DNA from: Candidatus Tepidiaquacella proteinivora
GTDB taxonomy: Bacteria > Bacteroidota > Ignavibacteria > Tepidaquicellales > Tepidaquicellaceae
Length of the DNA stretch: 64,000 nt
Assembly: GCA_013348845.1 (NCBI GenBank)
Contig: CP054675.1
Span: 1,869,501 to 1,933,500 of the forward strand
Direction of reading: 5' to 3'
Part shown: piece by piece, positions 1-64,000 of the stretch
How positions within the stretch are numbered: the stretch's first letter is position 1
How the letters are laid out: the number at the start of each line of letters is the position of its first letter
Notes under the pieces: generated by a model
Databases searched by the model: none
Told to the model about the DNA's origin: nothing
Seen by the model: only the letters and a program-made list of their open reading frames with translations
Program-made: the position numbers and the translations under genes

Positions 1-1
1 A

Positions 2-1756
2 ACTGCAATTTTAGCAGGCCAGACAACAGTTAGCGTAACCGCAACTGCCGGAGCTTTTGTTGCATTGACCTTGAATAATGAAATACTTGGAACTGCAACC
101 GCAACCGGTTCACCACAAAATATTACGATTCCGGGTACTCAAGTTCCGGGACAGGTTATCAAAGTTGTTGCTACGAAACAGAATTACTTTAGATGGGAAG
201 GAAGCATTAATGTTATTCCGGCAACCGGACCCTATGTTACATATCATAGTCATACAATTAATGATGCCGCACCTCTTGGGAACGGTAATGGATTAATGGA
301 TTATGGAGAAACTAATAAACTTAACCTTAGAGTAAAGAATGTTGGGTCTGCTGCTGCTACAAATACTGTTGTAAAATTAACTACAACTGATCCATATATT
401 ACAGTTACTGACTCTACAGAAAATTATGGAACAATTAATGCCGGTGACTCAGTACTTGTCAATAATGCATTTACTTATAATGTAGCAAACAATATTCCGG
501 ATAACAGAAATGTTTCATTTACATTAACGGTTACAAGTGGTACAAATACCTGGACAAGTAATTTCAATATTGTTTCTCATGCACCTGTTCTAAAATATGG
601 AGGATTTGCTATTATTGATTCAATTGGTAATAATAATGGCAGATGGGATCCGGGCGAAACAGTAAAAGTTAGAGTGACTGCTAAAAATAATGGTTCATCT
701 CAGGTTAATAATGTCGTAGGTACATTAACCGAGAATGATCCTTACATTACTATTGTTTCAGGAACAGCAACTTATGGAAATATTGCCGGAGGTGATTCTG
801 TAAAGAAAGATTTCACTGTAAGTTCGGCTGCTAATACTCCATCCGGATACGCTGGTAAATTATATATTAATTTAGCTGGTAATCTTGGAATCTCAACGAA
901 TGATACAATTAATGTTATCATTGGACAGAATGTATTCTATATTGGTAATGGTACTCAATCCTGTGGATATCCATTCTATACTTTCTATATGGATTCACGA
1001 ACGACGATGTTATATACAGCAGCAGAAATTAATGCAGGAAATAATCCTCCTCCGACTGGCTATGTTACCCATATTGGTTTTAATGTAACAAGCGCTGCAT
1101 CACAGGCTATGCAAGGATTTAAGATATTTATGCAAAATACAACTGCAACTTCTTTAACTGGATTTATGACAGGTGGAACTCTTGTATATTCAGGCACATA
1201 TACTGTCCCAGGTACAGGATGGCGGGATATTCAATTACAAACACCATTCTTATGGACTGGTAATAATCTTGCAATCGAAATTTGCTTTAACAATAGTAGC
1301 TATACATCAAACTCAACTGTATATGGTTCAGTGAATTCATTAAATCAATTAAAACATAATCATTCTGATTTAAGCAGTGGTGATGGATGTACTCAAATAA
1401 CATCTCCATCATCATCTTATACAGATAGACCGAATATCAGAATTACCTTTAACTTTACATCAGGATTAGAACAGAAAAACAATAATATACCGACCAAGTA
1501 TGAACTTTCTCAAAACTATCCAAACCCATTTAATCCGGTTACAAAGATAAACTATGCGATACCAAAACAGGGATTTGTAACGTTAAAGATTTATGATATA
1601 TTGGGTAGAGAAGTATTAACACTTGTCAATGAAACTCAGGAAGCTGGTTATTATTCATTTGACTTTGATGCTTCTTCACTTTCAAGTGGAGTCTACTTCT
1701 ATAAGTTGACTTCAGGTACATTCACTGATGTAAGGAGAATGGTCTTGATTAAGTAA
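2..1756 (+). CDS. C25 (gingipain-like) secreted protein, C-terminal part, T9SS sorting domain
   Basis: The frame is open from base 2, so the gene starts before the window and only its C-terminal ~585 residues are visible. A first Ig-like segment ends near base 225 and resembles the Ig-like domain that follows the catalytic domain of C25 (gingipain-type) peptidases. Two repeats follow, each with an NGxxDxGE-type turn (about bases 270-560 and 620-890). A ~170-residue beta module (941-1462) recurs in the protein at 40988-43864. The last ~80 residues are a T9SS sorting domain with NYPNPFNPVTKI, IYDILGREV and a terminal Lys. Surface or extracellular location is expected. The peptidase assignment is inference, because the catalytic domain is outside the window. 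A strong terminator follows the stop codon. Confidence 0.8.
   Translation, partial: TAILAGQTTVSVTATAGAFVALTLNNEILGTATATGSPQNITIPGTQVPGQVIKVVATKQNYFRWEGSINVIPATGPYVTYHSHTINDAAPLGNGNGLMDYGETNKLNLRVKNVGSAAATNTVVKLTTTDPYITVTDSTENYGTINAGDSVLVNNAFTYNVANNIPDNRNVSFTLTVTSGTNTWTSNFNIVSHAPVLKYGGFAIIDSIGNNNGRWDPGETVKVRVTAKNNGSSQVNNVVGTLTENDPYITIVSGTATYGNIAGGDSVKKDFTVSSAANTPSGYAGKLYINLAGNLGISTNDTINVIIGQNVFYIGNGTQSCGYPFYTFYMDSRTTMLYTAAEINAGNNPPPTGYVTHIGFNVTSAASQAMQGFKIFMQNTTATSLTGFMTGGTLVYSGTYTVPGTGWRDIQLQTPFLWTGNNLAIEICFNNSSYTSNSTVYGSVNSLNQLKHNHSDLSSGDGCTQITSPSSSYTDRPNIRITFNFTSGLEQKNNNIPTKYELSQNYPNPFNPVTKINYAIPKQGFVTLKIYDILGREVLTLVNETQEAGYYSFDFDASSLSSGVYFYKLTSGTFTDVRRMVLIK
941..1462 (+). repeat. Shared ~170-residue beta module (first copy)
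   Basis: Homologous at the protein level to 41318-41827 (minus strand). It begins IGNGTQ and ends RPNIRITF. It lies directly before the T9SS sorting domain. Confidence 0.85.
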
Positions 1757-1780
1757 TTAGTGATTCTAATTTGCGAAATA

Positions 1781-1812
1781 AAAAAGGGCTGATTGTTAAA
1801 TCAGCCCTTTTT
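1781..1812. terminator. Bidirectional Rho-independent terminator
   Basis: A perfect 14-bp inverted repeat (1781-1794 with 1799-1812) encloses a GTTA loop. The stem has a GGGCTGA core flanked by A5 and T5, so it ends in a U-tract on either strand. It lies between two converging genes that stop at 1756 (plus) and 1835 (minus) and can serve both. Confidence 0.92.
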
Positions 1813-1834
1813 ATTTATTTATATTATGATAAAA

Positions 1835-2260
1835 TTATAAGAAAGTAGCTTCAAATTTAGCAATAATTTTATCCCCTTTATACAGATATAAATTCTTTTG
1901 GATTATTTTATGCTTATCAAAAGATTTTAATACATTCATAAAACTATCTTCGTATTTATCTTCCCCATCTGTGCAATTAATTTTTGTCTTACCAATAGAG
2001 CTTAGCTTTAATAACTTTCCATCATATTCATAATATCCGAAAATTTCATTACACCCTCCAAAGCCTTTGAATTCATTGTTATTTATATTGAAGACAATGT
2101 AAATATCATTCTTTAAGCCTGTTATTTGTTGTGAATTTAATTCCATTAATTTCCATCTTGTATTTTTCAAATCCTCTGTTGCAATTTCAGTGTCTTTCTT
2201 AGAACTGCAACCAAAAATAAAAGAAAATACAACTAAATAGATAAACAATAACTTTTTCAT
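1835..2260 (-). CDS. META/HslJ-like lipoprotein
   Basis: This 141-residue protein has a signal peptide with a lipobox ending at Cys18 (FIFGC), so it is probably anchored in the outer membrane or periplasm. The rest matches the META domain: an NTRW motif near residue 33, a GFGGCN motif near residue 66 followed by an aromatic-rich strand, and a Cys about 30 residues later. E. coli HslJ has this fold and was linked to novobiocin resistance, but the general function of META proteins is unclear. The gene stands alone and converges on the C25-like gene. No Shine-Dalgarno sequence is visible. Confidence 0.85.
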   Translation of the reverse strand: MKKLLFIYLVVFSFIFGCSSKKDTEIATEDLKNTRWKLMELNSQQITGLKNDIYIVFNINNNEFKGFGGCNEIFGYYEYDGKLLKLSSIGKTKINCTDGEDKYEDSFMNVLKSFDKHKIIQKNLYLYKGDKIIAKFEATFL

Positions 2261-2565
2261 TTTTGTTAATTTAAGTTAAAATATAATATATATTAATCAT
2301 AGTTCATTTTCTACTTAATAATTAACTTCATTATATTTGCTTAATTATGATAGATTTAGAAAACAATATAATAAAGTATGTTTAAAATATGCTTTTGCAT
2401 TTTTCAATTCTATAACTCACTTTAAAAAATCTATTAAAATAATATTAAAAGAAGGATTATCTTTTTTTGAAATTTATTTTAGAAATGAAATCATTTTGCT
2501 ATTTCATATTATCTTGAGATATAGATAACATAAGGAGAAATAATAAATATGAAATTTTTTTTAAA
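2261..2565. other. AT-rich intergenic region, no convincing gene
   Basis: Very AT-rich. On the plus strand there is a TAnnTTTG box at 2332-2339, and an AAGGAG motif near 2532 is followed by an ATG at 2549, but that frame closes after 13 codons inside the 3' end of the glycosyltransferase gene. A 63-codon TTG-start frame at 2337-2528 has low-complexity composition and no recognisable domain. These may be decayed remnants or chance. Confidence 0.5.
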
Positions 2566-3744
2566 TTATATTATTCCTTTTTCTTTGTAAATGTTTATAA
2601 TATTCTCTTCGATTTTATCAAAGACTTTATCCCATGAATTTTCTTCTATGATTTTTTTATACTCTTTGATAAAAGGATTGAAATTTCCCTGTATGGCTTT
2701 TATGCAATTTTCAAGAAATTCTTCTTTTGATGTGGAATAGCCTATTATATTACTATAGTTTTTTAGTTCTGGTAATGGTGAAGATACAATCGGTATATCC
2801 ATCGCCATATATTCAAAGAATTTTAACGGATAAACACTTTTAGTAAAATTGTTATCTTTATAGGGAAGAATTCCAACATTGAATTTTTTTACATAGTATG
2901 GAATTTCTGTGATTGGTTTATAATCAATATGAATGAAGTTTTTATATTGCTTCAATATTTGATATTCTTTTTTAAAAGTTCTGTCAATATATCCTATGCA
3001 TACCAGATAGTAATCTGAATTTTCTAAAATATATTTAAGTATCTCAAAGTCTATATAAACTCGCAGCACTCCTGAATACCCGATTATTGGCTTATCTAAA
3101 TGGTCAATATCAGTTTTTTTTGAGTTTATTTTTTTAGAAAAAATTGTTGCATCATATCCACTAACGGTAATAATAGAATTTTTGTTCTGTTTTAGCATTT
3201 TATTACAAGTATATTCAGAAATACAAATAACCAAATCGCATTTAGGAACCAGCTTTTTATTCAATTCTATATTTGAAATTACTTCACCCCCTGAATAATC
3301 AAGTTCTAAATCATCATAATAGTCATATATAAGATTATCATATTTAATAAAATTAGTTAAATAATGATTTAGTGGTGAGTATATCCAGAAATTTATTTTA
3401 TAATCCGAATATTTTCTTTTTACAAGCTTATTAATCTGATATGATAATAATTTTGAATCAAGAAGAAAAAGCAATTTAAACTTCTTCCAAATTTCCCGAT
3501 GGAAAATTACCAGTGGAGTATATAACAAAATATTATCTTCAATGTAAGTTGGTTTTAATTTACCTGTGATGTAATTCCATAATCTTTCTTTGAATTTGTG
3601 GAATAAATTTACTGTAAAAGATACAGGGTCCTGAACCACTAATGTTTCCCCAAACCTTTTAGATATATTCTTTACGAATATTTTTCTATGGGAATGAGTC
3701 CAGTGACTTGATAATAAATAAATATTAAGAATTTTGTCCATCAA
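2566..3744 (-). CDS. Glycosyltransferase, family 4-like
   Basis: This 392-residue predicted cytoplasmic protein is the last gene of the surface polysaccharide operon. Its C-terminal half has the GT-B layout: a substrate loop near KPIIGYSGVL (~219-228), then KSVYPLKFFEYMAMDIPIVSS (~305-325), which carries the conserved Glu region that contacts the nucleotide sugar. The N-terminal half is divergent, as is usual for the acceptor domain. Its start overlaps the preceding GT2 gene by 20 bases, suggesting translational coupling. The sugar and the linkage cannot be read from sequence. Confidence 0.82.
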   Translation of the reverse strand: MMDKILNIYLLSSHWTHSHRKIFVKNISKRFGETLVVQDPVSFTVNLFHKFKERLWNYITGKLKPTYIEDNILLYTPLVIFHREIWKKFKLLFLLDSKLLSYQINKLVKRKYSDYKINFWIYSPLNHYLTNFIKYDNLIYDYYDDLELDYSGGEVISNIELNKKLVPKCDLVICISEYTCNKMLKQNKNSIITVSGYDATIFSKKINSKKTDIDHLDKPIIGYSGVLRVYIDFEILKYILENSDYYLVCIGYIDRTFKKEYQILKQYKNFIHIDYKPITEIPYYVKKFNVGILPYKDNNFTKSVYPLKFFEYMAMDIPIVSSPLPELKNYSNIIGYSTSKEEFLENCIKAIQGNFNPFIKEYKKIIEENSWDKVFDKIEENIINIYKEKGII

Positions 3745-4666
3745 TTCTAATCTTGCGATTTAAATAAATACTGATAATTATTTTATACTGTTGAAGTCTT
3801 TTTGAAAATACTTTCCATAAATTGGGACGAAATATTAACGAGAAGATTTTTATGATAGAACCCAATATATACATAAAGCGAATAATGATTATTTTAAAAT
3901 TCATACCATATTTCTTATAATAATATAATTTATTAATATGCATATAATAATAATATAACTTATATGCTTCACCTTCTCTGACACTTCCTCTTTCCAGATG
4001 AAAAAAACTTGCTGAAGGAATGCATATTATTTTATATCCGAGACTTTTTATTTTCTTTTGTAAGTCAACATCTTCATAATAAAGAAAAATATTTTCATCA
4101 AATCCTCCGACTTTTAAAAAGATAACTTTTTTAACTAATATACAGGCTCCATGAAACCAATCAACTTCAAAAGGTATTTTTTCTTTTATTTCTTTTCTGG
4201 AAGTTAATTTTTTAATTTTTGACTTTAAGAATATACCAAAAGCTTCACGAAATTCCCATAATAATCCCGGGAAATTGTTGTAAGAGTATAAAACATTATT
4301 ATTTTCATCTACTAAAATCCCTGAACAAACCGCTACATTATTCTGAATCTTAATATAATCGAGAAGTATTTTAATAGAGTAATCTTTAACTTCAATATCC
4401 GGATTTAAAAATAATACATATTCCGCTTCTGAATGTTGAACGCCGATGTTACATCCCTTTCCGAAACCATAATTTTTATCAAGAAAAATAAATCGGACAT
4501 CCTGATACTCTTTGGCAACTGTTTCAATTCTTCTGTCTTCTGAATTATTATCAACAACTATTATTTCAAAGTTTTTAAGTTCAGTATTTAATTTAATGGA
4601 TTTTATACAACTGCTAATCAAATCAGTAGTATTATAATTTACTATTACTATTGAAAGTTCCTTCAT
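3725..4666 (-). CDS. Glycosyltransferase family 2 (rhamnosyltransferase-like)
   Basis: 313 residues. GT-A signatures are clear: SIVIVNYNT at residues 5-13, VDNNS at 38-42, the metal-binding region NPD at 88-90, and GGFDENIFLYYEDVDL at 187-202, the pattern typical of WbbL/RfbF-like rhamnosyltransferases. A hydrophobic segment near 250-268 may associate with the membrane. The start codon overlaps the stop of the upstream GT4 gene by one base (TAATG), so the two are probably coupled. A role in adding a sugar to the lipid-linked repeat unit is inferred from context. Confidence 0.87.
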   Translation of the reverse strand: MKELSIVIVNYNTTDLISSCIKSIKLNTELKNFEIIVVDNNSEDRRIETVAKEYQDVRFIFLDKNYGFGKGCNIGVQHSEAEYVLFLNPDIEVKDYSIKILLDYIKIQNNVAVCSGILVDENNNVLYSYNNFPGLLWEFREAFGIFLKSKIKKLTSRKEIKEKIPFEVDWFHGACILVKKVIFLKVGGFDENIFLYYEDVDLQKKIKSLGYKIICIPSASFFHLERGSVREGEAYKLYYYYMHINKLYYYKKYGMNFKIIIIRFMYILGSIIKIFSLIFRPNLWKVFSKRLQQYKIIISIYLNRKIRIDGQNS

Positions 4667-5736
4667 TAACTCAACCTTTTTAAATAATCTTCAAATTTTT
4701 CAACAGATTTTTCCCAATTTAATTTTTCCCTGACTGTTTTGTATGCATTTTCAGAAATTTTTCTTCTAAGATTATTATCTTTTATTAGTAATTCTATAGC
4801 ATTAACATATTCATCAGGGTTAAAATTATTTATGATTATTGCTGATTTCATATTTTCTGCAAAATCCGGCACTGCTCCAACATTTGATGTAACAACTGCA
4901 GTTTTACATGCCATTGCTTCAGCAGGGGGTAATCCAAAACCCTCGAATTTACTTGTATATAAAAATATATCTGCATCATTATATAATTTAACAATTGTAT
5001 TATCATCCGGGTCTAAATTAAAATTTATGTAGTTTGGTATATTTTCATCTTTATGAAAACCAAAAGAGTTAATTTCCAGCTCAGGATATTTATTATTAAT
5101 TTTTTTTACAACTTCTAAAGCAAGTTCCATATTTTTTACTTTTATGGGATAATATATAAAAAGTAATTTTAATTTATCATTGTTTGACTTATTATATTTT
5201 TGGTCAAATATTTCAAAATTTATCCCATTTAATATGACTTCAGATTGAGCAGAAAAATTTTTATATAAGAAATCCCTTAAAATAGTACATATCGTAATTT
5301 TGTGCAAAGGGAGTTTATAAGATAAATCAACTAACTTTTTATTTGAATTTAAATAAGCTTCATAATTTTGTATGAAATAGATTTTTTTACCTTTCTTTTT
5401 ATTCAGCTTTAAAACATCAAAAGCCGTTGGCCAGGCAGTTGCTATTGTAAAATCGGCATCTCTGATATTTTTGTCATTAATTTTTTTAACCTCAATCACC
5501 TCAACTTTATTGTTATACATATCATAACCGTATTTTCTTTCTCTTCCAAGAATTAAACTAATTTTTCTTTTTAATTTATATATCGGTTTAAATTGGCCTT
5601 TGTAAAAATCATAACCTCTTTGCGGATAATATAATTTCACATCATAACCTTTATCTTGTAATCTGTTTGCATATTCAATTACTACTCTGAAACCACCTGC
5701 CTTAATCCACGAAGGTAATATGTAATTTAATCTCAT
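4666..5736 (-). CDS. Glycosyltransferase family 4
   Basis: 356 residues with the GT-B fold. The N-terminal glycine-rich loop (KAGGFRVV, ~12-19) is the acceptor-side motif. The C-terminal donor site is EGFGLPPAEAMAC (~265-277) with the conserved E-x7-E spacing, followed by a GAVPDF segment. It lies four bases after the upstream GT2 gene in the polysaccharide operon. It likely acts at the cytoplasmic face on the lipid-linked oligosaccharide. The sugar is unknown. Confidence 0.88.
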   Translation of the reverse strand: MRLNYILPSWIKAGGFRVVIEYANRLQDKGYDVKLYYPQRGYDFYKGQFKPIYKLKRKISLILGRERKYGYDMYNNKVEVIEVKKINDKNIRDADFTIATAWPTAFDVLKLNKKKGKKIYFIQNYEAYLNSNKKLVDLSYKLPLHKITICTILRDFLYKNFSAQSEVILNGINFEIFDQKYNKSNNDKLKLLFIYYPIKVKNMELALEVVKKINNKYPELEINSFGFHKDENIPNYINFNLDPDDNTIVKLYNDADIFLYTSKFEGFGLPPAEAMACKTAVVTSNVGAVPDFAENMKSAIIINNFNPDEYVNAIELLIKDNNLRRKISENAYKTVREKLNWEKSVEKFEDYLKRLS

Positions 5737-5740
5737 AATT

Positions 5741-6475
5741 TTATCTAATTCCTAATACTTTTCTAAAAAAATTGTGTAAAATTATTCTATCGTATATTTT
5801 ACCACCATTTTTTAAAGCAACTTTGATTATTTCCCATCCCTGCTTACCGACAAATTTTCTGGATATCGTTGTTGAGTAATCTCTTGTATATGCAATTAAT
5901 TTATCTAAAAATAGTGGTTCAGATTCTTTAAATAACCTTATAAAAAGGTCATAATCAAAAGCACATTTATAATTTTCATTTATTCCTCCTACCTTCCAGA
6001 ATAGGTCTTTATCAAAAAATGTAGATGGTTGTCTGATTATATCTGCACTTTTATGAATCAAATTTTCGAGTATCATCTCATTAGACTTTGTTTCTACAAT
6101 TAAATTTTTATTCTCATCTACAAAATTTATGTTTCCTGAAATTATCTTAACCTCTGGTCTGGAATTAAAAATATTCATTATATCGCCAATAACATTTTCT
6201 TCAAAATAATCATCTGAGTTTAACCAATTTAAAACCTCACCGGTTGCTAATTTGAAACCTTTATTTATTGCATTTGCTGGTCCTTTGTCAGGTTCCGAAA
6301 TCCATCTTATACCATCTGTTTTATTTAGTATCTCTAAGGTAGAATCAGTAGAACCCCCATCAACGATAATGTGTTCGATATTATCGTAATTTTGATTTTT
6401 AACGGAGTTTATACAATCTAAAATAAATTTCCCTTGATTATATGATGGTGTTACTATTGAGATTTTTTTCTTCAC
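5741..6475 (-). CDS. Glycosyltransferase family 2 (WcaA-like)
   Basis: 244 residues, a compact GT-A enzyme. The N-terminal SIVTPSYNQGKF (5-16), the VDGGSTDST loop (~38-46) and the NSDD metal-binding motif (86-89) match GT2 enzymes of exopolysaccharide clusters. There is no membrane segment. The gene begins two bases after the flippase gene ends and ends just before the GT4 gene, so all are probably on one transcript. The donor sugar cannot be predicted. Confidence 0.88.
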   Translation of the reverse strand: MKKKISIVTPSYNQGKFILDCINSVKNQNYDNIEHIIVDGGSTDSTLEILNKTDGIRWISEPDKGPANAINKGFKLATGEVLNWLNSDDYFEENVIGDIMNIFNSRPEVKIISGNINFVDENKNLIVETKSNEMILENLIHKSADIIRQPSTFFDKDLFWKVGGINENYKCAFDYDLFIRLFKESEPLFLDKLIAYTRDYSTTISRKFVGKQGWEIIKVALKNGGKIYDRIILHNFFRKVLGIR

Positions 6476-6477
6476 AA

Positions 6478-7995
6478 TTAACTTAGTAAAATTTTTTTCA
6501 GGATTAATTTAATTCTTTCATTTTTTTCAAAATATCTTTCTATATCCTCATAAGTAAATATTTTGAAAATTCTGTAAAATAAAATTGTTGAGAGAATAAT
6601 AATTGCTGGTGCAATTATAATTTTGAGTATGTCATTGTCAGAAATCAAATTTGGAATATAACCTATACCTGTTACTAAAATTAAAATGAATATATATTTA
6701 AATAATTGTTTAAAATTTTTAAAAATAAATCCTTTTAAAAACTTATTTTGATAATATAATGATAATATGAATGATGTAAAAATAGCAGATGAAAAACCTA
6801 TAAGTATTGAATAATATCCTATGTAACTATATAACCCAAAAATAAAAATTATATTTACAACGGCATTTGAAAATTGAAGTATAATTGTTTTATTTACCTG
6901 TCTTGTCATTAAATAATAATAATTAGGTATTACAGTGCTGCTTCCTATAATATAAGAACAGACAACAATAATTATACTAATTGTTATTATAAACACCTCA
7001 CTTCCCAACCAGATATTAACAAAACTATATGTACATATTAACATTATTGAAATTATCGGCAATACTACATAGAAAAGTTTTTGTTCTATATCGTTTACTA
7101 TAAATCCTATTTGTTTTTCATCTTTTAGACTCGCTATTAACGGCAGTAAAGGATATAATGCTTTCCCAATTAAACTCCAGAGCTGAGTTCTTATTTTTAA
7201 TGCAATATCGAAATACCCTACTTCTTTAACTCCGAAAAGTTTTGATATTATTATTTTAGTTAATGGTTCATAGAAAAAATTAATTACACTTGAAATATAA
7301 ATTTTAATACTATAAGATAATTGTTTTTTTAATATTCTGAAAAAGTTGTTTATTAATCCACTATAAACTATTTTTCCCCAAAGTTTTTTGAAAGTTAACA
7401 CCGAAATAATAAACCAAAGTAAAGAAGCAATTGTAATCGAGAATCCTATTGATGGGAGAGAAAATCCCAATAAAATTGTTAGAAAAATTCCTCCCCAATA
7501 TAAAAAGTTGTATAAAATTTGCAATAAATTCGTTATGTATATTTTTTGTAAAGCATCTATAACTGAAGTGAAAAGTTGTCCAATTAATACAAGATAGTTA
7601 GCAATAAGCATAAAGTTATACAATTCAACACTTTCTGAATATAAATGAGTGGGAATATTAAAAAAATTAATAAGTATTACTGAACTTAATAGATATAATA
7701 CTATCGTAAAAGGAGTTAGAATACAAATAAGAATTGAAATTGCTACTAATATATCATACCCTGATTCTTTATTATTCCCTTGTTCTGATATAAATCTAAT
7801 AAGAGCAGTATTTAACCCTAAATTTGTAAATATATTTAGATTACCTATTATTGTTATTATTGAAAAGACTCCATACCTTTCATATCCAAGATATGAAACA
7901 AATACTCTTATTGCAAAAAGAGTTAATAAGGTTGCAATGATTAGCTGAATTATTCCCGTTAGAGAGCTTTTATATAGAACTATTTTTTGAATCAA
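6478..7995 (-). CDS. Wzx-type polysaccharide flippase (MOP superfamily)
   Basis: 505 residues, almost entirely hydrophobic helices (about 12-14), with the N-terminal pattern of the RfbX/Wzx family: a first helix with [20 protein letters not shown] and a following SIITIIGNL segment. Wzx proteins move undecaprenyl-linked repeat units across the inner membrane. Together with the polymerase and Wzz-like genes just upstream it defines this as a Wzx/Wzy pathway. Its start overlaps the upstream acetyltransferase by 26 bases. No symbol is given because Wzx proteins diverge too much to assign orthology. Confidence 0.87.
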
Positions 7996-8341
7996 GTTCT
8001 TTGTATTTAATTATTTTTGCAGGTATGCAGGAAACTATTGCATAAGCCGGAATATCCTTAGTAAAAACTGAACCTGCACCTTTCCCGATTTTTACACCAG
8101 GCATTGTAATAACCCTTAACCCGACCCAGGTATCATTATCAATTATTACTTCTTTTGTTATAGCAGGAGCAAATCGCATATTTTCAAGATTATAATCGTG
8201 AGTTAAACTTGTAATAATAGTATGAGTTGCAATCATTACCCTATTTCCGATTTTTATTCCTTCCTGTTCCCGGATATGAATAAAAGCATTAATAGAAACA
8301 TCATCTTCAATTTCAATATTTTCTTTTCCTTCAAAACACAC
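7970..8341 (-). CDS. Left-handed beta-helix acetyltransferase, shortened
   Basis: 123 residues with hexapeptide-repeat character ([23 protein letters not shown]) and the active-site-like THDYN segment of the maltose/galactoside O-acetyltransferase group. It starts at GTG; the in-frame stop upstream is the polymerase's own stop codon, so it cannot extend further. Relatives are usually ~170-200 residues, so the N-terminal coils are missing. The usual GKGxVIGAGSV motif is reduced to GKGAGSV, a four-residue deletion in a coil. It may be a decaying gene or a minimal O-acetyltransferase for the polysaccharide. Confidence 0.7.
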
Positions 8342-8353
8342 CGGAAATTTTAT

Positions 8354-9805
8354 TTATAAATTTTCTCTTATTTTTTTAATATTCTCTTCAATTAAGGTTT
8401 TTGTTTTTTTTTGTTTTAATAATAAATAGTTTGCAACTACTGATGCGGATATACAATAAAAGAAGAAAGCCGATGGTACTAAGTTATAAGAACCAGAATA
8501 AATACTATTAAATAACATATGAAATATTAAAACATTTAATATGATTGATATTGTCTTATTTTCTTTGGGCGATATTTTTATTGCTTTAAAAGATATTATG
8601 TAAATAATAATAGAAAAAATCAAAAAAGCAGACAATCCTACTAAACCTGTATCAACAAGAAAATTAAAATAAGTTGTGTGTGCATCACATTTGGCAATGT
8701 ATAAATCATAAACGAAATCAGGAAAAACATTATAATTCTCAGATACTTCTAAAAACATAAAATAACCTACTCCTGTTAAAGGATGTTGAAGAAATGTATT
8801 ATATGCTGTTATCCAGATTAATATTCTTGATTCTAAAGAGTTACTAACAACTTGGTCTTCCGGTAAATCTGTTCTTTGAAAAAATTCAAAGTGAACCTCA
8901 GAAATTCTTGTGGAAATAATTTTATCTAATCCGATTGCAAAAAGAGAACCAATAGCAATAATAGCAACAATTACAAAGACAGGAAATTTTTTCTTAATAA
9001 ATATTTTTATTTCAGGAGACAATATAAAAGAAATAATTATTCCATAAGTTAAAGATAAAATTAATCCTAACCAGGCAAACCTTGATTGGTCCGCAATCAT
9101 CGTAAGAAAAAGAAATATAGAGATTAAAATTATTTTTAAATCCGGATATCCGCTCACATAATAGAGAAAAAAAATTATCAGTAAAGCAATAGGGGTAAAT
9201 TCCATATAAAAATATTCAGCACTGCCTAATGCACGCAAAAACCCAGTGTTAATTATAGCAATTATTTTTGTGATTCCGGCAAGGAAAGTTCCAATTATAA
9301 ATGCTTTAAAAATTTTGTTTATTTGATCAAAACTTTTTATAGACTTAAATATTACAAATCCGGTAAAAAGAAAGATAAGGAAAATAAAACTGAAATAAAT
9401 TGTTTGAAGTGATGAGTATGGTGTAAAAATTCCTGATATAAAAACAGCAATAATGAGAAATGCGGAAGAAATTTTAATATAAAACGGTAATTTTAGTTGG
9501 TTAAAAATTTCGTCTTTTCTGTAAGTAAGATAAAAAAATATGACAAAGGGGGCTATTATTAAAACAAAGTATAATCTTAATGGCCAATAAATAACTTTTG
9601 TGAAAAATAAGGATAATATAAATATTTCAAGAAAATATTTCTTGAATGTAAAAAATAGTATTAATGCAATCTGACTTACTATTACAAAAAATAATAAGGG
9701 TTTTGAATTTGTAACTATTGCATAATTTAAAATTACTATGCAAGAAAACACAAATGCGAAAAACACTTTTCGCCAAAAATTTTCTGTGCGGGTAATTTCT
9801 GTCAC
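8354..9805 (-). CDS. O-antigen ligase/polymerase family membrane protein (Wzy/WaaL-like)
   Basis: 483 residues with 11-13 predicted membrane helices and one large periplasmic loop. The loop contains HPLTGVGYFMF (~337-347), the H-x-x-x-G-x-G signature of the O-antigen ligase/polymerase superfamily, with an Arg-rich stretch before it (FQRTDLP...ESRI). In this context it is most likely the Wzy polymerase, but a ligase role cannot be excluded by sequence. It starts four bases inside the end of the Wzz-like gene (ATGA overlap). Confidence 0.83.
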   Translation of the reverse strand: MTEITRTENFWRKVFFAFVFSCIVILNYAIVTNSKPLLFFVIVSQIALILFFTFKKYFLEIFILSLFFTKVIYWPLRLYFVLIIAPFVIFFYLTYRKDEIFNQLKLPFYIKISSAFLIIAVFISGIFTPYSSLQTIYFSFIFLIFLFTGFVIFKSIKSFDQINKIFKAFIIGTFLAGITKIIAIINTGFLRALGSAEYFYMEFTPIALLIIFFLYYVSGYPDLKIILISIFLFLTMIADQSRFAWLGLILSLTYGIIISFILSPEIKIFIKKKFPVFVIVAIIAIGSLFAIGLDKIISTRISEVHFEFFQRTDLPEDQVVSNSLESRILIWITAYNTFLQHPLTGVGYFMFLEVSENYNVFPDFVYDLYIAKCDAHTTYFNFLVDTGLVGLSAFLIFSIIIYIISFKAIKISPKENKTISIILNVLIFHMLFNSIYSGSYNLVPSAFFFYCISASVVANYLLLKQKKTKTLIEENIKKIRENL

Positions 9806-10980
9806 TTATCTCTTACTTTTTTTATCGTAGAGAGAAGGTTCTTTATATATATTTCATACAAAATAAATGAAATATTCAATAGCACAAAAGTCGCTAACAT
9901 ACCTGCGGCAACCAGTATTATTCTTTTAGGTCTTTTCTTATATTCCGGTAACGATGGATAATCTAAAACAATTACACTTGGCATTTCTTTTTTCTCTTCT
10001 ATCTTTGCTTGTTCGTAAATTGGTATGATATATGTTAAAAGTTTATTTTGAATTTCAACATCTCTTGTAAGTCTCAAATAATTTAGCACAACATCCGGAG
10101 CATCCTTTAATCTAAGACTGCTTGTTTTATCGTTTGACTTTTTTATGTTTTCTAATTCCTTTTTCATTTCCGCGATTTTCGCTTCCTGAAGTTTAACTTC
10201 AGCTTCATCAGGGGATAAGGCTTTTCTAAGTAATTCTAATTTAATTTTTTCTGACTCTAAATCTGCTTCTAATTGAACTGTAGATTGGACTACAGTTTTT
10301 GTAACGATATCAGGAGCAAAACCATATCTCTCCTGAAAGTACTTGAGGGAATCCTCCGCTTTTTTTAAATCGTTTTTAATTTCTTTATAACGACCCTCAA
10401 TAAACTCTCTTGTTATTTTTGCGTTTTGAACATTCATTTCAATGTTTATCGAATTCAATAATTCTATCATATATTCAACAATTTCTTTTGCTCTTTGAGG
10501 ATCTATATCAAATACTCCTACTTCTATTGTCCCGGCTTTTAAATTTTTTGTTACGTATGTTTTATTTTCTCTGAAATCTTTAATTGCGTCTTGCATAAAT
10601 CTATAATTATACACTTTCATAAGATCATATTTTTTTATTACTTCTTCGAGACATCTCCTGCTTTGTAGAATCTCTTCATATAATGCAAGTTCCTTATTCA
10701 TTACACTTCCTGTTAATTCTTCAAAACCTCCTAAATCAGGAATTCCTGCACTTGAAAGTAATCCTCCTAATCCAAGTGATGTTTTACCGGATGCTTTTAT
10801 TATTGTGCTTGAAAGATATTCGGGTTTTATTACAAAAAACGCAAGGATAACCATAATTATTCCAACTGCTAAAGTAGTAAAGGTAATTACTTTCCAGTGC
10901 TTCAGAAAAATGATTAAGTACTTCGTTAATGTGCTTTCATTTATATTTTCAGTAATATCCTTGTTTTTAGTTTGAGACAT
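9802..10980 (-). CDS. Wzz-like polysaccharide chain-length regulator
   Basis: 392 residues with the polysaccharide co-polymerase layout: a first membrane helix (~31-53), a long periplasmic region with coiled-coil stretches (~190-285), a GNVR-like segment, and a C-terminal proline-containing helix (PSLPEYKKRPKRI then ~20 hydrophobic residues). No tyrosine-kinase domain is attached, so this is a Wzz type rather than a Wzc fusion. It is the first gene of the polysaccharide operon and sets chain length with the Wzy-like protein encoded directly after it. Confidence 0.87.
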   Translation of the reverse strand: MSQTKNKDITENINESTLTKYLIIFLKHWKVITFTTLAVGIIMVILAFFVIKPEYLSSTIIKASGKTSLGLGGLLSSAGIPDLGGFEELTGSVMNKELALYEEILQSRRCLEEVIKKYDLMKVYNYRFMQDAIKDFRENKTYVTKNLKAGTIEVGVFDIDPQRAKEIVEYMIELLNSINIEMNVQNAKITREFIEGRYKEIKNDLKKAEDSLKYFQERYGFAPDIVTKTVVQSTVQLEADLESEKIKLELLRKALSPDEAEVKLQEAKIAEMKKELENIKKSNDKTSSLRLKDAPDVVLNYLRLTRDVEIQNKLLTYIIPIYEQAKIEEKKEMPSVIVLDYPSLPEYKKRPKRIILVAAGMLATFVLLNISFILYEIYIKNLLSTIKKVRDK

Positions 10981-11279
10981 ATTATAAATTAATAATTATT
11001 ATGAACTTGTTCTGAATAAACCGATTAAAATTAATATTGGCTTTAAAAATATTATTTCCCTTTTGAATTAATTTCTTCAATGACTCTCTGGAATTTTGCA
11101 TATCTATCTTTCTATGGGTGTATCTGATATTTTATAAAAAATAAAGATAAAATTATTAATTTTATTGTTCAAGATAAATATAATAAAATTCAAATATATA
11201 AAATAAGTGATTTATATAAAAGAGTTATTAGTAATTCAAAATATTCAATTTCAGAATTGTTGAACTGATACAATTAATA
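10981..11279. other. Leader region of the polysaccharide operon
   Basis: 299 bases without a gene, between the Wzz-like start and the end of the M3 peptidase gene, both on the minus strand. Read on the minus strand, 11198-11191 is TATATTTG, an exact match to the TAnnTTTG -7 box of Bacteroidetes, but no TTG lies 17-23 bases upstream of it. If used, it would give a leader of about 200 bases. I see no JUMPstart/ops-like element or riboswitch. Confidence 0.4.
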
Positions 11280-13370
11280 CTATTCCATACCTTTTCTTTT
11301 AAGTAAAGGTTTAATATCGGGTTCTTTTCCACGAAATCTTATATATAAAACCATCGGATCTTCTGAACCACCTTTTTCAAGAATATTTTTTCTAAAAGAT
11401 TCTGCTGTTGTTTTATTGAAGATACCATCTTCCCTGAATTTTTCAAACGCATCTGCATCAAGTACTTGTGACCAGATATAGCTGTAATATCCGGACGAAT
11501 ATCCGGAATTAAAAATATGATTAAAATAAGTTGTCCTATATCTTGGGAGAATTTCATTTATCAAGCCAATTTTATTCATAGTATTTTTTTCAAAAGTTAA
11601 AATATCTTCAGTCAATTCATTGGTAAGAGTATGATATGCCATATCTAAATAGCATGCTGCAAGATATTCTGTCGTAATGAACCCTTGATTGAATTTTGAA
11701 CTTTCATCCAGTTTTTTTAATAGTTCATCTGGAATTTTCTCACCTGTTTGATAATGCTTCGCATAAAACTCTAAAACAGCAGGTTCGGTAGCCCAGTTTT
11801 CCATAATTTGTGACGGTAATTCCACAAAGTCTAAAGATACATTAGTTCCTGAAATACTTTTATATTGACATTTTGATAACATTCCGTGTAATGCATGCCC
11901 GAATTCATGGAACATAGTTTCTACTTCATCGAAAGTTAATAATGCCGGCATATCTTTCGTTGGTCTGGTAAAATTAAAAACATTTGTAATTATTGGAGTT
12001 ATATTCTTACCTTTATAAATATACTGCTCTCTGTAATTACTCATCCATGCTCCGCCGCGTTTGTTAGAACGTGGATGAAAATCAAGATAGTAAATACAAA
12101 TATGACTACCATCTGAATCTAATACTTCATAAGTCTGAACTTCTTCATTGTATTTCGGTATATCAGTCCTAAGTTTGAAAGTTAAGCCAAATAAAATATT
12201 TGCAACTTTAAATACACCTTCTTTTACTCTATTTAATTCAAAATAAGGTTTAAGTTGTTCTTCATCCAGGTTATATTTTTCTTTCCTTAATTTTTCTGTA
12301 TAATATCTCCAGTCCCAGGGTTGAAGTTTAAAGTTTCCATTCTCCTTATCTATTAATTTCTGCAAATCTTCTGCTTCTTTTTGAGCAGTTTTTATTGACG
12401 GTATCCAGAGTTGATCTAATAGTTTATATACATTTTCAGGTGCTTTTGCCATTGTTTCTTCAAGTCGGAATTCTGAATGTGTATTGTAGCCAAGCAAATT
12501 TGCTTTTTCTATTCTTAATTTTATTATTTCTGCAACTATTTCTTTATTATCGTATTCGTTGTTATTATTTCCTCTATTCATATAAGCGGTTAGAATTTTT
12601 TCTCTTAATTCTCTTTTATCGGCATATTGTAAAAAAGGCATAATGCTTGGGTTATGCAATGTAAACATCCATTTACCTTCAAATCCATTCTTTTGAGCTG
12701 TCTCATATGCTGATGCAATCACATTTTCTGGTAAACCTGCGAGGTCTTCTTTATTTTCTATAATAAGTTTGAAATTATTTGTTTCTGCAAGTAAATTACT
12801 TCCGAATTTTAAACTTAAAATAGATAATCTCTCATTTATTTCTCTTAATCTTTTCTGTTTTTCTTCATCTAAACCTGCTCCTCCTCTTATAAATCTTTTA
12901 TAAGTTTCTTCTAATAATGTCTTTTTTTCAGTGGGGAGATTTAATTCCGAGCGTCGATCATATACATATTTAATTCTTTCAAATAATTTTTTGTTTTGTA
13001 AAATTTTATCATTGTGTTGAGAAATTAAAGGAGCAATTTCCTGAGCTAATTCCTGAAGTTCTTTGCTCGTATTCGCTGATAGCATATTATAAAATACTGC
13101 AGCAATTTCTGATAAAAGGATATCGCTGTTTTCAAGAGCTTCAATTGTATTACTAAATGTCGGGATAGCAGAATTACTGACTATTTTCTCTATCTCTTTT
13201 TCCTGCTGAAGTATAGCCTCTTTGAACGCTGGTAAAAAATGTTCTGTCTTAATTCTGTTAAATGGTGGAACGTTGAAGGGGGTTTCGTATGGGCTTAAAA
13301 GGGGATTATCCTGCCCTAACAATAAGGTATTACAGATTAAAATTAAAGCTGTTAAAATTAATTTTTTCAT
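11280..13370 (-). CDS. dcp: M3 family metallopeptidase, peptidyl-dipeptidase Dcp-like, exported
   Basis: 696 residues, the family's usual size plus a signal peptide (MKKLILTALILICNTLLLGQ). The zinc site HEFGH lies at about residue 489 (TMFHEFGHALHGM), with the third ligand Glu in FVELPSQIMENWA ~28 residues later. The start of the mature protein (NPLLSPYETPFNVPPFNRIK) resembles Dcp rather than cytosolic PepF. It probably removes C-terminal dipeptides from peptides in the periplasm. The WYL regulator lies six bases upstream, so both are probably co-transcribed. Confidence 0.92.
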   Translation of the reverse strand: MKKLILTALILICNTLLLGQDNPLLSPYETPFNVPPFNRIKTEHFLPAFKEAILQQEKEIEKIVSNSAIPTFSNTIEALENSDILLSEIAAVFYNMLSANTSKELQELAQEIAPLISQHNDKILQNKKLFERIKYVYDRRSELNLPTEKKTLLEETYKRFIRGGAGLDEEKQKRLREINERLSILSLKFGSNLLAETNNFKLIIENKEDLAGLPENVIASAYETAQKNGFEGKWMFTLHNPSIMPFLQYADKRELREKILTAYMNRGNNNNEYDNKEIVAEIIKLRIEKANLLGYNTHSEFRLEETMAKAPENVYKLLDQLWIPSIKTAQKEAEDLQKLIDKENGNFKLQPWDWRYYTEKLRKEKYNLDEEQLKPYFELNRVKEGVFKVANILFGLTFKLRTDIPKYNEEVQTYEVLDSDGSHICIYYLDFHPRSNKRGGAWMSNYREQYIYKGKNITPIITNVFNFTRPTKDMPALLTFDEVETMFHEFGHALHGMLSKCQYKSISGTNVSLDFVELPSQIMENWATEPAVLEFYAKHYQTGEKIPDELLKKLDESSKFNQGFITTEYLAACYLDMAYHTLTNELTEDILTFEKNTMNKIGLINEILPRYRTTYFNHIFNSGYSSGYYSYIWSQVLDADAFEKFREDGIFNKTTAESFRKNILEKGGSEDPMVLYIRFRGKEPDIKPLLKRKGME

Positions 13371-13376
13371 TTTATA

Positions 13377-14249
13377 TTATTTAGTTTTATAAATTTTTAT
13401 TATTTCATTTGCTTTTGAAATTATTATGTCAATTAATTCTCTGGGTTCAATAACTTTTGCATTTTTTCCCCAACCCATTATCCAGGAAATTAATTCATTG
13501 GAAATTCTTACATTCATTTCTAAGATATATTTTTCATCTTGTAAATATATTTTCTGAGTTTCAATATAAATGTTATCCTTTATATTTTCTCCTATTTCCT
13601 TAGGAAATTCAATTTTCACCTTATAAATATTTCCCCCAACATATATTCCCCATACTGTTTTGAAATATTCTGTTAAGTCCGGTAAATTTTTAATATTAAT
13701 TTTTCGGTTAGTAAATTTTATATCATTTATTTTATCAAACGAGAAAATCTTAATTGTATTATCTTCATTATTTTCTAATCCGAGAAGATAAATACTTCTT
13801 GATGTTCTGATTATTGATAGAGGCAGAATATATTTCTGATTAATTGTGTTTGAGTCAGCTTTTTTGTATTCAAGGATAATTTCTATTTTATTGTTAATTG
13901 AATTTACAATTTTAACAAAAATGCTTAATGTTTTTTCTCCAAACTTTTTCTTCAGCAATTTTAAACTTTTAATGGTTTCATGCTTGCTATATGAAAGATA
14001 TAAATTAATAAAACCATTTAATACTTCATCAGGCATACTATAAATATAATACTTTCCTTTTGTTGAATGTATCTGAACCCCAATACTTCTTAAAATACTC
14101 GCATCCCTTCTTATAGATTGAGGACTGATATTATTAAAATAATTACATAAATCTGACTCTGAATATTTCCCCTGATTTTCAAGTATTATTGCGCACATTT
14201 CTATTAATCTTAATGTGTCCTTACCAATTAGGGATTTTTTAGGCATCAT
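13377..14249 (-). CDS. WYL-domain transcriptional regulator (YafY-like)
   Basis: 290 residues. A helix-turn-helix occupies residues ~10-75 (PQSIRRDASILRSIGVQI is the recognition part). A WYL-type domain follows at ~130-205 (YILPLSIIRTSRSIYLLGLE) and a C-terminal WCX-type domain ends in SWIMGWGKNAKVIEP. Such proteins bind nucleic acid or nucleotide ligands and often act as repressors in stress or defence settings. No defence gene is adjacent; the only gene downstream is the M3 peptidase. The ligand is unknown. Confidence 0.85.
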   Translation of the reverse strand: MMPKKSLIGKDTLRLIEMCAIILENQGKYSESDLCNYFNNISPQSIRRDASILRSIGVQIHSTKGKYYIYSMPDEVLNGFINLYLSYSKHETIKSLKLLKKKFGEKTLSIFVKIVNSINNKIEIILEYKKADSNTINQKYILPLSIIRTSRSIYLLGLENNEDNTIKIFSFDKINDIKFTNRKINIKNLPDLTEYFKTVWGIYVGGNIYKVKIEFPKEIGENIKDNIYIETQKIYLQDEKYILEMNVRISNELISWIMGWGKNAKVIEPRELIDIIISKANEIIKIYKTK

Positions 14250-14342
14250 AAGACTTTTTTGATAAAGATATTAATAGGAATTACAAAGTTCAATGTTTTA
14301 TAATTGCCCCGAAAAATATTTTGTTATTTTTAAAATGATTTA

Positions 14343-14960
14343 TTAATTCTCTTTACTTTTTTCTTTTTTAATTATTATTATAATATTTCCATTTTCTCTT
14401 GATATTTCTATTTGTTCCTCATTGAGATTTTCTTTGTGATGAGCTTTTAAATAATTTTTAATTTCCTCATCTGACATTTTCTCAAAATCAAATTTAATAT
14501 CTTCATTAAATTCATTTTTTATTTTTTCTTTTGGGGTTTCTAAGTTATTCTTAAATTGTTTATTATCATTAATTTTAATTTCAATTTTCTTGACCCCGCT
14601 TAAAAGAAAGTCTGATAAAACTCCTGTAACTATAATTTTTAATTGCTTATGTCCTGATGAATCTGTGAAAAATTCTATTTCTGTTTGACTATCTTCAAGG
14701 TTTAAGCCCCTTGAGTTATTTTGTAATAAATCAAGAGAATCAAGTATATTATTTGCTTTTAATACAGAATCAATATTATTCGTTTCAGCATACAATGTAT
14801 CGATAAGGTTTTGTATTTCTGATTTTGTAATTAATTTATTAGTATCTAAAGTTATATTATTTGCATTAATATTTTTACCTTGCAGAAATATTAAAAAGAA
14901 AATTACTATAATTAAATTGATGTAAATATTTAAACTATCAGAATTATTATTATTTTTCAT
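14343..14960 (-). CDS. Unknown exported or membrane-anchored protein
   Basis: 205 residues, not recognised. After an Asn-rich start there is one hydrophobic segment (~12-28, IYINLIIVIFFLIFLQG), so it is exported or anchored. The rest is hydrophilic, with a charged helical stretch (SDEEIKNYLKAHH, ~163-175) and a Lys-rich C-terminus (IIIIIKKEKSKEN). There is no Cys in a lipobox. It stands between the WYL regulator and the frameshifted T9SS gene, separated from the latter by a terminator, so it has its own promoter or depends on read-through. Confidence 0.55.
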   Translation of the reverse strand: MKNNNNSDSLNIYINLIIVIFFLIFLQGKNINANNITLDTNKLITKSEIQNLIDTLYAETNNIDSVLKANNILDSLDLLQNNSRGLNLEDSQTEIEFFTDSSGHKQLKIIVTGVLSDFLLSGVKKIEIKINDNKQFKNNLETPKEKIKNEFNEDIKFDFEKMSDEEIKNYLKAHHKENLNEEQIEISRENGNIIIIIKKEKSKEN

Positions 14961-15022
14961 TTCTTTGGTATGTTATTATTTTAAATAGTTTTTTTAAAAA
15001 AAGTTCCAATAAAGAAATAAAA

Positions 15023-15055
15023 AAGCGGTTGATTATTTTACTTCATCAACCGCTT
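15023..15055 (-). terminator. Rho-independent terminator of the T9SS cargo gene
   Basis: An 11-bp perfect stem (15023-15033 with 15045-15055, AAGCGGTTGAT) with an 11-base loop. Read on the minus strand it is followed by a U-rich tract (complement of 15010-15024). It lies 27 bases after the stop of the gene at 15082. Confidence 0.9.
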
Positions 15056-15057
15056 GG

Positions 15058-15071
15058 AGAAAGGAGGAGAT
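15058..15071. other. Near-perfect extended Shine-Dalgarno/anti-SD sequence in a 3' UTR
   Basis: The plus strand reads AGAAAGGAGGAGAT, one base from the full complement of the 16S rRNA 3' tail, yet no start codon follows at a usable distance. In the minus-strand transcript that is actually made here the same bases read as a copy of the anti-SD, between the stop codon at 15082 and the terminator. Confidence 0.5.
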
Positions 15072-15081
15072 AAAACTCTTA

Positions 15082-15699
15082 TTATTTTACCACAGTCATA
15101 ATTTTTGTTGCTGTAAAACTACCTGCCACTATCTTATAGTAATATATCCCACTGGCTAAATTGCTCCTGAATTCTACTGTATGTACTCCTGCCTCTTTAT
15201 ATCCCTTAAATACTGTTGCAACTTCCCTTCCACTTATATCATATATTAATATCGTTACATATTCAGCCTGTGGTACCTCAAAATTTATATATGTCACAGG
15301 GTTAAATGGATTTGGATAATTCTGGGACATTGAATATTTCTTCGGACTTAATACTGTTACTTCTCCTTTTAAATTATGATATTCATAATTTCCATTATAA
15401 TCTATCTGCTTTAACCTGTATTGATAAGTCCCGGGTTGTAAGTTCTTATCTTCATAACTGTAACTCTTACCCGGGTCTGCACTTACAAATCCTATCTTAT
15501 TCCATCCATTACCTGAATTACGCTCTACTTCAAATCCTTTGTTATTTATCTCTTCTATTGTCTTCCAGCTTAATTTTACATTATTACCTGTTACACTGTA
15601 GGTGAATTTTTCCATCTTTACAGGCAATGGCCCGTTTGAACCTACATCGTCTATGTATATCCTGTCATTTCCCACCCCTTTTTTTGCTTCTTCTACCAT
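15082..15699 (-). CDS. T9SS cargo protein, C-terminal fragment (frameshifted gene)
   Basis: 205 residues that continue, in the -1 frame, the protein encoded at 15693-16148. It begins inside the end of a jelly-roll domain (GNDRIYIDDVG), continues with a fibronectin-like segment (~25-115) and ends in a T9SS sorting domain (NYPNPFNPVTYI, IYDISGREV, ASGIYYYKI). It has no signal peptide, so as a separate protein it could not reach the T9SS. The two pieces overlap by seven bases (ATGGTAG on the minus strand). One missing base, or two extra, would explain the break. Confidence 0.75.
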   Translation of the reverse strand: MVEEAKKGVGNDRIYIDDVGSNGPLPVKMEKFTYSVTGNNVKLSWKTIEEINNKGFEVERNSGNGWNKIGFVSADPGKSYSYEDKNLQPGTYQYRLKQIDYNGNYEYHNLKGEVTVLSPKKYSMSQNYPNPFNPVTYINFEVPQAEYVTILIYDISGREVATVFKGYKEAGVHTVEFRSNLASGIYYYKIVAGSFTATKIMTVVK

Positions 15700-16148
15700 A
15701 ATAATATTGTATTATTGTTTGTTCCGTGGTATTCCACTGGAAAAATTATTTCTTTATTGTTCCATTTCTTTGATTCTGGTATTACAGTTGCTATCAAAAC
15801 TGTATCGCCATTATTTACAATCGGATTGTATATATATACTCCTAATTCTGCTCCTTTATTTCCTTCGTGTGCTGTATGATAAAAACTGAAGGATGTAGTT
15901 GATGTTATTGATATACTATTAATCTGGAGGAAATTCTCAGTCTTTTTTACATTATTTTCTTTTGAAAGTGCTGAGTATTTTCCTGTTTTTGCTTTTCCAT
16001 TGGTTTTTATCCATCCGGCTGAGGACCAGCCCGGAGGAACGAATTGTCCTTCAAAGCTCTCCACATATTGACCATAGGTAAGTCCTGCTATAAGCAGTAG
16101 TGCTATTGTTGTTAGTATGTTTATGTTTTTTAAGTTCATTTTTTTCAT
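15693..16148 (-). CDS. T9SS cargo protein, N-terminal fragment (frameshifted gene)
   Basis: 151 residues: a signal peptide ending near LTYGQ (residue ~27), then a choice-of-anchor-J/cleaved-adhesin type jelly-roll domain (YVESFEGQFVPPGWSS, later FSFYHTAHEGNKGAELGVYI) that stops at a TAG just before the conserved YIDDV strand found in the other frame at 15699. A clear Shine-Dalgarno (CTCCTT on the plus strand at 16156-16161) precedes the ATG by seven bases, unusual in this window. Intact, the gene would give a ~355-residue secreted adhesin-like protein. It is a pseudogene, a phase variant or a sequencing error. Confidence 0.75.
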   Translation of the reverse strand: MKKMNLKNINILTTIALLLIAGLTYGQYVESFEGQFVPPGWSSAGWIKTNGKAKTGKYSALSKENNVKKTENFLQINSISITSTTSFSFYHTAHEGNKGAELGVYIYNPIVNNGDTVLIATVIPESKKWNNKEIIFPVEYHGTNNNTILLW

Positions 16149-16314
16149 TTTTTATCTCCTTCGCACAATAAATTACAATTTCTGTGCCAGAATTATTTAC
16201 ATATTATTTAAAAAATATTAAATAAAATGATATATGAGCATAGTATTAAAACTATGTTATTAGTTAATATATTTCTTTTATACAGGGAGAAATTTCAGAA
16301 TAATGATATTTAAT

Positions 16315-18381
<2,067 letters not shown>

Positions 18382-18401
18382 TTATGTTGCTTTGCTTTTT
18401 A

Positions 18402-19373
18402 TTATTCTACTGAAATTTTTCCGTTTTCCAGTTTAATTTTTGTGTTTCTTGAGTCTTTGTATTTAAACTTTACTTTTTTATCGTTTAAAGTCACCCTGAA
18501 AGCATTTGTGTTTTTTGAAGTAATAACAAAGTAATCCTTTGCTCTCCATAATCGTTCCTGCCCTTTTTTCATTTCCACAACTTCGGTGTCTTTTGTGATT
18601 TTTTCATCAGTAGAAACGATGATTCTTCCATCTTCAATAGCAACTACTTTTAAAACCATTTTATTTTGTGATTCTGCTTCTTCTTTTTCTCTTGCAGCTT
18701 TTAACGAATCAATTGTACTCTTATTTTCCATTTCCTGACTGGTAGTTTTTCTGATAATTTCTTCCTGGTCATTTCCACCAAAGAAAAGAGATTTGCCAAT
18801 GAAAAATAATCCAACTAAAATTATAACAACAACGACAAATATTCCTCCATATTTAAAATAGACAATATTTTCATTAAAAGATTTTGCAAAATTTGGTTTC
18901 TTATCAACTTCAGGTTCAGGTATTCCTTCTTTTGAAGCTTGAATTCTTTTGGGAGCTGAATAGATTTTCTTTTCTTCTATTTTTTCTGTTTTTTCAGGTT
19001 CCTCTTGTTCCAATGTTGATTCAATGACGGGTGCTTTTTCCTCTATTTCTATAGATTCGTATTTGGAAACAATTTCTTCTGGTTCAATTGACGGTTTTTC
19101 TTCATAAGTTATTGTTGTAGTAAACTTAGGTGTATATTTCCCTTTTCTTGCTGCTTCAAAATCCTTAAGTACCTGCTCAGGATCTATTTTAATATATTTA
19201 GCATATTGTTTTAAATATGCTCTTATATAGGGTAATGGTTGAAAATTAAAATCCCCATTTTCCAGTTTTTCAAAAACTGTGTAATGGAGTCTTGTTTCAT
19301 TCGCAATATCCATCAAGGATATGCCTGCTTTTTCTCTTTGTGCTTTTAAATCTTCTGCAAATTTTTTTAACAT
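18402..19373 (-). CDS. RodZ-like helix-turn-helix membrane protein
   Basis: 323 residues. An N-terminal HTH_25 domain (~8-75, GISLMDIANETRLHYTVFEK) is followed by an acidic linker, a single membrane helix (~172-194) and a periplasmic domain (~230-323, DUF4115-like). This is the layout of RodZ, which links the MreB cytoskeleton to the cell-wall elongation machinery, and of related regulators. No mreB is in the window, so the cell-shape role is inferred from domain order. The gene precedes ligA and is divergent from yggS. Confidence 0.82.
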   Translation of the reverse strand: MLKKFAEDLKAQREKAGISLMDIANETRLHYTVFEKLENGDFNFQPLPYIRAYLKQYAKYIKIDPEQVLKDFEAARKGKYTPKFTTTITYEEKPSIEPEEIVSKYESIEIEEKAPVIESTLEQEEPEKTEKIEEKKIYSAPKRIQASKEGIPEPEVDKKPNFAKSFNENIVYFKYGGIFVVVVIILVGLFFIGKSLFFGGNDQEEIIRKTTSQEMENKSTIDSLKAAREKEEAESQNKMVLKVVAIEDGRIIVSTDEKITKDTEVVEMKKGQERLWRAKDYFVITSKNTNAFRVTLNDKKVKFKYKDSRNTKIKLENGKISVE

Positions 19374-19486
19374 AATTAATTATTTATTATTTTTAGAATT
19401 TTTGTTTATTAAATAAAATTAGTTTCATTTAATCTTATTCCTTTTATAATTGAATATTGCATAAATTAAACATATTTTTAAAACCT

Positions 19487-20182
19487 ATGGGTTTAGATAA
19501 TATAAGAAAAAATTATTTAGATTTAAAATCTAAAATTAAGGCAGTATGTCAGAGGTGTGGTAGGGATGAAAATGAGATAAAAATAGTGGCAGTAAGTAAA
19601 ACTTTTCCGGCTGAGTACATTCTTGAACTTTATAATGCTGGGCATAAGGATTTTGGCGAAAATAGAGTACAAGAGTTGATTAAGAAAAAGGACGAAGTTA
19701 GGAATACCCCTTTAAATTGGCATTTGGTAGGACATTTGCAAACTAATAAAGTTAAATATATATCTAATTTTGTGCATCTTATTCATTCAGTTGATAGTTT
19801 TAAACTTGCGGAAGAAATTGATAAACATGCAAAAAAAAACGATAGAATTATTGATGTTTTAGTACAGGTAAATACAAGTGATGAGTTACAAAAATCCGGA
19901 ATTGAACCAGATAAAACACCAAGATTATGCAGGGAAATCAGCTCATTAGAAAATATTAGATTATGCGGTTTGATGACTTTAGCAATGTTGACTGATAATG
20001 TAAAAATTATTCGTGAAAATTTTAAAACTCTCAAAAATCTGTATAATGAATTAAAAGATATTCATCCGGATTTTAAATATATTTCTATGGGAATGACTTC
20101 AGATTACGAAATAGCAATTGAAGAAGGTTCTAATATGCTAAGAATAGGTAGTGCAATTTTTGGAGCGAGAGAATATCATTAA
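19487..20182 (+). CDS. yggS: YggS/PROSC family PLP-binding protein
   Basis: 232 residues from the ATG at 19487. A TTG start 10 codons upstream is possible, but the family begins where this ATG places it. The alanine-racemase-type barrel is clear: KIVAVSKTFP carries the PLP lysine, followed by DFGENRVQEL, WHLVGHLQTNKV, and the C-terminal SMGMTSDYEIAI and LRIGSAIFG. These proteins buffer pyridoxal phosphate and are not racemases. It leads a plus-strand group with divIVA and the nucleoside phosphorylases. Confidence 0.95.
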   Translation: MGLDNIRKNYLDLKSKIKAVCQRCGRDENEIKIVAVSKTFPAEYILELYNAGHKDFGENRVQELIKKKDEVRNTPLNWHLVGHLQTNKVKYISNFVHLIHSVDSFKLAEEIDKHAKKNDRIIDVLVQVNTSDELQKSGIEPDKTPRLCREISSLENIRLCGLMTLAMLTDNVKIIRENFKTLKNLYNELKDIHPDFKYISMGMTSDYEIAIEEGSNMLRIGSAIFGAREYH

Positions 20183-20219
20183 TTTAAAAAATTCCTTTTG
20201 AAATAAAAAAATTATAAAT

Positions 20220-20882
20220 ATGAATCTCACACCAAAAGAAATAAAGAAAAGAGATTTCAAACGTTCTCTCAGAGGCTACGATGTAGAAGAAGTTGATGCG
20301 TTTCTTGATACTGTAAGTACTCATTATGAAAAATTATTGATAGATAATAAAAATTTAGCTGAGAAAATAAAATCCTTAATTGCTGATATTGAGGTATACA
20401 AAGAAAATGAAGCTAACCTTCAGAAAGCAATAATTAAATCACAAGGTATTGCAGAAGAAGTAATTCAAAATGCTAAAAAGCGAGCAGAAATAATTATTAA
20501 AGAAGCTGAATTAGATGCAAGAAAAGTCAGGCAGGATATTGAAGATGAAATATTAAATAAGAAGCAGGAACTTGAGGAAATAAAGTTAAGAAATGATAAA
20601 ATTATTGAAGATCTTAGAGTTTATTTAACGGAAAAAATTAATGAACTTGAAGAATTTCTGAAGAGCAAGAGAATAATAAAAATGGAATTGTCGTCCGTTG
20701 AGCATTCTGAAGAAGAAGTTGAATCTGAACAAATTAATCTGATTGATTCAAAAGAAGAAGAGGAACAGGAAATAAATCAGCAACAGGAATCAGAAGAGCG
20801 GAAGCCAGTTAAGAAAGTTTATATTGATAATCCATACGACGATTCTAAAAAATCTTTTGATGATACTTTTGAAATAAAATGA
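20220..20882 (+). CDS. divIVA: DivIVA domain protein
   Basis: 220 residues. The first ~35 are the DivIVA membrane-binding signature (TPKEIKKRDFKRSLRGYDVEEVDAFLD). A long coiled coil follows (~30-160), then an acidic Glu/Gln-rich tail (residues ~165-190), probably disordered, and a basic patch. DivIVA proteins recognise curved membrane at poles and septa. The next gene, the phosphorylase, starts inside this stop codon (ATGA), so the two are translationally coupled. Confidence 0.9.
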   Translation: MNLTPKEIKKRDFKRSLRGYDVEEVDAFLDTVSTHYEKLLIDNKNLAEKIKSLIADIEVYKENEANLQKAIIKSQGIAEEVIQNAKKRAEIIIKEAELDARKVRQDIEDEILNKKQELEEIKLRNDKIIEDLRVYLTEKINELEEFLKSKRIIKMELSSVEHSEEEVESEQINLIDSKEEEEQEINQQQESEERKPVKKVYIDNPYDDSKKSFDDTFEIK

Positions 20883-21700
20883 TTTCGATGCAAGAAAAAA
20901 TATCTGAGTCATTAAAATATATTAAAGAAAGAATTACAGGGGATTATAAAGTAGGAATTATATTAGGAACCGGTCTTGGTGGATTAGTAAAAGAAATTCA
21001 AATTGAAAAATCCATAGAATATTCAAAAATACCTAATTTCCCTATTTCTACTGTTGAATTTCATAAAGGGAATCTCATATTTGGTTATCTTTCCGGAGTA
21101 AAAGTTGTTACTTTGCAGGGCAGATTTCATACTTATGAAGGATACTCCCATCATCTAGTTACTTATCCTGTCTATGTATTTAATCAACTTGGTGTAAAAT
21201 ATTTAATCGTTTCTAATGTATCCGGGGCATTAAATCCTAATTTGCGTAAGGCAGATATAATGATAATTACCAGTCATATTAATTTACATTTTAGAACACC
21301 ACTATATGGTAATGATAAATTAACAGGAAAGGGTTCAAAGCATTTTTATTCTAAAGAACTAATATCTTTAGCAGAAAGCACTGCCCTTGAAAATAAAATA
21401 CCGGTTAAAAAGGGTGTCTATGCTTCTGTTCTCGGACCAAATTTAGAAACAAGAGCTGAATACAGAGCGCTAAGAAAAGTAAAAGCAGATGTTATCGGTA
21501 TGTCAACAATTCCCGAAATTATTGTTGCTTACAGACTTGGAATAAATTCTCTCGGAGTATCTATTATTACTGATGAAGGATTTCCGGATACATTAAAGCC
21601 TGCAAATATTGAAGAAATTGTTAAGGTTGCTTCTATAGCTGAACCAAAACTTACTTTATTAACTACAAAAGTTGTTGAAAAACTGAAATCATTTATTTAA
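20879..21700 (+). CDS. Purine nucleoside phosphorylase
   Basis: 273 residues, a class II (trimeric) purine nucleoside phosphorylase. Phosphate-binding ILGTGLGGL (~29-37), GRFHTYEGYS with the active-site His, SNVSGALN, LGPNLETRAEYR and GMSTIPE are all in place, and the base-binding region reads ITDEGFP, as in other bacterial members. It cleaves purine nucleosides with phosphate to free base and (deoxy)ribose-1-phosphate in the cytoplasm. It overlaps divIVA by four bases and is followed 16 bases later by a degenerate paralogue. Confidence 0.93.
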   Translation: MISMQEKISESLKYIKERITGDYKVGIILGTGLGGLVKEIQIEKSIEYSKIPNFPISTVEFHKGNLIFGYLSGVKVVTLQGRFHTYEGYSHHLVTYPVYVFNQLGVKYLIVSNVSGALNPNLRKADIMIITSHINLHFRTPLYGNDKLTGKGSKHFYSKELISLAESTALENKIPVKKGVYASVLGPNLETRAEYRALRKVKADVIGMSTIPEIIVAYRLGINSLGVSIITDEGFPDTLKPANIEEIVKVASIAEPKLTLLTTKVVEKLKSFI

Positions 21701-21716
21701 AAGAAAATTTTCTATT

Positions 21717-22547
21717 ATGACAGAACAAAGAAAAAAAATTTTAGAATCAGTTAAATTTTTAAAAGAAAAATACCCACAAAATTTTAACCCTAAGACTGCT
21801 ATTATCACTGAATCAAATTTTAAATTACCTTCTTATATACAGGTATTAAAAAAATTTAAATTACTTGAAATTCCACCACATATTGGAATTGATAATGGAT
21901 TGGTTCATAATTTGATTTTTGCAAAGTGTAAAAATAAAGATATTATTGTAATTAATGGTAGATATCACTTTTATGATGGTGTTACTATGCGTGAGATTGG
22001 TCATTTTATTTATACATTGAAGTTTTTAAAAATATCAAAAATAATTGCAATTGATGAAGTAGCAAATCTTAACCCAAGGTTTAAACAAGGGGAATTGACT
22101 TTAATATATGACCAGATTAATTTAATGGGAGATAATCCTTTGATTGGAGAAAACGACGATGAATTAGGCGTCCGATTTCCGGATATGAGTAATGCTTATG
22201 ATGAAAAGTTATTTGAAGACACATATAAAATATTTATTGACAATAAGATAAAAGTAAATGAATCTGTATATCTGGGATTAATTGGTCCCGAGACTGAAAC
22301 AGAAGCAGAAGCAAGAATGTATAGAGAGATTGGCGCAGATGTTGTTGGTTATTCTTTAGTACCAGAAAATATATCTTCTGTTCACGCCAATATGAAATTC
22401 ATTGGTATAGGGCTTATTACCCGAGAAATTATTGCGGATAAAATGCTGGAAGAAGATTATACTGAACAGGAAAGAGAGAAAATAAAAATTCAGAATTATA
22501 ATAAAGCTAAACCAAAAGTAGATTTAATATTAAATAAAATAATTTAA
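21717..22547 (+). CDS. Degenerate paralogue of purine nucleoside phosphorylase
   Basis: 276 residues, same fold and length as the gene before it, and alignable throughout (GRYHFYDGVT for GRFHTYEGYS; GPETETEAEAR for GPNLETRAEYR; IGIGLITRE for LGVSIITDE). The glycine-rich phosphate loop is replaced by IITESNFKLP, and the SNVSGALN element by DEVANLN. It is therefore probably not a normal phosphorylase. The frame is intact over its full length, which argues against simple decay. A partner subunit or a binding or regulatory role is possible. Confidence 0.8.
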   Translation: MTEQRKKILESVKFLKEKYPQNFNPKTAIITESNFKLPSYIQVLKKFKLLEIPPHIGIDNGLVHNLIFAKCKNKDIIVINGRYHFYDGVTMREIGHFIYTLKFLKISKIIAIDEVANLNPRFKQGELTLIYDQINLMGDNPLIGENDDELGVRFPDMSNAYDEKLFEDTYKIFIDNKIKVNESVYLGLIGPETETEAEARMYREIGADVVGYSLVPENISSVHANMKFIGIGLITREIIADKMLEEDYTEQEREKIKIQNYNKAKPKVDLILNKII

Positions 22548-22656
22548 TTATACATAGAAAAAGAAATTTAATATTCTGGGAATTAAATATTTCCGATTAA
22601 ACTTTTTTATTAAATTTATAGTTTAAATTAATTGATAGAATAATGTTTGAAAGAGT

Positions 22657-23748
22657 ATGAAAAGATACATAAAATTAACCGTTATTATATTAATTTTTTC
22701 CTTTAAGGTTCTCTATTCTCAGGAGATTAAGGATTTAATAACATTAAAACCCCTTGAGTGTGAAACTTTAATGGTTGAAACTTCAAGTATAACAGAAGCA
22801 GACTTTTCAATCAAAGAACATTTACAGGATTATTTTCCTATTATTTCAGATGAATGGCTTGGAAAAATTACTTCAACTGCAACCCCTGTTTCAAAAGAAT
22901 CAGAAGGGGATACTTTAGAAAGTAGTAATGAAATTTATAAGATTACATACCTTGTACCAAAGAGTTTTCTTATTGATACAATGAAAATCTTATGGGAGTT
23001 AAACATACCGGAATTTCGTTCGTATATCTACCAACTTCATAATGAAGACACAATATTCATAGATATTTGGAATAATGTAGTAGGAAAAGCTTCCGATAAA
23101 ACTTACACAGGTAACTTTAGTGCTTATAGAATAAGGAACTGGCCCTCCTGGAAAGATCCGGATAAACCGGAAAAACCTGTCGTTCCACCCGGACCTAATA
23201 ATCCGCTTGGATTATTTGTGGTACATTTTGATAAAAATTCTTTGAGATATTTTCACGGTACAAACAAGGAATATCTTCTTCAATCAAAAATGAGAAATCT
23301 TTCTCATGGCTGTATAAGAAATGAGAATGATAACATTCAGAAAATGAAAGAATTCATTATCAAAAGAGTAATTAAATCGGATGATCTGAGTTATTGGTTA
23401 ACAAGTAAAAAAAGTATGACATATGATTTAAAGCCACAAGACCAGTTCCCCGTTAGAATAATTTATAGAACTTTCACAGTATTCCGAGATGATTATGGTC
23501 CATACATTGAATTATATAAAGACATATATGGGTATAATAAGACATCATACTATGGTAAAAGCAATGAAGAATCATTAATCATATTAACTAATAAAGAAAA
23601 TATACTAAAAGAATATAAAATAAAAATCAGAGATAATAAGATTCCGGAAGAAAGACTGGAAAAAATTGTTGATTACGTAATAAGAAATGCTACAGAATAT
23701 GAAAGGTATTATTTTAGAGATTTAGATGAGAAATTAAGAGAGGACTAA
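22657..23748 (+). CDS. L,D-transpeptidase (YkuD), exported
   Basis: 363 residues. A signal peptide (~1-21) precedes an N-terminal region of unknown type and a YkuD catalytic domain (~150-245) with the conserved His in RYFHGT and the catalytic Cys in SHGCIRN (~215-221). It probably makes 3-3 peptidoglycan cross-links or attaches proteins to peptidoglycan in the periplasm. Its stop overlaps the stop region of the converging lipoprotein gene by four bases, so no terminator separates them. Confidence 0.88.
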   Translation: MKRYIKLTVIILIFSFKVLYSQEIKDLITLKPLECETLMVETSSITEADFSIKEHLQDYFPIISDEWLGKITSTATPVSKESEGDTLESSNEIYKITYLVPKSFLIDTMKILWELNIPEFRSYIYQLHNEDTIFIDIWNNVVGKASDKTYTGNFSAYRIRNWPSWKDPDKPEKPVVPPGPNNPLGLFVVHFDKNSLRYFHGTNKEYLLQSKMRNLSHGCIRNENDNIQKMKEFIIKRVIKSDDLSYWLTSKKSMTYDLKPQDQFPVRIIYRTFTVFRDDYGPYIELYKDIYGYNKTSYYGKSNEESLIILTNKENILKEYKIKIRDNKIPEERLEKIVDYVIRNATEYERYYFRDLDEKLRED

Positions 23749-24272
23749 AAACTTTCATCCCGCCATTTTTTTATTTTCCACTTATCATTTGTAGATTGAC
23801 GGGTTAGTATCATATCTACAAAACCATTTATTCTAACTACATCAGAAGGGTTAAATGTAACTGCAAGGTTAAAACTTCGTCTTATACTAACATTCAAAGA
23901 ATCCCCGAATTCAGTAATGACATTATTCCAAACAAGGTCTGTTTTTTGTGAATTCTGGAATAAACCATTAGTTACACGCATCTCAGTTGGCTTATCCCAT
24001 GAAACATCATAACCAAGCACATAATCTCTATATGTAAAAACAAAGTCATCAGTTAAAAGATTACTATATACCATAGTATCTTTAAAGGTATAGGAATATT
24101 TAAAATTTTGAAATAATCCATCTATTGTTTTCTGGTCAGTTATTATTGGTTTTGTAGTAGTATTATCAAGTCTTGGTGAGAAAATGTTATCACAGGAAAA
24201 AAACATATTAATAAAAAAGATTATAATTGCTAATAAAAAATAGATTTTTTTCTGTAATAAATTTTTCATCAT
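23745..24272 (-). CDS. Small lipoprotein, NTF2-like type
   Basis: 175 residues. A signal peptide ends at a lipobox Cys (NMFFSCDN, ~Cys27). The mature protein has an NTF2/SnoaL-like composition with a final W-x-I-x-x-W motif (DKWKIKKWRD). The function is unknown. It resembles the next minus-strand gene (24446-25030) in size, lipobox and Trp-rich C-terminus, suggesting an old duplication. Confidence 0.65.
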   Translation of the reverse strand: MMKNLLQKKIYFLLAIIIFFINMFFSCDNIFSPRLDNTTTKPIITDQKTIDGLFQNFKYSYTFKDTMVYSNLLTDDFVFTYRDYVLGYDVSWDKPTEMRVTNGLFQNSQKTDLVWNNVITEFGDSLNVSIRRSFNLAVTFNPSDVVRINGFVDMILTRQSTNDKWKIKKWRDESF

Positions 24273-24445
24273 TATTAAAATATAATGACTAATAATATAA
24301 ATTGAAATAGTAATTCAATTATCTTTTTTGATATTTCAAACGCTTCTATAAGTAGTCTCGTAAATTTTATAGTTGAAAAATAATCAGGATTAAGAAACTA
24401 TAATTTATTTTCCCGGGAAGTGCAAAAAAACTAAATATTAGTCAT

Positions 24446-25030
24446 TTAATTTAAAAAATTTGCTTTCAATATACTCCAGGTTGTATCTGTATCAAGCGAT
24501 TTTAAATCTGTCCAATGGTGAACTGACCAAAGGTTTCTTGAATCAGGTGCCATTATAAATCTGAGTTTACCTCTGACTATCTTTGGAACATTTTGTCTTG
24601 AATGGTCGAAATATAATATATAATCAGCATCATAAATTGCGGAGTCTGAAGTTTGTGTAAGGTTGGAGTTTGAAAGAAACAAATTCGATGATGATTGAGA
24701 AGGAGTTGCTGATATTAATGTTGTAATATAGTACCTTTCATTTGTAAAATTCCAGAATTTTAATATTGGATATTGAGATATTGCAGAAACTTCAGCAAGA
24801 AAGGTAAATTTTTTCGTGGAAAAATTAGTATCAACAAAGCAAAGAAGATAATTATTAATATTTTTCTCTAATATTGCTGACTGTAAATTTGCAATTACAT
24901 ATTGTGGGGCAGTAGGAGGAATAAATGTTGACCGTGGGTCAACAGGAGTTTCAACTTCCCTTAAACATCCCCAAATAAAAGCCATTAAAATTATCGAAAT
25001 GGCAAATAATATTTTATATTTTTTTTGCAA
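24446..25030 (-). CDS. Small lipoprotein, NTF2-like type
   Basis: 194 residues with a lipobox at IWGC (~Cys22) and a Pro-rich stretch (PPTAPQYVIANLQSAI), then an NTF2-like region ending NLWSVHHWTDL. This N-terminal pattern, with one helix of Asn-Leu-x-x-Ala-Ile, recurs in secreted proteins of this bacterial group, but I cannot name a function. Its start lies 17 bases inside the end of the methyltransferase gene, indicating co-transcription with it. Confidence 0.65.
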   Translation of the reverse strand: MQKKYKILFAISIILMAFIWGCLREVETPVDPRSTFIPPTAPQYVIANLQSAILEKNINNYLLCFVDTNFSTKKFTFLAEVSAISQYPILKFWNFTNERYYITTLISATPSQSSSNLFLSNSNLTQTSDSAIYDADYILYFDHSRQNVPKIVRGKLRFIMAPDSRNLWSVHHWTDLKSLDTDTTWSILKANFLN

Positions 25031-25781
25031 AGATTATTAACCTTTTAGAATTTAATTCGTTATATTTGTTTCCTAAATAATCTCCGAATGTCTCAATAAT
25101 TTCAAAATTATTTTTTTTAAATTCACTTCTGATTTCAGTAAAACCGTATAGTTTTATTCTTTCCATAAAATCTGGTTTTCTCCTTAAACAATCTTGTGTT
25201 CGGTTTCCCTGGCATATATAAATATCCTTAAATACAAAATTATTTTCAATTCTTCTTTTTTGCAAAATAATTTTACCATCAATTACTGTTTTCGTTAAAG
25301 GAACTAAATATTTTATAACATAATATCTGTTGAGGAAATCAAAAATAAAATATCCGTTTTTTTTCAATGAAGCATTAACATTTGAAAATAAACTGAAATT
25401 TTCTTCATCATTTGTAAAGTAACCGAAGCTTGAAAAAATATTTACAATTATATCAAACGAACTTTCAAAATTAAAATTTCTCATATCCATAATTAGAAAC
25501 TTGATTTTCAGTCCAACTTCCTTATTACTTCTTAAAGCAAGCTTTGCTTTATTAATCATAAAAGGGGAATAGTCGATACCCGTTACATCATATCCACGTT
25601 TTGCAAATTCTATAGAGTGTCTGCCTGAACCACAGCAAACATCAAGTAAAGTTGCTTTTGTTGAAGAATCGATGTTCCTTTGTATTAAATTTACAAATGT
25701 TCTTGTATCTTTTTCTTCTCTATGTCTATACAATTTGAGATAATATTCGCTGGAAAACCATTTTTCAAACCATTCTTTCAT
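25014..25781 (-). CDS. Class I SAM-dependent methyltransferase
   Basis: 255 residues. SAM-binding motif I is LLDVCCGSGRHSIEFAKRG (~44-62), with an acidic loop (VTGIDYSPFMI) after it and the motif IV-like region DIIVNIFSSFGYF. It is soluble and cytoplasmic. The substrate is not recognisable; small-molecule methylation is as likely as any other role. It lies 19 bases downstream of recR and overlaps the lipoprotein gene that follows. Confidence 0.85.
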   Translation of the reverse strand: MKEWFEKWFSSEYYLKLYRHREEKDTRTFVNLIQRNIDSSTKATLLDVCCGSGRHSIEFAKRGYDVTGIDYSPFMINKAKLALRSNKEVGLKIKFLIMDMRNFNFESSFDIIVNIFSSFGYFTNDEENFSLFSNVNASLKKNGYFIFDFLNRYYVIKYLVPLTKTVIDGKIILQKRRIENNFVFKDIYICQGNRTQDCLRRKPDFMERIKLYGFTEIRSEFKKNNFEIIETFGDYLGNKYNELNSKRLIIFAKKI

Positions 25782-25800
25782 ATTTTCATTTTATTATATA

Positions 25801-26409
25801 TCAACAGGGAATTCTTCCTTCAATTGCTTTTGCAAGAGTTACTTCATCTGCAAGTTCAATATCAGAACCTACCGGTAATCCCCTTGCAATTCTTGAAACT
25901 TTAATTCCGAGTGGTTTTAAAAGTTTTTGAAGATATAATATTGTTGTTTCACCTTCTACTGTAGGATTTAAAGCGAGAATTAATTCTTCGATTTTGGGAG
26001 AACCGGATTCATTCAATCGGTCCAAAAGTTCTTTTAGTTTTATGTCTTCAGGACCAATTCCATCAAGCGGTGAAATTCTTCCATGTAATACATGATATAA
26101 ACCCTTGTATTCGTTCGTTTTTTCTATGGCAAGAACATCTTGTGGCTCTTCAACAATGCATATTACTGTTCTGTCACGTTTTTCTGAAGAGCAAATCTTA
26201 CAAATCTCATTTTCAGTAATGTTGCAACAGATTTTACAAAATTTTATTTTATCTTTTACATCAAGCAGAGATTTGGATAGCTTTTCGATTTTTTCTCTCG
26301 GTTGTTTAATTATAAACATTGCAAGTCTTCTTGCTGTTTTCCTTCCTATTTGCGGTAACGAAGATAGCTCTTCTATTAATGAATCAAGTGAGTCAGATAT
26401 ATTTGTCAT
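25801..26409 (-). CDS. recR: Recombination mediator RecR
   Basis: 202 residues, full length. It has the helix-hairpin-helix (LSSLPQIGRKTARRLA), the four-Cys zinc finger (CKICCNITENEICKIC), a Toprim domain (CIVEEPQDVLAIE, then HVLHGRISPLDGIGPEDI) and a C-terminal ARGLPVGSDIELADEVTL segment. It acts with RecF and RecO to load RecA at gaps. It sits 25 bases downstream of ybaB, an arrangement kept across bacteria. Confidence 0.97.
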   Translation of the reverse strand: MTNISDSLDSLIEELSSLPQIGRKTARRLAMFIIKQPREKIEKLSKSLLDVKDKIKFCKICCNITENEICKICSSEKRDRTVICIVEEPQDVLAIEKTNEYKGLYHVLHGRISPLDGIGPEDIKLKELLDRLNESGSPKIEELILALNPTVEGETTILYLQKLLKPLGIKVSRIARGLPVGSDIELADEVTLAKAIEGRIPC

Positions 26410-26434
26410 AAGAAATTAATCTCTTATATTTTTG

Positions 26435-26770
<336 letters not shown>

Positions 26771-26794
26771 TTATAATATCTCCTTTTTTTAATT

Positions 26795-27529
26795 TTAAAA
26801 ATTTAAATATTCCTTCCAGATTTTAAATAACTCCGCCTCCGCAATTACATCACCAATACAATAATCTGCTATTTTTTGAAATTCTTTATTTTTATATAAC
26901 TCCCCAACCATATCACCGGTTACACCCCCACTTTTAGGGCTTTCAATTCCCAATTGTTTACAATAGAAATCAAGTGAAAACTTCCTTCTTGCACCCGTAG
27001 GGGAATGTTTAAGAAATGTAAATTCTTTTAGTAAATCTATATGATAATCCCTGAAATTAAAATCAGTACCTGCCATAAGATTTCTTGTTGGTCTTACCCC
27101 TAAAATAAGAGACCTTAACATAATATAAGGACAGTCGAATTCTCTGCCATTGAAAGTCACGAAAAGATTATAGTCTTTATCTTTTATAGTTTTCCAAAAA
27201 ATTTCGACTATTGATTTCTCATCTTTACAAATATAATTTATATTTTCATAGTTTTTTTCCAATACAATTTCCTCTCCCGTTTCTTCTTGTTTAACATTAA
27301 CAAGCACTGCACCTTTATTTTCATTCAAATCAAGCATTCCTATCGCAACTAAAAATGAAGTCCAGGGTGAAAACACAAGGGATTCTATTATATCTTTTTC
27401 TCTCTGTTCATCACCGTTTGCCCATCTTAATAAATAGTCCTGCGTATCTAAATCATAATGTTCATAAAAATCAAAAGGTGCAACCTCTATATCAAAGACA
27501 AGAATTCTTCTTGAATCTAAATTTGCCAT
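26795..27529 (-). CDS. Predicted 3'-5' exonuclease, RNase H-like fold
   Basis: 244 residues. The DEDDy exonuclease motifs are visible: FDIEVAP (~15-21) supplies the first acidic pair, FNGREFDCPYI (~124-134) the second, and YCIGDVIAEAEL near the C-terminus the Tyr and last Asp. It resembles the PolB-like 3'-5' exonuclease family (DNA_pol_B_exo2). Single-strand trimming in repair is plausible. It starts four bases after bshB1. Confidence 0.8.
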   Translation of the reverse strand: MANLDSRRILVFDIEVAPFDFYEHYDLDTQDYLLRWANGDEQREKDIIESLVFSPWTSFLVAIGMLDLNENKGAVLVNVKQEETGEEIVLEKNYENINYICKDEKSIVEIFWKTIKDKDYNLFVTFNGREFDCPYIMLRSLILGVRPTRNLMAGTDFNFRDYHIDLLKEFTFLKHSPTGARRKFSLDFYCKQLGIESPKSGGVTGDMVGELYKNKEFQKIADYCIGDVIAEAELFKIWKEYLNF

Positions 27530-27533
27530 TTAT

Positions 27534-28256
27534 TTATAATTTTAATAAGTTTGAAATCTCAATATTTAGTGGTTCCGGAGAAAAGAAAGGTTCGCCATAC
27601 TCTACACCAATTTTAAAACCATAAAATCTTGCTTTTGTCTCTATGCTTTTTAAAAATAGCTTGCTGTTTATATATGTTTTATACTGCTTTTTAATGCCGG
27701 GTTTATAAAACTGAGATGAATATGCTTTTATTGATTTTACTTTTGTCTTAAAAGTATCGGTAATATCGATAATAAAGCTTACAGGTATATCGTATGCATG
27801 ACTAAAATAAAAAATTCTTTTAGGTCTATAAGGAGTAGTTTCATCAATTTTAATTTTTGCTAAACCGGAAAAATAAACTGACTCTCTGATAAGATTACTT
27901 GCATTTATATGGTCTGGATGCCTATCGTAAGGATAAGGAGCAAAAACAACTTCAGGTTTGTATTTTCTTAATAAGCGGATTAACCTTATTCTGTTTTTTT
28001 GATTACATTGTATATCACCATCAGGTAAACAAAGATTTTCCCTGACTTTTATACCGAGTATTTTTGTTGCTTTTTTTGTTTCTGATTGTCTTTGAGATGG
28101 AGTACCGCCTGTACTTAATTCACCAAGGGTTAAATCAATAATACCGCACTTATAACCATTTTTAACAAGTTTTAATAGTGTGCCTGCTGAAGTTAATTCT
28201 ATATCATCGGGATGTGCACCGATGAATAGTGCATCTAATTTAGATTCTTTATCCAT
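27534..28256 (-). CDS. bshB1: Bacillithiol biosynthesis deacetylase BshB1
   Basis: 240 residues of the LmbE/PIG-L family. The zinc site is AHPDDIE (~14-20) with the second His in DRHPDH (~110-115). The stretch IIDLTLGELSTGGTPSQRQSET is the BshB1 hallmark rather than that of general LmbE enzymes. It would remove acetyl from GlcNAc-malate to give GlcN-malate for the thiol bacillithiol. bshA and bshC are not in the window, so the pathway is inferred. A degenerate -7 box (complement of CAAATATG, 28272-28279) precedes it. Confidence 0.9.
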   Translation of the reverse strand: MDKESKLDALFIGAHPDDIELTSAGTLLKLVKNGYKCGIIDLTLGELSTGGTPSQRQSETKKATKILGIKVRENLCLPDGDIQCNQKNRIRLIRLLRKYKPEVVFAPYPYDRHPDHINASNLIRESVYFSGLAKIKIDETTPYRPKRIFYFSHAYDIPVSFIIDITDTFKTKVKSIKAYSSQFYKPGIKKQYKTYINSKLFLKSIETKARFYGFKIGVEYGEPFFSPEPLNIEISNLLKL

Positions 28257-28335
28257 TTTAAATCAATATAACAAATATGCATATTTTATTAAATTACATT
28301 TTATTAATAATTCCTTTTTATTAACATTGATTAAT

Positions 28336-29010
28336 ATGAAAAATCCGGAATTAATAATAGTTGCCTGCCACGCAGTATTCATTGGTGAAAATAAAAGTGA
28401 TTTATATAATGACGAAAAATGGATTCTTTTTCCTTTTCAAAAGGGTGAACCCGGATATTATATCGAACATTTAAAAGCAGGAATTGATTTGTTGTCAAAA
28501 AAAGAAAATTCTGTTTTGATAATTTCTGGCGGAAAAACAAGACCGGAAGCAAAAGAAATAAGTGAAGCGGAAAGCTATTACAAAATTGCGGAAATTGAAA
28601 ACTGGTTTGGTTTTAAAATAAAAAAAGATAGGGTTTATCTTGAAGAATATGCGAGAGATTCCTTTGAGAATTTACTCTTTTCAATATGCAGATTTTATCA
28701 ACTGTTTAACAAACACCCCTTAAAAATATATATGATAACGTGGGAATTTAAAAAAGATAGATATGATTTTCACAGAAAAAGTATTGGAATTAGTAGTGAT
28801 GAATTTGAGTTTATAGGTGTTAACAATCCTGAAGATTTAGATTTAGCAAAAGAAAATGAAAAAAGAACGATATTAGAATTTAAGTCAGACCCTTTTGGAA
28901 TACAGGGGATTTTAAAGGAAAAGAAACATCAGAGAAATCCGTTAAACTTAATTCACCCATATAGTTGTGATAGGTTTAATTATATTTTAAGCGAATTAAA
29001 ATTTAAATAA
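28336..29010 (+). CDS. DUF218/YdcF-like protein
   Basis: 224 residues from the ATG at 28336. The frame runs open back to 28180, but that would overlap bshB1 and place an unlikely tail before the domain. Features are IVACHAVF at the N-terminus, LIISGGKTRPEA (~56-67), EEYARDSFENLLFS (~100-113) and YMITWEFKKDRY. These match the DUF218 fold seen in YdcF/SanA, here without a membrane anchor, so cytoplasmic. The biochemical role is unknown. It is followed nine bases later by the aminopeptidase-like gene. Confidence 0.75.
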   Translation: MKNPELIIVACHAVFIGENKSDLYNDEKWILFPFQKGEPGYYIEHLKAGIDLLSKKENSVLIISGGKTRPEAKEISEAESYYKIAEIENWFGFKIKKDRVYLEEYARDSFENLLFSICRFYQLFNKHPLKIYMITWEFKKDRYDFHRKSIGISSDEFEFIGVNNPEDLDLAKENEKRTILEFKSDPFGIQGILKEKKHQRNPLNLIHPYSCDRFNYILSELKFK

Positions 29011-29019
29011 ACACACATT

Positions 29020-29973
29020 ATGAATAAAGAATTAATAAATGCAGCACAAAAAGCCCTTTCAGATTATTTGGGCTTAAAAAAAGATGAAACATTATTGATA
29101 GTTACTGATGAAACCAGAAGGGAAATTGCAAATGCTTTACTCACGACGGGTCAGGAATTGTGTAAAGAAGCCTTCCTTGTTGAGATGAAGTCCCGCGAGA
29201 TTAATGGACAGGAACCCCCGTCTCAAATTTCAGTATTAATGAAATTAGTTGATGTGGTTATATGTCCGACAGAAAAATCACTTACACATACAAAAGCAAG
29301 AAGAGAAGCAGCGGAAAAAGGAGTGCGGGTTGCAACTATGCCGGGTATAAAGATTGAAACAATGATAAGATGTCTTAACGCTGATTCTGAAAAAATCATT
29401 GAGCTTACAAAATTTTTTGCTGATAAGTTAAGAAAGTCTTCAAAGGTCAGAGTTGTCACTGATAAAGGAACAGATATATTAATGCCAATGAAAAATAGAA
29501 AAGTTCTTGAAAGCACAGGTGTATTAAGAGAAAAGGGAAGCTGGGGAAATTTACCATCGGGAGAAGTTTATTTAGCTCCCTGGGAAGATAAATCTAATGG
29601 TAAAATTGTAATAGATGGTTCTATGGCGGGTATTGGAATGTTATCAGAACCGATTGTTATTGAAGTGATTGATGGATATGCGGAAAAAATACAGGGTGGA
29701 AGCGAAGCAAAAAAATTGGTAGAGATGGTTGATAAAGTAGGTCGGGATGCACGTGCAATTGCAGAGTTCGGAATAGGAACTAACTATAAAGCTGAACTAT
29801 GTGGTGAAATTCTTGAAGATGAAAAAGTCTTTGGTACTATTCATATTGCATTCGGAAATAATTTATCTATGGGCGGTAAGATTTCTGTCAGCAGTCATCT
29901 TGACGGACTTATTAAGGAACCGGATGTATATTTCGACGAAGAACTTGTAATGAAAAAAGGAAAACTGTTATAA
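29020..29973 (+). CDS. M29-like aminopeptidase/NicX-type metal-binding protein
   Basis: 317 residues. It resembles the family grouping M29 aminopeptidases and NicX-type dioxygenases: GNLPSGEVYLAPWE with the conserved Glu, AEFGIGTN (~248-255), GTIHIAFGNN and the late His of VSSHLDGLI are the expected metal and substrate positions. Cytoplasmic peptide breakdown is likely, but the dioxygenase branch has the same layout and cannot be excluded. It has no signal peptide. Confidence 0.78.
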   Translation: MNKELINAAQKALSDYLGLKKDETLLIVTDETRREIANALLTTGQELCKEAFLVEMKSREINGQEPPSQISVLMKLVDVVICPTEKSLTHTKARREAAEKGVRVATMPGIKIETMIRCLNADSEKIIELTKFFADKLRKSSKVRVVTDKGTDILMPMKNRKVLESTGVLREKGSWGNLPSGEVYLAPWEDKSNGKIVIDGSMAGIGMLSEPIVIEVIDGYAEKIQGGSEAKKLVEMVDKVGRDARAIAEFGIGTNYKAELCGEILEDEKVFGTIHIAFGNNLSMGGKISVSSHLDGLIKEPDVYFDEELVMKKGKLL

Positions 29974-30297
29974 TATTTTTTCATTTATATTATTGCATAA
30001 ATTTCTGATCAATTAATTGCATAACATTTCAACTTTTAGTTAGGTAATAGAAGTTAATGTGGGTTTATATGCAATTTTAATTCAAGGTTAAATTATAGTA
30101 TTAATATTAAAGTAAAAAAATTTTGTAAATCTTACTCTTATAGAATATATATGCTGAATATTCGGATATTGTAAAATAAAAAAGATTAATAAAATCTAAT
30201 TGTCAGTATTGTTTAATCTTGAGCAAAATTTATACTGTTTATAGGGATTTATATTAATGCAGTGTTTCTGATGGAAAAATAAATTATTTTTGCAGTT
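29974..30297. other. Intergenic region with short repeats
   Basis: 324 bases, AT-rich, without a coding frame of note. ATTGCATAA occurs twice with a 24-base period (29992-30000 and 30016-30024), and the inverse ATGCAAT at 30069-30075; ATTGCATAAATT also occurs at 19456, just upstream of yggS. These could be operator half-sites or chance. The promoter-like box for the HIT gene lies at the 3' end. Confidence 0.4.
30285..30292 (+). promoter_or_regulatory. -7 promoter box (TAnnTTTG) of the HIT-leuS transcript
   Basis: TATTTTTG matches the Bacteroidetes -7 consensus exactly. Its last base lies six bases before the ATG at 30298, so transcription would begin at or next to the start codon, giving a leaderless or nearly leaderless mRNA. 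The -33 region is weak: no TTG at 17-23 bases. Confidence 0.5.
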
Positions 30298-30771
30298 ATG
30301 GAAAATAAAAATTACAAATTAAAAGAAGATTGCATTTTCTGTAAAATTATTAAGGGAGAAATTCCTTCATATAAAGTATATGAAGATGAGGAATTTCTCG
30401 GCATACTTGATATATTTCCTAATACCAGAGGAATGACATTGCTGATTCCCAAAAATCATTATGATTCATACGCATTTGATACGGATAATGATTTTTATGC
30501 AAGATTTTTATTAACAGCTAAAAAACTTGGGAAAATACTTGATGACAAATTGCAGGTTAAAAGAACGGCACTTGTGATGGAAGGAATGGGAGTAAATCAT
30601 TTGCATATTAAATTATATCCCTTACATGGTCTTGGTAAGGATTTTAAACCGATAATACCGGAGGGAGAAACATATTTTGAAAAGTATCCCGGATATTTAA
30701 CAACTTTGTTAGGACCGAAAGCAAATGATGAAGAGCTGAAAAAAGTGCAAAAACAAATTTTGGGGAACTAA
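30298..30771 (+). CDS. HIT family nucleotide-binding protein
   Basis: 157 residues. The HIT fold begins [19 protein letters not shown] (~12-30), with a Cys pair that could bind zinc, and ends with the active-site stretch [14 protein letters not shown] (~98-111). The catalytic middle His of H-x-H-x-H is present, but the third position is Lys, so the motif reads HLHIK, a variant I recall from other HIT proteins of uncultivated phyla. Hydrolysis of AMP- or dinucleoside-type substrates is the family role. leuS starts 32 bases later on the same strand. Confidence 0.88.
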
Positions 30772-30803
30772 TATATTTATCGGAAAATGAAAAAAAATCA
30801 GAG

Positions 30804-33419
30804 ATGAAATACAATCACTTAGAATTAGAAAAGAAATGGCAGGAATTTTGGTATAGTAATAAAATTTTCAGAACTCCGGATTTAGATGAATTAGATAAAA
30901 CAAAACCAAAATTTTATGTGCTTGATATGTTTCCTTATCCAAGTGGAGATGGATTACATGTTGGTCATCCGGAGGGATATACTGCAACTGATATTATTGC
31001 AAGATATAAAAGAATGAGAGGATATAATGTATTGCACCCTATGGGGTGGGATGCGTTTGGGCTTCCGGCTGAACAATTTGCAATAAAAAAGAAAATTAAT
31101 CCAAGAGTAGGAGTTTTAGAATGTATAAATCGTTTTAGAAAACAATTACAATCACTTGGATTTTCTTATGATTGGGATAGAGAAGTGAATACTACAGATG
31201 AAAAATATTATAAATGGACTCAATGGATGTTTCTGAAAATTTACAACTCTTATTTTGATGAAAAAGAAAAAAAAGCAAAACCAATAGAAGAATTAGAAAT
31301 TCCCGCTGGCTTGACGGAAGATGAAAAGTATGAATACATAAATTCAAAAAGACTTGCTTACTTATCAGATTCACCGGTTAACTGGTGTCCCGAATTAGGT
31401 ACCGTACTTGCCAATGAAGAAGTACCGGAACAACTCGAGAAAGGATATACAGTTGTAAGAAGGCCTATGAAGCAATGGTCTATCAGAATTACTAAATATG
31501 CAGAGAGACTTTTAGAAGGGCTTGAAAAAGTTGATTGGCCCGAAAATATAAAAAAACTTCAGATAAACTGGATTGGTAGAAGTGAAGGTGCTGTTGTAAA
31601 ATTTAAGATAAAAAATTTTGATTTAAAAGTATTAGAAGTATTTACCACACGGCCGGATACATTATTTGGCGCTACTTATATGGTGCTTGCTCCTGAACAT
31701 CCGCTGGTAAATGAAATAACAACAGAAGAGTGTCGCAAAGAAGTTAATAAGTATATTGAAGATTCGGCAACTAAATCCGATATAGAAAGAACTGAACTTT
31801 CAAAAACAAAAACAGGTGTATTTACCGGTGCTTATGCAATAAATCCCGTAAATAATTCTGAAATACCAATAATGATTGCGGATTATGTGCTGTTGAGTTA
31901 TGGAACAGGTGCAATTATGGCAGTACCGGGACATGATGAAAGGGATATGGAATTTGCAATTAAATACAAACTTAATATTATACCGGTAGTTGTGCCGGAG
32001 TATTTAAAAGAGTCTGCTATAAAATACATTAATTCTGAATCAAAAATAATTGATGATGAATTGCAGAAATATTTTGATGATGTCAGGGAAGGGAAAATTT
32101 GTTTTGTGGATGATGGTTATTCCATAAATTCAGGTTTCATTTCTGGAATGTCAACAAAAGATGCTAAAGAAACGATTATTAAATGGCTTGAAGAAAATGA
32201 ACTCGGAAAAAGAAGTGTTAATTATAAATTGCGGGACTGGTTATTTTCAAGGCAAAGATTTTGGGGAGAACCGTTTCCTATAATACATCTTGAAAATGGT
32301 AAAATTAAGGCATTAGATGAAAAACATTTACCGATAAAATTACCCGATGTAAAATTTTTTAGACCAAGCGGAACAGTGGAGTCACCACTTGCAACCATAG
32401 AAGAATGGGTAAATACAATTGACCCCGACACAGGAATGAAGGCACGGAGAGAAACAAATACAATGCCGCAATGGGCTGGCTCTTGCTGGTATTATTTAAG
32501 ATATATCGACCCGTATAATGAGGAAATTTTCTGTGATAAGAAAAAAGAAAATTACTGGATGCCTGTGGATTTATACATTGGGGGAGCAGAACATACTGTT
32601 TTGCATTTATTGTATGCAAGATTCTGGCATAAAGTATTGTATGATCTTGGTTATGTTTCAACTGATGAACCTTTTATGAAATTATTCAATCAGGGTATTA
32701 TTCTCGGGGAAGACGGTGTTAAAATGAGTAAATCAAGAGGAAATGTAATTAACCCTGACGATGTTATTAAAGAGTATGGCGCTGATTCAATGCGAATGTT
32801 TGAAATGTTTCTTGGTCCGCTGGAAGCATCAAAAGCATGGAGTACAGAAGGTTTAGCTGGTATAAACAGATTTTTAAATCGTGTATGGCGACTTATAATT
32901 AATGAAGAAACCGGAGAATTAAATTCAAACATCTATGATGAAGAACCACCACTGGAAATAAAAAGATTACTGCATAGAACTATAAAGAAAATTACTATGG
33001 ATATTGAAGATGGAGATATGAAATTTAATACTTCAATTGCGCAGATGATGATATTTATAAATGAAATGTATAAACAAAAAACTCTGTATAAATCTGTTTT
33101 AGAAACTTTCATTATCCTGCTATATCCATTTGCTCCGCATATATCAGAAGAACTGTGGAATAAATTTGGAAATAATGATTCGCTCGCATATCATCCCTGG
33201 CCTGAGTATGATGAAGAATTAACAAAAGCAGACAGAGTAACTATAGTGTTCTCAGTAAACGGTAAAGTGAGGGGGAAAAGGGAAATGGATGCAAATCTTG
33301 AAGATAAAGTACTTGAACAGGCAGCACTTGAAGATCCCGCTGTACAGAGACATATTTCAGGAAAACAAATAAAGAAAATTATTGTCGTTAGAAATAAAAT
33401 GGTTAATATTGTTGTATAA
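30804..33419 (+). CDS. leuS: Leucyl-tRNA synthetase
   Basis: 871 residues, full length for the bacterial form. The class I HIGH motif appears as [12 protein letters not shown] (~51-62), the editing domain has [13 protein letters not shown] and the late [10 protein letters not shown] motif, and [14 protein letters not shown] (~637-650) supplies the second ATP signature. The C-terminal anticodon-binding and LeuS-specific regions are intact ([11 protein letters not shown] near the end). It charges tRNA-Leu in the cytoplasm. One cognate tRNA, with UAA anticodon, is also in this window. Confidence 0.98.
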
Positions 33420-33480
33420 TATAATTAATAATAAAGGAATATAATAATTTTACTTTTCCAATTATTTACTATTAGTTTAT

Positions 33481-34392
33481 ATGTCAAAGATATTGTTAAT
33501 TTTTTTATGTTTATTAATAGGTATATTATTCAATCGGTTTAAAATTCTTGAAGAAAATGCCCCGACTATTTTAAACAAAATTTTGATAAATATTTCTTTA
33601 CCCGCACTTGCGATTTTATATATTCCTAAGGTTGAAATTAAACCAGATATTTTTTTTCCTGTTTCAGTAATGTGGATAGTATTTCTGGGTAGTGTTTTTT
33701 TTATATTGTTGATGAAAAAAATTTTTAACTGGGATAAAAATATTACCGGTAGCTTAATAATGACATCAGGATTATGTAATTCAGCATTTATAGGGTTTCC
33801 TGTTCTACTTGCTTTTTTCGGAGAAGAAGGATTAAAAATTGGAATAGTAATTGACCAGTCGGGAAGCTTTGTTGTTCTTTCAACAGCAGGGATTATAACA
33901 GCATCCATTTTTTCAAAAAGTAGGTTTTCAGTAAAGGAAATTATAAAAAGTATAATAGTTTATCCCCCTTTTATTGGCTTTCTTATTGGAATTTGTATTA
34001 AATTATTTAATATAAATCATTCGGAATTAACAGAGGAAATATTTTCAATACTTGGAAGCCCGGTTTTTGTTTTAGCTTTAATTTCTGTTGGTATGCAACT
34101 GAGGATTGGTTCTTTGAAAAAATACTATAAAGAACTTTCCATTGGATTATTATATAAATTATTAATTGCACCATCAATTGTTTTTATTTTATATTTTGTA
34201 GTTTTCAAACAAAATACACTTACAGTAGAAGTAAGTTTGATAGAATCTGCAATGCCACCAATGGTTATGGGAGCAATAATGGCTGCGAGTTATAATCTAA
34301 ATCCAAAACTTTCAAATTTAATGGTTGGTGTTGGAATTCCGGTATCCGCAGTAACACTTGCTTTCTGGTATTATATAATAAAAGTTCTGTAA
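33481..34392 (+). CDS. AEC (auxin efflux carrier) family transporter
   Basis: 303 residues with about ten membrane helices in two similar halves. Features include the first helix LLIGILFNRFKIL, the conserved NSAFIGFPVLLAFFGEEG (~99-116) after helix 4, and the C-terminal IESAMPPMVMGAIMAASYNL (~258-277). Bacterial AEC carriers export organic acids or amino acids such as malate. The substrate here is unknown. It lies 61 bases after leuS. Confidence 0.88.
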   Translation: MSKILLIFLCLLIGILFNRFKILEENAPTILNKILINISLPALAILYIPKVEIKPDIFFPVSVMWIVFLGSVFFILLMKKIFNWDKNITGSLIMTSGLCNSAFIGFPVLLAFFGEEGLKIGIVIDQSGSFVVLSTAGIITASIFSKSRFSVKEIIKSIIVYPPFIGFLIGICIKLFNINHSELTEEIFSILGSPVFVLALISVGMQLRIGSLKKYYKELSIGLLYKLLIAPSIVFILYFVVFKQNTLTVEVSLIESAMPPMVMGAIMAASYNLNPKLSNLMVGVGIPVSAVTLAFWYYIIKVL

Positions 34393-34486
34393 GGTTTGGA
34401 ATCAGAAAAGATTTAATTATAACAGATTTTTAATTGGACTTTAGAATAAAAGATTATAATTATATTTTTAAATCAAAAGTTAATGT

Positions 34487-34882
34487 ATGATAGTTTCAGG
34501 AAAAATCAGGGAAATATTCCCTGAAAAACAAATTAAAGAAACATTTAAGAAGAGGGAATTTGTAATAGATTATGTCCCCGAAAGTAATTATCCGCAGGTA
34601 ATAAAATTTGAGTTAGTAAACGAAGGTTGTGCTTTAATTAATGGTTATTCAGTTGGAGATGAAGTTGAAGTTGTTTTTGAGTTAACCGGCAGGGAATGGA
34701 TAAATCCGGAGGGAGAAAGAATTTATTTTACCACACTTAGAGCACTAAAAATATCAAGGCTGGAAAAAGACTCAAAAGAAAAATCCCCAAAAAGTCTGTC
34801 AACTTCAGAAAATAGTTTCGGTAATGATGATATAATACCATCACCAATGGGAGAAGATGAAGACAGTGATTTACCTTTTTAA
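34487..34882 (+). CDS. DUF3127 protein with an SSB-like C-terminal tail
   Basis: 131 residues. The first ~95 match DUF3127 (GKIREIFPEKQIKETFKKREFVI, then VGDEVEVVFELTGREW), a small OB-fold-type family of the Bacteroidetes group. A Ser-rich linker follows, and the protein ends EDEDSDLPF, the acidic tip plus Leu-Pro-Phe that resembles the SSB C-terminus used to recruit repair proteins. DNA binding is inferred from the fold and the tail. The Crp/Fnr gene begins 11 bases after its stop. Confidence 0.82.
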   Translation: MIVSGKIREIFPEKQIKETFKKREFVIDYVPESNYPQVIKFELVNEGCALINGYSVGDEVEVVFELTGREWINPEGERIYFTTLRALKISRLEKDSKEKSPKSLSTSENSFGNDDIIPSPMGEDEDSDLPF

Positions 34883-34893
34883 TTTTTTATTTT

Positions 34894-35664
34894 ATGCTGA
34901 AAAGTGTTAATATATCTGATAAAGGAATTATTAGAAGAGAAGTAATTGCCCAGGCTTTAGTGAAAAGTTTTTTACTTGCGGGTCTGGATAAGAAAAGTCT
35001 GAATTTAATTGCTTCGTTTTCGGAAATTAGAAAACTTAAGAAAAAAGATATTCTATTCTATGAAGGGGATGTTTATAAAGGATTTTACTATATAGTTGAA
35101 GGTATCATAAAAATTTATAGAGTTTCAAAGGAAGGAAAAGAAAGAATTATTCATATTTTGCATAGTAATGAAACATTTGCGGAAGTACCGCTACTGGAAA
35201 ATTATAATAAAATAATCAGAGGTGAAGCAAAATATCCGGCTACTGCTATGAATATATGTAACGGAACAAGAGTTATTTTTATACCGGCAATAGAATTTAT
35301 TGAATTATTGAAAGTAAATCCAAACCTATGCTTTGGATTATTTTCAGTATTATCAAAAAAACTACGTATGATGCAGGAACAAATAGTTAATGTAAAGTCA
35401 AGAGATGTTACAGGAAGACTTGTAAATTATATTATATCAGAATTTGAAACTAAAAAAGCAATTGAGAAATCTGAAAATAGAAAAACACCTGGTCAAACTT
35501 TTCAGATGAGTATTTCAAAGTTAGACCTTGCTTCCTATTTAGGTGCTACTTTAGAAACTGTTTCCAGAACTTTTAAGAAACTTAAGACGCAAAATTTAAT
35601 TAAGATAAGAGGGAAAGATATTACTATAATTAATTATAATAATCTTAAAAAATTAATTCATTAA
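34894..35664 (+). CDS. Crp/Fnr family transcriptional regulator
   Basis: 256 residues. A cyclic-nucleotide-type sensor fold (~25-145, with KKDILFYEGDVYKGFYYIVEG) is joined by a dimer helix to a Crp-type winged HTH (~175-250). The recognition helix reads LETVSRTFKKL: Glu, Ser and Arg occupy the positions by which FNR reads TTGAT half-sites, unlike CRP. There is no N-terminal Cys cluster, so it does not carry an FNR-type iron-sulfur cluster; heme or nitrosative sensing as in HcpR-like proteins is possible. A perfect TTGAT-N4-ATCAA site lies 25 bases after this gene, before nrfHA. Confidence 0.87.
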   Translation: MLKSVNISDKGIIRREVIAQALVKSFLLAGLDKKSLNLIASFSEIRKLKKKDILFYEGDVYKGFYYIVEGIIKIYRVSKEGKERIIHILHSNETFAEVPLLENYNKIIRGEAKYPATAMNICNGTRVIFIPAIEFIELLKVNPNLCFGLFSVLSKKLRMMQEQIVNVKSRDVTGRLVNYIISEFETKKAIEKSENRKTPGQTFQMSISKLDLASYLGATLETVSRTFKKLKTQNLIKIRGKDITIINYNNLKKLIH

Positions 35665-35689
35665 TTAATAAAAAATTTTTTTAAATTTA

Positions 35690-35703
35690 TTGATATTAAT
35701 CAA
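35690..35703 (+). promoter_or_regulatory. FNR-type operator upstream of nrfHA
   Basis: TTGATATTAATCAA is an exact TTGAT-N4-ATCAA palindrome. Its centre lies ~42-43 bases upstream of the start expected from the -7 box at 35726-35733, the usual class II activator position (-41.5). The neighbouring Crp/Fnr gene has matching recognition residues. Confidence 0.75.
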
Positions 35704-35725
35704 AGTATTTGTGAATAATATTTTA

Positions 35726-35733
35726 TATTTTTG
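35726..35733 (+). promoter_or_regulatory. -7 promoter box (TAnnTTTG) of nrfHA
   Basis: TATTTTTG fits the Bacteroidetes -7 consensus. The nearest TTTG (35708-35711) is only 14 bases upstream, shorter than usual, consistent with a promoter that needs an activator. Transcription would start near 35739, about 19 bases before the nrfH start. Confidence 0.55.
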
Positions 35734-35757
35734 TTTAGAACATAACTGCATTTTATC

Positions 35758-36357
35758 TTGATAAAGAAAATATACAGATTTTTTTCTTTATTTATCCCCC
35801 CTGATAAGTGGAGAGTTCCGGTTATAATTGCTCTTGGGATATTAACAGGGTTAATTATTTTTAAAATTTATATAAGCAAAGCTCATTCCTATTTATCGGA
35901 TAATCCTGAAGCATGTATTAATTGTCATGTTATGTATGACAATTATGCTTCCTGGTGGCATAGTTCGCATAAAAGAGTGACTACCTGTAATGACTGTCAT
36001 GTACCTCAGGATAATTTTATAAAAAAAATCTTTTTTAAAGCTTCAGATGGATTGAGACATTCCACTATATTTACTTTAAGACTTGAACCACAGGTAATCA
36101 GGATTAAAGAAGCAGGTGCAGAAGTGGTTAAGGAAAATTGTGAGAGATGTCATGAAAATTATTTAACACTAATTGATGCTAAAATTGCTGAAAATGAGAA
36201 CGAAGGAAAAGAAAAACCTTGCTGGGATTGTCATAGAGAAACACCTCATGGTAAAGTTAGTAGTCTATCGACTTCTCAAAATGTTAAAGTATTCGGACCT
36301 GAAAAAGTTGTACCTGAATGGATGAATGTTCATTTAAAAAATATTAACAATAATTAA
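35758..36357 (+). CDS. nrfH: Cytochrome c nitrite reductase small subunit NrfH
   Basis: 199 residues starting at a TTG (the frame closes five codons upstream and no ATG is available). One N-terminal membrane helix (~20-40) is followed by four heme c motifs: CINCH, CNDCH, CERCH and CWDCH, exactly the NapC/NrfH tetraheme pattern. It takes electrons from menaquinol and passes them to NrfA on the periplasmic side. nrfA starts 11 bases after it. Regulation by an FNR-type site is proposed. Confidence 0.94.
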   Translation: MIKKIYRFFSLFIPPDKWRVPVIIALGILTGLIIFKIYISKAHSYLSDNPEACINCHVMYDNYASWWHSSHKRVTTCNDCHVPQDNFIKKIFFKASDGLRHSTIFTLRLEPQVIRIKEAGAEVVKENCERCHENYLTLIDAKIAENENEGKEKPCWDCHRETPHGKVSSLSTSQNVKVFGPEKVVPEWMNVHLKNINNN

Positions 36358-36368
36358 ACAATATTGTT

Positions 36369-37817
36369 ATGAATAAAATATCAGAGTCTGTAAAGTCCAA
36401 GCCATGGCTTGGATGGTTAATTTATCTGATAACGATTATAATTGTATTTTTAATCGGGCTTCTTGCAAGTTCTATAGTAGAAAGAAAAGCAGAATCAGTT
36501 TTACTGCAAACAGTAAAACCAATTGCCGAATGGGAACCGAGAAATGAAGTCTGGGGAGAAAATTATCCCCGTGAATATCAATCTTACTTAAAAACTGCTG
36601 ATACAACATTTGCAAGCAAACATGGTGGTTCTGTTACTATTGATATGCTTGAAAAAAATCCGGATTTAGTTATTATGTGGGCTGGGTATGCATTTTCAAG
36701 GGAATATAACCAATCAAGAGGTCATTATTATGCATTAAAAGATGTTAGAATGACACTTAGAACCGCTGTCCCTCAACCAAGTACTTGCTGGACATGCAAA
36801 AGCACTGATGTACCAAGACTAATGAACCAGATGGGCTTTTCAGAATTTTATAAAACTCCATGGGGTGAATTAGGTAGTGAGATTTCAAACTCCATCGGAT
36901 GTCAAGATTGTCATGATCCTAAAACGATGAATTTAAGAATTACTCGACCGGCACTTGTAGAAGCATTTCAAAGAAAAGGAATAGATATCAACAAATCCAC
37001 TCATCAAGAATTGCGCTCGCTTGTTTGTGCGCAATGTCATGTAGAATATTATTTTAAAGGGGAGGATAAGTATTTGACTTTACCTTGGGATAAAGGTTTT
37101 TCAGTTGAGGATATGGAAGCATATTATGATTCTATAAATCATACTGATTGGGTTCATCAATTAAGTAAAGCTCCTATGCTTAAGTCTCAACATCCTGATT
37201 TTGAAATATTCAAATTTGGGATACATTCAGAAAGAGGTATCTCTTGTGCTGAATGTCATATGCCGTATAAAACAGAGGGAGGAGTTAAATTTACCGACCA
37301 TCATGTACAAAGCCCCTTAAATAATATAAATAACTCTTGCGCTGTATGCCATAGAGAAGATGAGAAATCATTAATGAATGATGTTTATAAAAGACAGGAT
37401 AAAATACTTGAACTTTCTAAAAGAGCAACGACATTAATTGTAAAGGCTCATTTAGAAGCAAAAGTAGCCTGGGATAACGGAGCAAAAGAAGAAGATATGA
37501 AACCTATTTTGAAATTAATTCGGCAAGCACAGTGGCGCTGGGATTATGTTATGTCTTCAAATGGTGGTTCATTTCATGCACCACTTGAGTCTGCAAGGAT
37601 TCTCGGAGCATCAATTGAGAAAGCACTGGAAGCACGATTACTATTGTCAGAGTTACTACAAAAATTAAATGTTAAATTGCCTGTTCCAATTCCTGATTTA
37701 TCTACAAAAATTAAGGCGCAGGAATTTATTGGTCTTAATATGAAAAATTTGTGGGAGCAAAAAATGGAATTTATTAATAATACTATCTCAAAATGGAAGA
37801 GCCCACCGAATTATTAA
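36369..37817 (+). CDS. nrfA: Ammonia-forming cytochrome c nitrite reductase NrfA
   Basis: 482 residues. An uncleaved signal or anchor helix (~15-35) is followed by five hemes: the catalytic one with the rare CWTCK site (~140) and four CxxCH sites (CQDCH, CAQCH, CAECH, CAVCH). The calcium and active-site regions PMLKSQHPDFE and HSERGISCAECHMPY are intact. It reduces nitrite with six electrons to ammonium in the periplasm, allowing anaerobic respiration or nitrite detoxification. It is paired with nrfH as the NrfHA complex. Confidence 0.97.
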   Translation: MNKISESVKSKPWLGWLIYLITIIIVFLIGLLASSIVERKAESVLLQTVKPIAEWEPRNEVWGENYPREYQSYLKTADTTFASKHGGSVTIDMLEKNPDLVIMWAGYAFSREYNQSRGHYYALKDVRMTLRTAVPQPSTCWTCKSTDVPRLMNQMGFSEFYKTPWGELGSEISNSIGCQDCHDPKTMNLRITRPALVEAFQRKGIDINKSTHQELRSLVCAQCHVEYYFKGEDKYLTLPWDKGFSVEDMEAYYDSINHTDWVHQLSKAPMLKSQHPDFEIFKFGIHSERGISCAECHMPYKTEGGVKFTDHHVQSPLNNINNSCAVCHREDEKSLMNDVYKRQDKILELSKRATTLIVKAHLEAKVAWDNGAKEEDMKPILKLIRQAQWRWDYVMSSNGGSFHAPLESARILGASIEKALEARLLLSELLQKLNVKLPVPIPDLSTKIKAQEFIGLNMKNLWEQKMEFINNTISKWKSPPNY

Positions 37818-37921
37818 TACTAGGTATTTAAGATATATATAAGTATTGTATTTATTGTAATATGTTTAAAATTTAATTATATTATTCATATATAAATTTT
37901 AATTTAAAAGGAGATTTCATT

Positions 37922-39448
37922 ATGAAAAATCTTACATTACTTTTGGTGTTAGTGATTTTTACATTTTCACTTAATTTATCAGCACAAATACCTAAGTCTG
38001 AAATATATGAAAAACCTATTCCCTACATTTCAAACAATTCAGACTGGGGTGCAGATTTGCTTGTATCACCAACAGAACCATTAGGAATGATTTCTTCTGT
38101 TTATAAGATTTCAAATACAACCTTATACATTGCAATTCACGATACGAATATCAGTGAAAATAAATGTATTGTAGCTTTAAAATCAACTAACAATGGTCTT
38201 AATTGGTTTATTCATGGATCTGTTTCTCCAGCAACAGCAATTCCGAAATTGAAAATGGTACAATCATCTGATTCTATTTATTGCCTTTTCCTATTTGGAA
38301 CAAGTGTTTATTGCTGGAATGTAATTTCTAATTCTCTAAATCAATTTACTTCATACACTAACATTAGAGATTTTGATGTAACAATATCATCTACTGGTGC
38401 CTTATATTTGATTATAGATTTAAATAACAATAATGATGTTCGAATATTTGGTTCTGCAACAGGAGGTTATACATGGCCTAATTCTATTTATTTAAGCTCT
38501 ACCGCTGCTCACCCCAAAATTTTTATGTCTGGTTCTGGTGATACTGCTTTAATAAATTATTATGGACCAGTAGCTGCTGATACTCTCACATCTGCAATTA
38601 GAAATGTGAGATATAGAGAATCTACCCCCGGAGCTTTGGTGATAGTTGGTTCATTTACTACCCCAATCCCTGCAGGTACAACAAAAGGTCAATTTCAAGG
38701 AGTAATACATAGAGGTAGAGCCTGGATATTTTATACCACGGGAACAACCGGTAATATAGATTTAAATTGTATATCAAGTACTGATAACGGAACAAATTAT
38801 GGAAGTCCAATTACCATCAATCCAATGCCTTCAAGAGATGAGTATTGGTTTGATGTAAAATATTATAATATGGGAAGTGGAGGAATTGATGTGATTTATT
38901 ATTCTGATTCACTACAATCAAGTCCACCAACGAACTTCACAGATGCTTTAATGTACACTTATGCATTAATAACTAATCCGACAACTTTTTCTGCTTCAAT
39001 TCAAATTAGCAATCATCCCCCAGGATGGTCTCCAAGAAATTATATACCAAATTTAGTGGAATATTATGATGTAATTGGAGATGTAGGCGCCTTTTGGGTT
39101 GGATTTGATGGAACTTCAAGAAAGGTATATTTTGATAGAGGAGGTAATATAACAAGAATAAGTAAAAATGAAACAACAATACCAGAAAATTATTACCTTG
39201 GTCAGAATTACCCCAATCCGTTTAATCCGTTAACAAAATTTGATTTCTTCATTCCTGAAAATACTTTTGTGACAATAAAAATTTACGACATGACAGGAAG
39301 AGAAGTTTCTACAATCTTAAATAATCAAATGCAAGCAGGTAATTATACAGTTTCCATTAATGCAACTAATCTTTCCTCAGGAGTTTATTTTTACAGTTTA
39401 AAGACCTCCAATTTTTATGATACTAAGAAAATGATTCTGCTTAAGTAA
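37922..39448 (+). CDS. Secreted sialidase-like beta-propeller protein, T9SS sorting domain
   Basis: 508 residues: signal peptide to SAQ (~22), a beta-rich region with BNR-like Asp-box patterns (STNNGLNWF, TGGYTWPNS, STDNGTNYG), and a C-terminal T9SS domain (NYPNPFNPLTKF, IYDMTGREV, SSGVYFYSLKTS, terminal Lys). Enzymatic residues of true sialidases are not evident, so this may be a structural propeller. A strong Shine-Dalgarno (AAGGAG at 37908-37913) lies eight bases before the ATG. A terminator follows. Confidence 0.85.
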   Translation: MKNLTLLLVLVIFTFSLNLSAQIPKSEIYEKPIPYISNNSDWGADLLVSPTEPLGMISSVYKISNTTLYIAIHDTNISENKCIVALKSTNNGLNWFIHGSVSPATAIPKLKMVQSSDSIYCLFLFGTSVYCWNVISNSLNQFTSYTNIRDFDVTISSTGALYLIIDLNNNNDVRIFGSATGGYTWPNSIYLSSTAAHPKIFMSGSGDTALINYYGPVAADTLTSAIRNVRYRESTPGALVIVGSFTTPIPAGTTKGQFQGVIHRGRAWIFYTTGTTGNIDLNCISSTDNGTNYGSPITINPMPSRDEYWFDVKYYNMGSGGIDVIYYSDSLQSSPPTNFTDALMYTYALITNPTTFSASIQISNHPPGWSPRNYIPNLVEYYDVIGDVGAFWVGFDGTSRKVYFDRGGNITRISKNETTIPENYYLGQNYPNPFNPLTKFDFFIPENTFVTIKIYDMTGREVSTILNNQMQAGNYTVSINATNLSSGVYFYSLKTSNFYDTKKMILLK

Positions 39449-39466
39449 GAAGATATAATTTATTCC

Positions 39467-39505
39467 AACCCTGTCTTATTAATTTTGTAAGACAGGGTTT
39501 TTTTT
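39467..39505 (+). terminator. Rho-independent terminator after the T9SS propeller gene
   Basis: A perfect 12-bp stem (39467-39478 with 39488-39499, AACCCTGTCTTA) and a 9-base loop, followed by an uninterrupted T-tract to 39505. It is the strongest plus-strand terminator in the window. Confidence 0.95.
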
Positions 39506-39648
39506 AGAAAAAAAATAGGTATGTAAAAACAAATTTTAAAGATTTTGAAATTAATATTAACTTTTTTAGAATGGATAAGAATTTCTGCGTGAAGCTTGTT
39601 AGCTTTTTATATATTTTTAAAATATCAAATAATTTATTAGTAACCTCA

Positions 39649-40917
39649 CTAGCTTTTTAGTGCATATAAGAATAATTTTATATTTAAATAAGTAATTATT
39701 GTACCAATTATTAGTAAAAGAATTGTCGTGAATTTCGAATTTACATATTTACCCATAACTCTTTTTGATGAAGTTAAGTATATTTGAGTAAATATTGTAA
39801 AAGGTAATTGAATACTTAAAACCATTTGCGAAATAATCAATCCTCTGAAAGGATTCTTAATTAAAAAAATAATAATGACAGCACAGAGCAATGAAATCCC
39901 AATCCCAATTTTTGTGTGTTTATCTTTTATATCATAAGGTTCACCAAATATTCCAGCAAAGATTGTCCCACCCGCCATACCGGAAGTTATTGTAGAAGCA
40001 ACCCCGGAAAATAGTAATGCAATTGCAAATACAAAGCCTGCGGAATTGCCCAGTAAAGGTTCTAATAAACTTTTTGCTTCGGCGAGTTCGGTTACCTGAA
40101 TTTTATTTTGAAAAAAAGTTGCGGCAGCAAGTATTATAATTGCACTATTTATAGCCCAGCCAATCATCATAGAAAATATTGTATCAAAAAATTCGAACTT
40201 TAACTGTTTCTTCCTGATAGTTTCTTCTTTTAAATTCCATTGCCTGCTTTGAATTATTTCACTATGTAAAAATAAATTATGTGGCATTACTACAGCACCC
40301 AATACACTCATAATAATTACAATAGAACCTTCCGGTATTGATGGTATTACCCAACCCTGTATTGCGTTATTCCACTTTGTATCTACAAGAAAAAGTTCGT
40401 ACAGAAAAGAAAATCCAATTATCGATACAAAACCAATAATCAATTTTTCAATTCTTTTGTATGAATTGGTTAACAACATAAAGGAAACAAAAATCCAAAC
40501 AATTACTGTACCAATTATTAATGGAATTCCAAATAACATATTTAAAGCAATTGCGCCTCCTAAAATTTCTGCTATAGAAGTTGAAATTGAAGCCCCCATT
40601 GCAGAAATAAGTATCCCTTTTGATATATATTTATTCATATATAAAGTAGCGGCTTCGGAAAGACATAAACCAGTCACAATTCCAAGATGTGCAACATTAT
40701 GTTGAAGAATTATAAGCATTATTGTTGATAGAGTAACCATCCACAATAGTTCATATCCGAATTCAGAACCTGCAGCAATATTCGATGCCCAATTACCGGG
40801 GTCAATAAATCCAACTGTTACAAGTAAACCTGGTCCGAGAAATTTAAAAAAGTTTAATGCATCAGGTCGGGGTTTATCCTTTATTCTTAAATCCTTAAAG
40901 AATTTTATTAAGTTCAT
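39649..40917 (-). CDS. mntH: Nramp-type Mn2+/H+ symporter MntH
   Basis: 422 residues with ~11 membrane helices. The metal-binding helix-1 motif DPGN (GFIDPGNWASN, ~36-46) and helix-6 motif MPHN (AVVMPHNLFLHSE, ~208-220) are both intact, as expected for a manganese (or iron) importer of the inner membrane. A short hydrophilic N-terminus precedes helix 1. It stands alone between two T9SS genes. No MntR or Fur operator is recognisable. Confidence 0.94.
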   Translation of the reverse strand: MNLIKFFKDLRIKDKPRPDALNFFKFLGPGLLVTVGFIDPGNWASNIAAGSEFGYELLWMVTLSTIMLIILQHNVAHLGIVTGLCLSEAATLYMNKYISKGILISAMGASISTSIAEILGGAIALNMLFGIPLIIGTVIVWIFVSFMLLTNSYKRIEKLIIGFVSIIGFSFLYELFLVDTKWNNAIQGWVIPSIPEGSIVIIMSVLGAVVMPHNLFLHSEIIQSRQWNLKEETIRKKQLKFEFFDTIFSMMIGWAINSAIIILAAATFFQNKIQVTELAEAKSLLEPLLGNSAGFVFAIALLFSGVASTITSGMAGGTIFAGIFGEPYDIKDKHTKIGIGISLLCAVIIIFLIKNPFRGLIISQMVLSIQLPFTIFTQIYLTSSKRVMGKYVNSKFTTILLLIIGTIITYLNIKLFLYALKS

Positions 40918-40987
40918 TTACTCCTTAATTTTAATTTTCCCCCAATTAAAAATCTTATGAAGTAATGATATTTTATTAAAATCATAA

Positions 40988-43864
40988 TTATTTTATCAGT
41001 ACTAATCTTTTTGTGTCAGAAAGATTTCTTATAGAACCATCTACAGAATTGAAAATTATTCTGCAAAAATAAACTCCACTTGGTAAACCTTCTGTTTCCC
41101 AAGTAATTGAATAAACACCAGGTGTGAGGATTTGGTCAGAAGTTGATTTTAATAATGAAACTTCTCTACCGAGTATGTCATAAATTTTTAATGAAACAAA
41201 ACTTTTCAATGGTATTTGAAAACTAATTATTGTGGAACTATTAAATGGGTTTGGATAATTTTGTTTTAATTCATAAGAAATTGGCACTTCTGTGTTTAAT
41301 TTTTTTATTCCTACATAATGTGCTAATGTTAGACTAATGTTGGGACGTGAATTTTGTAAATTACCAGAATTTAAATCAGTACACCCACTACCACTGCTTA
41401 AATCTAAATGTTGTTCCCAAACCATATTAGCAATATTAGTAGAATATACTTGAGAATTCGAACCGTAAGTTGAATTATCATAACAGACTTCAAAGAGAAT
41501 ATTGCTTGTTCCATTCCATTGGAATGGGGGATTAAAATTAAAATATCTCCAACCAGTCCCTGGTACTATATAATTACCATAATAAATTATAGACCAGCCA
41601 GAATTGGTAAATCCAGTTAAAGAAGTGTTTGATGTTTGTTGTATTTTTATTGTTAAACCATTTAATACCGTAGATGATGCAGAAGCAAAATTAAAGCCTA
41701 CCCTTGTAATATAAGATGCATTTCCTCCTGCAGCTATAATTTCATTTGCAGTATATAACATATTCGTTCTTGCATCTGTGTAGAAAGTAATAAAGGGATA
41801 TGAAGTTATGGTGTTGCCATTGCCAATAAAAATATTTATAGTATTACTTATTTTAAATTTGTACAACTGGGTTGAATCTATATTGTGATTTGTTGAATTA
41901 TCACGAGCATAAATTCTGTAATATATTGAATCTTCATAATTTACTTCAGATTGATTTGAATTAAATACTGCGGAAAAAATAGTGCCGGAAGTGTTATTTA
42001 ATTTTAAATGACGAATTCCGTTTGAAGGGTTGTTTATATACCACCTGACCCAGGCAGAATCAATTCCAATATTGTCTGTTATATATGAGGAAACACTTAC
42101 TGGCCAATAACTTTTTAAAGTATCAACTAAAGGAGTGTGTACAATTACAGGTTTAACAGTATCAGGACCGGTAAGAAATTCAAGATAAGAATTAGGTGCA
42201 CCAGCAGGATAAAAGGAAACTCTATTTAGAGAATCAATTGCGCGTAGGTAATAAATATATCTTGATGGTACACCATTACCAATAATGTTTCCAGTCCAGT
42301 TATTTCCACTCGAATTTGTTAATAAAATACTATCAGTAAAACTGCCAACGCCATAAAATGCTTTTGTAAAAAACGGATTAATTCCATTGCCTACAGGGAG
42401 AATCACAGCGCTAACAGGGTATGGCCCTGTAGTACTTTCAGAATCTTTTATTTTAGAATGAATAATGACAGGACCGACTGTTATTTTACTATAGTAAATC
42501 TGTGCTTTTCCGGTTCTATTATCTGTCCAAAATGCGTGAACAATTCCATTATGTGATACTATTCCACTATAATCGCTATAATATCCTGTAGCATAACCTT
42601 CTAAAGGAGTTGGTCTCTGAGCTGATGAACTGATTTTAAAATTTGTCCAGTTTACACCACCATTATTTGACATTGCTAAATAAGTATGGCAGGAGTCCTG
42701 TGTAACTACATCTCTTGTATCATAAAATATTATACTTATCAAACCAGTTGTTTGATCTACGGTTATCCATGGAGAAAACTGCTGCTTACCATTGTTTAGA
42801 TTATCATCATTTACCCGTATAGGTGTTGACCATGAACTTCCACCATTTGATGAAAATGAAAAACATATATCAGCATCACTGCCAGCAGGAGCAAGGTTTC
42901 TTTGCGCCCAGCAAAGATAAATATAACCGTTTCTTATTCCTCCTGTTCTATCAACAGCCATAGATGGAAAAGAATTTACCCTTATGTTTGTGTAGAGTAA
43001 AGTTCCTCTGATACCATTAATTGTTATAGGTGTTGTTGCGGGTGTCCAGCTTAATCCACCATTTGTTGATTTTGTAAAACCTATTTTATCTTCAATATTA
43101 TTATTGGATAAATTTGGAGCTGCCCAGACACAATAAACTTCTCCATAAGGTCCAATTTGTAAATTGGCTCCTTGTTCAATATGATTACTGAGAGGGGAAC
43201 CTATTTGTTGTTCATTTACATAAGAGTATCCGTTATTTGTTGAGTATGAAATCATTATTGGATATGGAGAAACCCACTTAGTATATGCAACATATATTCT
43301 TCCTGTATATGGACTAGAAGAATTTAAATCTACTGCGATATGATTTTTATCGAAGCCATAATTTGCAGGAATGTTTACTCTGCCAAGCCAGTTATTGCCA
43401 TTATTCGTTGTTCTATCTACTACAAGAAAGTTATCTAAATAATTATAGTGGAAAAAGCCATTCAATGCAATTGCTACAGCAGGATTAGATGAAATATTAA
43501 AAGACCCGGGTAATTGATTATTTCCCGACCAGTTTATACCACCGTTCAATGATATATAGTATCCAACCCCAAAATCAGTATTTGCACCAACTATTATAAT
43601 GTTGGGATTAATAAGTGATAAAGCAGAAGATATTGTGCTTTGATTAACGAATGAAGGGAAAATTCTTATATCTGGATATATAGAAAGTGTTCCAATAGGA
43701 GTGTTTATATATCTTATATTTGTTTGTATATCAGAAATTATAAGTTCTTTTTCTCCAACTATTGAGAAATTAAAATCATTTCTTTTTGCAATCATCTTTT
43801 CTTGAGCATAAAAATTCTGACTGATAAGTATTAATATTATAATTAATGATAAAAATTTTTTCAT
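40988..43864 (-). CDS. Large secreted sialidase-like propeller protein, T9SS sorting domain
   Basis: 958 residues. A signal peptide (~1-20) is followed by a long propeller with many Asp-box repeats (SLNGGINWSG, STNNGYSYV, STNGGLSWT, SSNGGSSWS, SNNGGVNWT). After a linker region (~470-680) comes a ~170-residue beta module (41318-41827) shared with the protein at the window start, then a T9SS domain (NYPNPFNSSTII, IYDILGREV, SGVYFCRI, terminal Lys). Surface attachment or glycan binding is plausible. No Shine-Dalgarno is present, unlike the propeller gene at 37922. Confidence 0.87.
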   Translation of the reverse strand: MKKFLSLIIILILISQNFYAQEKMIAKRNDFNFSIVGEKELIISDIQTNIRYINTPIGTLSIYPDIRIFPSFVNQSTISSALSLINPNIIIVGANTDFGVGYYISLNGGINWSGNNQLPGSFNISSNPAVAIALNGFFHYNYLDNFLVVDRTTNNGNNWLGRVNIPANYGFDKNHIAVDLNSSSPYTGRIYVAYTKWVSPYPIMISYSTNNGYSYVNEQQIGSPLSNHIEQGANLQIGPYGEVYCVWAAPNLSNNNIEDKIGFTKSTNGGLSWTPATTPITINGIRGTLLYTNIRVNSFPSMAVDRTGGIRNGYIYLCWAQRNLAPAGSDADICFSFSSNGGSSWSTPIRVNDDNLNNGKQQFSPWITVDQTTGLISIIFYDTRDVVTQDSCHTYLAMSNNGGVNWTNFKISSSAQRPTPLEGYATGYYSDYSGIVSHNGIVHAFWTDNRTGKAQIYYSKITVGPVIIHSKIKDSESTTGPYPVSAVILPVGNGINPFFTKAFYGVGSFTDSILLTNSSGNNWTGNIIGNGVPSRYIYYLRAIDSLNRVSFYPAGAPNSYLEFLTGPDTVKPVIVHTPLVDTLKSYWPVSVSSYITDNIGIDSAWVRWYINNPSNGIRHLKLNNTSGTIFSAVFNSNQSEVNYEDSIYYRIYARDNSTNHNIDSTQLYKFKISNTINIFIGNGNTITSYPFITFYTDARTNMLYTANEIIAAGGNASYITRVGFNFASASSTVLNGLTIKIQQTSNTSLTGFTNSGWSIIYYGNYIVPGTGWRYFNFNPPFQWNGTSNILFEVCYDNSTYGSNSQVYSTNIANMVWEQHLDLSSGSGCTDLNSGNLQNSRPNISLTLAHYVGIKKLNTEVPISYELKQNYPNPFNSSTIISFQIPLKSFVSLKIYDILGREVSLLKSTSDQILTPGVYSITWETEGLPSGVYFCRIIFNSVDGSIRNLSDTKRLVLIK
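41318..41827 (-). repeat. Shared ~170-residue beta module (second copy)
   Basis: The protein segment here is homologous to 941-1462 (plus strand) in the C25-like protein. Shared anchors are IGNG at the start, YPFxTFYxDxRTxMLYTAxEI, TSLTGF, YxVPGTGWR, PFxWxG, and DLSSGxGCT with RPNI at the end. It immediately precedes the T9SS domain in both proteins. Confidence 0.85.
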
Positions 43865-43961
43865 AAAAATATTATAAAATTTGTATTATGTTTCATATTA
43901 AAAATAATGTTCTTATAATGTATATAAAAATATTATTTTTATCAATATTAATTTAGATAAA

Positions 43962-44786
43962 ATGAATGTAAAAAACATTATTAAAATAACTATAGTTCAG
44001 TTTAACCCTTATTGGCAAAAACCTGAAGAGAATAGAAACAAGATTCAGAAATTATTAGAAAAGTCGTTTAAAAAAACTGATGTTATTATTTTACCTGAAA
44101 TGTTTACAACTGGTTTTACTATGAATGTAAAAGAATACTTTGAGACAATGCATGGTCCCACTGTTGAATGGATGAAAAAAATTTCTTGTAAGTATAACTC
44201 TGCTATTTGCGGAAGTATTATTATTAGAGAAAAAGAAAAATTACAGAATAACGGTAAAAAAGGATACAATCAAGGTAAGTTTAAATATTATAACAGATTT
44301 ATATGGGTAAATCCATCCGGCAAAAAGTTTTACTATGATAAGAGAGTATTGTTTAGTTTTGTTAATGAAGATAAATATTTTTCTAGAGGAGATAAGCGAA
44401 TTATTATTAAGTATAAGAATTGGAAAATATTACCACTTATTTGTTACGACTTAAGATTTCCTGTATTATCAAGATATCAGGGTGATTATGATTTAATTAT
44501 ATATGTTGCAAATTGGCCCGAGAAAAGAAGTTATCCCTGGAAACAATTATTAATTGCAAGAGCAATCGAAAATCAATCTTATGTAATTGGGGTTAATAGA
44601 GTAGGAAATGATAATAATAACATATATCATTCAGGAGATTCTTCTCTGATTGCACCAGATGGGAAAGTAATTTTTACTGTATCCCAAAAGGAAACTGTTA
44701 AAACATTAGAAATAAACAAAAAAGACTTAATTACTTTTAGAAAAAGATATCCTTTCCTTAAAGATAGAGAGTACGAGTATTTGTAA
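43962..44786 (+). CDS. Carbon-nitrogen hydrolase, omega-amidase-like
   Basis: 274 residues, single-domain nitrilase fold. The catalytic Glu (ILPEMFTTGF, ~46-55), Lys (YYDKRVLFSF, ~125-134) and Cys (LICYDLRFPV, ~160-169) are all present. The TGFTMN and CYDLRFP contexts match the YafV/NIT2 omega-amidase group, which hydrolyses alpha-ketoglutaramate-type amides in methionine salvage or glutamine metabolism. It is cytoplasmic and alone on the plus strand, divergent from the large T9SS gene. Confidence 0.88.
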   Translation: MNVKNIIKITIVQFNPYWQKPEENRNKIQKLLEKSFKKTDVIILPEMFTTGFTMNVKEYFETMHGPTVEWMKKISCKYNSAICGSIIIREKEKLQNNGKKGYNQGKFKYYNRFIWVNPSGKKFYYDKRVLFSFVNEDKYFSRGDKRIIIKYKNWKILPLICYDLRFPVLSRYQGDYDLIIYVANWPEKRSYPWKQLLIARAIENQSYVIGVNRVGNDNNNIYHSGDSSLIAPDGKVIFTVSQKETVKTLEINKKDLITFRKRYPFLKDREYEYL

Positions 44787-44942
44787 TTAATTTAAAAAAC
44801 TTTACAAATAACATTAACATTATTTATAAATCATAACACTTTTGATAAGTATTTTTTCCCTAAATATCAGCCATTTTCTTTAAGAAATTTTTTACAAAGT
44901 TTATTTGAATCTGAATAGTTAATTAACTTTAAATTTAAGTAA

Positions 44943-44950
44943 TAAATTTG
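44943..44950 (+). promoter_or_regulatory. -7 promoter box (TAnnTTTG) of mgtE
   Basis: TAAATTTG matches the consensus and would place the start near 44957, 17 bases before the ATG. No TTG lies at the proper -33 distance. No M-box-like structure is seen in the 187-base gap before mgtE. Confidence 0.4.
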
Positions 44951-44973
44951 CATTTTCACTAAATTTAATATAT

Positions 44974-46353
44974 ATGATAGGGAAACTATTACAACCAGAA
45001 ATAAAAGAACTGATAGAAAAAAGAGATTGGAATATTTTAAAAGAGGTAATAATAGATTTTCACCCTTCAGAAATAGCAGATATTATTGAAAACATTGATG
45101 ATAAAGACAGAGCACTTTTGTTTAGATTTTTACCAAAAGACCTTGCTGCAGATGCTTTTGAATATCTAAATTACGATGTACAAAAATCACTCCTGAAATC
45201 ATTTACTGATAAAGAGATTTCTCAGGTTCTCAATGAAATGTCTCCTGATGATAGAACAGAATTACTTGAAGATTTACCTGGTCCATTAGTAAAAAAATTA
45301 ATTAGATTATTAACACCAGAAGAAAGAAATATTGCTATTAGTCTCTTAGGATATCCTGAGCAATCTGTTGGTAGATTGATGACACCTGATTTTATTTCGG
45401 TTAAAACTGATTGGAAAATTTCTGAAGTACTGGAGCATATTAGAAAAATAGGGCGGGAGATTGAAAATATTGAAACTATATTTGTAACTGATAATGAAGG
45501 TAAATTAGTTGATGAGTTATCAATTAAGGAAATATTACTCTCAAATCCTGATACCAAAGTATCAGAAATATTAAAAGAAACCGTTATTAGTTTGCGAGTA
45601 ACTGATGACCAGGAGAAAGCAGTGCAAATGTTTAGAGAATATGATTTATATGTTATTCCTGTTGTTAATGAAGATAATTATTTACTTGGAATTGTAACCG
45701 CAGATGATGTTATCGATGTTATCGAAGAAGAAGCAACAGAAGATGTTCAAAAATTTGGAGGTGTGGAGTCATTAGACTTACCTTATATTTCTACTCCCTT
45801 ACCTAAAATGGTTAGAAAACGTGCTGTTTGGTTAGTAATTCTTTTTATCGGTGAAATGTTAACTGCTTCAGCGATGGCTTTTTTTGAACACGAAATTGCA
45901 AGAGCTGTTGTTTTAGCATTATTTATCCCTTTAATTATTTCAAGTGGTGGTAATTCAGGTTCACAAGCTGCAACTCTTGTCGTTAGGGCTTTAGCATTAG
46001 GCGAAATTACGATAAGAGATTGGTTTAAAATTGTAAGAAGAGAAATTTTTACTGGATTATCTCTTGGCGTGATTCTTGGTAGTATTGGGTTCTTAAGGAT
46101 TGCAGTATGGCAAATGGTTGGTGATTTATATGGAGAACATTGGATGTTAATTGGAATCACAGTTGCTTTAGCTTTAATTGGAGTTGTTATGTGGGGAACA
46201 CTTATGGGTTCAATACTACCTATTATTTTAAAATCTTTTAAGTTAGACCCGGCAACTTGTTCTGCTCCTTTTGTTGCAACCCTTGTTGATGTAACCGGTA
46301 TTGTTATTTATTTTACTTTTGCGGGTATGATTTTAAAGGGGTACTTATTATAA
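44974..46353 (+). CDS. mgtE: Magnesium transporter MgtE
   Basis: 459 residues with the three-part MgtE plan: an N-terminal superhelical domain (~1-130, with EMSPDDRTELLEDLP), two CBS domains (~135-255, ending ITADD-type VTADDVIDVIEE) and five C-terminal membrane helices (~280-459) with the pore region SGGNSGSQAATLVVRALA and the late DVTGIVIYF with its conserved Asp. The cytoplasmic domains sense Mg2+ and close the pore. The gene is monocistronic, with a minus-strand tRNA downstream. Confidence 0.96.
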   Translation: MIGKLLQPEIKELIEKRDWNILKEVIIDFHPSEIADIIENIDDKDRALLFRFLPKDLAADAFEYLNYDVQKSLLKSFTDKEISQVLNEMSPDDRTELLEDLPGPLVKKLIRLLTPEERNIAISLLGYPEQSVGRLMTPDFISVKTDWKISEVLEHIRKIGREIENIETIFVTDNEGKLVDELSIKEILLSNPDTKVSEILKETVISLRVTDDQEKAVQMFREYDLYVIPVVNEDNYLLGIVTADDVIDVIEEEATEDVQKFGGVESLDLPYISTPLPKMVRKRAVWLVILFIGEMLTASAMAFFEHEIARAVVLALFIPLIISSGGNSGSQAATLVVRALALGEITIRDWFKIVRREIFTGLSLGVILGSIGFLRIAVWQMVGDLYGEHWMLIGITVALALIGVVMWGTLMGSILPIILKSFKLDPATCSAPFVATLVDVTGIVIYFTFAGMILKGYLL

Positions 46354-46456
46354 ATAATAGTTTGGTTTAAAATTCTATTATTTTATAAAATAGAATATTT
46401 TATTTTAACTTTTTTAAATTGCAAAAATTTTATAGGGAAGATAAATATAAACTTTG

Positions 46457-46542
46457 TGCCCGAGATCGGAATCGAACCGATACTGACCTTACGGTCAACA
46501 GGATTTTAAGTCCTGCGCGTCTACCAGTTCCGCCACCCGGGC
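46457..46542 (-). tRNA. tRNA-Leu (UAA)
   Basis: 86 bases fold as a type II tRNA: acceptor GCCCGGG with CTCGGGC (one G-U pair), D arm with GGTAGACGC, anticodon stem CAGGA/TCCTG with loop CTTAAAA (anticodon TAA), a long variable arm (TGACC GTAA GGTCA) and T arm ATCGG TTCGATT CCGAT. The long variable arm and anticodon identify leucine. The 3' CCA is not encoded. Confidence 0.97.
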
Positions 46543-46841
46543 AACTAAGTTATTAAAAATAAACAATTAGATTTTTTTTATCAATATAATAAAATATATG
46601 GTTGTAAACTTAAATTTATTATAAGTGTTTGGTTTTAAAATATAATAAATCTTCGAAATAACAATAAAAATTGTTATTTTTTTTAATTTTATATTGATTA
46701 GTTTTTTAAATATTTTTAAGCTCTAATTTTCACAAAAAATAATAATTTTTTGTAATATAATTTATATATTGATTTTTAAAAAAATTAAAAGCAAATTAAA
46801 TAACTTAAATTAAATTTTATTAAAACTTAAATAAAGTTTTT
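46543..46841. other. AT-rich region upstream of the envelope cluster
   Basis: 299 bases, extremely AT-rich, containing the promoter of the minus-strand tRNA and probably that of the cluster starting at 46842; no exact TAnnTTTG is found on either strand. A perfect 10-bp inverted repeat (46656-46665 with 46670-46679) with an AAAA loop and a following T-tract (to 46684) looks like a weak terminator, for example for read-through from mgtE, but has only one G-C pair per arm. Confidence 0.4.
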
Positions 46842-48083
46842 ATGGAAGAAAAAAATTCATACGAACAAGAAAATATGAATGCTAATAATATGGAAGCTGT
46901 GGAAATTGCAGAATTAGAAGAAAAAGTTCGTGCACTTAGAAAGGATGACGCTCATCTTTTGCAAATAACTGACTATGTTATAAAAAAGGGAATTAATCAA
47001 CTTGAAAAAGAGGGAGCTTATGCTTATTTCAAATCCGCATTTCCTTCTCTTATAGTTGTACTTTTATCTTTTTTAGTTGATGTTGCTTATGTACCACTAT
47101 TTGGCCATGTTGCTAACAGTTTTTCACAATGGTTATTCCCCGGCTCTGAATTGTTAAATACACAAATTGAACCGGTTCAGCTCTGGTGGATGCCATTTGT
47201 TTGTTATTTATTGTTTATTTTATTTGCATTAAGGGCTAATCAAACCTTGAAAACAGAAATAATAAATAAAGGGGCTTCTGAAGGAATTATTGCAAGAGTA
47301 AATGAAAAATATAATGGATTGGTAGATTCTATTGGTACAGCGCTTCCACTTCTCGGTGCCGCTATTTTACTTGTGTCGATAAAAATTGGTCCTCAATTAT
47401 TCCTTGGATTTTCTGTACCATTTGAAATAAAAGCTATTATTGTTCTTGCAGTTGCTAAGTTATTTGGTGCAGTTTTTGAAGCGCAAAGTTTGAGATTCCA
47501 AAAAATTGTTGAGGAAGTAAGGAATATAGAAACTCAGTTTTATTATCAGACCCGAGAAAAAATGCAAGAAAATCTTATTACAAAACTTAGTGAAGCAAAT
47601 CGTAAAGTTATGACTGATTTAATGGTTTCAAGTGGTTCGCAAGTTAAGCATTTTTCAAAGGAAGAAATAGAATATATTTATAAATTAATTAAAGTTACCA
47701 ATGATATTACAAAGGAATTTGCTGCGAGTATGGAATCCTTTAAGAACACTGTTGATAAAATAAAGAATGTTAAATTATTTGATTCTACAATTATTAATCA
47801 GTTTAATGAAATTTCCACAACTTTAAATAATATTGCAGGAATTGTACATAAATCAGCGGAATATTCTTCTATATTAAGACAGCAACTTGAAGCTATTCAG
47901 CGATTAGCTGAACAAATAAATAAATTAAAAATCGACTTACCTGATGAAAAACCGTTGAAAGAACTGCAAATGACTGCCCATTTTATTTCTGAAACCTTGA
48001 AAATTATGAATGAAGCAAATGCTACGAAGAGTCTTGAAAATTTAGCCTATATTGCAGGAAAACGTTCAGGGAACAATTTGTAG
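46842..48083 (+). CDS. Four-helix inner-membrane protein with cytoplasmic helical tail (GldL/MotA/TolQ-like layout)
   Basis: 413 residues, family not recognised. A charged N-terminal helix (~20-60) precedes four membrane helices (~66-90, 113-131, 161-182, 192-214). Helix 3 reads IGTALPLLGAAILL, reminiscent of the TolQ/ExbB/MotA helix with its small-residue Pro-Leu-Leu-Gly pattern. The remaining ~200 residues are predicted helical and coiled (SAEYSSILRQQLEAIQRLAEQ), as in cytoplasmic tails of PMF-driven stators and of GldL. It heads a four-gene plus-strand cluster and may be the motor or anchor subunit. No database comparison was possible. Confidence 0.5.
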   Translation: MEEKNSYEQENMNANNMEAVEIAELEEKVRALRKDDAHLLQITDYVIKKGINQLEKEGAYAYFKSAFPSLIVVLLSFLVDVAYVPLFGHVANSFSQWLFPGSELLNTQIEPVQLWWMPFVCYLLFILFALRANQTLKTEIINKGASEGIIARVNEKYNGLVDSIGTALPLLGAAILLVSIKIGPQLFLGFSVPFEIKAIIVLAVAKLFGAVFEAQSLRFQKIVEEVRNIETQFYYQTREKMQENLITKLSEANRKVMTDLMVSSGSQVKHFSKEEIEYIYKLIKVTNDITKEFAASMESFKNTVDKIKNVKLFDSTIINQFNEISTTLNNIAGIVHKSAEYSSILRQQLEAIQRLAEQINKLKIDLPDEKPLKELQMTAHFISETLKIMNEANATKSLENLAYIAGKRSGNNL

Positions 48084-48181
48084 TGAAAATTGATTAAAAA
48101 ATAGAAAGGTATATTATAAATTATAGTGAGATTGAGAATAGGTGTGAAAAATAATTTTCTAAAATTAAAAAAACAAATACA

Positions 48182-49102
48182 ATGAAGAGTGCAAGAGATG
48201 TAAAATTCGTTATTTATCAAGTCCTTTACATCTTTGTAGTATGCGTAATAGCACTCAAAGGTGCAAATATAGATTTGGTTGAAGTTATATCTAAAAAGGA
48301 TATAGTTAAAAAACAATATGCAGATTCTTTAAAGGCCTTTATAGATTCTATGTTAGCATTAGGATTAGTGCCCAAACTTGATTTTGATAGTGCTGTTAAT
48401 TTTGAAGATTTCCAGAAATTACAGTCTCAGTTAATTCAAATGAGAACTCAGCTGTCTGTTGTACAAACACAACCCCAAATAAAGCTTGAGCAACCACAAA
48501 TAATTAAACCTGAAGAGATTAAGAAAGAAGAAGAAGAAAAACCTTTGGAAGAGAAAAAAGTCCAGGCTGATGTTCAAATACAAAGTTCTTTTACTCAATA
48601 CCTAACCTATACAATTAAAAATCCATACAACGGAACTTTGGTAATATCAGCTGATGGAAGAACACTTGCCAGTATTCCTCCAGGGGGCTCTGGTACATTT
48701 ACGCTGGGAGGTGAAAAAAGTATAACATTTAGAGTAGGTGAATCTTCTGATACTAAACCTATACAGAAAAAACCACCGCCAGAAATTACTATGAAGCGAA
48801 TGGCTCGTTCTGGTGAGGGTGTTTCTTTAAGGGAAATTCAAAATACAACTGGATATAGGATATATATTAAAGATATTGCTCCCGATCAATTAAAAGTTAC
48901 ATTTTCTGGTCCAGTCAGAGTTACTCAATCGGCTGCTGGAGTTTATGATGTTACATTGAACTTTTTGACTTCAAAATCTGCATTTGATGCCTGGACAGAA
49001 GGTAAAGATGAACCTTATTCAGTTGCATTCAATGTTACTGTCGTAGATGCTGCAGGAAATAAAATAACGCGTCAGGGTGTCTTTCAATTTTCTGAATGGT
49101 GA
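48182..49102 (+). CDS. Single-pass periplasmic beta-domain protein (GldM-like layout)
   Basis: 306 residues. One membrane helix lies right at the N-terminus (~8-26, YQVLYIFVVCVIALKG), as in GldM/PorM. A helical stretch (~38-98) and a Glu/Lys-rich linker (~108-128) follow, then two beta-rich periplasmic domains (~133-186, with PPGGSGTFTLGG, and ~203-306). GldM is similarly one helix plus stacked periplasmic domains spanning to the outer membrane, but I see no clear sequence identity. It is preceded by the four-helix protein (98-base gap) and followed by a candidate outer-membrane protein. Confidence 0.5.
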   Translation: MKSARDVKFVIYQVLYIFVVCVIALKGANIDLVEVISKKDIVKKQYADSLKAFIDSMLALGLVPKLDFDSAVNFEDFQKLQSQLIQMRTQLSVVQTQPQIKLEQPQIIKPEEIKKEEEEKPLEEKKVQADVQIQSSFTQYLTYTIKNPYNGTLVISADGRTLASIPPGGSGTFTLGGEKSITFRVGESSDTKPIQKKPPPEITMKRMARSGEGVSLREIQNTTGYRIYIKDIAPDQLKVTFSGPVRVTQSAAGVYDVTLNFLTSKSAFDAWTEGKDEPYSVAFNVTVVDAAGNKITRQGVFQFSEW

Positions 49103-49180
49103 TAAATTATTGTAATGGATTTATTAAATTTTTGTTATTAAATTTGATATCTTAAAAAATGACAAATTAATTATATTAAA

Positions 49181-50422
49181 ATGAATAAAAAAAGATTAAT
49201 TTTTAGCCTCATCCTTATTTTTTGTTCTATAATATTTTTACAGGTGAGTTATGTTTTTGCACAGGAAGAAAGTGAAACTGATCCAAGAACATGGAAATAT
49301 TTCAGGATAATCGCTCGGGCTCAGGATGATAGCGTGTTTATTAAATTGCAGGATGAATTATTTATTGACCCTAAACTTGAGAGTTATGCTATTACTGTTA
49401 ATATAATTGACCCTCAGGTTCAGACAGTGATTATAGGTGATGAAACTTCTCCGGATGCCCAAAGATTTGCATGGTCACAATTATCAAAAGAAACACAAGA
49501 TAAGTTAATAAACTGGACGGGAACCAATAAAATTAATCTGCGGGAAGCAAAATTAGATTATGGTTCTGTATTTTTAAGGGTTATAAAAAAGATTAAGATT
49601 AAAGAGCTAATTGCCCCTCCTAAAAAGGTTAGAGAAATTGTTAACACCACTGCTTATCAGAACCCATATTTGCAGGTTTTTGGCGGTGACCCACTTGGTA
49701 TACCACTAAAAAGAGGATTTGGATTTTCTTTCTATACAGGAACTCCTTATTCAGGACCATTAGAAACAGATAAAGTAGGTGCGAATTTCCATTTACTTGG
49801 TGCTTCGATTGGTGTGAGTACTAGAATTAAAGAGTTAGTATTAAAGCACCAGGCAGGAGCAACAGCTGGAGAAAGTGAGAGTAAGTTTGGCAAATATAAC
49901 AATTTATTTACACCAAAACTCGGGCTCGACGTTTCGTATGTTATTCCTTTTGGTAATTTCTTCCAGGTTGGATATTATACAGTTCTTGATTCCGGTGACT
50001 ATGACCCGCCTCTAAGAGTAAGAGTAGAAGGCGATACTACATATATGCCTAATAGTGTAATTGTCGATGAAAGTTTCTTTAATTGGGAATTTAGATATCC
50101 CTTTAGAGCTTTAGGTTCTACCCGTGCTAAAGTTTATGTCGCAAGTTATTTAGGTGAAACTCATATAGGATTTTCAGCGAGAGAAATGAGGTTTGCTGGT
50201 TCTGTCTTCGATTTAAGAATAAATGCAACCCTTGCTGGCAGAAGAAATTTCCAACTATTAATAGAAACTTTAATATCTGATGTTGGGGAAGGTTTCTCGC
50301 TAACAGGGTTTGCTTTTGGGCCATCAATAAGAATGACAAAAACACCAAGCGGAAGTTTTGGTGTTGTTTGTGTTATGATTAATGGAAGATTTAAGATTGG
50401 TGATTACTTTGAAGAAAAGTGA
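49181..50422 (+). CDS. Exported protein with probable outer-membrane beta-barrel
   Basis: 413 residues, family not recognised. A signal peptide ends near VFAQ (~28). Residues ~30-165 form a mixed region (DPRTWKYFRIIARAQDDSVF, with later Lys-rich IKKIKIKEL). From ~170 on, alternating Gly/aromatic strands (RGFGFSFYTG, LGLDVSYVIPFG, FFQVGYYTV) suggest a barrel or beta-sandwich in the outer membrane. A -7-like TAAATTTG (49139-49146) lies 35 bases before the start. It is the third gene of the envelope cluster and may be the outer-membrane end of the complex. Confidence 0.5.
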   Translation: MNKKRLIFSLILIFCSIIFLQVSYVFAQEESETDPRTWKYFRIIARAQDDSVFIKLQDELFIDPKLESYAITVNIIDPQVQTVIIGDETSPDAQRFAWSQLSKETQDKLINWTGTNKINLREAKLDYGSVFLRVIKKIKIKELIAPPKKVREIVNTTAYQNPYLQVFGGDPLGIPLKRGFGFSFYTGTPYSGPLETDKVGANFHLLGASIGVSTRIKELVLKHQAGATAGESESKFGKYNNLFTPKLGLDVSYVIPFGNFFQVGYYTVLDSGDYDPPLRVRVEGDTTYMPNSVIVDESFFNWEFRYPFRALGSTRAKVYVASYLGETHIGFSAREMRFAGSVFDLRINATLAGRRNFQLLIETLISDVGEGFSLTGFAFGPSIRMTKTPSGSFGVVCVMINGRFKIGDYFEEK

Positions 50423-50473
50423 GTTATTTTTAAATTAATTAAATAATTTATTTTATAAAATATTTAAGGGGAA

Positions 50474-51268
50474 ATGAAAAAATTGTTTTTTGGTGGGATT
50501 TTAATAATCCTGTTCAGTTGGACAGGATTTTTATTTTCCCAGGAATATGAAGAATGCTGTGACGAACTTGAAACTGAGGAACAGCATTCGAAATTTTTTA
50601 AAGATTTGAAAGATGCCAGAGAAAAAAAGAAAGCTCTGGAAATTGAAATAAAAAATCTGACTTTAGAAATTAATAACCTTGAAAGCGAAGCTGCCGATAA
50701 GGATAAAATGCTTACTGAATTAAAGGAGGAATATGACAATCTTGTTAAATCTTTAAACTTGAGCGATTATGATTATAAATTTTCTGAAACTGAAAATGTA
50801 ATTAATAATAGAATTGGTACTCCTGTAAAAGCAAGAGAAAATTATTTTGATGAAATCTCCCTTTCCAAAGCAAAATGTTTGCCGTTATATCAACAACGAT
50901 ATGAAAATATGTATGCAAAATTAATTAAGTGGGAAGAAGATGTAACTAAGATAGTTGTTAAAGAAGAAAAATTTAACCAATATACTGTAGTAAAAGGTGA
51001 CTGTTTATGGAAAATTGCAGAAAAAAAAGAGATCTATGGTAATGCAATGTTCTGGTCAAAAATTTGGGAAGCTAATAAATCAGGAGTGATTTCAGCACCT
51101 AAGGGAACCCCGACTAAAATTGTAAAGCCGGATTTAATATATCCTGGACAGGTTTTAAGAATACCTGAATTAACCGAAATAGAGAAAAAGATTATTTCAG
51201 ATAAAAAACAAATAAAAAGAAAAGAACGAAAGCCTAAAATTTCTCCAAAGAAAAAGGATAAAAAATAA
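50474..51268 (+). CDS. Exported coiled-coil LysM protein
   Basis: 264 residues. A signal peptide (~1-22) is followed by a Cys pair (EECCDE), a coiled coil (~37-95, [26 protein letters not shown] region), and a LysM-type peptidoglycan-binding domain (~170-236: [41 protein letters not shown]). The tail is extremely Lys-rich (~20 residues). It probably ties the neighbouring envelope proteins to peptidoglycan. AAGGGGAA precedes the ATG. It converges on rsmB. Confidence 0.82.
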
Positions 51269-51297
51269 AAGATTAAATTTTTAAATTTTAAAACTTC

Positions 51298-52866
51298 TTA
51301 ATGCAGAATTTTAAGATGTGCTCCAAAAGCACCGTCAATGTGATGTATATGGGGGAAGGTTTCGATAAATCCTTCACTATTTACTACATTTTCATTTACG
51401 AATTCTTTTGCGTTAACTATGGAGAATTCTGGATGCTTTTCAAGAAATATTTTAATTACATCTGAGTTTTCTTCTTCTTCTATTGTGCATGTACTATAGA
51501 TTATTGAGCCACCAGGTTTAAGATATTTTATTGAATTTTCTAACAATTCTAATTGAATTTTTTGAAGTTTGGGAATGTCTTTTGAATCCCTTTTCCACTT
51601 TATTTCTGGCTTCTTAGATATAACTCCAAATCCTGAACATGGTGCATCAATCAATACTTTATCAACTCTGCCTATTATTTTTGATTTAAGAATCTCTGTT
51701 GTTGGATTTGCTATATCATCGTGGAGAATTGTAATATTAGTTAGCTTATATCTGTCAATATTTCTTTTCATAGTTTCTGCTCTTGATAGATATTTATCTA
51801 CTGCTACGATATATGCTTTACCGTTTGAAATTTCTGACATATGAATCGTTTTCCCCCCAGGGGCAGCACACGCGTCCAGAATCAATTCATTTTCGCCTGG
51901 GGAAACAAGATATGAAATTAGTCCGGCACTTTCATCCTGAATTGAAAAATAACCATTCTTAAAGTATTCATCCTCTTGAAACTTAGAGAATATTTTAACA
52001 TTAAAAAATTCTTGCAAATAATTTGCTTTAGAGTATATTAATCCTTTTTGATTTAAATATTCTGTAAATTCCTGCTCTGTAATTTTTAATCGGTTGTATC
52101 TTAATGTAAGGTTGGGTCGCTTATTATTCGCTTCACATAGTTTCTGTGTTTCATCAAATCCGAATCTTTGTATCCACCGTTTTACAAGCCAATTTGGATG
52201 TGATTGGATTATACCGAGATAGTTTGCTTCATCTATTTCTCTCGTGGGCCATACAAGGGAATCCAATGTTCTAATTATCGTTCTCAATAGTCCATTTACA
52301 ATCCCGGCATGTTTTTCACCGTGTATTCTTTTAACAAATTCTACCGCTTCATTCACTGCTGCTGAATAAGGGATTTTATTTAAAAATAGTATCTGATAAA
52401 GAGCAACTCTCATTGCATTTTTTATTTCAGGAACACATTTTTCATAATTACCCCTATAAAAGCCATTTAGAAACCAATCTAACCTTCTAATCCATCTAAC
52501 AACACCATGTACTAATTCATTTAAGAGTGATTTATCAAATTCATTCAGGAATTGATTGTTTTTTAATTCATTATCTATCAATTTATCAATATATGCATCA
52601 GATCTTTCATGCCGGCAAATTATCTTAACGGCGCAAGAGCGAGCATCTTTATATAGTGGATTATCATAATTCATAATTGAACCCGGATCATCTTCCTTTC
52701 TGTTTTTAATTATTTTTTTTATTTCTTCTAAATCGTCTGTTTCAGTTGATATTTCTTCAGACTCCTTTTTGAATTCATCTCCATTATACTTTTCATCTTC
52801 ATTTGCCTTTGAATGTTCCTCAGAGTTTAAATTATTAAGATTATTTTGAAAATTTGAATCTTGCAT
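51298..52866 (-). CDS. rsmB: 16S rRNA m5C967 methyltransferase RsmB
   Basis: 522 residues. An N-terminal NusB-like RNA-binding domain (~70-215) is followed by a SAM domain: LILDACAAPGGKTIHMSE (motif I), the catalytic DAPCSGFG and YSTCTIEEEEN (the two-Cys m5C mechanism). Relatives are ~430-450 residues; the first ~65 here are an acidic, Glu/Asn-rich extension that is probably disordered. Translation from Met66 (MNYDNPLYKDAR) would restore family length. Downstream of the DinG-like helicase by 46 bases. Confidence 0.92.
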   Translation of the reverse strand: MQDSNFQNNLNNLNSEEHSKANEDEKYNGDEFKKESEEISTETDDLEEIKKIIKNRKEDDPGSIMNYDNPLYKDARSCAVKIICRHERSDAYIDKLIDNELKNNQFLNEFDKSLLNELVHGVVRWIRRLDWFLNGFYRGNYEKCVPEIKNAMRVALYQILFLNKIPYSAAVNEAVEFVKRIHGEKHAGIVNGLLRTIIRTLDSLVWPTREIDEANYLGIIQSHPNWLVKRWIQRFGFDETQKLCEANNKRPNLTLRYNRLKITEQEFTEYLNQKGLIYSKANYLQEFFNVKIFSKFQEDEYFKNGYFSIQDESAGLISYLVSPGENELILDACAAPGGKTIHMSEISNGKAYIVAVDKYLSRAETMKRNIDRYKLTNITILHDDIANPTTEILKSKIIGRVDKVLIDAPCSGFGVISKKPEIKWKRDSKDIPKLQKIQLELLENSIKYLKPGGSIIYSTCTIEEEENSDVIKIFLEKHPEFSIVNAKEFVNENVVNSEGFIETFPHIHHIDGAFGAHLKILH

Positions 52867-52912
52867 AACTTTATAAAATAAAATAAAGAAACATTAATAA
52901 AAATTGTTTTCG

Positions 52913-54934
52913 TCAATCAAAATTATCAATGATGTTTTCTCCTTCATCATTTATTATAATAACCGGACACTTATCTATAGAATTTAAAAAGTGTTTACCA
53001 TAGGATTTAGCTATTATTCTCTTGTCAAGTATTACAATTATACCTTTATCTGATTTATTTCTTATTAATCTACCAATACCCTGACGAAATTTAAATATAG
53101 CTTCCGGAAGAGAATATTCTAAAAAACTATTTCCACCTTTAGAATCTATATATTCCATTTTTGCCTGTATTAAAGGGTGATCAGGGACCTGAAATGGTAA
53201 TCTTGTTATTATTAAGTTAGTTAATGCTTCACCCGGTACATCAACGCCAAGCCAAAAACTATCAAGACCAAATAAAACGGAATCTATGTCATTTTTAAAC
53301 ATATCAAGCAATATCTTTCGCGATACCCCCTCACTTTGAATAAAAAAGGAAATATTATCTTTTTCAAGATTTTCTCTTAGTTCTTCTGCTACTTTATTAA
53401 GAGCGGTTGAACTTGTGAATAGTACAAGTGCCTTTCCTTGTGTTTTTCTTATAAAATGATAAATCCAATCTTTTAAGCAAATATAATAATCATCTTTTTC
53501 TTCGACTGGTGGAAGTGGTATATTATAAGGAATATAAATTTTTACCTGATTATAAAAATCAAATTGTGTGGGCAATAACAATTCCTTTGCAACTTCTCCA
53601 CCAAGTCTTTTCTTAAAATAATTAAAGTCTTTTTTAATTGATAATGTTGCACTTGTAAGGATACATGAATTATCTGGTTTAAAAATATTTTTTCGAAAAT
53701 AATCTGATAAATCAATTGGTGAAGTGTATAATGATATGTTTGAATCTGGTTTTAATGATGATAATTCTACCCAATACACATAATTCTCATTTCCCCTTGA
53801 TTGACTAATAAATTCATCAATCATAATATTAAATTCTAAAAACTTTAGTCTATAATCATTTAATTCATTTTCTTCAAGATCATTTTTACAATACTTATTT
53901 AATTCCCCTAATTTTGATGCTAATAATTTTATTTCATCTTTTAAAATATTTTGAGTGAAGTCTGGTTCCTGAACCCTTACTGCAAATTTTTTCTTGTTAA
54001 TATTAATAAAAAAGATTTCCCTTATCCTCTGAAAAAATGTGGAATTTAGATAATGTAAATTTTCAATTATCGGAATTATCGTTAATAAATTTGGGAATGT
54101 TGCTAAAAACCCCCTTTTAGTTTTTGGATTATAAAGTTTATTTAAGTGATATTTTATCATTTCTCTTGAAATAGAAGGGACAATATGTTCTGATGCTACA
54201 TTTTCAAGCGTTTGTGCTTCATCAAAAATTAAAAAATCATTTTTATATAAATACCCCTCTGAATCTGATTCTTTATATGCTTCAAACAATGTGAAAAATA
54301 GATGATGGTTAATTATCACTATATCTGCTTCTGCAAGTTTATGTTTTGCTTTTTGATAAAAACATTTTGTGGTCTCGATTGGCCCACAGGTTTTATTTGT
54401 ACATATACCATGTTCTGCGCAGATATTTTGCCAAACACTCATATTGATTGGAAAATCAATGTCTGACAATGTTCCATCCTGAGTTTTTCTACTCCATATT
54501 TCTATCTCTTCTAAACTTAAAATTTCTGTATCATTGAAAAGAGTATTTGATTTTTCTAAAGCTATTTCTAATCGGTTTGGACACAAATAATTATTTTTTC
54601 CCTTAATGATTGCAGATTTGAATTCCACGGGTAATAATTTATGCAATGTAGGTAAATCTTTATGTATTAATTGCTCCTGAAGATTTATTGTATTAGTTGA
54701 TACTATTGCTTTTTTATTTTCTTCTTTTGAATAATAAATTGCGGGGACAAGGTAAGCGAAGCTTTTTCCAATACCTGTAGGTGCTTCTATAAATATATGT
54801 TCTCTGTTTATCAGAGTATCATAAATTGAAAGAGCCATTTTTAATTGTGATTCACGGAATTCAAAATTCTCAAAGTTTTTTGCCAGTATTCCATGTTCTG
54901 AAAAAAATTCTTTAATAGCTTTTCTCGTGTTCAT
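52913..54934 (-). CDS. DinG/XPD-family DNA helicase
   Basis: 673 residues, superfamily 2. Walker A is IEAPTGIGKSFAY (~49-61). Four Cys in the first domain (NICAEHGICTNKTCGPIETTKC region, spaced as in XPD/DinG) probably hold a 4Fe-4S cluster. Walker B reads DEAQ rather than the usual DEAH. The late motifs SATLS and FRQGIGRLIRNKSDKG are intact. 5'-3' unwinding of forks or R-loops is the family role. It is upstream of rsmB on the minus strand and divergent from the SpoU gene. Confidence 0.9.
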   Translation of the reverse strand: MNTRKAIKEFFSEHGILAKNFENFEFRESQLKMALSIYDTLINREHIFIEAPTGIGKSFAYLVPAIYYSKEENKKAIVSTNTINLQEQLIHKDLPTLHKLLPVEFKSAIIKGKNNYLCPNRLEIALEKSNTLFNDTEILSLEEIEIWSRKTQDGTLSDIDFPINMSVWQNICAEHGICTNKTCGPIETTKCFYQKAKHKLAEADIVIINHHLFFTLFEAYKESDSEGYLYKNDFLIFDEAQTLENVASEHIVPSISREMIKYHLNKLYNPKTKRGFLATFPNLLTIIPIIENLHYLNSTFFQRIREIFFININKKKFAVRVQEPDFTQNILKDEIKLLASKLGELNKYCKNDLEENELNDYRLKFLEFNIMIDEFISQSRGNENYVYWVELSSLKPDSNISLYTSPIDLSDYFRKNIFKPDNSCILTSATLSIKKDFNYFKKRLGGEVAKELLLPTQFDFYNQVKIYIPYNIPLPPVEEKDDYYICLKDWIYHFIRKTQGKALVLFTSSTALNKVAEELRENLEKDNISFFIQSEGVSRKILLDMFKNDIDSVLFGLDSFWLGVDVPGEALTNLIITRLPFQVPDHPLIQAKMEYIDSKGGNSFLEYSLPEAIFKFRQGIGRLIRNKSDKGIIVILDKRIIAKSYGKHFLNSIDKCPVIIINDEGENIIDNFD

Positions 54935-55050
54935 AATATAAAATTACCTAAATTATTAATCTTATTTTGAGTAAAAAAATATATACATTAATAGTTAAAA
55001 TTTCACTGCTTATGATTATGTAAAATATTAATTTAGTATAAAAATACAAG

Positions 55051-55599
55051 ATGAGAAAGCTTACCCATGACGAAATAAAATCAATGAGAAAAAATCTTCT
55101 CGATATTAAGAATTACAAGCGAAATCCTGTGTATGTAGTTTGTGAAAATATACGCAGTATTTATAATGTAGGAGCAATTTTCAGAACTTCAGATGCTGCA
55201 CTTGTCGAGAAAATTTATTTAACCGGTTATACTCCAGCACCACCACGTAAAGAAATAGAAAAAGTTGCTTTGGGGGCAACTTTAAGTGTGCCTTGGGAAT
55301 ATAGAAAAGATGCAATAGAAGTTGTTGAAGAATTAAAAGAAAAAAATATAAAAGTTTTCGTTCTTGAGATTACGGATTTAAAAAAATATTACTGGGAAAT
55401 TACAAAAGACGATTTTCCAATGGCTATTATCGTAGGAAATGAAATTACAGGTGTTTCAAAAGAATTGATATCTATTGCTGACTCATCAATTGAGATTCCT
55501 ATGTTTGGGATTAAACAGTCTTTAAATGTTGCAGTTGCTTTTGGGATTGCAGTTTATGAAACAGTAAAGATATCGCTTCAGAATGGGGAACTGAAATAA
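55051..55599 (+). CDS. SpoU/TrmH-family RNA 2'-O-methyltransferase
   Basis: 182 residues, a short form without an N-terminal RNA-binding domain. The three SPOUT motifs are visible: NIRSIYNVGAIFRTSDA (~29-45), MAIIVGNEITGVSKEL (~131-146) and MFGIKQSLNVAVAFGIAVYE (~154-173), which forms the knotted SAM site. It likely methylates a ribose in tRNA or rRNA; the target is not predictable. It converges on the prenyl synthase gene with only seven bases between stops. Confidence 0.9.
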   Translation: MRKLTHDEIKSMRKNLLDIKNYKRNPVYVVCENIRSIYNVGAIFRTSDAALVEKIYLTGYTPAPPRKEIEKVALGATLSVPWEYRKDAIEVVEELKEKNIKVFVLEITDLKKYYWEITKDDFPMAIIVGNEITGVSKELISIADSSIEIPMFGIKQSLNVAVAFGIAVYETVKISLQNGELK

Positions 55600-55606
55600 A
55601 CCAAAA

Positions 55607-56575
55607 TTAATATTCCCTTTTATAAATAAAATCTATTAAACTATTAAGAGCAATTTTGGCGTCGGAATTTTTAAAAATTTTTAAATTTTCTTTTGCAAGT
55701 TCACAATAATATTTAGTTTTTTTATTCGTATGCTCAATTCCGCCATAGTCGTTTACAAAATCATAAACAACATTGAATTTTTTTAGAGAATTACTTTTAA
55801 TTAATTTAATAATTTCATAGGAAATTTTTTGAGGAGCATGGTTCAATGAGTATAATAAAGGTAATGTAAACTTTTTTTCTTTTATATCATTACCAATAGA
55901 TTTACCAAGTAATTTTTTCCTGCCCATGTAATCAAGTAAATCATCTCTTAATTGGAAAGCGATACCTAAATTTTCACCGAAAGCAGATAAACTATTGATA
56001 TAATCCTCATTATCTGTAGCACTGAAAGCGCCAAGTTTGCAGCATGTTTTAATTAAGGAAGCTGTTTTGTTTGATATTACTTCGAAATATGTTCTCTCCG
56101 TTGCATCAAATTTCCTTGACCTTTGTATTTGCATAAGTTCTCCTTCACTCATTCTCTTAACTGCTTCAGAAAGTATTTTTAAAAATTCAAATTCATTATT
56201 TTCAAGAGAAAAGAGTAAACCTTTTGAAAGTAAATAATCTCCTATCAATACTGCTGCTTTGTTTTTCCAGATAGCATTTATTGAAGCTATTCCTCTTCTG
56301 ACTTTTGCATCATCAACAACATCATCATGTATAAGTGTAGCTGTATGCAACAACTCTACCAAGATAGCTGCAGTATAAGTCCTGTCATTTACACCTCCGA
56401 CAAGTTTTGCGCTGAGTAAAACTAAAATAGGTCTGATTTTCTTTCCTTTTTGTTTAAGAATGTATTTCAGAATAATATCAAGAAGAGTAATCTTGGATTT
56501 AAGAATTGAAGAAAATCTCTTTTGAAATTCTCTTAAATTTATTTCTATTGGTTTTATTATTTCTTTATTCATCAA
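55607..56575 (-). CDS. Long-chain polyprenyl diphosphate synthase
   Basis: 322 residues. Both Asp-rich motifs are present: DDVVD (~84-88, LIHDDVVDDAKVRRG) and DDLLD (~211-215, FQLRDDLLDYMG), as in trans-prenyl synthases. Small residues just before the first motif and the GKKIRPI start suit a long-chain (octaprenyl/heptaprenyl) enzyme that supplies the menaquinone side chain. Menaquinone would also feed NrfH. It begins one base after tatC. Confidence 0.9.
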   Translation of the reverse strand: MMNKEIIKPIEINLREFQKRFSSILKSKITLLDIILKYILKQKGKKIRPILVLLSAKLVGGVNDRTYTAAILVELLHTATLIHDDVVDDAKVRRGIASINAIWKNKAAVLIGDYLLSKGLLFSLENNEFEFLKILSEAVKRMSEGELMQIQRSRKFDATERTYFEVISNKTASLIKTCCKLGAFSATDNEDYINSLSAFGENLGIAFQLRDDLLDYMGRKKLLGKSIGNDIKEKKFTLPLLYSLNHAPQKISYEIIKLIKSNSLKKFNVVYDFVNDYGGIEHTNKKTKYYCELAKENLKIFKNSDAKIALNSLIDFIYKREY

Positions 56576-56576
56576 T

Positions 56577-57335
56577 TTAGGTATTTATCTGAGATGGTTT
56601 TTTCTCAGAGTATTTACATATTAATATACTAATTTCATAAAGCAACAATAATGGAATTCCAAGTAATAATTGACTTGCAATGTCCGGAGTAGGAGTTAAA
56701 ATTCCGGCGAGAATTAAAATTAATACTATAGCATGTCTTCTGTATTTCTTCATAAAGTTCTTTTTAAGAATTCCAAGTTTAGCAAGAATAAATGTTATAA
56801 CAGGTAGTTCAAAGACAATACCACCTACAAAAATCATAGACAGTAAAAAAGATAAATACTCATCAACAGCAATTTGATTTTCAATATAAGTTGAACCAAA
56901 CTTTGCAAAAAAACCAAGTGCGATAGGTAAAAAAATAAAGTATATAAAAGCAATGCCTGTTAAGAAACAAAATATAGTAAAGAGTATTATGAGAGAAATA
57001 TATTTTCTTTCATTTGGTAATAAACCGGGTTCTATAAATTTCCAGAATTGGTAAATTATAACCGGGATACTTAAAATCACGCCACCCATTATGATAACTT
57101 CGAGATATAATGTTACTTGACCATAAGGCTTTAAATTAATGATATTTAAAGGTGGATTAGTATTTTTAGCAGGGTTTAAAAGGATATTCGTAATAACATA
57201 ATCTGAAAAAATGCCTATTAAAACTGAACATACGACAATTGCAATTAATGATTTGATAATTCTCCACCTCAATTCTTCAAGGTGGTCAAGAAAATTCATA
57301 TCTTTATCAGTACTTTGAACTTCATCAATAGGCAT
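56577..57335 (-). CDS. tatC: Twin-arginine translocase subunit TatC
   Basis: 252 residues with six membrane helices. The N-terminal [16 protein letters not shown] (~15-30) contains the Glu used in signal recognition, and [14 protein letters not shown], then [20 protein letters not shown], match the TatC core. It recognises twin-arginine signal peptides of folded proteins. tatA/tatE is not in the window. The gene overlaps glyA by 11 bases and continues into the prenyl synthase gene. Confidence 0.95.
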
Positions 57336-58614
57336 ACATAGGAAATTTCGAAGTTAACTTTAATACTTCATTTTTAACTTCTTCTTTTACCTTTTCATCA
57401 TTTGGATTTGATAAAACACGGTTTATAAATTCTGCAATTAATTCCATTTCAGTTTCTTTCATTCCTCTGGTGGTTAATGCTGGTGTCCCTAATCTAATTC
57501 CACTTGTTATCAATGGACTTTTATCATCAAACGGAACAGCATTTTTATTACAGGTTATTCCAACTTCATCTAATGCTTCCTGTGCTGCTTTTCCTGTCAG
57601 GTTCTTATTTCTTAAATCGATTAACATTAAATGATTGTCAGTTCCGTTTGAAATAATTTTATAGCCATAGGAAATAAGTTTGTCCGCAAGGGTTTTTGCA
57701 TTTTTAATAATTTGTTTCGCGTAGTCTGTAAAACTGTCTTCAAGTGCTTCTTTAAAAGCAACTGCTTTCGCTGCAATTACATGCATTAATGGTCCACCTT
57801 GTACACCTGGCATCACCATTGAATCTATTAATTCACTCATCATTTTTACTCTTCCGGATTTTGGAGCTTTTAAACCAAATGGATTTTCAAAATCCTTTCC
57901 GATTAATATCATTCCACCTCTTGGTCCACGTAATGTTTTATGTGTAGTTGTTGAAATGACATGACAATAAGGTATTGGGTCATCAAGCAATTTTTTTGCA
58001 ATTAATCCTGCTGGGTGTGCTATATCTGCGAAAAGAAATGCACCTACCTTGTCGGCTATTTCTCTGAATATTTTATAATTGATATTTCTTGAATATGCAC
58101 TTGCCCCGACGGTTATCATTTTAGGTTTTTCTCTTTTTGCAATTTCTTCTACCATATCATAATCAATATAACCAGTATCAGGATGTACACCATAAGCACA
58201 AAAGTCATATAGTTGTCCCGAAAAATTTACTTTTGAACCATGTGTTAAATGACCACCATGGGATAAGTCCATTCCCATGACTTTATCTCCTGGTTTTACA
58301 AGTGTAAAATAAACTGCCATATTTGCCTGGCTTCCAGAATGAGGTTGTACATTTGCATATTCTGCATCGAATAGTTGTTTTGCTCTATCGCGGGCAAGAT
58401 TTTCGGCCACATCAACAAATTCACACCCTCCATAATATCTTTTACCCGGATATCCCTCTGCGTATTTATTAGTCATTACAGAACCGAGCGCCTCAATTAC
58501 TGCATTTGAAACAAAATTTTCAGATGCAATCAATTCTAATTTATTTAATTGTCTCTGAGTTTCATTCTGGATTGCATTATAAATATCAATATCGGTTTTT
58601 TGTAAGTTTTGCAT
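57325..58614 (-). CDS. glyA: Serine hydroxymethyltransferase
   Basis: 429 residues. The PLP lysine is in [13 protein letters not shown] (~residue 227). Other fixed parts are [11 protein letters not shown] at the N-terminus, [20 protein letters not shown] (~50-69), and [16 protein letters not shown] near the C-terminus. It makes glycine and 5,10-methylene-THF from serine. It lies 20 bases downstream of rpiB in a co-directional run. Confidence 0.97.
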
Positions 58615-58634
58615 AATATTTAGCCTTTAATTTT

Positions 58635-59081
58635 TTATAACGAATTAAGTTTATTAACTCTTCTTATATGTCTTTCTTCTTCTTCAAATTTTGTGTTAAA
58701 GAAAATATTCAAATATTTTATAGCAGTGCTAAAATCAATTGTGTCTGCTCCAAAGCAAATCACATTTGCATTATTGTGTTTTCTTGACATTTCTGCTATT
58801 ATCTCGGAAGTTGCATTTACTGCTCTGACTCCTTTAACTTTATTTGCTGCTATTGAAACACCAATTCCGCTTCCACATATTGCAATACCATATTTTGCTT
58901 TTCCTTCTTTAACACTGGTTGCCACTAAATATGCAAAATCAGGATAATCAACACTATCCTTAGAATTTGTTCCGAAATCAATTACATTAAAATTTTCAGA
59001 TTCAAGGTACTTTTTTAATAATTCTTTAAGTTCATATCCTCTGTGGTCACTGCCTATTGATATTGTAGTTTTATCTGTCAT
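58635..59081 (-). CDS. rpiB: Ribose 5-phosphate isomerase B
   Basis: 148 residues. The substrate site SDHRGYELK (~11-19), the DYPDFA loop (45-50), and the catalytic Cys in GIAICGSGIGVSIAANKV (Cys69) are all present. It interconverts ribose 5-phosphate and ribulose 5-phosphate, or allose phosphates, in the cytoplasm. It sits 17 bases downstream of the outer-membrane protein gene and leads into glyA. Confidence 0.95.
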   Translation of the reverse strand: MTDKTTISIGSDHRGYELKELLKKYLESENFNVIDFGTNSKDSVDYPDFAYLVATSVKEGKAKYGIAICGSGIGVSIAANKVKGVRAVNATSEIIAEMSRKHNNANVICFGADTIDFSTAIKYLNIFFNTKFEEEERHIRRVNKLNSL

Positions 59082-59098
59082 AAATATTTTTAATTAAA

Positions 59099-60361
59099 TT
59101 ATTTTTCTTCTTCACTTACTCTTATAAACCATAATTCACCGAAATTAAAGCCGGCATTTATTTTGAAAATATTATCTCTGATTAAACCACTTCCTGTTTT
59201 TCCTCTGTTTGCAAAAGAAATACCGATATCAATTGAATTATATTGACTTATTGGAATTCCTATTCCTGCGCCGATACCAAAGGAATTAATTGATTCTCCA
59301 TTTATAAAAAGATTTGTCTTTTCATAAAATGCTCCGAATCTATAATATTTATTTGTCCAGAAAGTTTCAGATTCAGGTTTTGAAGGGGGAGTTATTTCTA
59401 TACCGAAACCAAATCTCATAGAATTTTGAAGATTTGTTGATATTTGATTACCAACTTTGTATTGACTCCATTGCTGCCATAAAAAATCACCTGAAACAAT
59501 TAATCTATCTCCGAATTTATTCATTATACCGATACCCAGCGCTTGCGGATATTTTATATCTGATGCTGTTAAGGAACTCGTATCTAATCCCACAGTTGTT
59601 TGGTTGATAACTTCTGCTTCGGACGATAAATTATATTTCATTTGATAAAGAAAAGCAATTGTTAATTCTTCGCTTTTCAATTCAGTAAACATTCTTCCGA
59701 GATTAAATGCTAACCCAAATTTTAGAAATGAACCTGATATATTATTCTCGGTTCTTCTATATGAATTTGTGTATTGAGAATTGTTAAAATCAAGAAAAGC
59801 GAGTTTTTTTATATTTCCGAATGAATAATTGTATTCTATTCCAGCACTAACATTTTTTAAACCTGCGAAGCACATTCCAAGATTAATTCTTGTTAAGCCC
59901 CCATTTCCTGCATACGTTGCTTTTACAGGTAAACCGTATGAATATGTATTATAAACAATTTTATAATTTATCTGATTCATTTGATTGAAGCCTAAATTTA
60001 AAGCCCAACCTAAATCTTTATCAATAGGAATACCGATATTGAATCCGGATACATCTGCATTAGATATTGTAGAATTTTTATTCCCATCTGTAGAATTTAG
60101 AAAATCAAATTCAAAACCAAATGAAACTACAGTATTGGTTAACTTAAAATTTATGGCTGGATTTAGACTGTTGACATAATTACCGGTTAAAGCTATCCCT
60201 AAAATTCCCATTCCTTCTGTTCTATTGCTAACATAATATTGTTGTTCACCTAATCCATAAATTGTATAAGGAGAACCTACGTTAAACTCTTCTTGTGAAA
60301 ATAGCAGAGAAGTTTGAAAAATTATTAAAAGAAGTGAAAATACGAATGCTAAACTTTTCAT
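59099..60361 (-). CDS. FadL-like outer-membrane beta-barrel protein
   Basis: 420 residues. A signal peptide ends at LLFSQ (~22). The mature start reads SPYTIYGLGEQ, then RTEGMGILGIALTGNYVNSLNPA, the usual beginning of a Bacteroidetes FadL/OmpP1-like family. The rest is alternating strands rich in Gly and aromatics. The substrate is unknown. It overlaps the upstream lipoprotein gene by four bases, suggesting a transport or assembly pair at the outer membrane. Confidence 0.75.
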   Translation of the reverse strand: MKSLAFVFSLLLIIFQTSLLFSQEEFNVGSPYTIYGLGEQQYYVSNRTEGMGILGIALTGNYVNSLNPAINFKLTNTVVSFGFEFDFLNSTDGNKNSTISNADVSGFNIGIPIDKDLGWALNLGFNQMNQINYKIVYNTYSYGLPVKATYAGNGGLTRINLGMCFAGLKNVSAGIEYNYSFGNIKKLAFLDFNNSQYTNSYRRTENNISGSFLKFGLAFNLGRMFTELKSEELTIAFLYQMKYNLSSEAEVINQTTVGLDTSSLTASDIKYPQALGIGIMNKFGDRLIVSGDFLWQQWSQYKVGNQISTNLQNSMRFGFGIEITPPSKPESETFWTNKYYRFGAFYEKTNLFINGESINSFGIGAGIGIPISQYNSIDIGISFANRGKTGSGLIRDNIFKINAGFNFGELWFIRVSEEEK

Positions 60362-61575
60362 CTTGGAGTATATCTAATTATTAGTAAAGGTCTTTTTGTA
60401 GCGTCTAAGATACTTTGTGAATAAAAGGCATATTTATCTAAACCCTGATAATCATATACATAATTTAATAGCACACCATAATTAGGAGCACCCATATTCC
60501 ATTTTTGGAATATGTATTGCATTCTGATTGTATAAGTTATTGAATCTTTTTTTGAAGTAAAAAACAAAATCCCATCCGTTTGAATATTACCTGTAGTGTC
60601 TGTTACTCTGCTGAAAGCAATTCTTGAATCGCTTCTGTTTTTTATAAATGAGTTTGACTCATCTAATTTAAATTCCAGATATGCTTCATTTATAGTCACA
60701 TTTTGCGGGAGTTTTCCAAGGTCAAATTTTAATATACTTCTATAGCTTATTCCTGTATTAAGAATAAATCTGTCTTGTGGAATTAATATATTTGTTACAT
60801 TGCTTAGTGTTACTGATTCAGAAGAACTTAATTTTATTGTATCTATTTTTGTTCCTTTTTGAACTACTGCCGTTATGTATGGTTTTATGCTATCAGTGAG
60901 TATTAAGCTTGAATAAAATCCTTTAATTGATGTAGATAATGTAGTTGGTACAAAAGCTATTCCGTTATTGTTATAAGGATAATTGGAATTTGCTGCTTTC
61001 CACAACCATTTCCGTACTATTGATGTATCGATAGGAATTCCTATTGTTGTTGTATCAGAAAGCGTACCTGTATATGAGCCAAGTAAATCTGTTCCAATAT
61101 ATGAATTATTAAATTTATCGTAAGTAATTGTACTAAATGTTATTGTATCTGTTAAAGGATAAATATTGAAGGAAGTTATTCCTAAGGAATCCTGAAAATA
61201 ATAGTTGTTATATGTTAAATAGACATTTGCGGATAAGACTGTGCAACTATCATAATTAGAAGTTATATCCTTAAATTTCAGAAGAAATTTTGACTCATAG
61301 TTTTGATACAAACCAATCAAAGAGAAATATGATGGATAAGTATTTATATATTCAAGAAAACTTAAGGCTGAAATTTGCATTGTATCTGTTTCAGAATTCA
61401 AAACTACTGTGCCTAATGTATCGTTACCGGGTAAAAAATTCAGTCCGAGATCATTAGGCTCTTGTTCACAACCCCAGAACCCAATAATTGATAATCCAAG
61501 CAAAGTAACAAAAACACTAAAGAATTTTAATAAATTTAATCTTAAACTCATAACTTTATTAAATACCTTATTCAT
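60358..61575 (-). CDS. DUF4270-like lipoprotein with DNRLRE-like domain
   Basis: 405 residues. A lipobox Cys lies near residue 36 (IGFWGCEQ); a shorter start at Met9 would give a normal-length signal peptide. The mature start (EPNDLGLNFLPGNDTLG) resembles DUF4270. The rest has DNRLRE-like strand motifs (RSILKFDLGKLPQNVTINEAYLEF). From memory, glgA with a DUF4270 gene is a recurrent pair in Bacteroidetes. Its function is unknown. It overlaps the outer-membrane protein gene that follows. Confidence 0.7.
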   Translation of the reverse strand: MNKVFNKVMSLRLNLLKFFSVFVTLLGLSIIGFWGCEQEPNDLGLNFLPGNDTLGTVVLNSETDTMQISALSFLEYINTYPSYFSLIGLYQNYESKFLLKFKDITSNYDSCTVLSANVYLTYNNYYFQDSLGITSFNIYPLTDTITFSTITYDKFNNSYIGTDLLGSYTGTLSDTTTIGIPIDTSIVRKWLWKAANSNYPYNNNGIAFVPTTLSTSIKGFYSSLILTDSIKPYITAVVQKGTKIDTIKLSSSESVTLSNVTNILIPQDRFILNTGISYRSILKFDLGKLPQNVTINEAYLEFKLDESNSFIKNRSDSRIAFSRVTDTTGNIQTDGILFFTSKKDSITYTIRMQYIFQKWNMGAPNYGVLLNYVYDYQGLDKYAFYSQSILDATKRPLLIIRYTPR

Positions 61576-61688
61576 TTAAAAAATAATATATCATTCAAAA
61601 TAATATTTATTAATAAAACATTCAAAATATTTAACTATAAAAATTTATATTGTCGGGGAATATAATTTTATTATAGACGCTTTTTAAA

Positions 61689-62297
61689 CTATGTGTTTTC
61701 AGTATCCTGTTTAGTAGTGGATTTTAATTTTTTAGTCTCCTTCTTTACAAATTTAGCCGCTTCAAGAAGGTTTTTTGCTACATAATCTATTTTTATATTT
61801 CTTTCCTCGCATTCTTTTAAATCTTGTTTACCATACCCGGTTAAAACAAGTATTTTCTTCAACCCTGCATTTTCCGCACATTGCATATCCTTTAATGAAT
61901 CTCCGATTAAATAACTTTCCTGTAAACTTATGTTATATTTTGTTTGAGCATCGAGTATCATACCGGTAGCTGGTTTTCTGTAAATACTTTCAACTCTAAA
62001 TTCTTCAACAATTCCATCTATATGATATGGAGAGTAAAAAATATCATCTATTAAACACTCATTATTTACCGTAAGAAGTCTTTTAAATTCATTATGTATA
62101 TCTTCTAATTCTTCTAACGTTAAAAGCCCATGAGCAACAACGGATTGATTGGTTGTAATAATATTTAAGAAACCAAGTTTTTTAAAAATCTTAAGAGCTT
62201 TTTTAACTCCAGGGAATATTATGATTTCTTCTTTTCTGGTTAAATAATTTATATCTTTATTTAATGTCCCGTCTCTATCTAAAAATATTGCTTTCAA
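61689..62297 (-). CDS. HAD-IIIA phosphatase, GmhB-like
   Basis: 202 residues. The HAD nucleophile region FLDRDGTLN (5-13), motif II TTNQS (48-52), RKPATGM (107-113) and GDSLKDM (132-138) fit the heptose bisphosphate phosphatase/histidinol phosphatase group. The Cys residues that bind zinc in classic GmhB (before RKP) are absent; the corresponding segment reads YSPYHID...EEFRVESIYRKP. LPS heptose synthesis is possible, but the substrate is open. It lies 44 bases downstream of glgA. Confidence 0.8.
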   Translation of the reverse strand: MKAIFLDRDGTLNKDINYLTRKEEIIIFPGVKKALKIFKKLGFLNIITTNQSVVAHGLLTLEELEDIHNEFKRLLTVNNECLIDDIFYSPYHIDGIVEEFRVESIYRKPATGMILDAQTKYNISLQESYLIGDSLKDMQCAENAGLKKILVLTGYGKQDLKECEERNIKIDYVAKNLLEAAKFVKKETKKLKSTTKQDTENT

Positions 62298-62341
62298 GGT
62301 TTTTTATTTATTTTATAATTTTGTTAATTAAATAAAGATAA

Positions 62342-63823
62342 CTATCTATGGGCAATAAGCTTATATAGTTCCATATATTTTTTAGCGGAAGTTTTCCACG
62401 AAAAATCCTGATTCATTGCATTTCTGATCATTGAACACCATCTTGATTTATTGTTATGATAAACGGATAAAGCAAGTTTTACAGTATTTAGGAAATCCTT
62501 TGGATTATATTTTTCAAAAACAAAACCATTACCTTCTGGTTTATTATAATTTATTATTGTATCAGCTAATCCACCGGTTTTTCTAACAACAGGAATTGTT
62601 CCATAACTTAAGCTATACATTTGATTGTATCCACAGGGTTCATATCTTGATGGCATTAAAAATATATCAGCACCGGCTTCTATATGATGAGCGAGTTCCT
62701 CATCATATCCTATATGAACGATTAATTTTTCAGGATATTTTTTCTTGGCTTGTAATAAAAATTTCTGATAATGCTCTTCACCTCTTCCTAATATTATCAT
62801 TTGTATGTTTTCTTTCATTAATTCAGGTAATATTTTTACCACTAAATCAAATCCCTTATGATCTACAAGTTTTGTAATCATTCCGATTAAGGGTACATCT
62901 TCTTTATATTCAAAATTGAATCTTTTCAGTAACTCTCTTTTATTCTCATATTTTAATGGAATTTCCTGGTATGTATATCTGTAATAAATTATTTTGTCAA
63001 CATTTGGACTCCAGACAGAATAATCTATCCCGCTTAATATTCCAATAATATCTTTTTTCCTTTTTATTAAAACATCCTCAAGTCCTTTATTTATTTCTTT
63101 ATCAGTAAGGATTTCCTCCGCAAATTTCTTACTGACGGTCGTTATTTTATCAGCATATATTAACCCGGTTTTAAGAAAATTGAACTTATTATTCTGTCCT
63201 TGCAATTGTTCTTCAAAAACAGTTTCAGGGAGGCCGGTCTTATTGAATGATGATTTTGGGAATATTCCCTGCTTGACTAAATTGTGAATTGTAAGAACAG
63301 TTTTTATTCCTTTTATATGTTCATTTTTCTTGTATATCCTTTTGAGCATAGCAGGTATAAGGCTCGTTTGCCAATCATTACAATGAATAACATCGGGTTT
63401 CCATTGTAATATTTCTAAAATTTCAATTACTGCTTTGGAAAAAAACAGAAATCTTTCATCATTATTAGAAAATTCCTTCTTTGTTCGTGGGTTATAATAT
63501 ATCCCTTTGTTCTTGAAAAAGTCATTGTTTTCTAATAAGTATATTTGAGCCTTTGTATTCTTGCCATGAATGAAAGATGATTTTATACTGAACTTCACCT
63601 GTTTACCAAGAAAATCTATTTTTATATCTTTTAAACGTTTTATTTCATGAATTTGTAATCGCCGCTCATCTAAAGGCCCATACTTTGGAGTTATAATTCT
63701 GACTTCATTGCCAAGAGAGTTTAATGCCTGAGGTAAAGAATTTGAAACATCTGCTAATCCCCCTGTCTTTGAATATGGGAATACTTCCGATGTTACAAAA
63801 AGAACGTTATATCCTTTTTTCAT
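62342..63823 (-). CDS. glgA: Glycogen synthase GlgA
   Basis: 493 residues, GT5, GT-B fold. The ADP-glucose motif KTGGLADV (19-26) is at the N-terminus, with HIHN-type TIHNLVKQGIFP (~174-185) in the acceptor domain and the donor site PSRYEPCGYNQMYSLSYGTIPVVRKTGGL (shown in part; ~392-420). It extends alpha-1,4-glucan chains. No glgB, glgC or glgP is in the window. It has the best -33/-7 promoter in the window (63842-63872). Confidence 0.94.
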   Translation of the reverse strand: MKKGYNVLFVTSEVFPYSKTGGLADVSNSLPQALNSLGNEVRIITPKYGPLDERRLQIHEIKRLKDIKIDFLGKQVKFSIKSSFIHGKNTKAQIYLLENNDFFKNKGIYYNPRTKKEFSNNDERFLFFSKAVIEILEILQWKPDVIHCNDWQTSLIPAMLKRIYKKNEHIKGIKTVLTIHNLVKQGIFPKSSFNKTGLPETVFEEQLQGQNNKFNFLKTGLIYADKITTVSKKFAEEILTDKEINKGLEDVLIKRKKDIIGILSGIDYSVWSPNVDKIIYYRYTYQEIPLKYENKRELLKRFNFEYKEDVPLIGMITKLVDHKGFDLVVKILPELMKENIQMIILGRGEEHYQKFLLQAKKKYPEKLIVHIGYDEELAHHIEAGADIFLMPSRYEPCGYNQMYSLSYGTIPVVRKTGGLADTIINYNKPEGNGFVFEKYNPKDFLNTVKLALSVYHNNKSRWCSMIRNAMNQDFSWKTSAKKYMELYKLIAHR

Positions 63824-63841
63824 TTAAGAATTTAATTTTTA

Positions 63842-63872
63842 CAAAATTACTTTTATATCTTTAGATATTCAA
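63842..63872 (-). promoter_or_regulatory. Bacteroidetes-type promoter of glgA
   Basis: Read on the minus strand: TTG at 63872-63870, 20 bases, then TAATTTTG at 63849-63842 (exact TAnnTTTG). The spacing is inside the 17-23 range. Transcription would start near 63835, ~12 bases before the glgA ATG. It is the only full two-part match seen here. Confidence 0.75.
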
Positions 63873-64000
63873 TACAATTATTTAGTTATAAAACCAAATA
63901 ATTAATATATTATTTAAAGTAAGTTTATATGCATATATGAATTTTCTTTTAGTAATATATTTTATCCAATTATATTTTTTTAATTAAATTTTAGTTTTAT

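Follow-up and report, generated by a model that had tools for sequence, protein, structure and literature searches.

The window analysed here is a stretch of 64,000 nucleotides from Candidatus Tepidiaquacella proteinivora (Ignavibacteria), in which four co-directional open reading frames, referred to below as P1 to P4, occupy exactly the positions assigned to them by the original prediction (46842-51268; Table 1). They are separated by 98, 78 and 51 bases, and a tRNA-Leu gene lies upstream of P1 on the opposite strand. Promoter and terminator scans of the locus gave nothing better than chance level. Upstream of the cluster, the window also encodes a cytochrome c552-family protein (PF02335, 36369-37817) and an Nramp transporter (PF01566, 39649-40917).

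Table 1. Genes and features of the P1-P4 locus, in window coordinates.
Feature	Position	Strand	Description
P1	46842..48083	+	413 aa, four-TM inner-membrane protein, GldL-like from residue ~151 on
P1 TM1-TM2 hairpin	47037..47243	+	residues 66-134, absent from GldL, carries Asp80 (17/18 sequences)
P1 TM3-TM4 hairpin	47316..47486	+	residues 159-215, aligns with GldL TM1-TM2
P1 Glu195 codon	47424..47426	+	invariant (18/18), on GldL Glu49 in the alignment
P1 cytoplasmic helical tail	47487..48080	+	residues 216-413
P2	48182..49102	+	306 aa, single-pass, periplasmic linker and two beta domains
P2 TM helix	48206..48262	+	residues 9-27, from hydropathy of the alignment
P2 C-terminal Ig/cadherin-like domain	48767..49099	+	residues about 195-306, predicted model
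P3	49181..50422	+	413 aa, signal peptide, ~120-residue N-terminal domain, probable outer-membrane beta-barrel
P4	50474..51268	+	264 aa, signal peptide, coiled coil, LysM; accessory
P4 LysM domain region	50981..51166	+	about residues 170-231

Alignment-averaged hydropathy places four membrane segments in P1, at about residues 66-88, 114-134, 159-184 and 190-215, followed by a helical tail of ~198 residues, in agreement with the four-helix inner-membrane protein with a 200-residue tail that had been predicted. Conservation is highest in TM3/TM4 (mean pairwise identity 0.71, against 0.24-0.53 elsewhere), and two acidic residues in or next to the membrane segments are retained, Asp80 in 17 of 18 sequences and Glu195 in every one of them. 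The middle of the tail seems dispensable in some relatives, while the last ~50 residues are kept: in three genomes of the window's family, hereafter f1 (L084:8353-10778, L085:11795-14468 and L086:6507-9030), the tail is mostly missing, and two of these proteins still align over the last ~50 residues. P2 is split there, a short TM piece together with one or two additional proteins taking its place. An AlphaFold model of P1, built on a two-sequence alignment, reached a pLDDT of 39 and gave no usable structure.

As had been proposed, P2 has one membrane segment and, in its predicted model, two strand-rich regions. The C-terminal block (195-306), modelled with a pLDDT mostly of 62-82, is predicted to fold as an Ig/cadherin-like sandwich, and the remainder is of low confidence. 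The N-terminus and TM helix stand out in conservation (mean pairwise identity 0.74 versus 0.25-0.46 elsewhere), a membrane-first pattern that is the same as that of GldM, with 0.71 in the membrane part and 0.22-0.34 in the rest. Within the helix there is no acidic residue, whereas Tyr12, Gln13, Tyr16 and Lys26 are kept. First comparisons of P2 with GldM found nothing; the probabilities of the profile comparisons were 1.7-3.5, and scores were slightly above those of shuffled sequences, with inconsistent registers. In a structure search with the P2 model, GldM (6ey4) ranked 39th with an E of 0.0099 and a low TM-score, below many unrelated proteins. A likeness by eye between the TM helices of P2 and GldM was rejected as evidence, the helix ranking 88th of 292. 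P2 has the layout of GldM, and homology to GldM lacks support from the sequence and profile tests.

P3 is probably an outer-membrane beta-barrel, as judged from its signal peptide and from the beta-type hydrophobic moment of its last 260 residues (9.24, compared with 6.86 +/- 0.63 for shuffled sequences), in keeping with the outer-membrane strands originally suspected. A PorP/SprF-like identity was considered and dropped, since P3 has no similarity to one PorP sequence; nor does it resemble the protein in the GldN position of locus L135, described below. The ~120-residue N-terminal domain of P3 is also found by itself, or joined to other sequences, in genomes of f1 and of a second family, f2 (L193:8012-8791, L194:8384-8797, L196:8091-8474, L199:6629-7384 and L200:3708-4700). 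In P4, the signal peptide, the coiled coil and the LysM domain expected of it were all found, and twin cysteines follow directly after the signal peptide. In f1, P1-P3 have on either side a gene pair for a small coiled-coil lipoprotein and a LysM protein (L073:3983-5160, 11143-12285).

The distribution of these genes indicates that the conserved unit is smaller than the cluster described at first. Among 149 genomes of the class Ignavibacteria, P1 is present in 24 and P3 in the same 24; P2 is present in 22, and the other two genomes carry an N-terminal piece of P2 between P1 and P3. All trio-bearing genomes fall in three families (f1, f2 and f22). A P1 profile search of the class added only four weak matches of coiled-coil type, and once these are discounted 125 of the 149 genomes are without the trio. 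The P3 profile, run against 296 genomes of the phylum, had no match outside the class. P1, P2 and P3 are adjacent and co-directional in each of the three families. Their neighbourhoods differ: with genes named by sequence reading, f1 has PhoH-like and binding-protein genes there, f2 has genes for respiratory complex I and for signalling, and f22 has others. The linkage of the three genes, kept in 24 genomes of three families and in three unrelated flanking contexts, goes beyond chance. In contrast, only in f1 does the trio have LysM genes resembling P4 at its sides, so that three genes, not four, make up the conserved unit: the proposed four-gene cluster holds for P1-P2-P3 in 24 genomes and does not extend to P4 outside the window's family.

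Additional copies of P2 stand apart from the trio in four f2 genomes (L087:8570-9487, L088:8478-9392, L095:8412-9371 and L093:8676-9587), where they adjoin a sensor-kinase/NarL-like regulator pair. Three of these four genomes have two P2 copies with 91-99% DNA identity to each other, above the identity seen from one genome to another, a pattern suggestive of gene conversion.

No Pfam or NCBIfam family was matched by P1, P2 or P3 as single sequences, nor were Pfam families matched when alignments of 18-22 members were used, and sequence searches of the PDB returned nothing convincing for any of the three. By these searches they are unnamed families, so far seen in three Ignavibacteria-type families only. 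The open-access literature yielded no account of the P1-P2-P3 cluster and none of a type IX secretion (T9SS) motor in Ignavibacteria; a study based on profiles that include Gld proteins reported the T9SS from Bacteroidetes alone (PMC4793230).

The original prediction had left open whether P1 and P2 are a very diverged GldL/GldM pair. The curated GldL model (TIGR03513) has no match in the window's genome and none over the cut-off in the class genomes of the phylum sample, and no GldL model was among the NCBIfam matches of P1. First profile comparisons between P1 and GldL found similarity in the tail only. In a wider test, 392 distinct membrane proteins were scored against a GldL profile. Twenty GldLs came out highest, followed by one divergent GldL of another class and then by a P1 homologue (score 35.9, P 2.5e-4), whose alignment of 203 columns runs from GldL TM1, placed on P1 TM3, through the tail. 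Several further P1s rank high in the same register, and 15 P1s outscore the 354 other proteins (Mann-Whitney p 4e-8, from family members that are not independent). When the divergent GldL was included in the profile, profile-profile comparison with P1 gave a probability of 55% and a score of 39.9. Shuffled P1 scored 17.5 +/- 3.1 against the same profile (maximum 25.6; 0/60 reached 39.9), and five other families scored 10.5-19.9. The aligned part of P1, residues 151-386, covers TM3, TM4 and the tail and corresponds to nearly all of GldL with the same topology. It places Glu195 on GldL Glu49, in both cases an invariant membrane glutamate in the second hairpin helix, and E49 is essential for motor function in GldL (PMC8986121).

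The helical tail contributes most of this signal, and similarity there could stem from low complexity: in a tail-only scan the best P1 scored 29.4 and a coiled-coil LysM protein 25.5. The hairpin compared by itself was not significant (15.0 against a null of 11.1 +/- 2.5, reached by 4/40 null scores), an HMM of the GldL hairpin did not single out P1 in hmmsearch, and the GldL hairpin does not match TM1-TM2 of P1. For this reason the kinship of P1 with GldL is suggested rather than proven. The collinear alignment from TM3 to the tail, with E195 on E49, nevertheless makes P1 probably a distant relative of GldL that carries an additional membrane hairpin at its N-terminus. The comparison proposed at the outset thus returned a remote similarity of P1 to GldL, with no match of P1 to ExbB or Pfam and none of P2 to GldM or Pfam. 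The notion of a very diverged GldL/GldM pair gains real though partial support, on the side of P1.

Type IX secretion is thought to require the GldLM motor. SprA was detected in 148 of the 149 class genomes and PorV in 61/61, while neither GldM (TIGR03517) nor GldN (TIGR03523) rose over the cut-off in any of the 149. Of the at least four T9SS cargoes claimed for the window, three were confirmed with PF18962. By the curated models, canonical gldL and gldM had no match over the cut-off elsewhere, and the linkage of the trio is kept in relatives. The further argument, that a motor of this kind has to be encoded in the genome, does not imply a T9SS role for the trio, because 125 of the 149 genomes lack the trio and nearly all of them carry SprA. 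Either these SprA-bearing relatives rely on something else or the trio has another job.

Against this background, a first reading would make the trio the type IX motor of f1, f2 and f22, either replacing GldLMN or representing an extreme form of it. SprA, PorV and cargo are present where canonical GldL, GldM and GldN go undetected, P1 is GldL-like, and the genes follow one another as GldL-like, GldM-like and envelope protein. The reading nevertheless has to account for the many trio-less genomes that possess SprA and have no GldM over the cut-off, and for the position of sprA in the window's genome, ~0.76-1.6 Mb from the trio and unlinked to it. We consider this reading unlikely, although it is the alternative to which we give most credit. 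A static trans-envelope tether or scaffold, in which P1 would anchor, P2 would span the periplasm and P3 with the LysM proteins would hold the outer membrane and wall with no ion flow, is improbable in our view. It would suit parts that span from the cytoplasm to the outer membrane, as well as the LysM and lipoprotein genes found on both sides of it in the window's family. A tether, however, has no need for membrane helices as its most conserved parts, nor for the buried conserved acids D80 and E195, and f2 and f22 do not keep the linkage to LysM genes.

More improbable still is an envelope sensor, or an exopolysaccharide or outer-membrane assembly complex, unrelated to motors. It is suggested by genes identified by sequence reading: P3 paralogues in f22 (L195:8725-9891 and L197:8285-9472) precede Wza-/Wzc-looking genes in sugar/exopolysaccharide clusters, and the orphan P2 copies of f2 follow a NarX/NarL-like pair. 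These, however, are paralogues away from the trio, and in f1 and f22 the trio itself adjoins none of those genes, although its downstream neighbours in f2 do include genes that resemble sensor kinases and response regulators.

The reading that we prefer, and to which we give an even chance, is that the trio forms a diverged, GldLM-type envelope motor driven by protons, with P3 as its outer-membrane partner. The existence of orphan P2 copies without P1 is a point against it. In such a motor, P1 would assemble as a ring around an axle of P2, and protons passing along the P1/P2 interface would titrate Glu195 in TM4 and possibly Asp80 in TM1. The resulting movement of the P2 helix would reach the P3 barrel by way of the linker and the beta domains in the periplasm and a presumed P2-P3 contact. 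The cytoplasmic tail of P1 would serve as the anchor of the ring, a role already proposed for the GldL tail (PMC9389320), and P4 and its relatives may provide contact with peptidoglycan in the window's family only. What the trio would drive may include a SprA-type translocon, which is one possible candidate. With regard to the trans-envelope machine envisaged at the outset, P1 to P3 would reach from the cytoplasm to the probable outer membrane, whereas the wall link through P4 is restricted to the window's family.

When compared to known systems, the trio resembles GldL/GldM (PorL/PorM) in the correspondence of TM3-TM4 and the tail of P1 with nearly all of GldL, including a glutamate at the E49 position, in the single-pass P2 with its periplasmic beta domains and near-invariant N-terminus and TM helix, and in the adjacency of P1 and P2 in GldL-GldM order. 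It differs from it in the two extra N-terminal helices of P1 (four TM helices versus two), which stays below the curated GldL cut-off, in the length of P2 (306 aa against ~510) with no demonstrated GldM homology, in the lack of a detected GldN and in a P3 that is not detectably PorP. A genome from another class (G234) carries at L135:2760-4636 a GldM-like protein of 380 aa, beside a diverged GldL, that matches GldM with an hhalign probability of 91%, so that short GldM-like proteins do exist in the phylum. This protein aligns to GldM from the periplasmic domains on and has no similarity to P2 (score 11.9); together with the diverged GldL it may be a short form of the motor.

In MotA, the last two of four TM helices line the pore. 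P1 has the same number of helices as MotA and no match to the MotA/ExbB/TolQ family (PF01618), and a MotA/ExbB kinship, considered for the look of TM3-TM4, was discarded when hhalign gave a probability of 0.1 against ExbB proteins of the class. P2 in turn differs from MotB/ExbD/TolR in the lack of an acidic residue inside its TM helix. The relation between GldLM and MotAB/ExbBD is left unresolved in the literature (PMC9389320, PMC12505986), a question that a four-helix protein containing a GldL-like core would help to answer. The boldest form of our proposal, a lineage-specific motor driven by the proton-motive force, with a GldL-like ring core behind a MotA-like TM pair, is doubtful; such a motor could bridge the two-helix GldL and the four-helix MotA, and could energise an SprA translocon from which GldLMN were lost or always missing. 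In this regard, the near-universal SprA of the class genomes searched, combined with their lack of GldM, GldN and canonical GldL, raises the question of how secretion is energised in these bacteria, for which the P1-P2-P3 trio is a concrete candidate.
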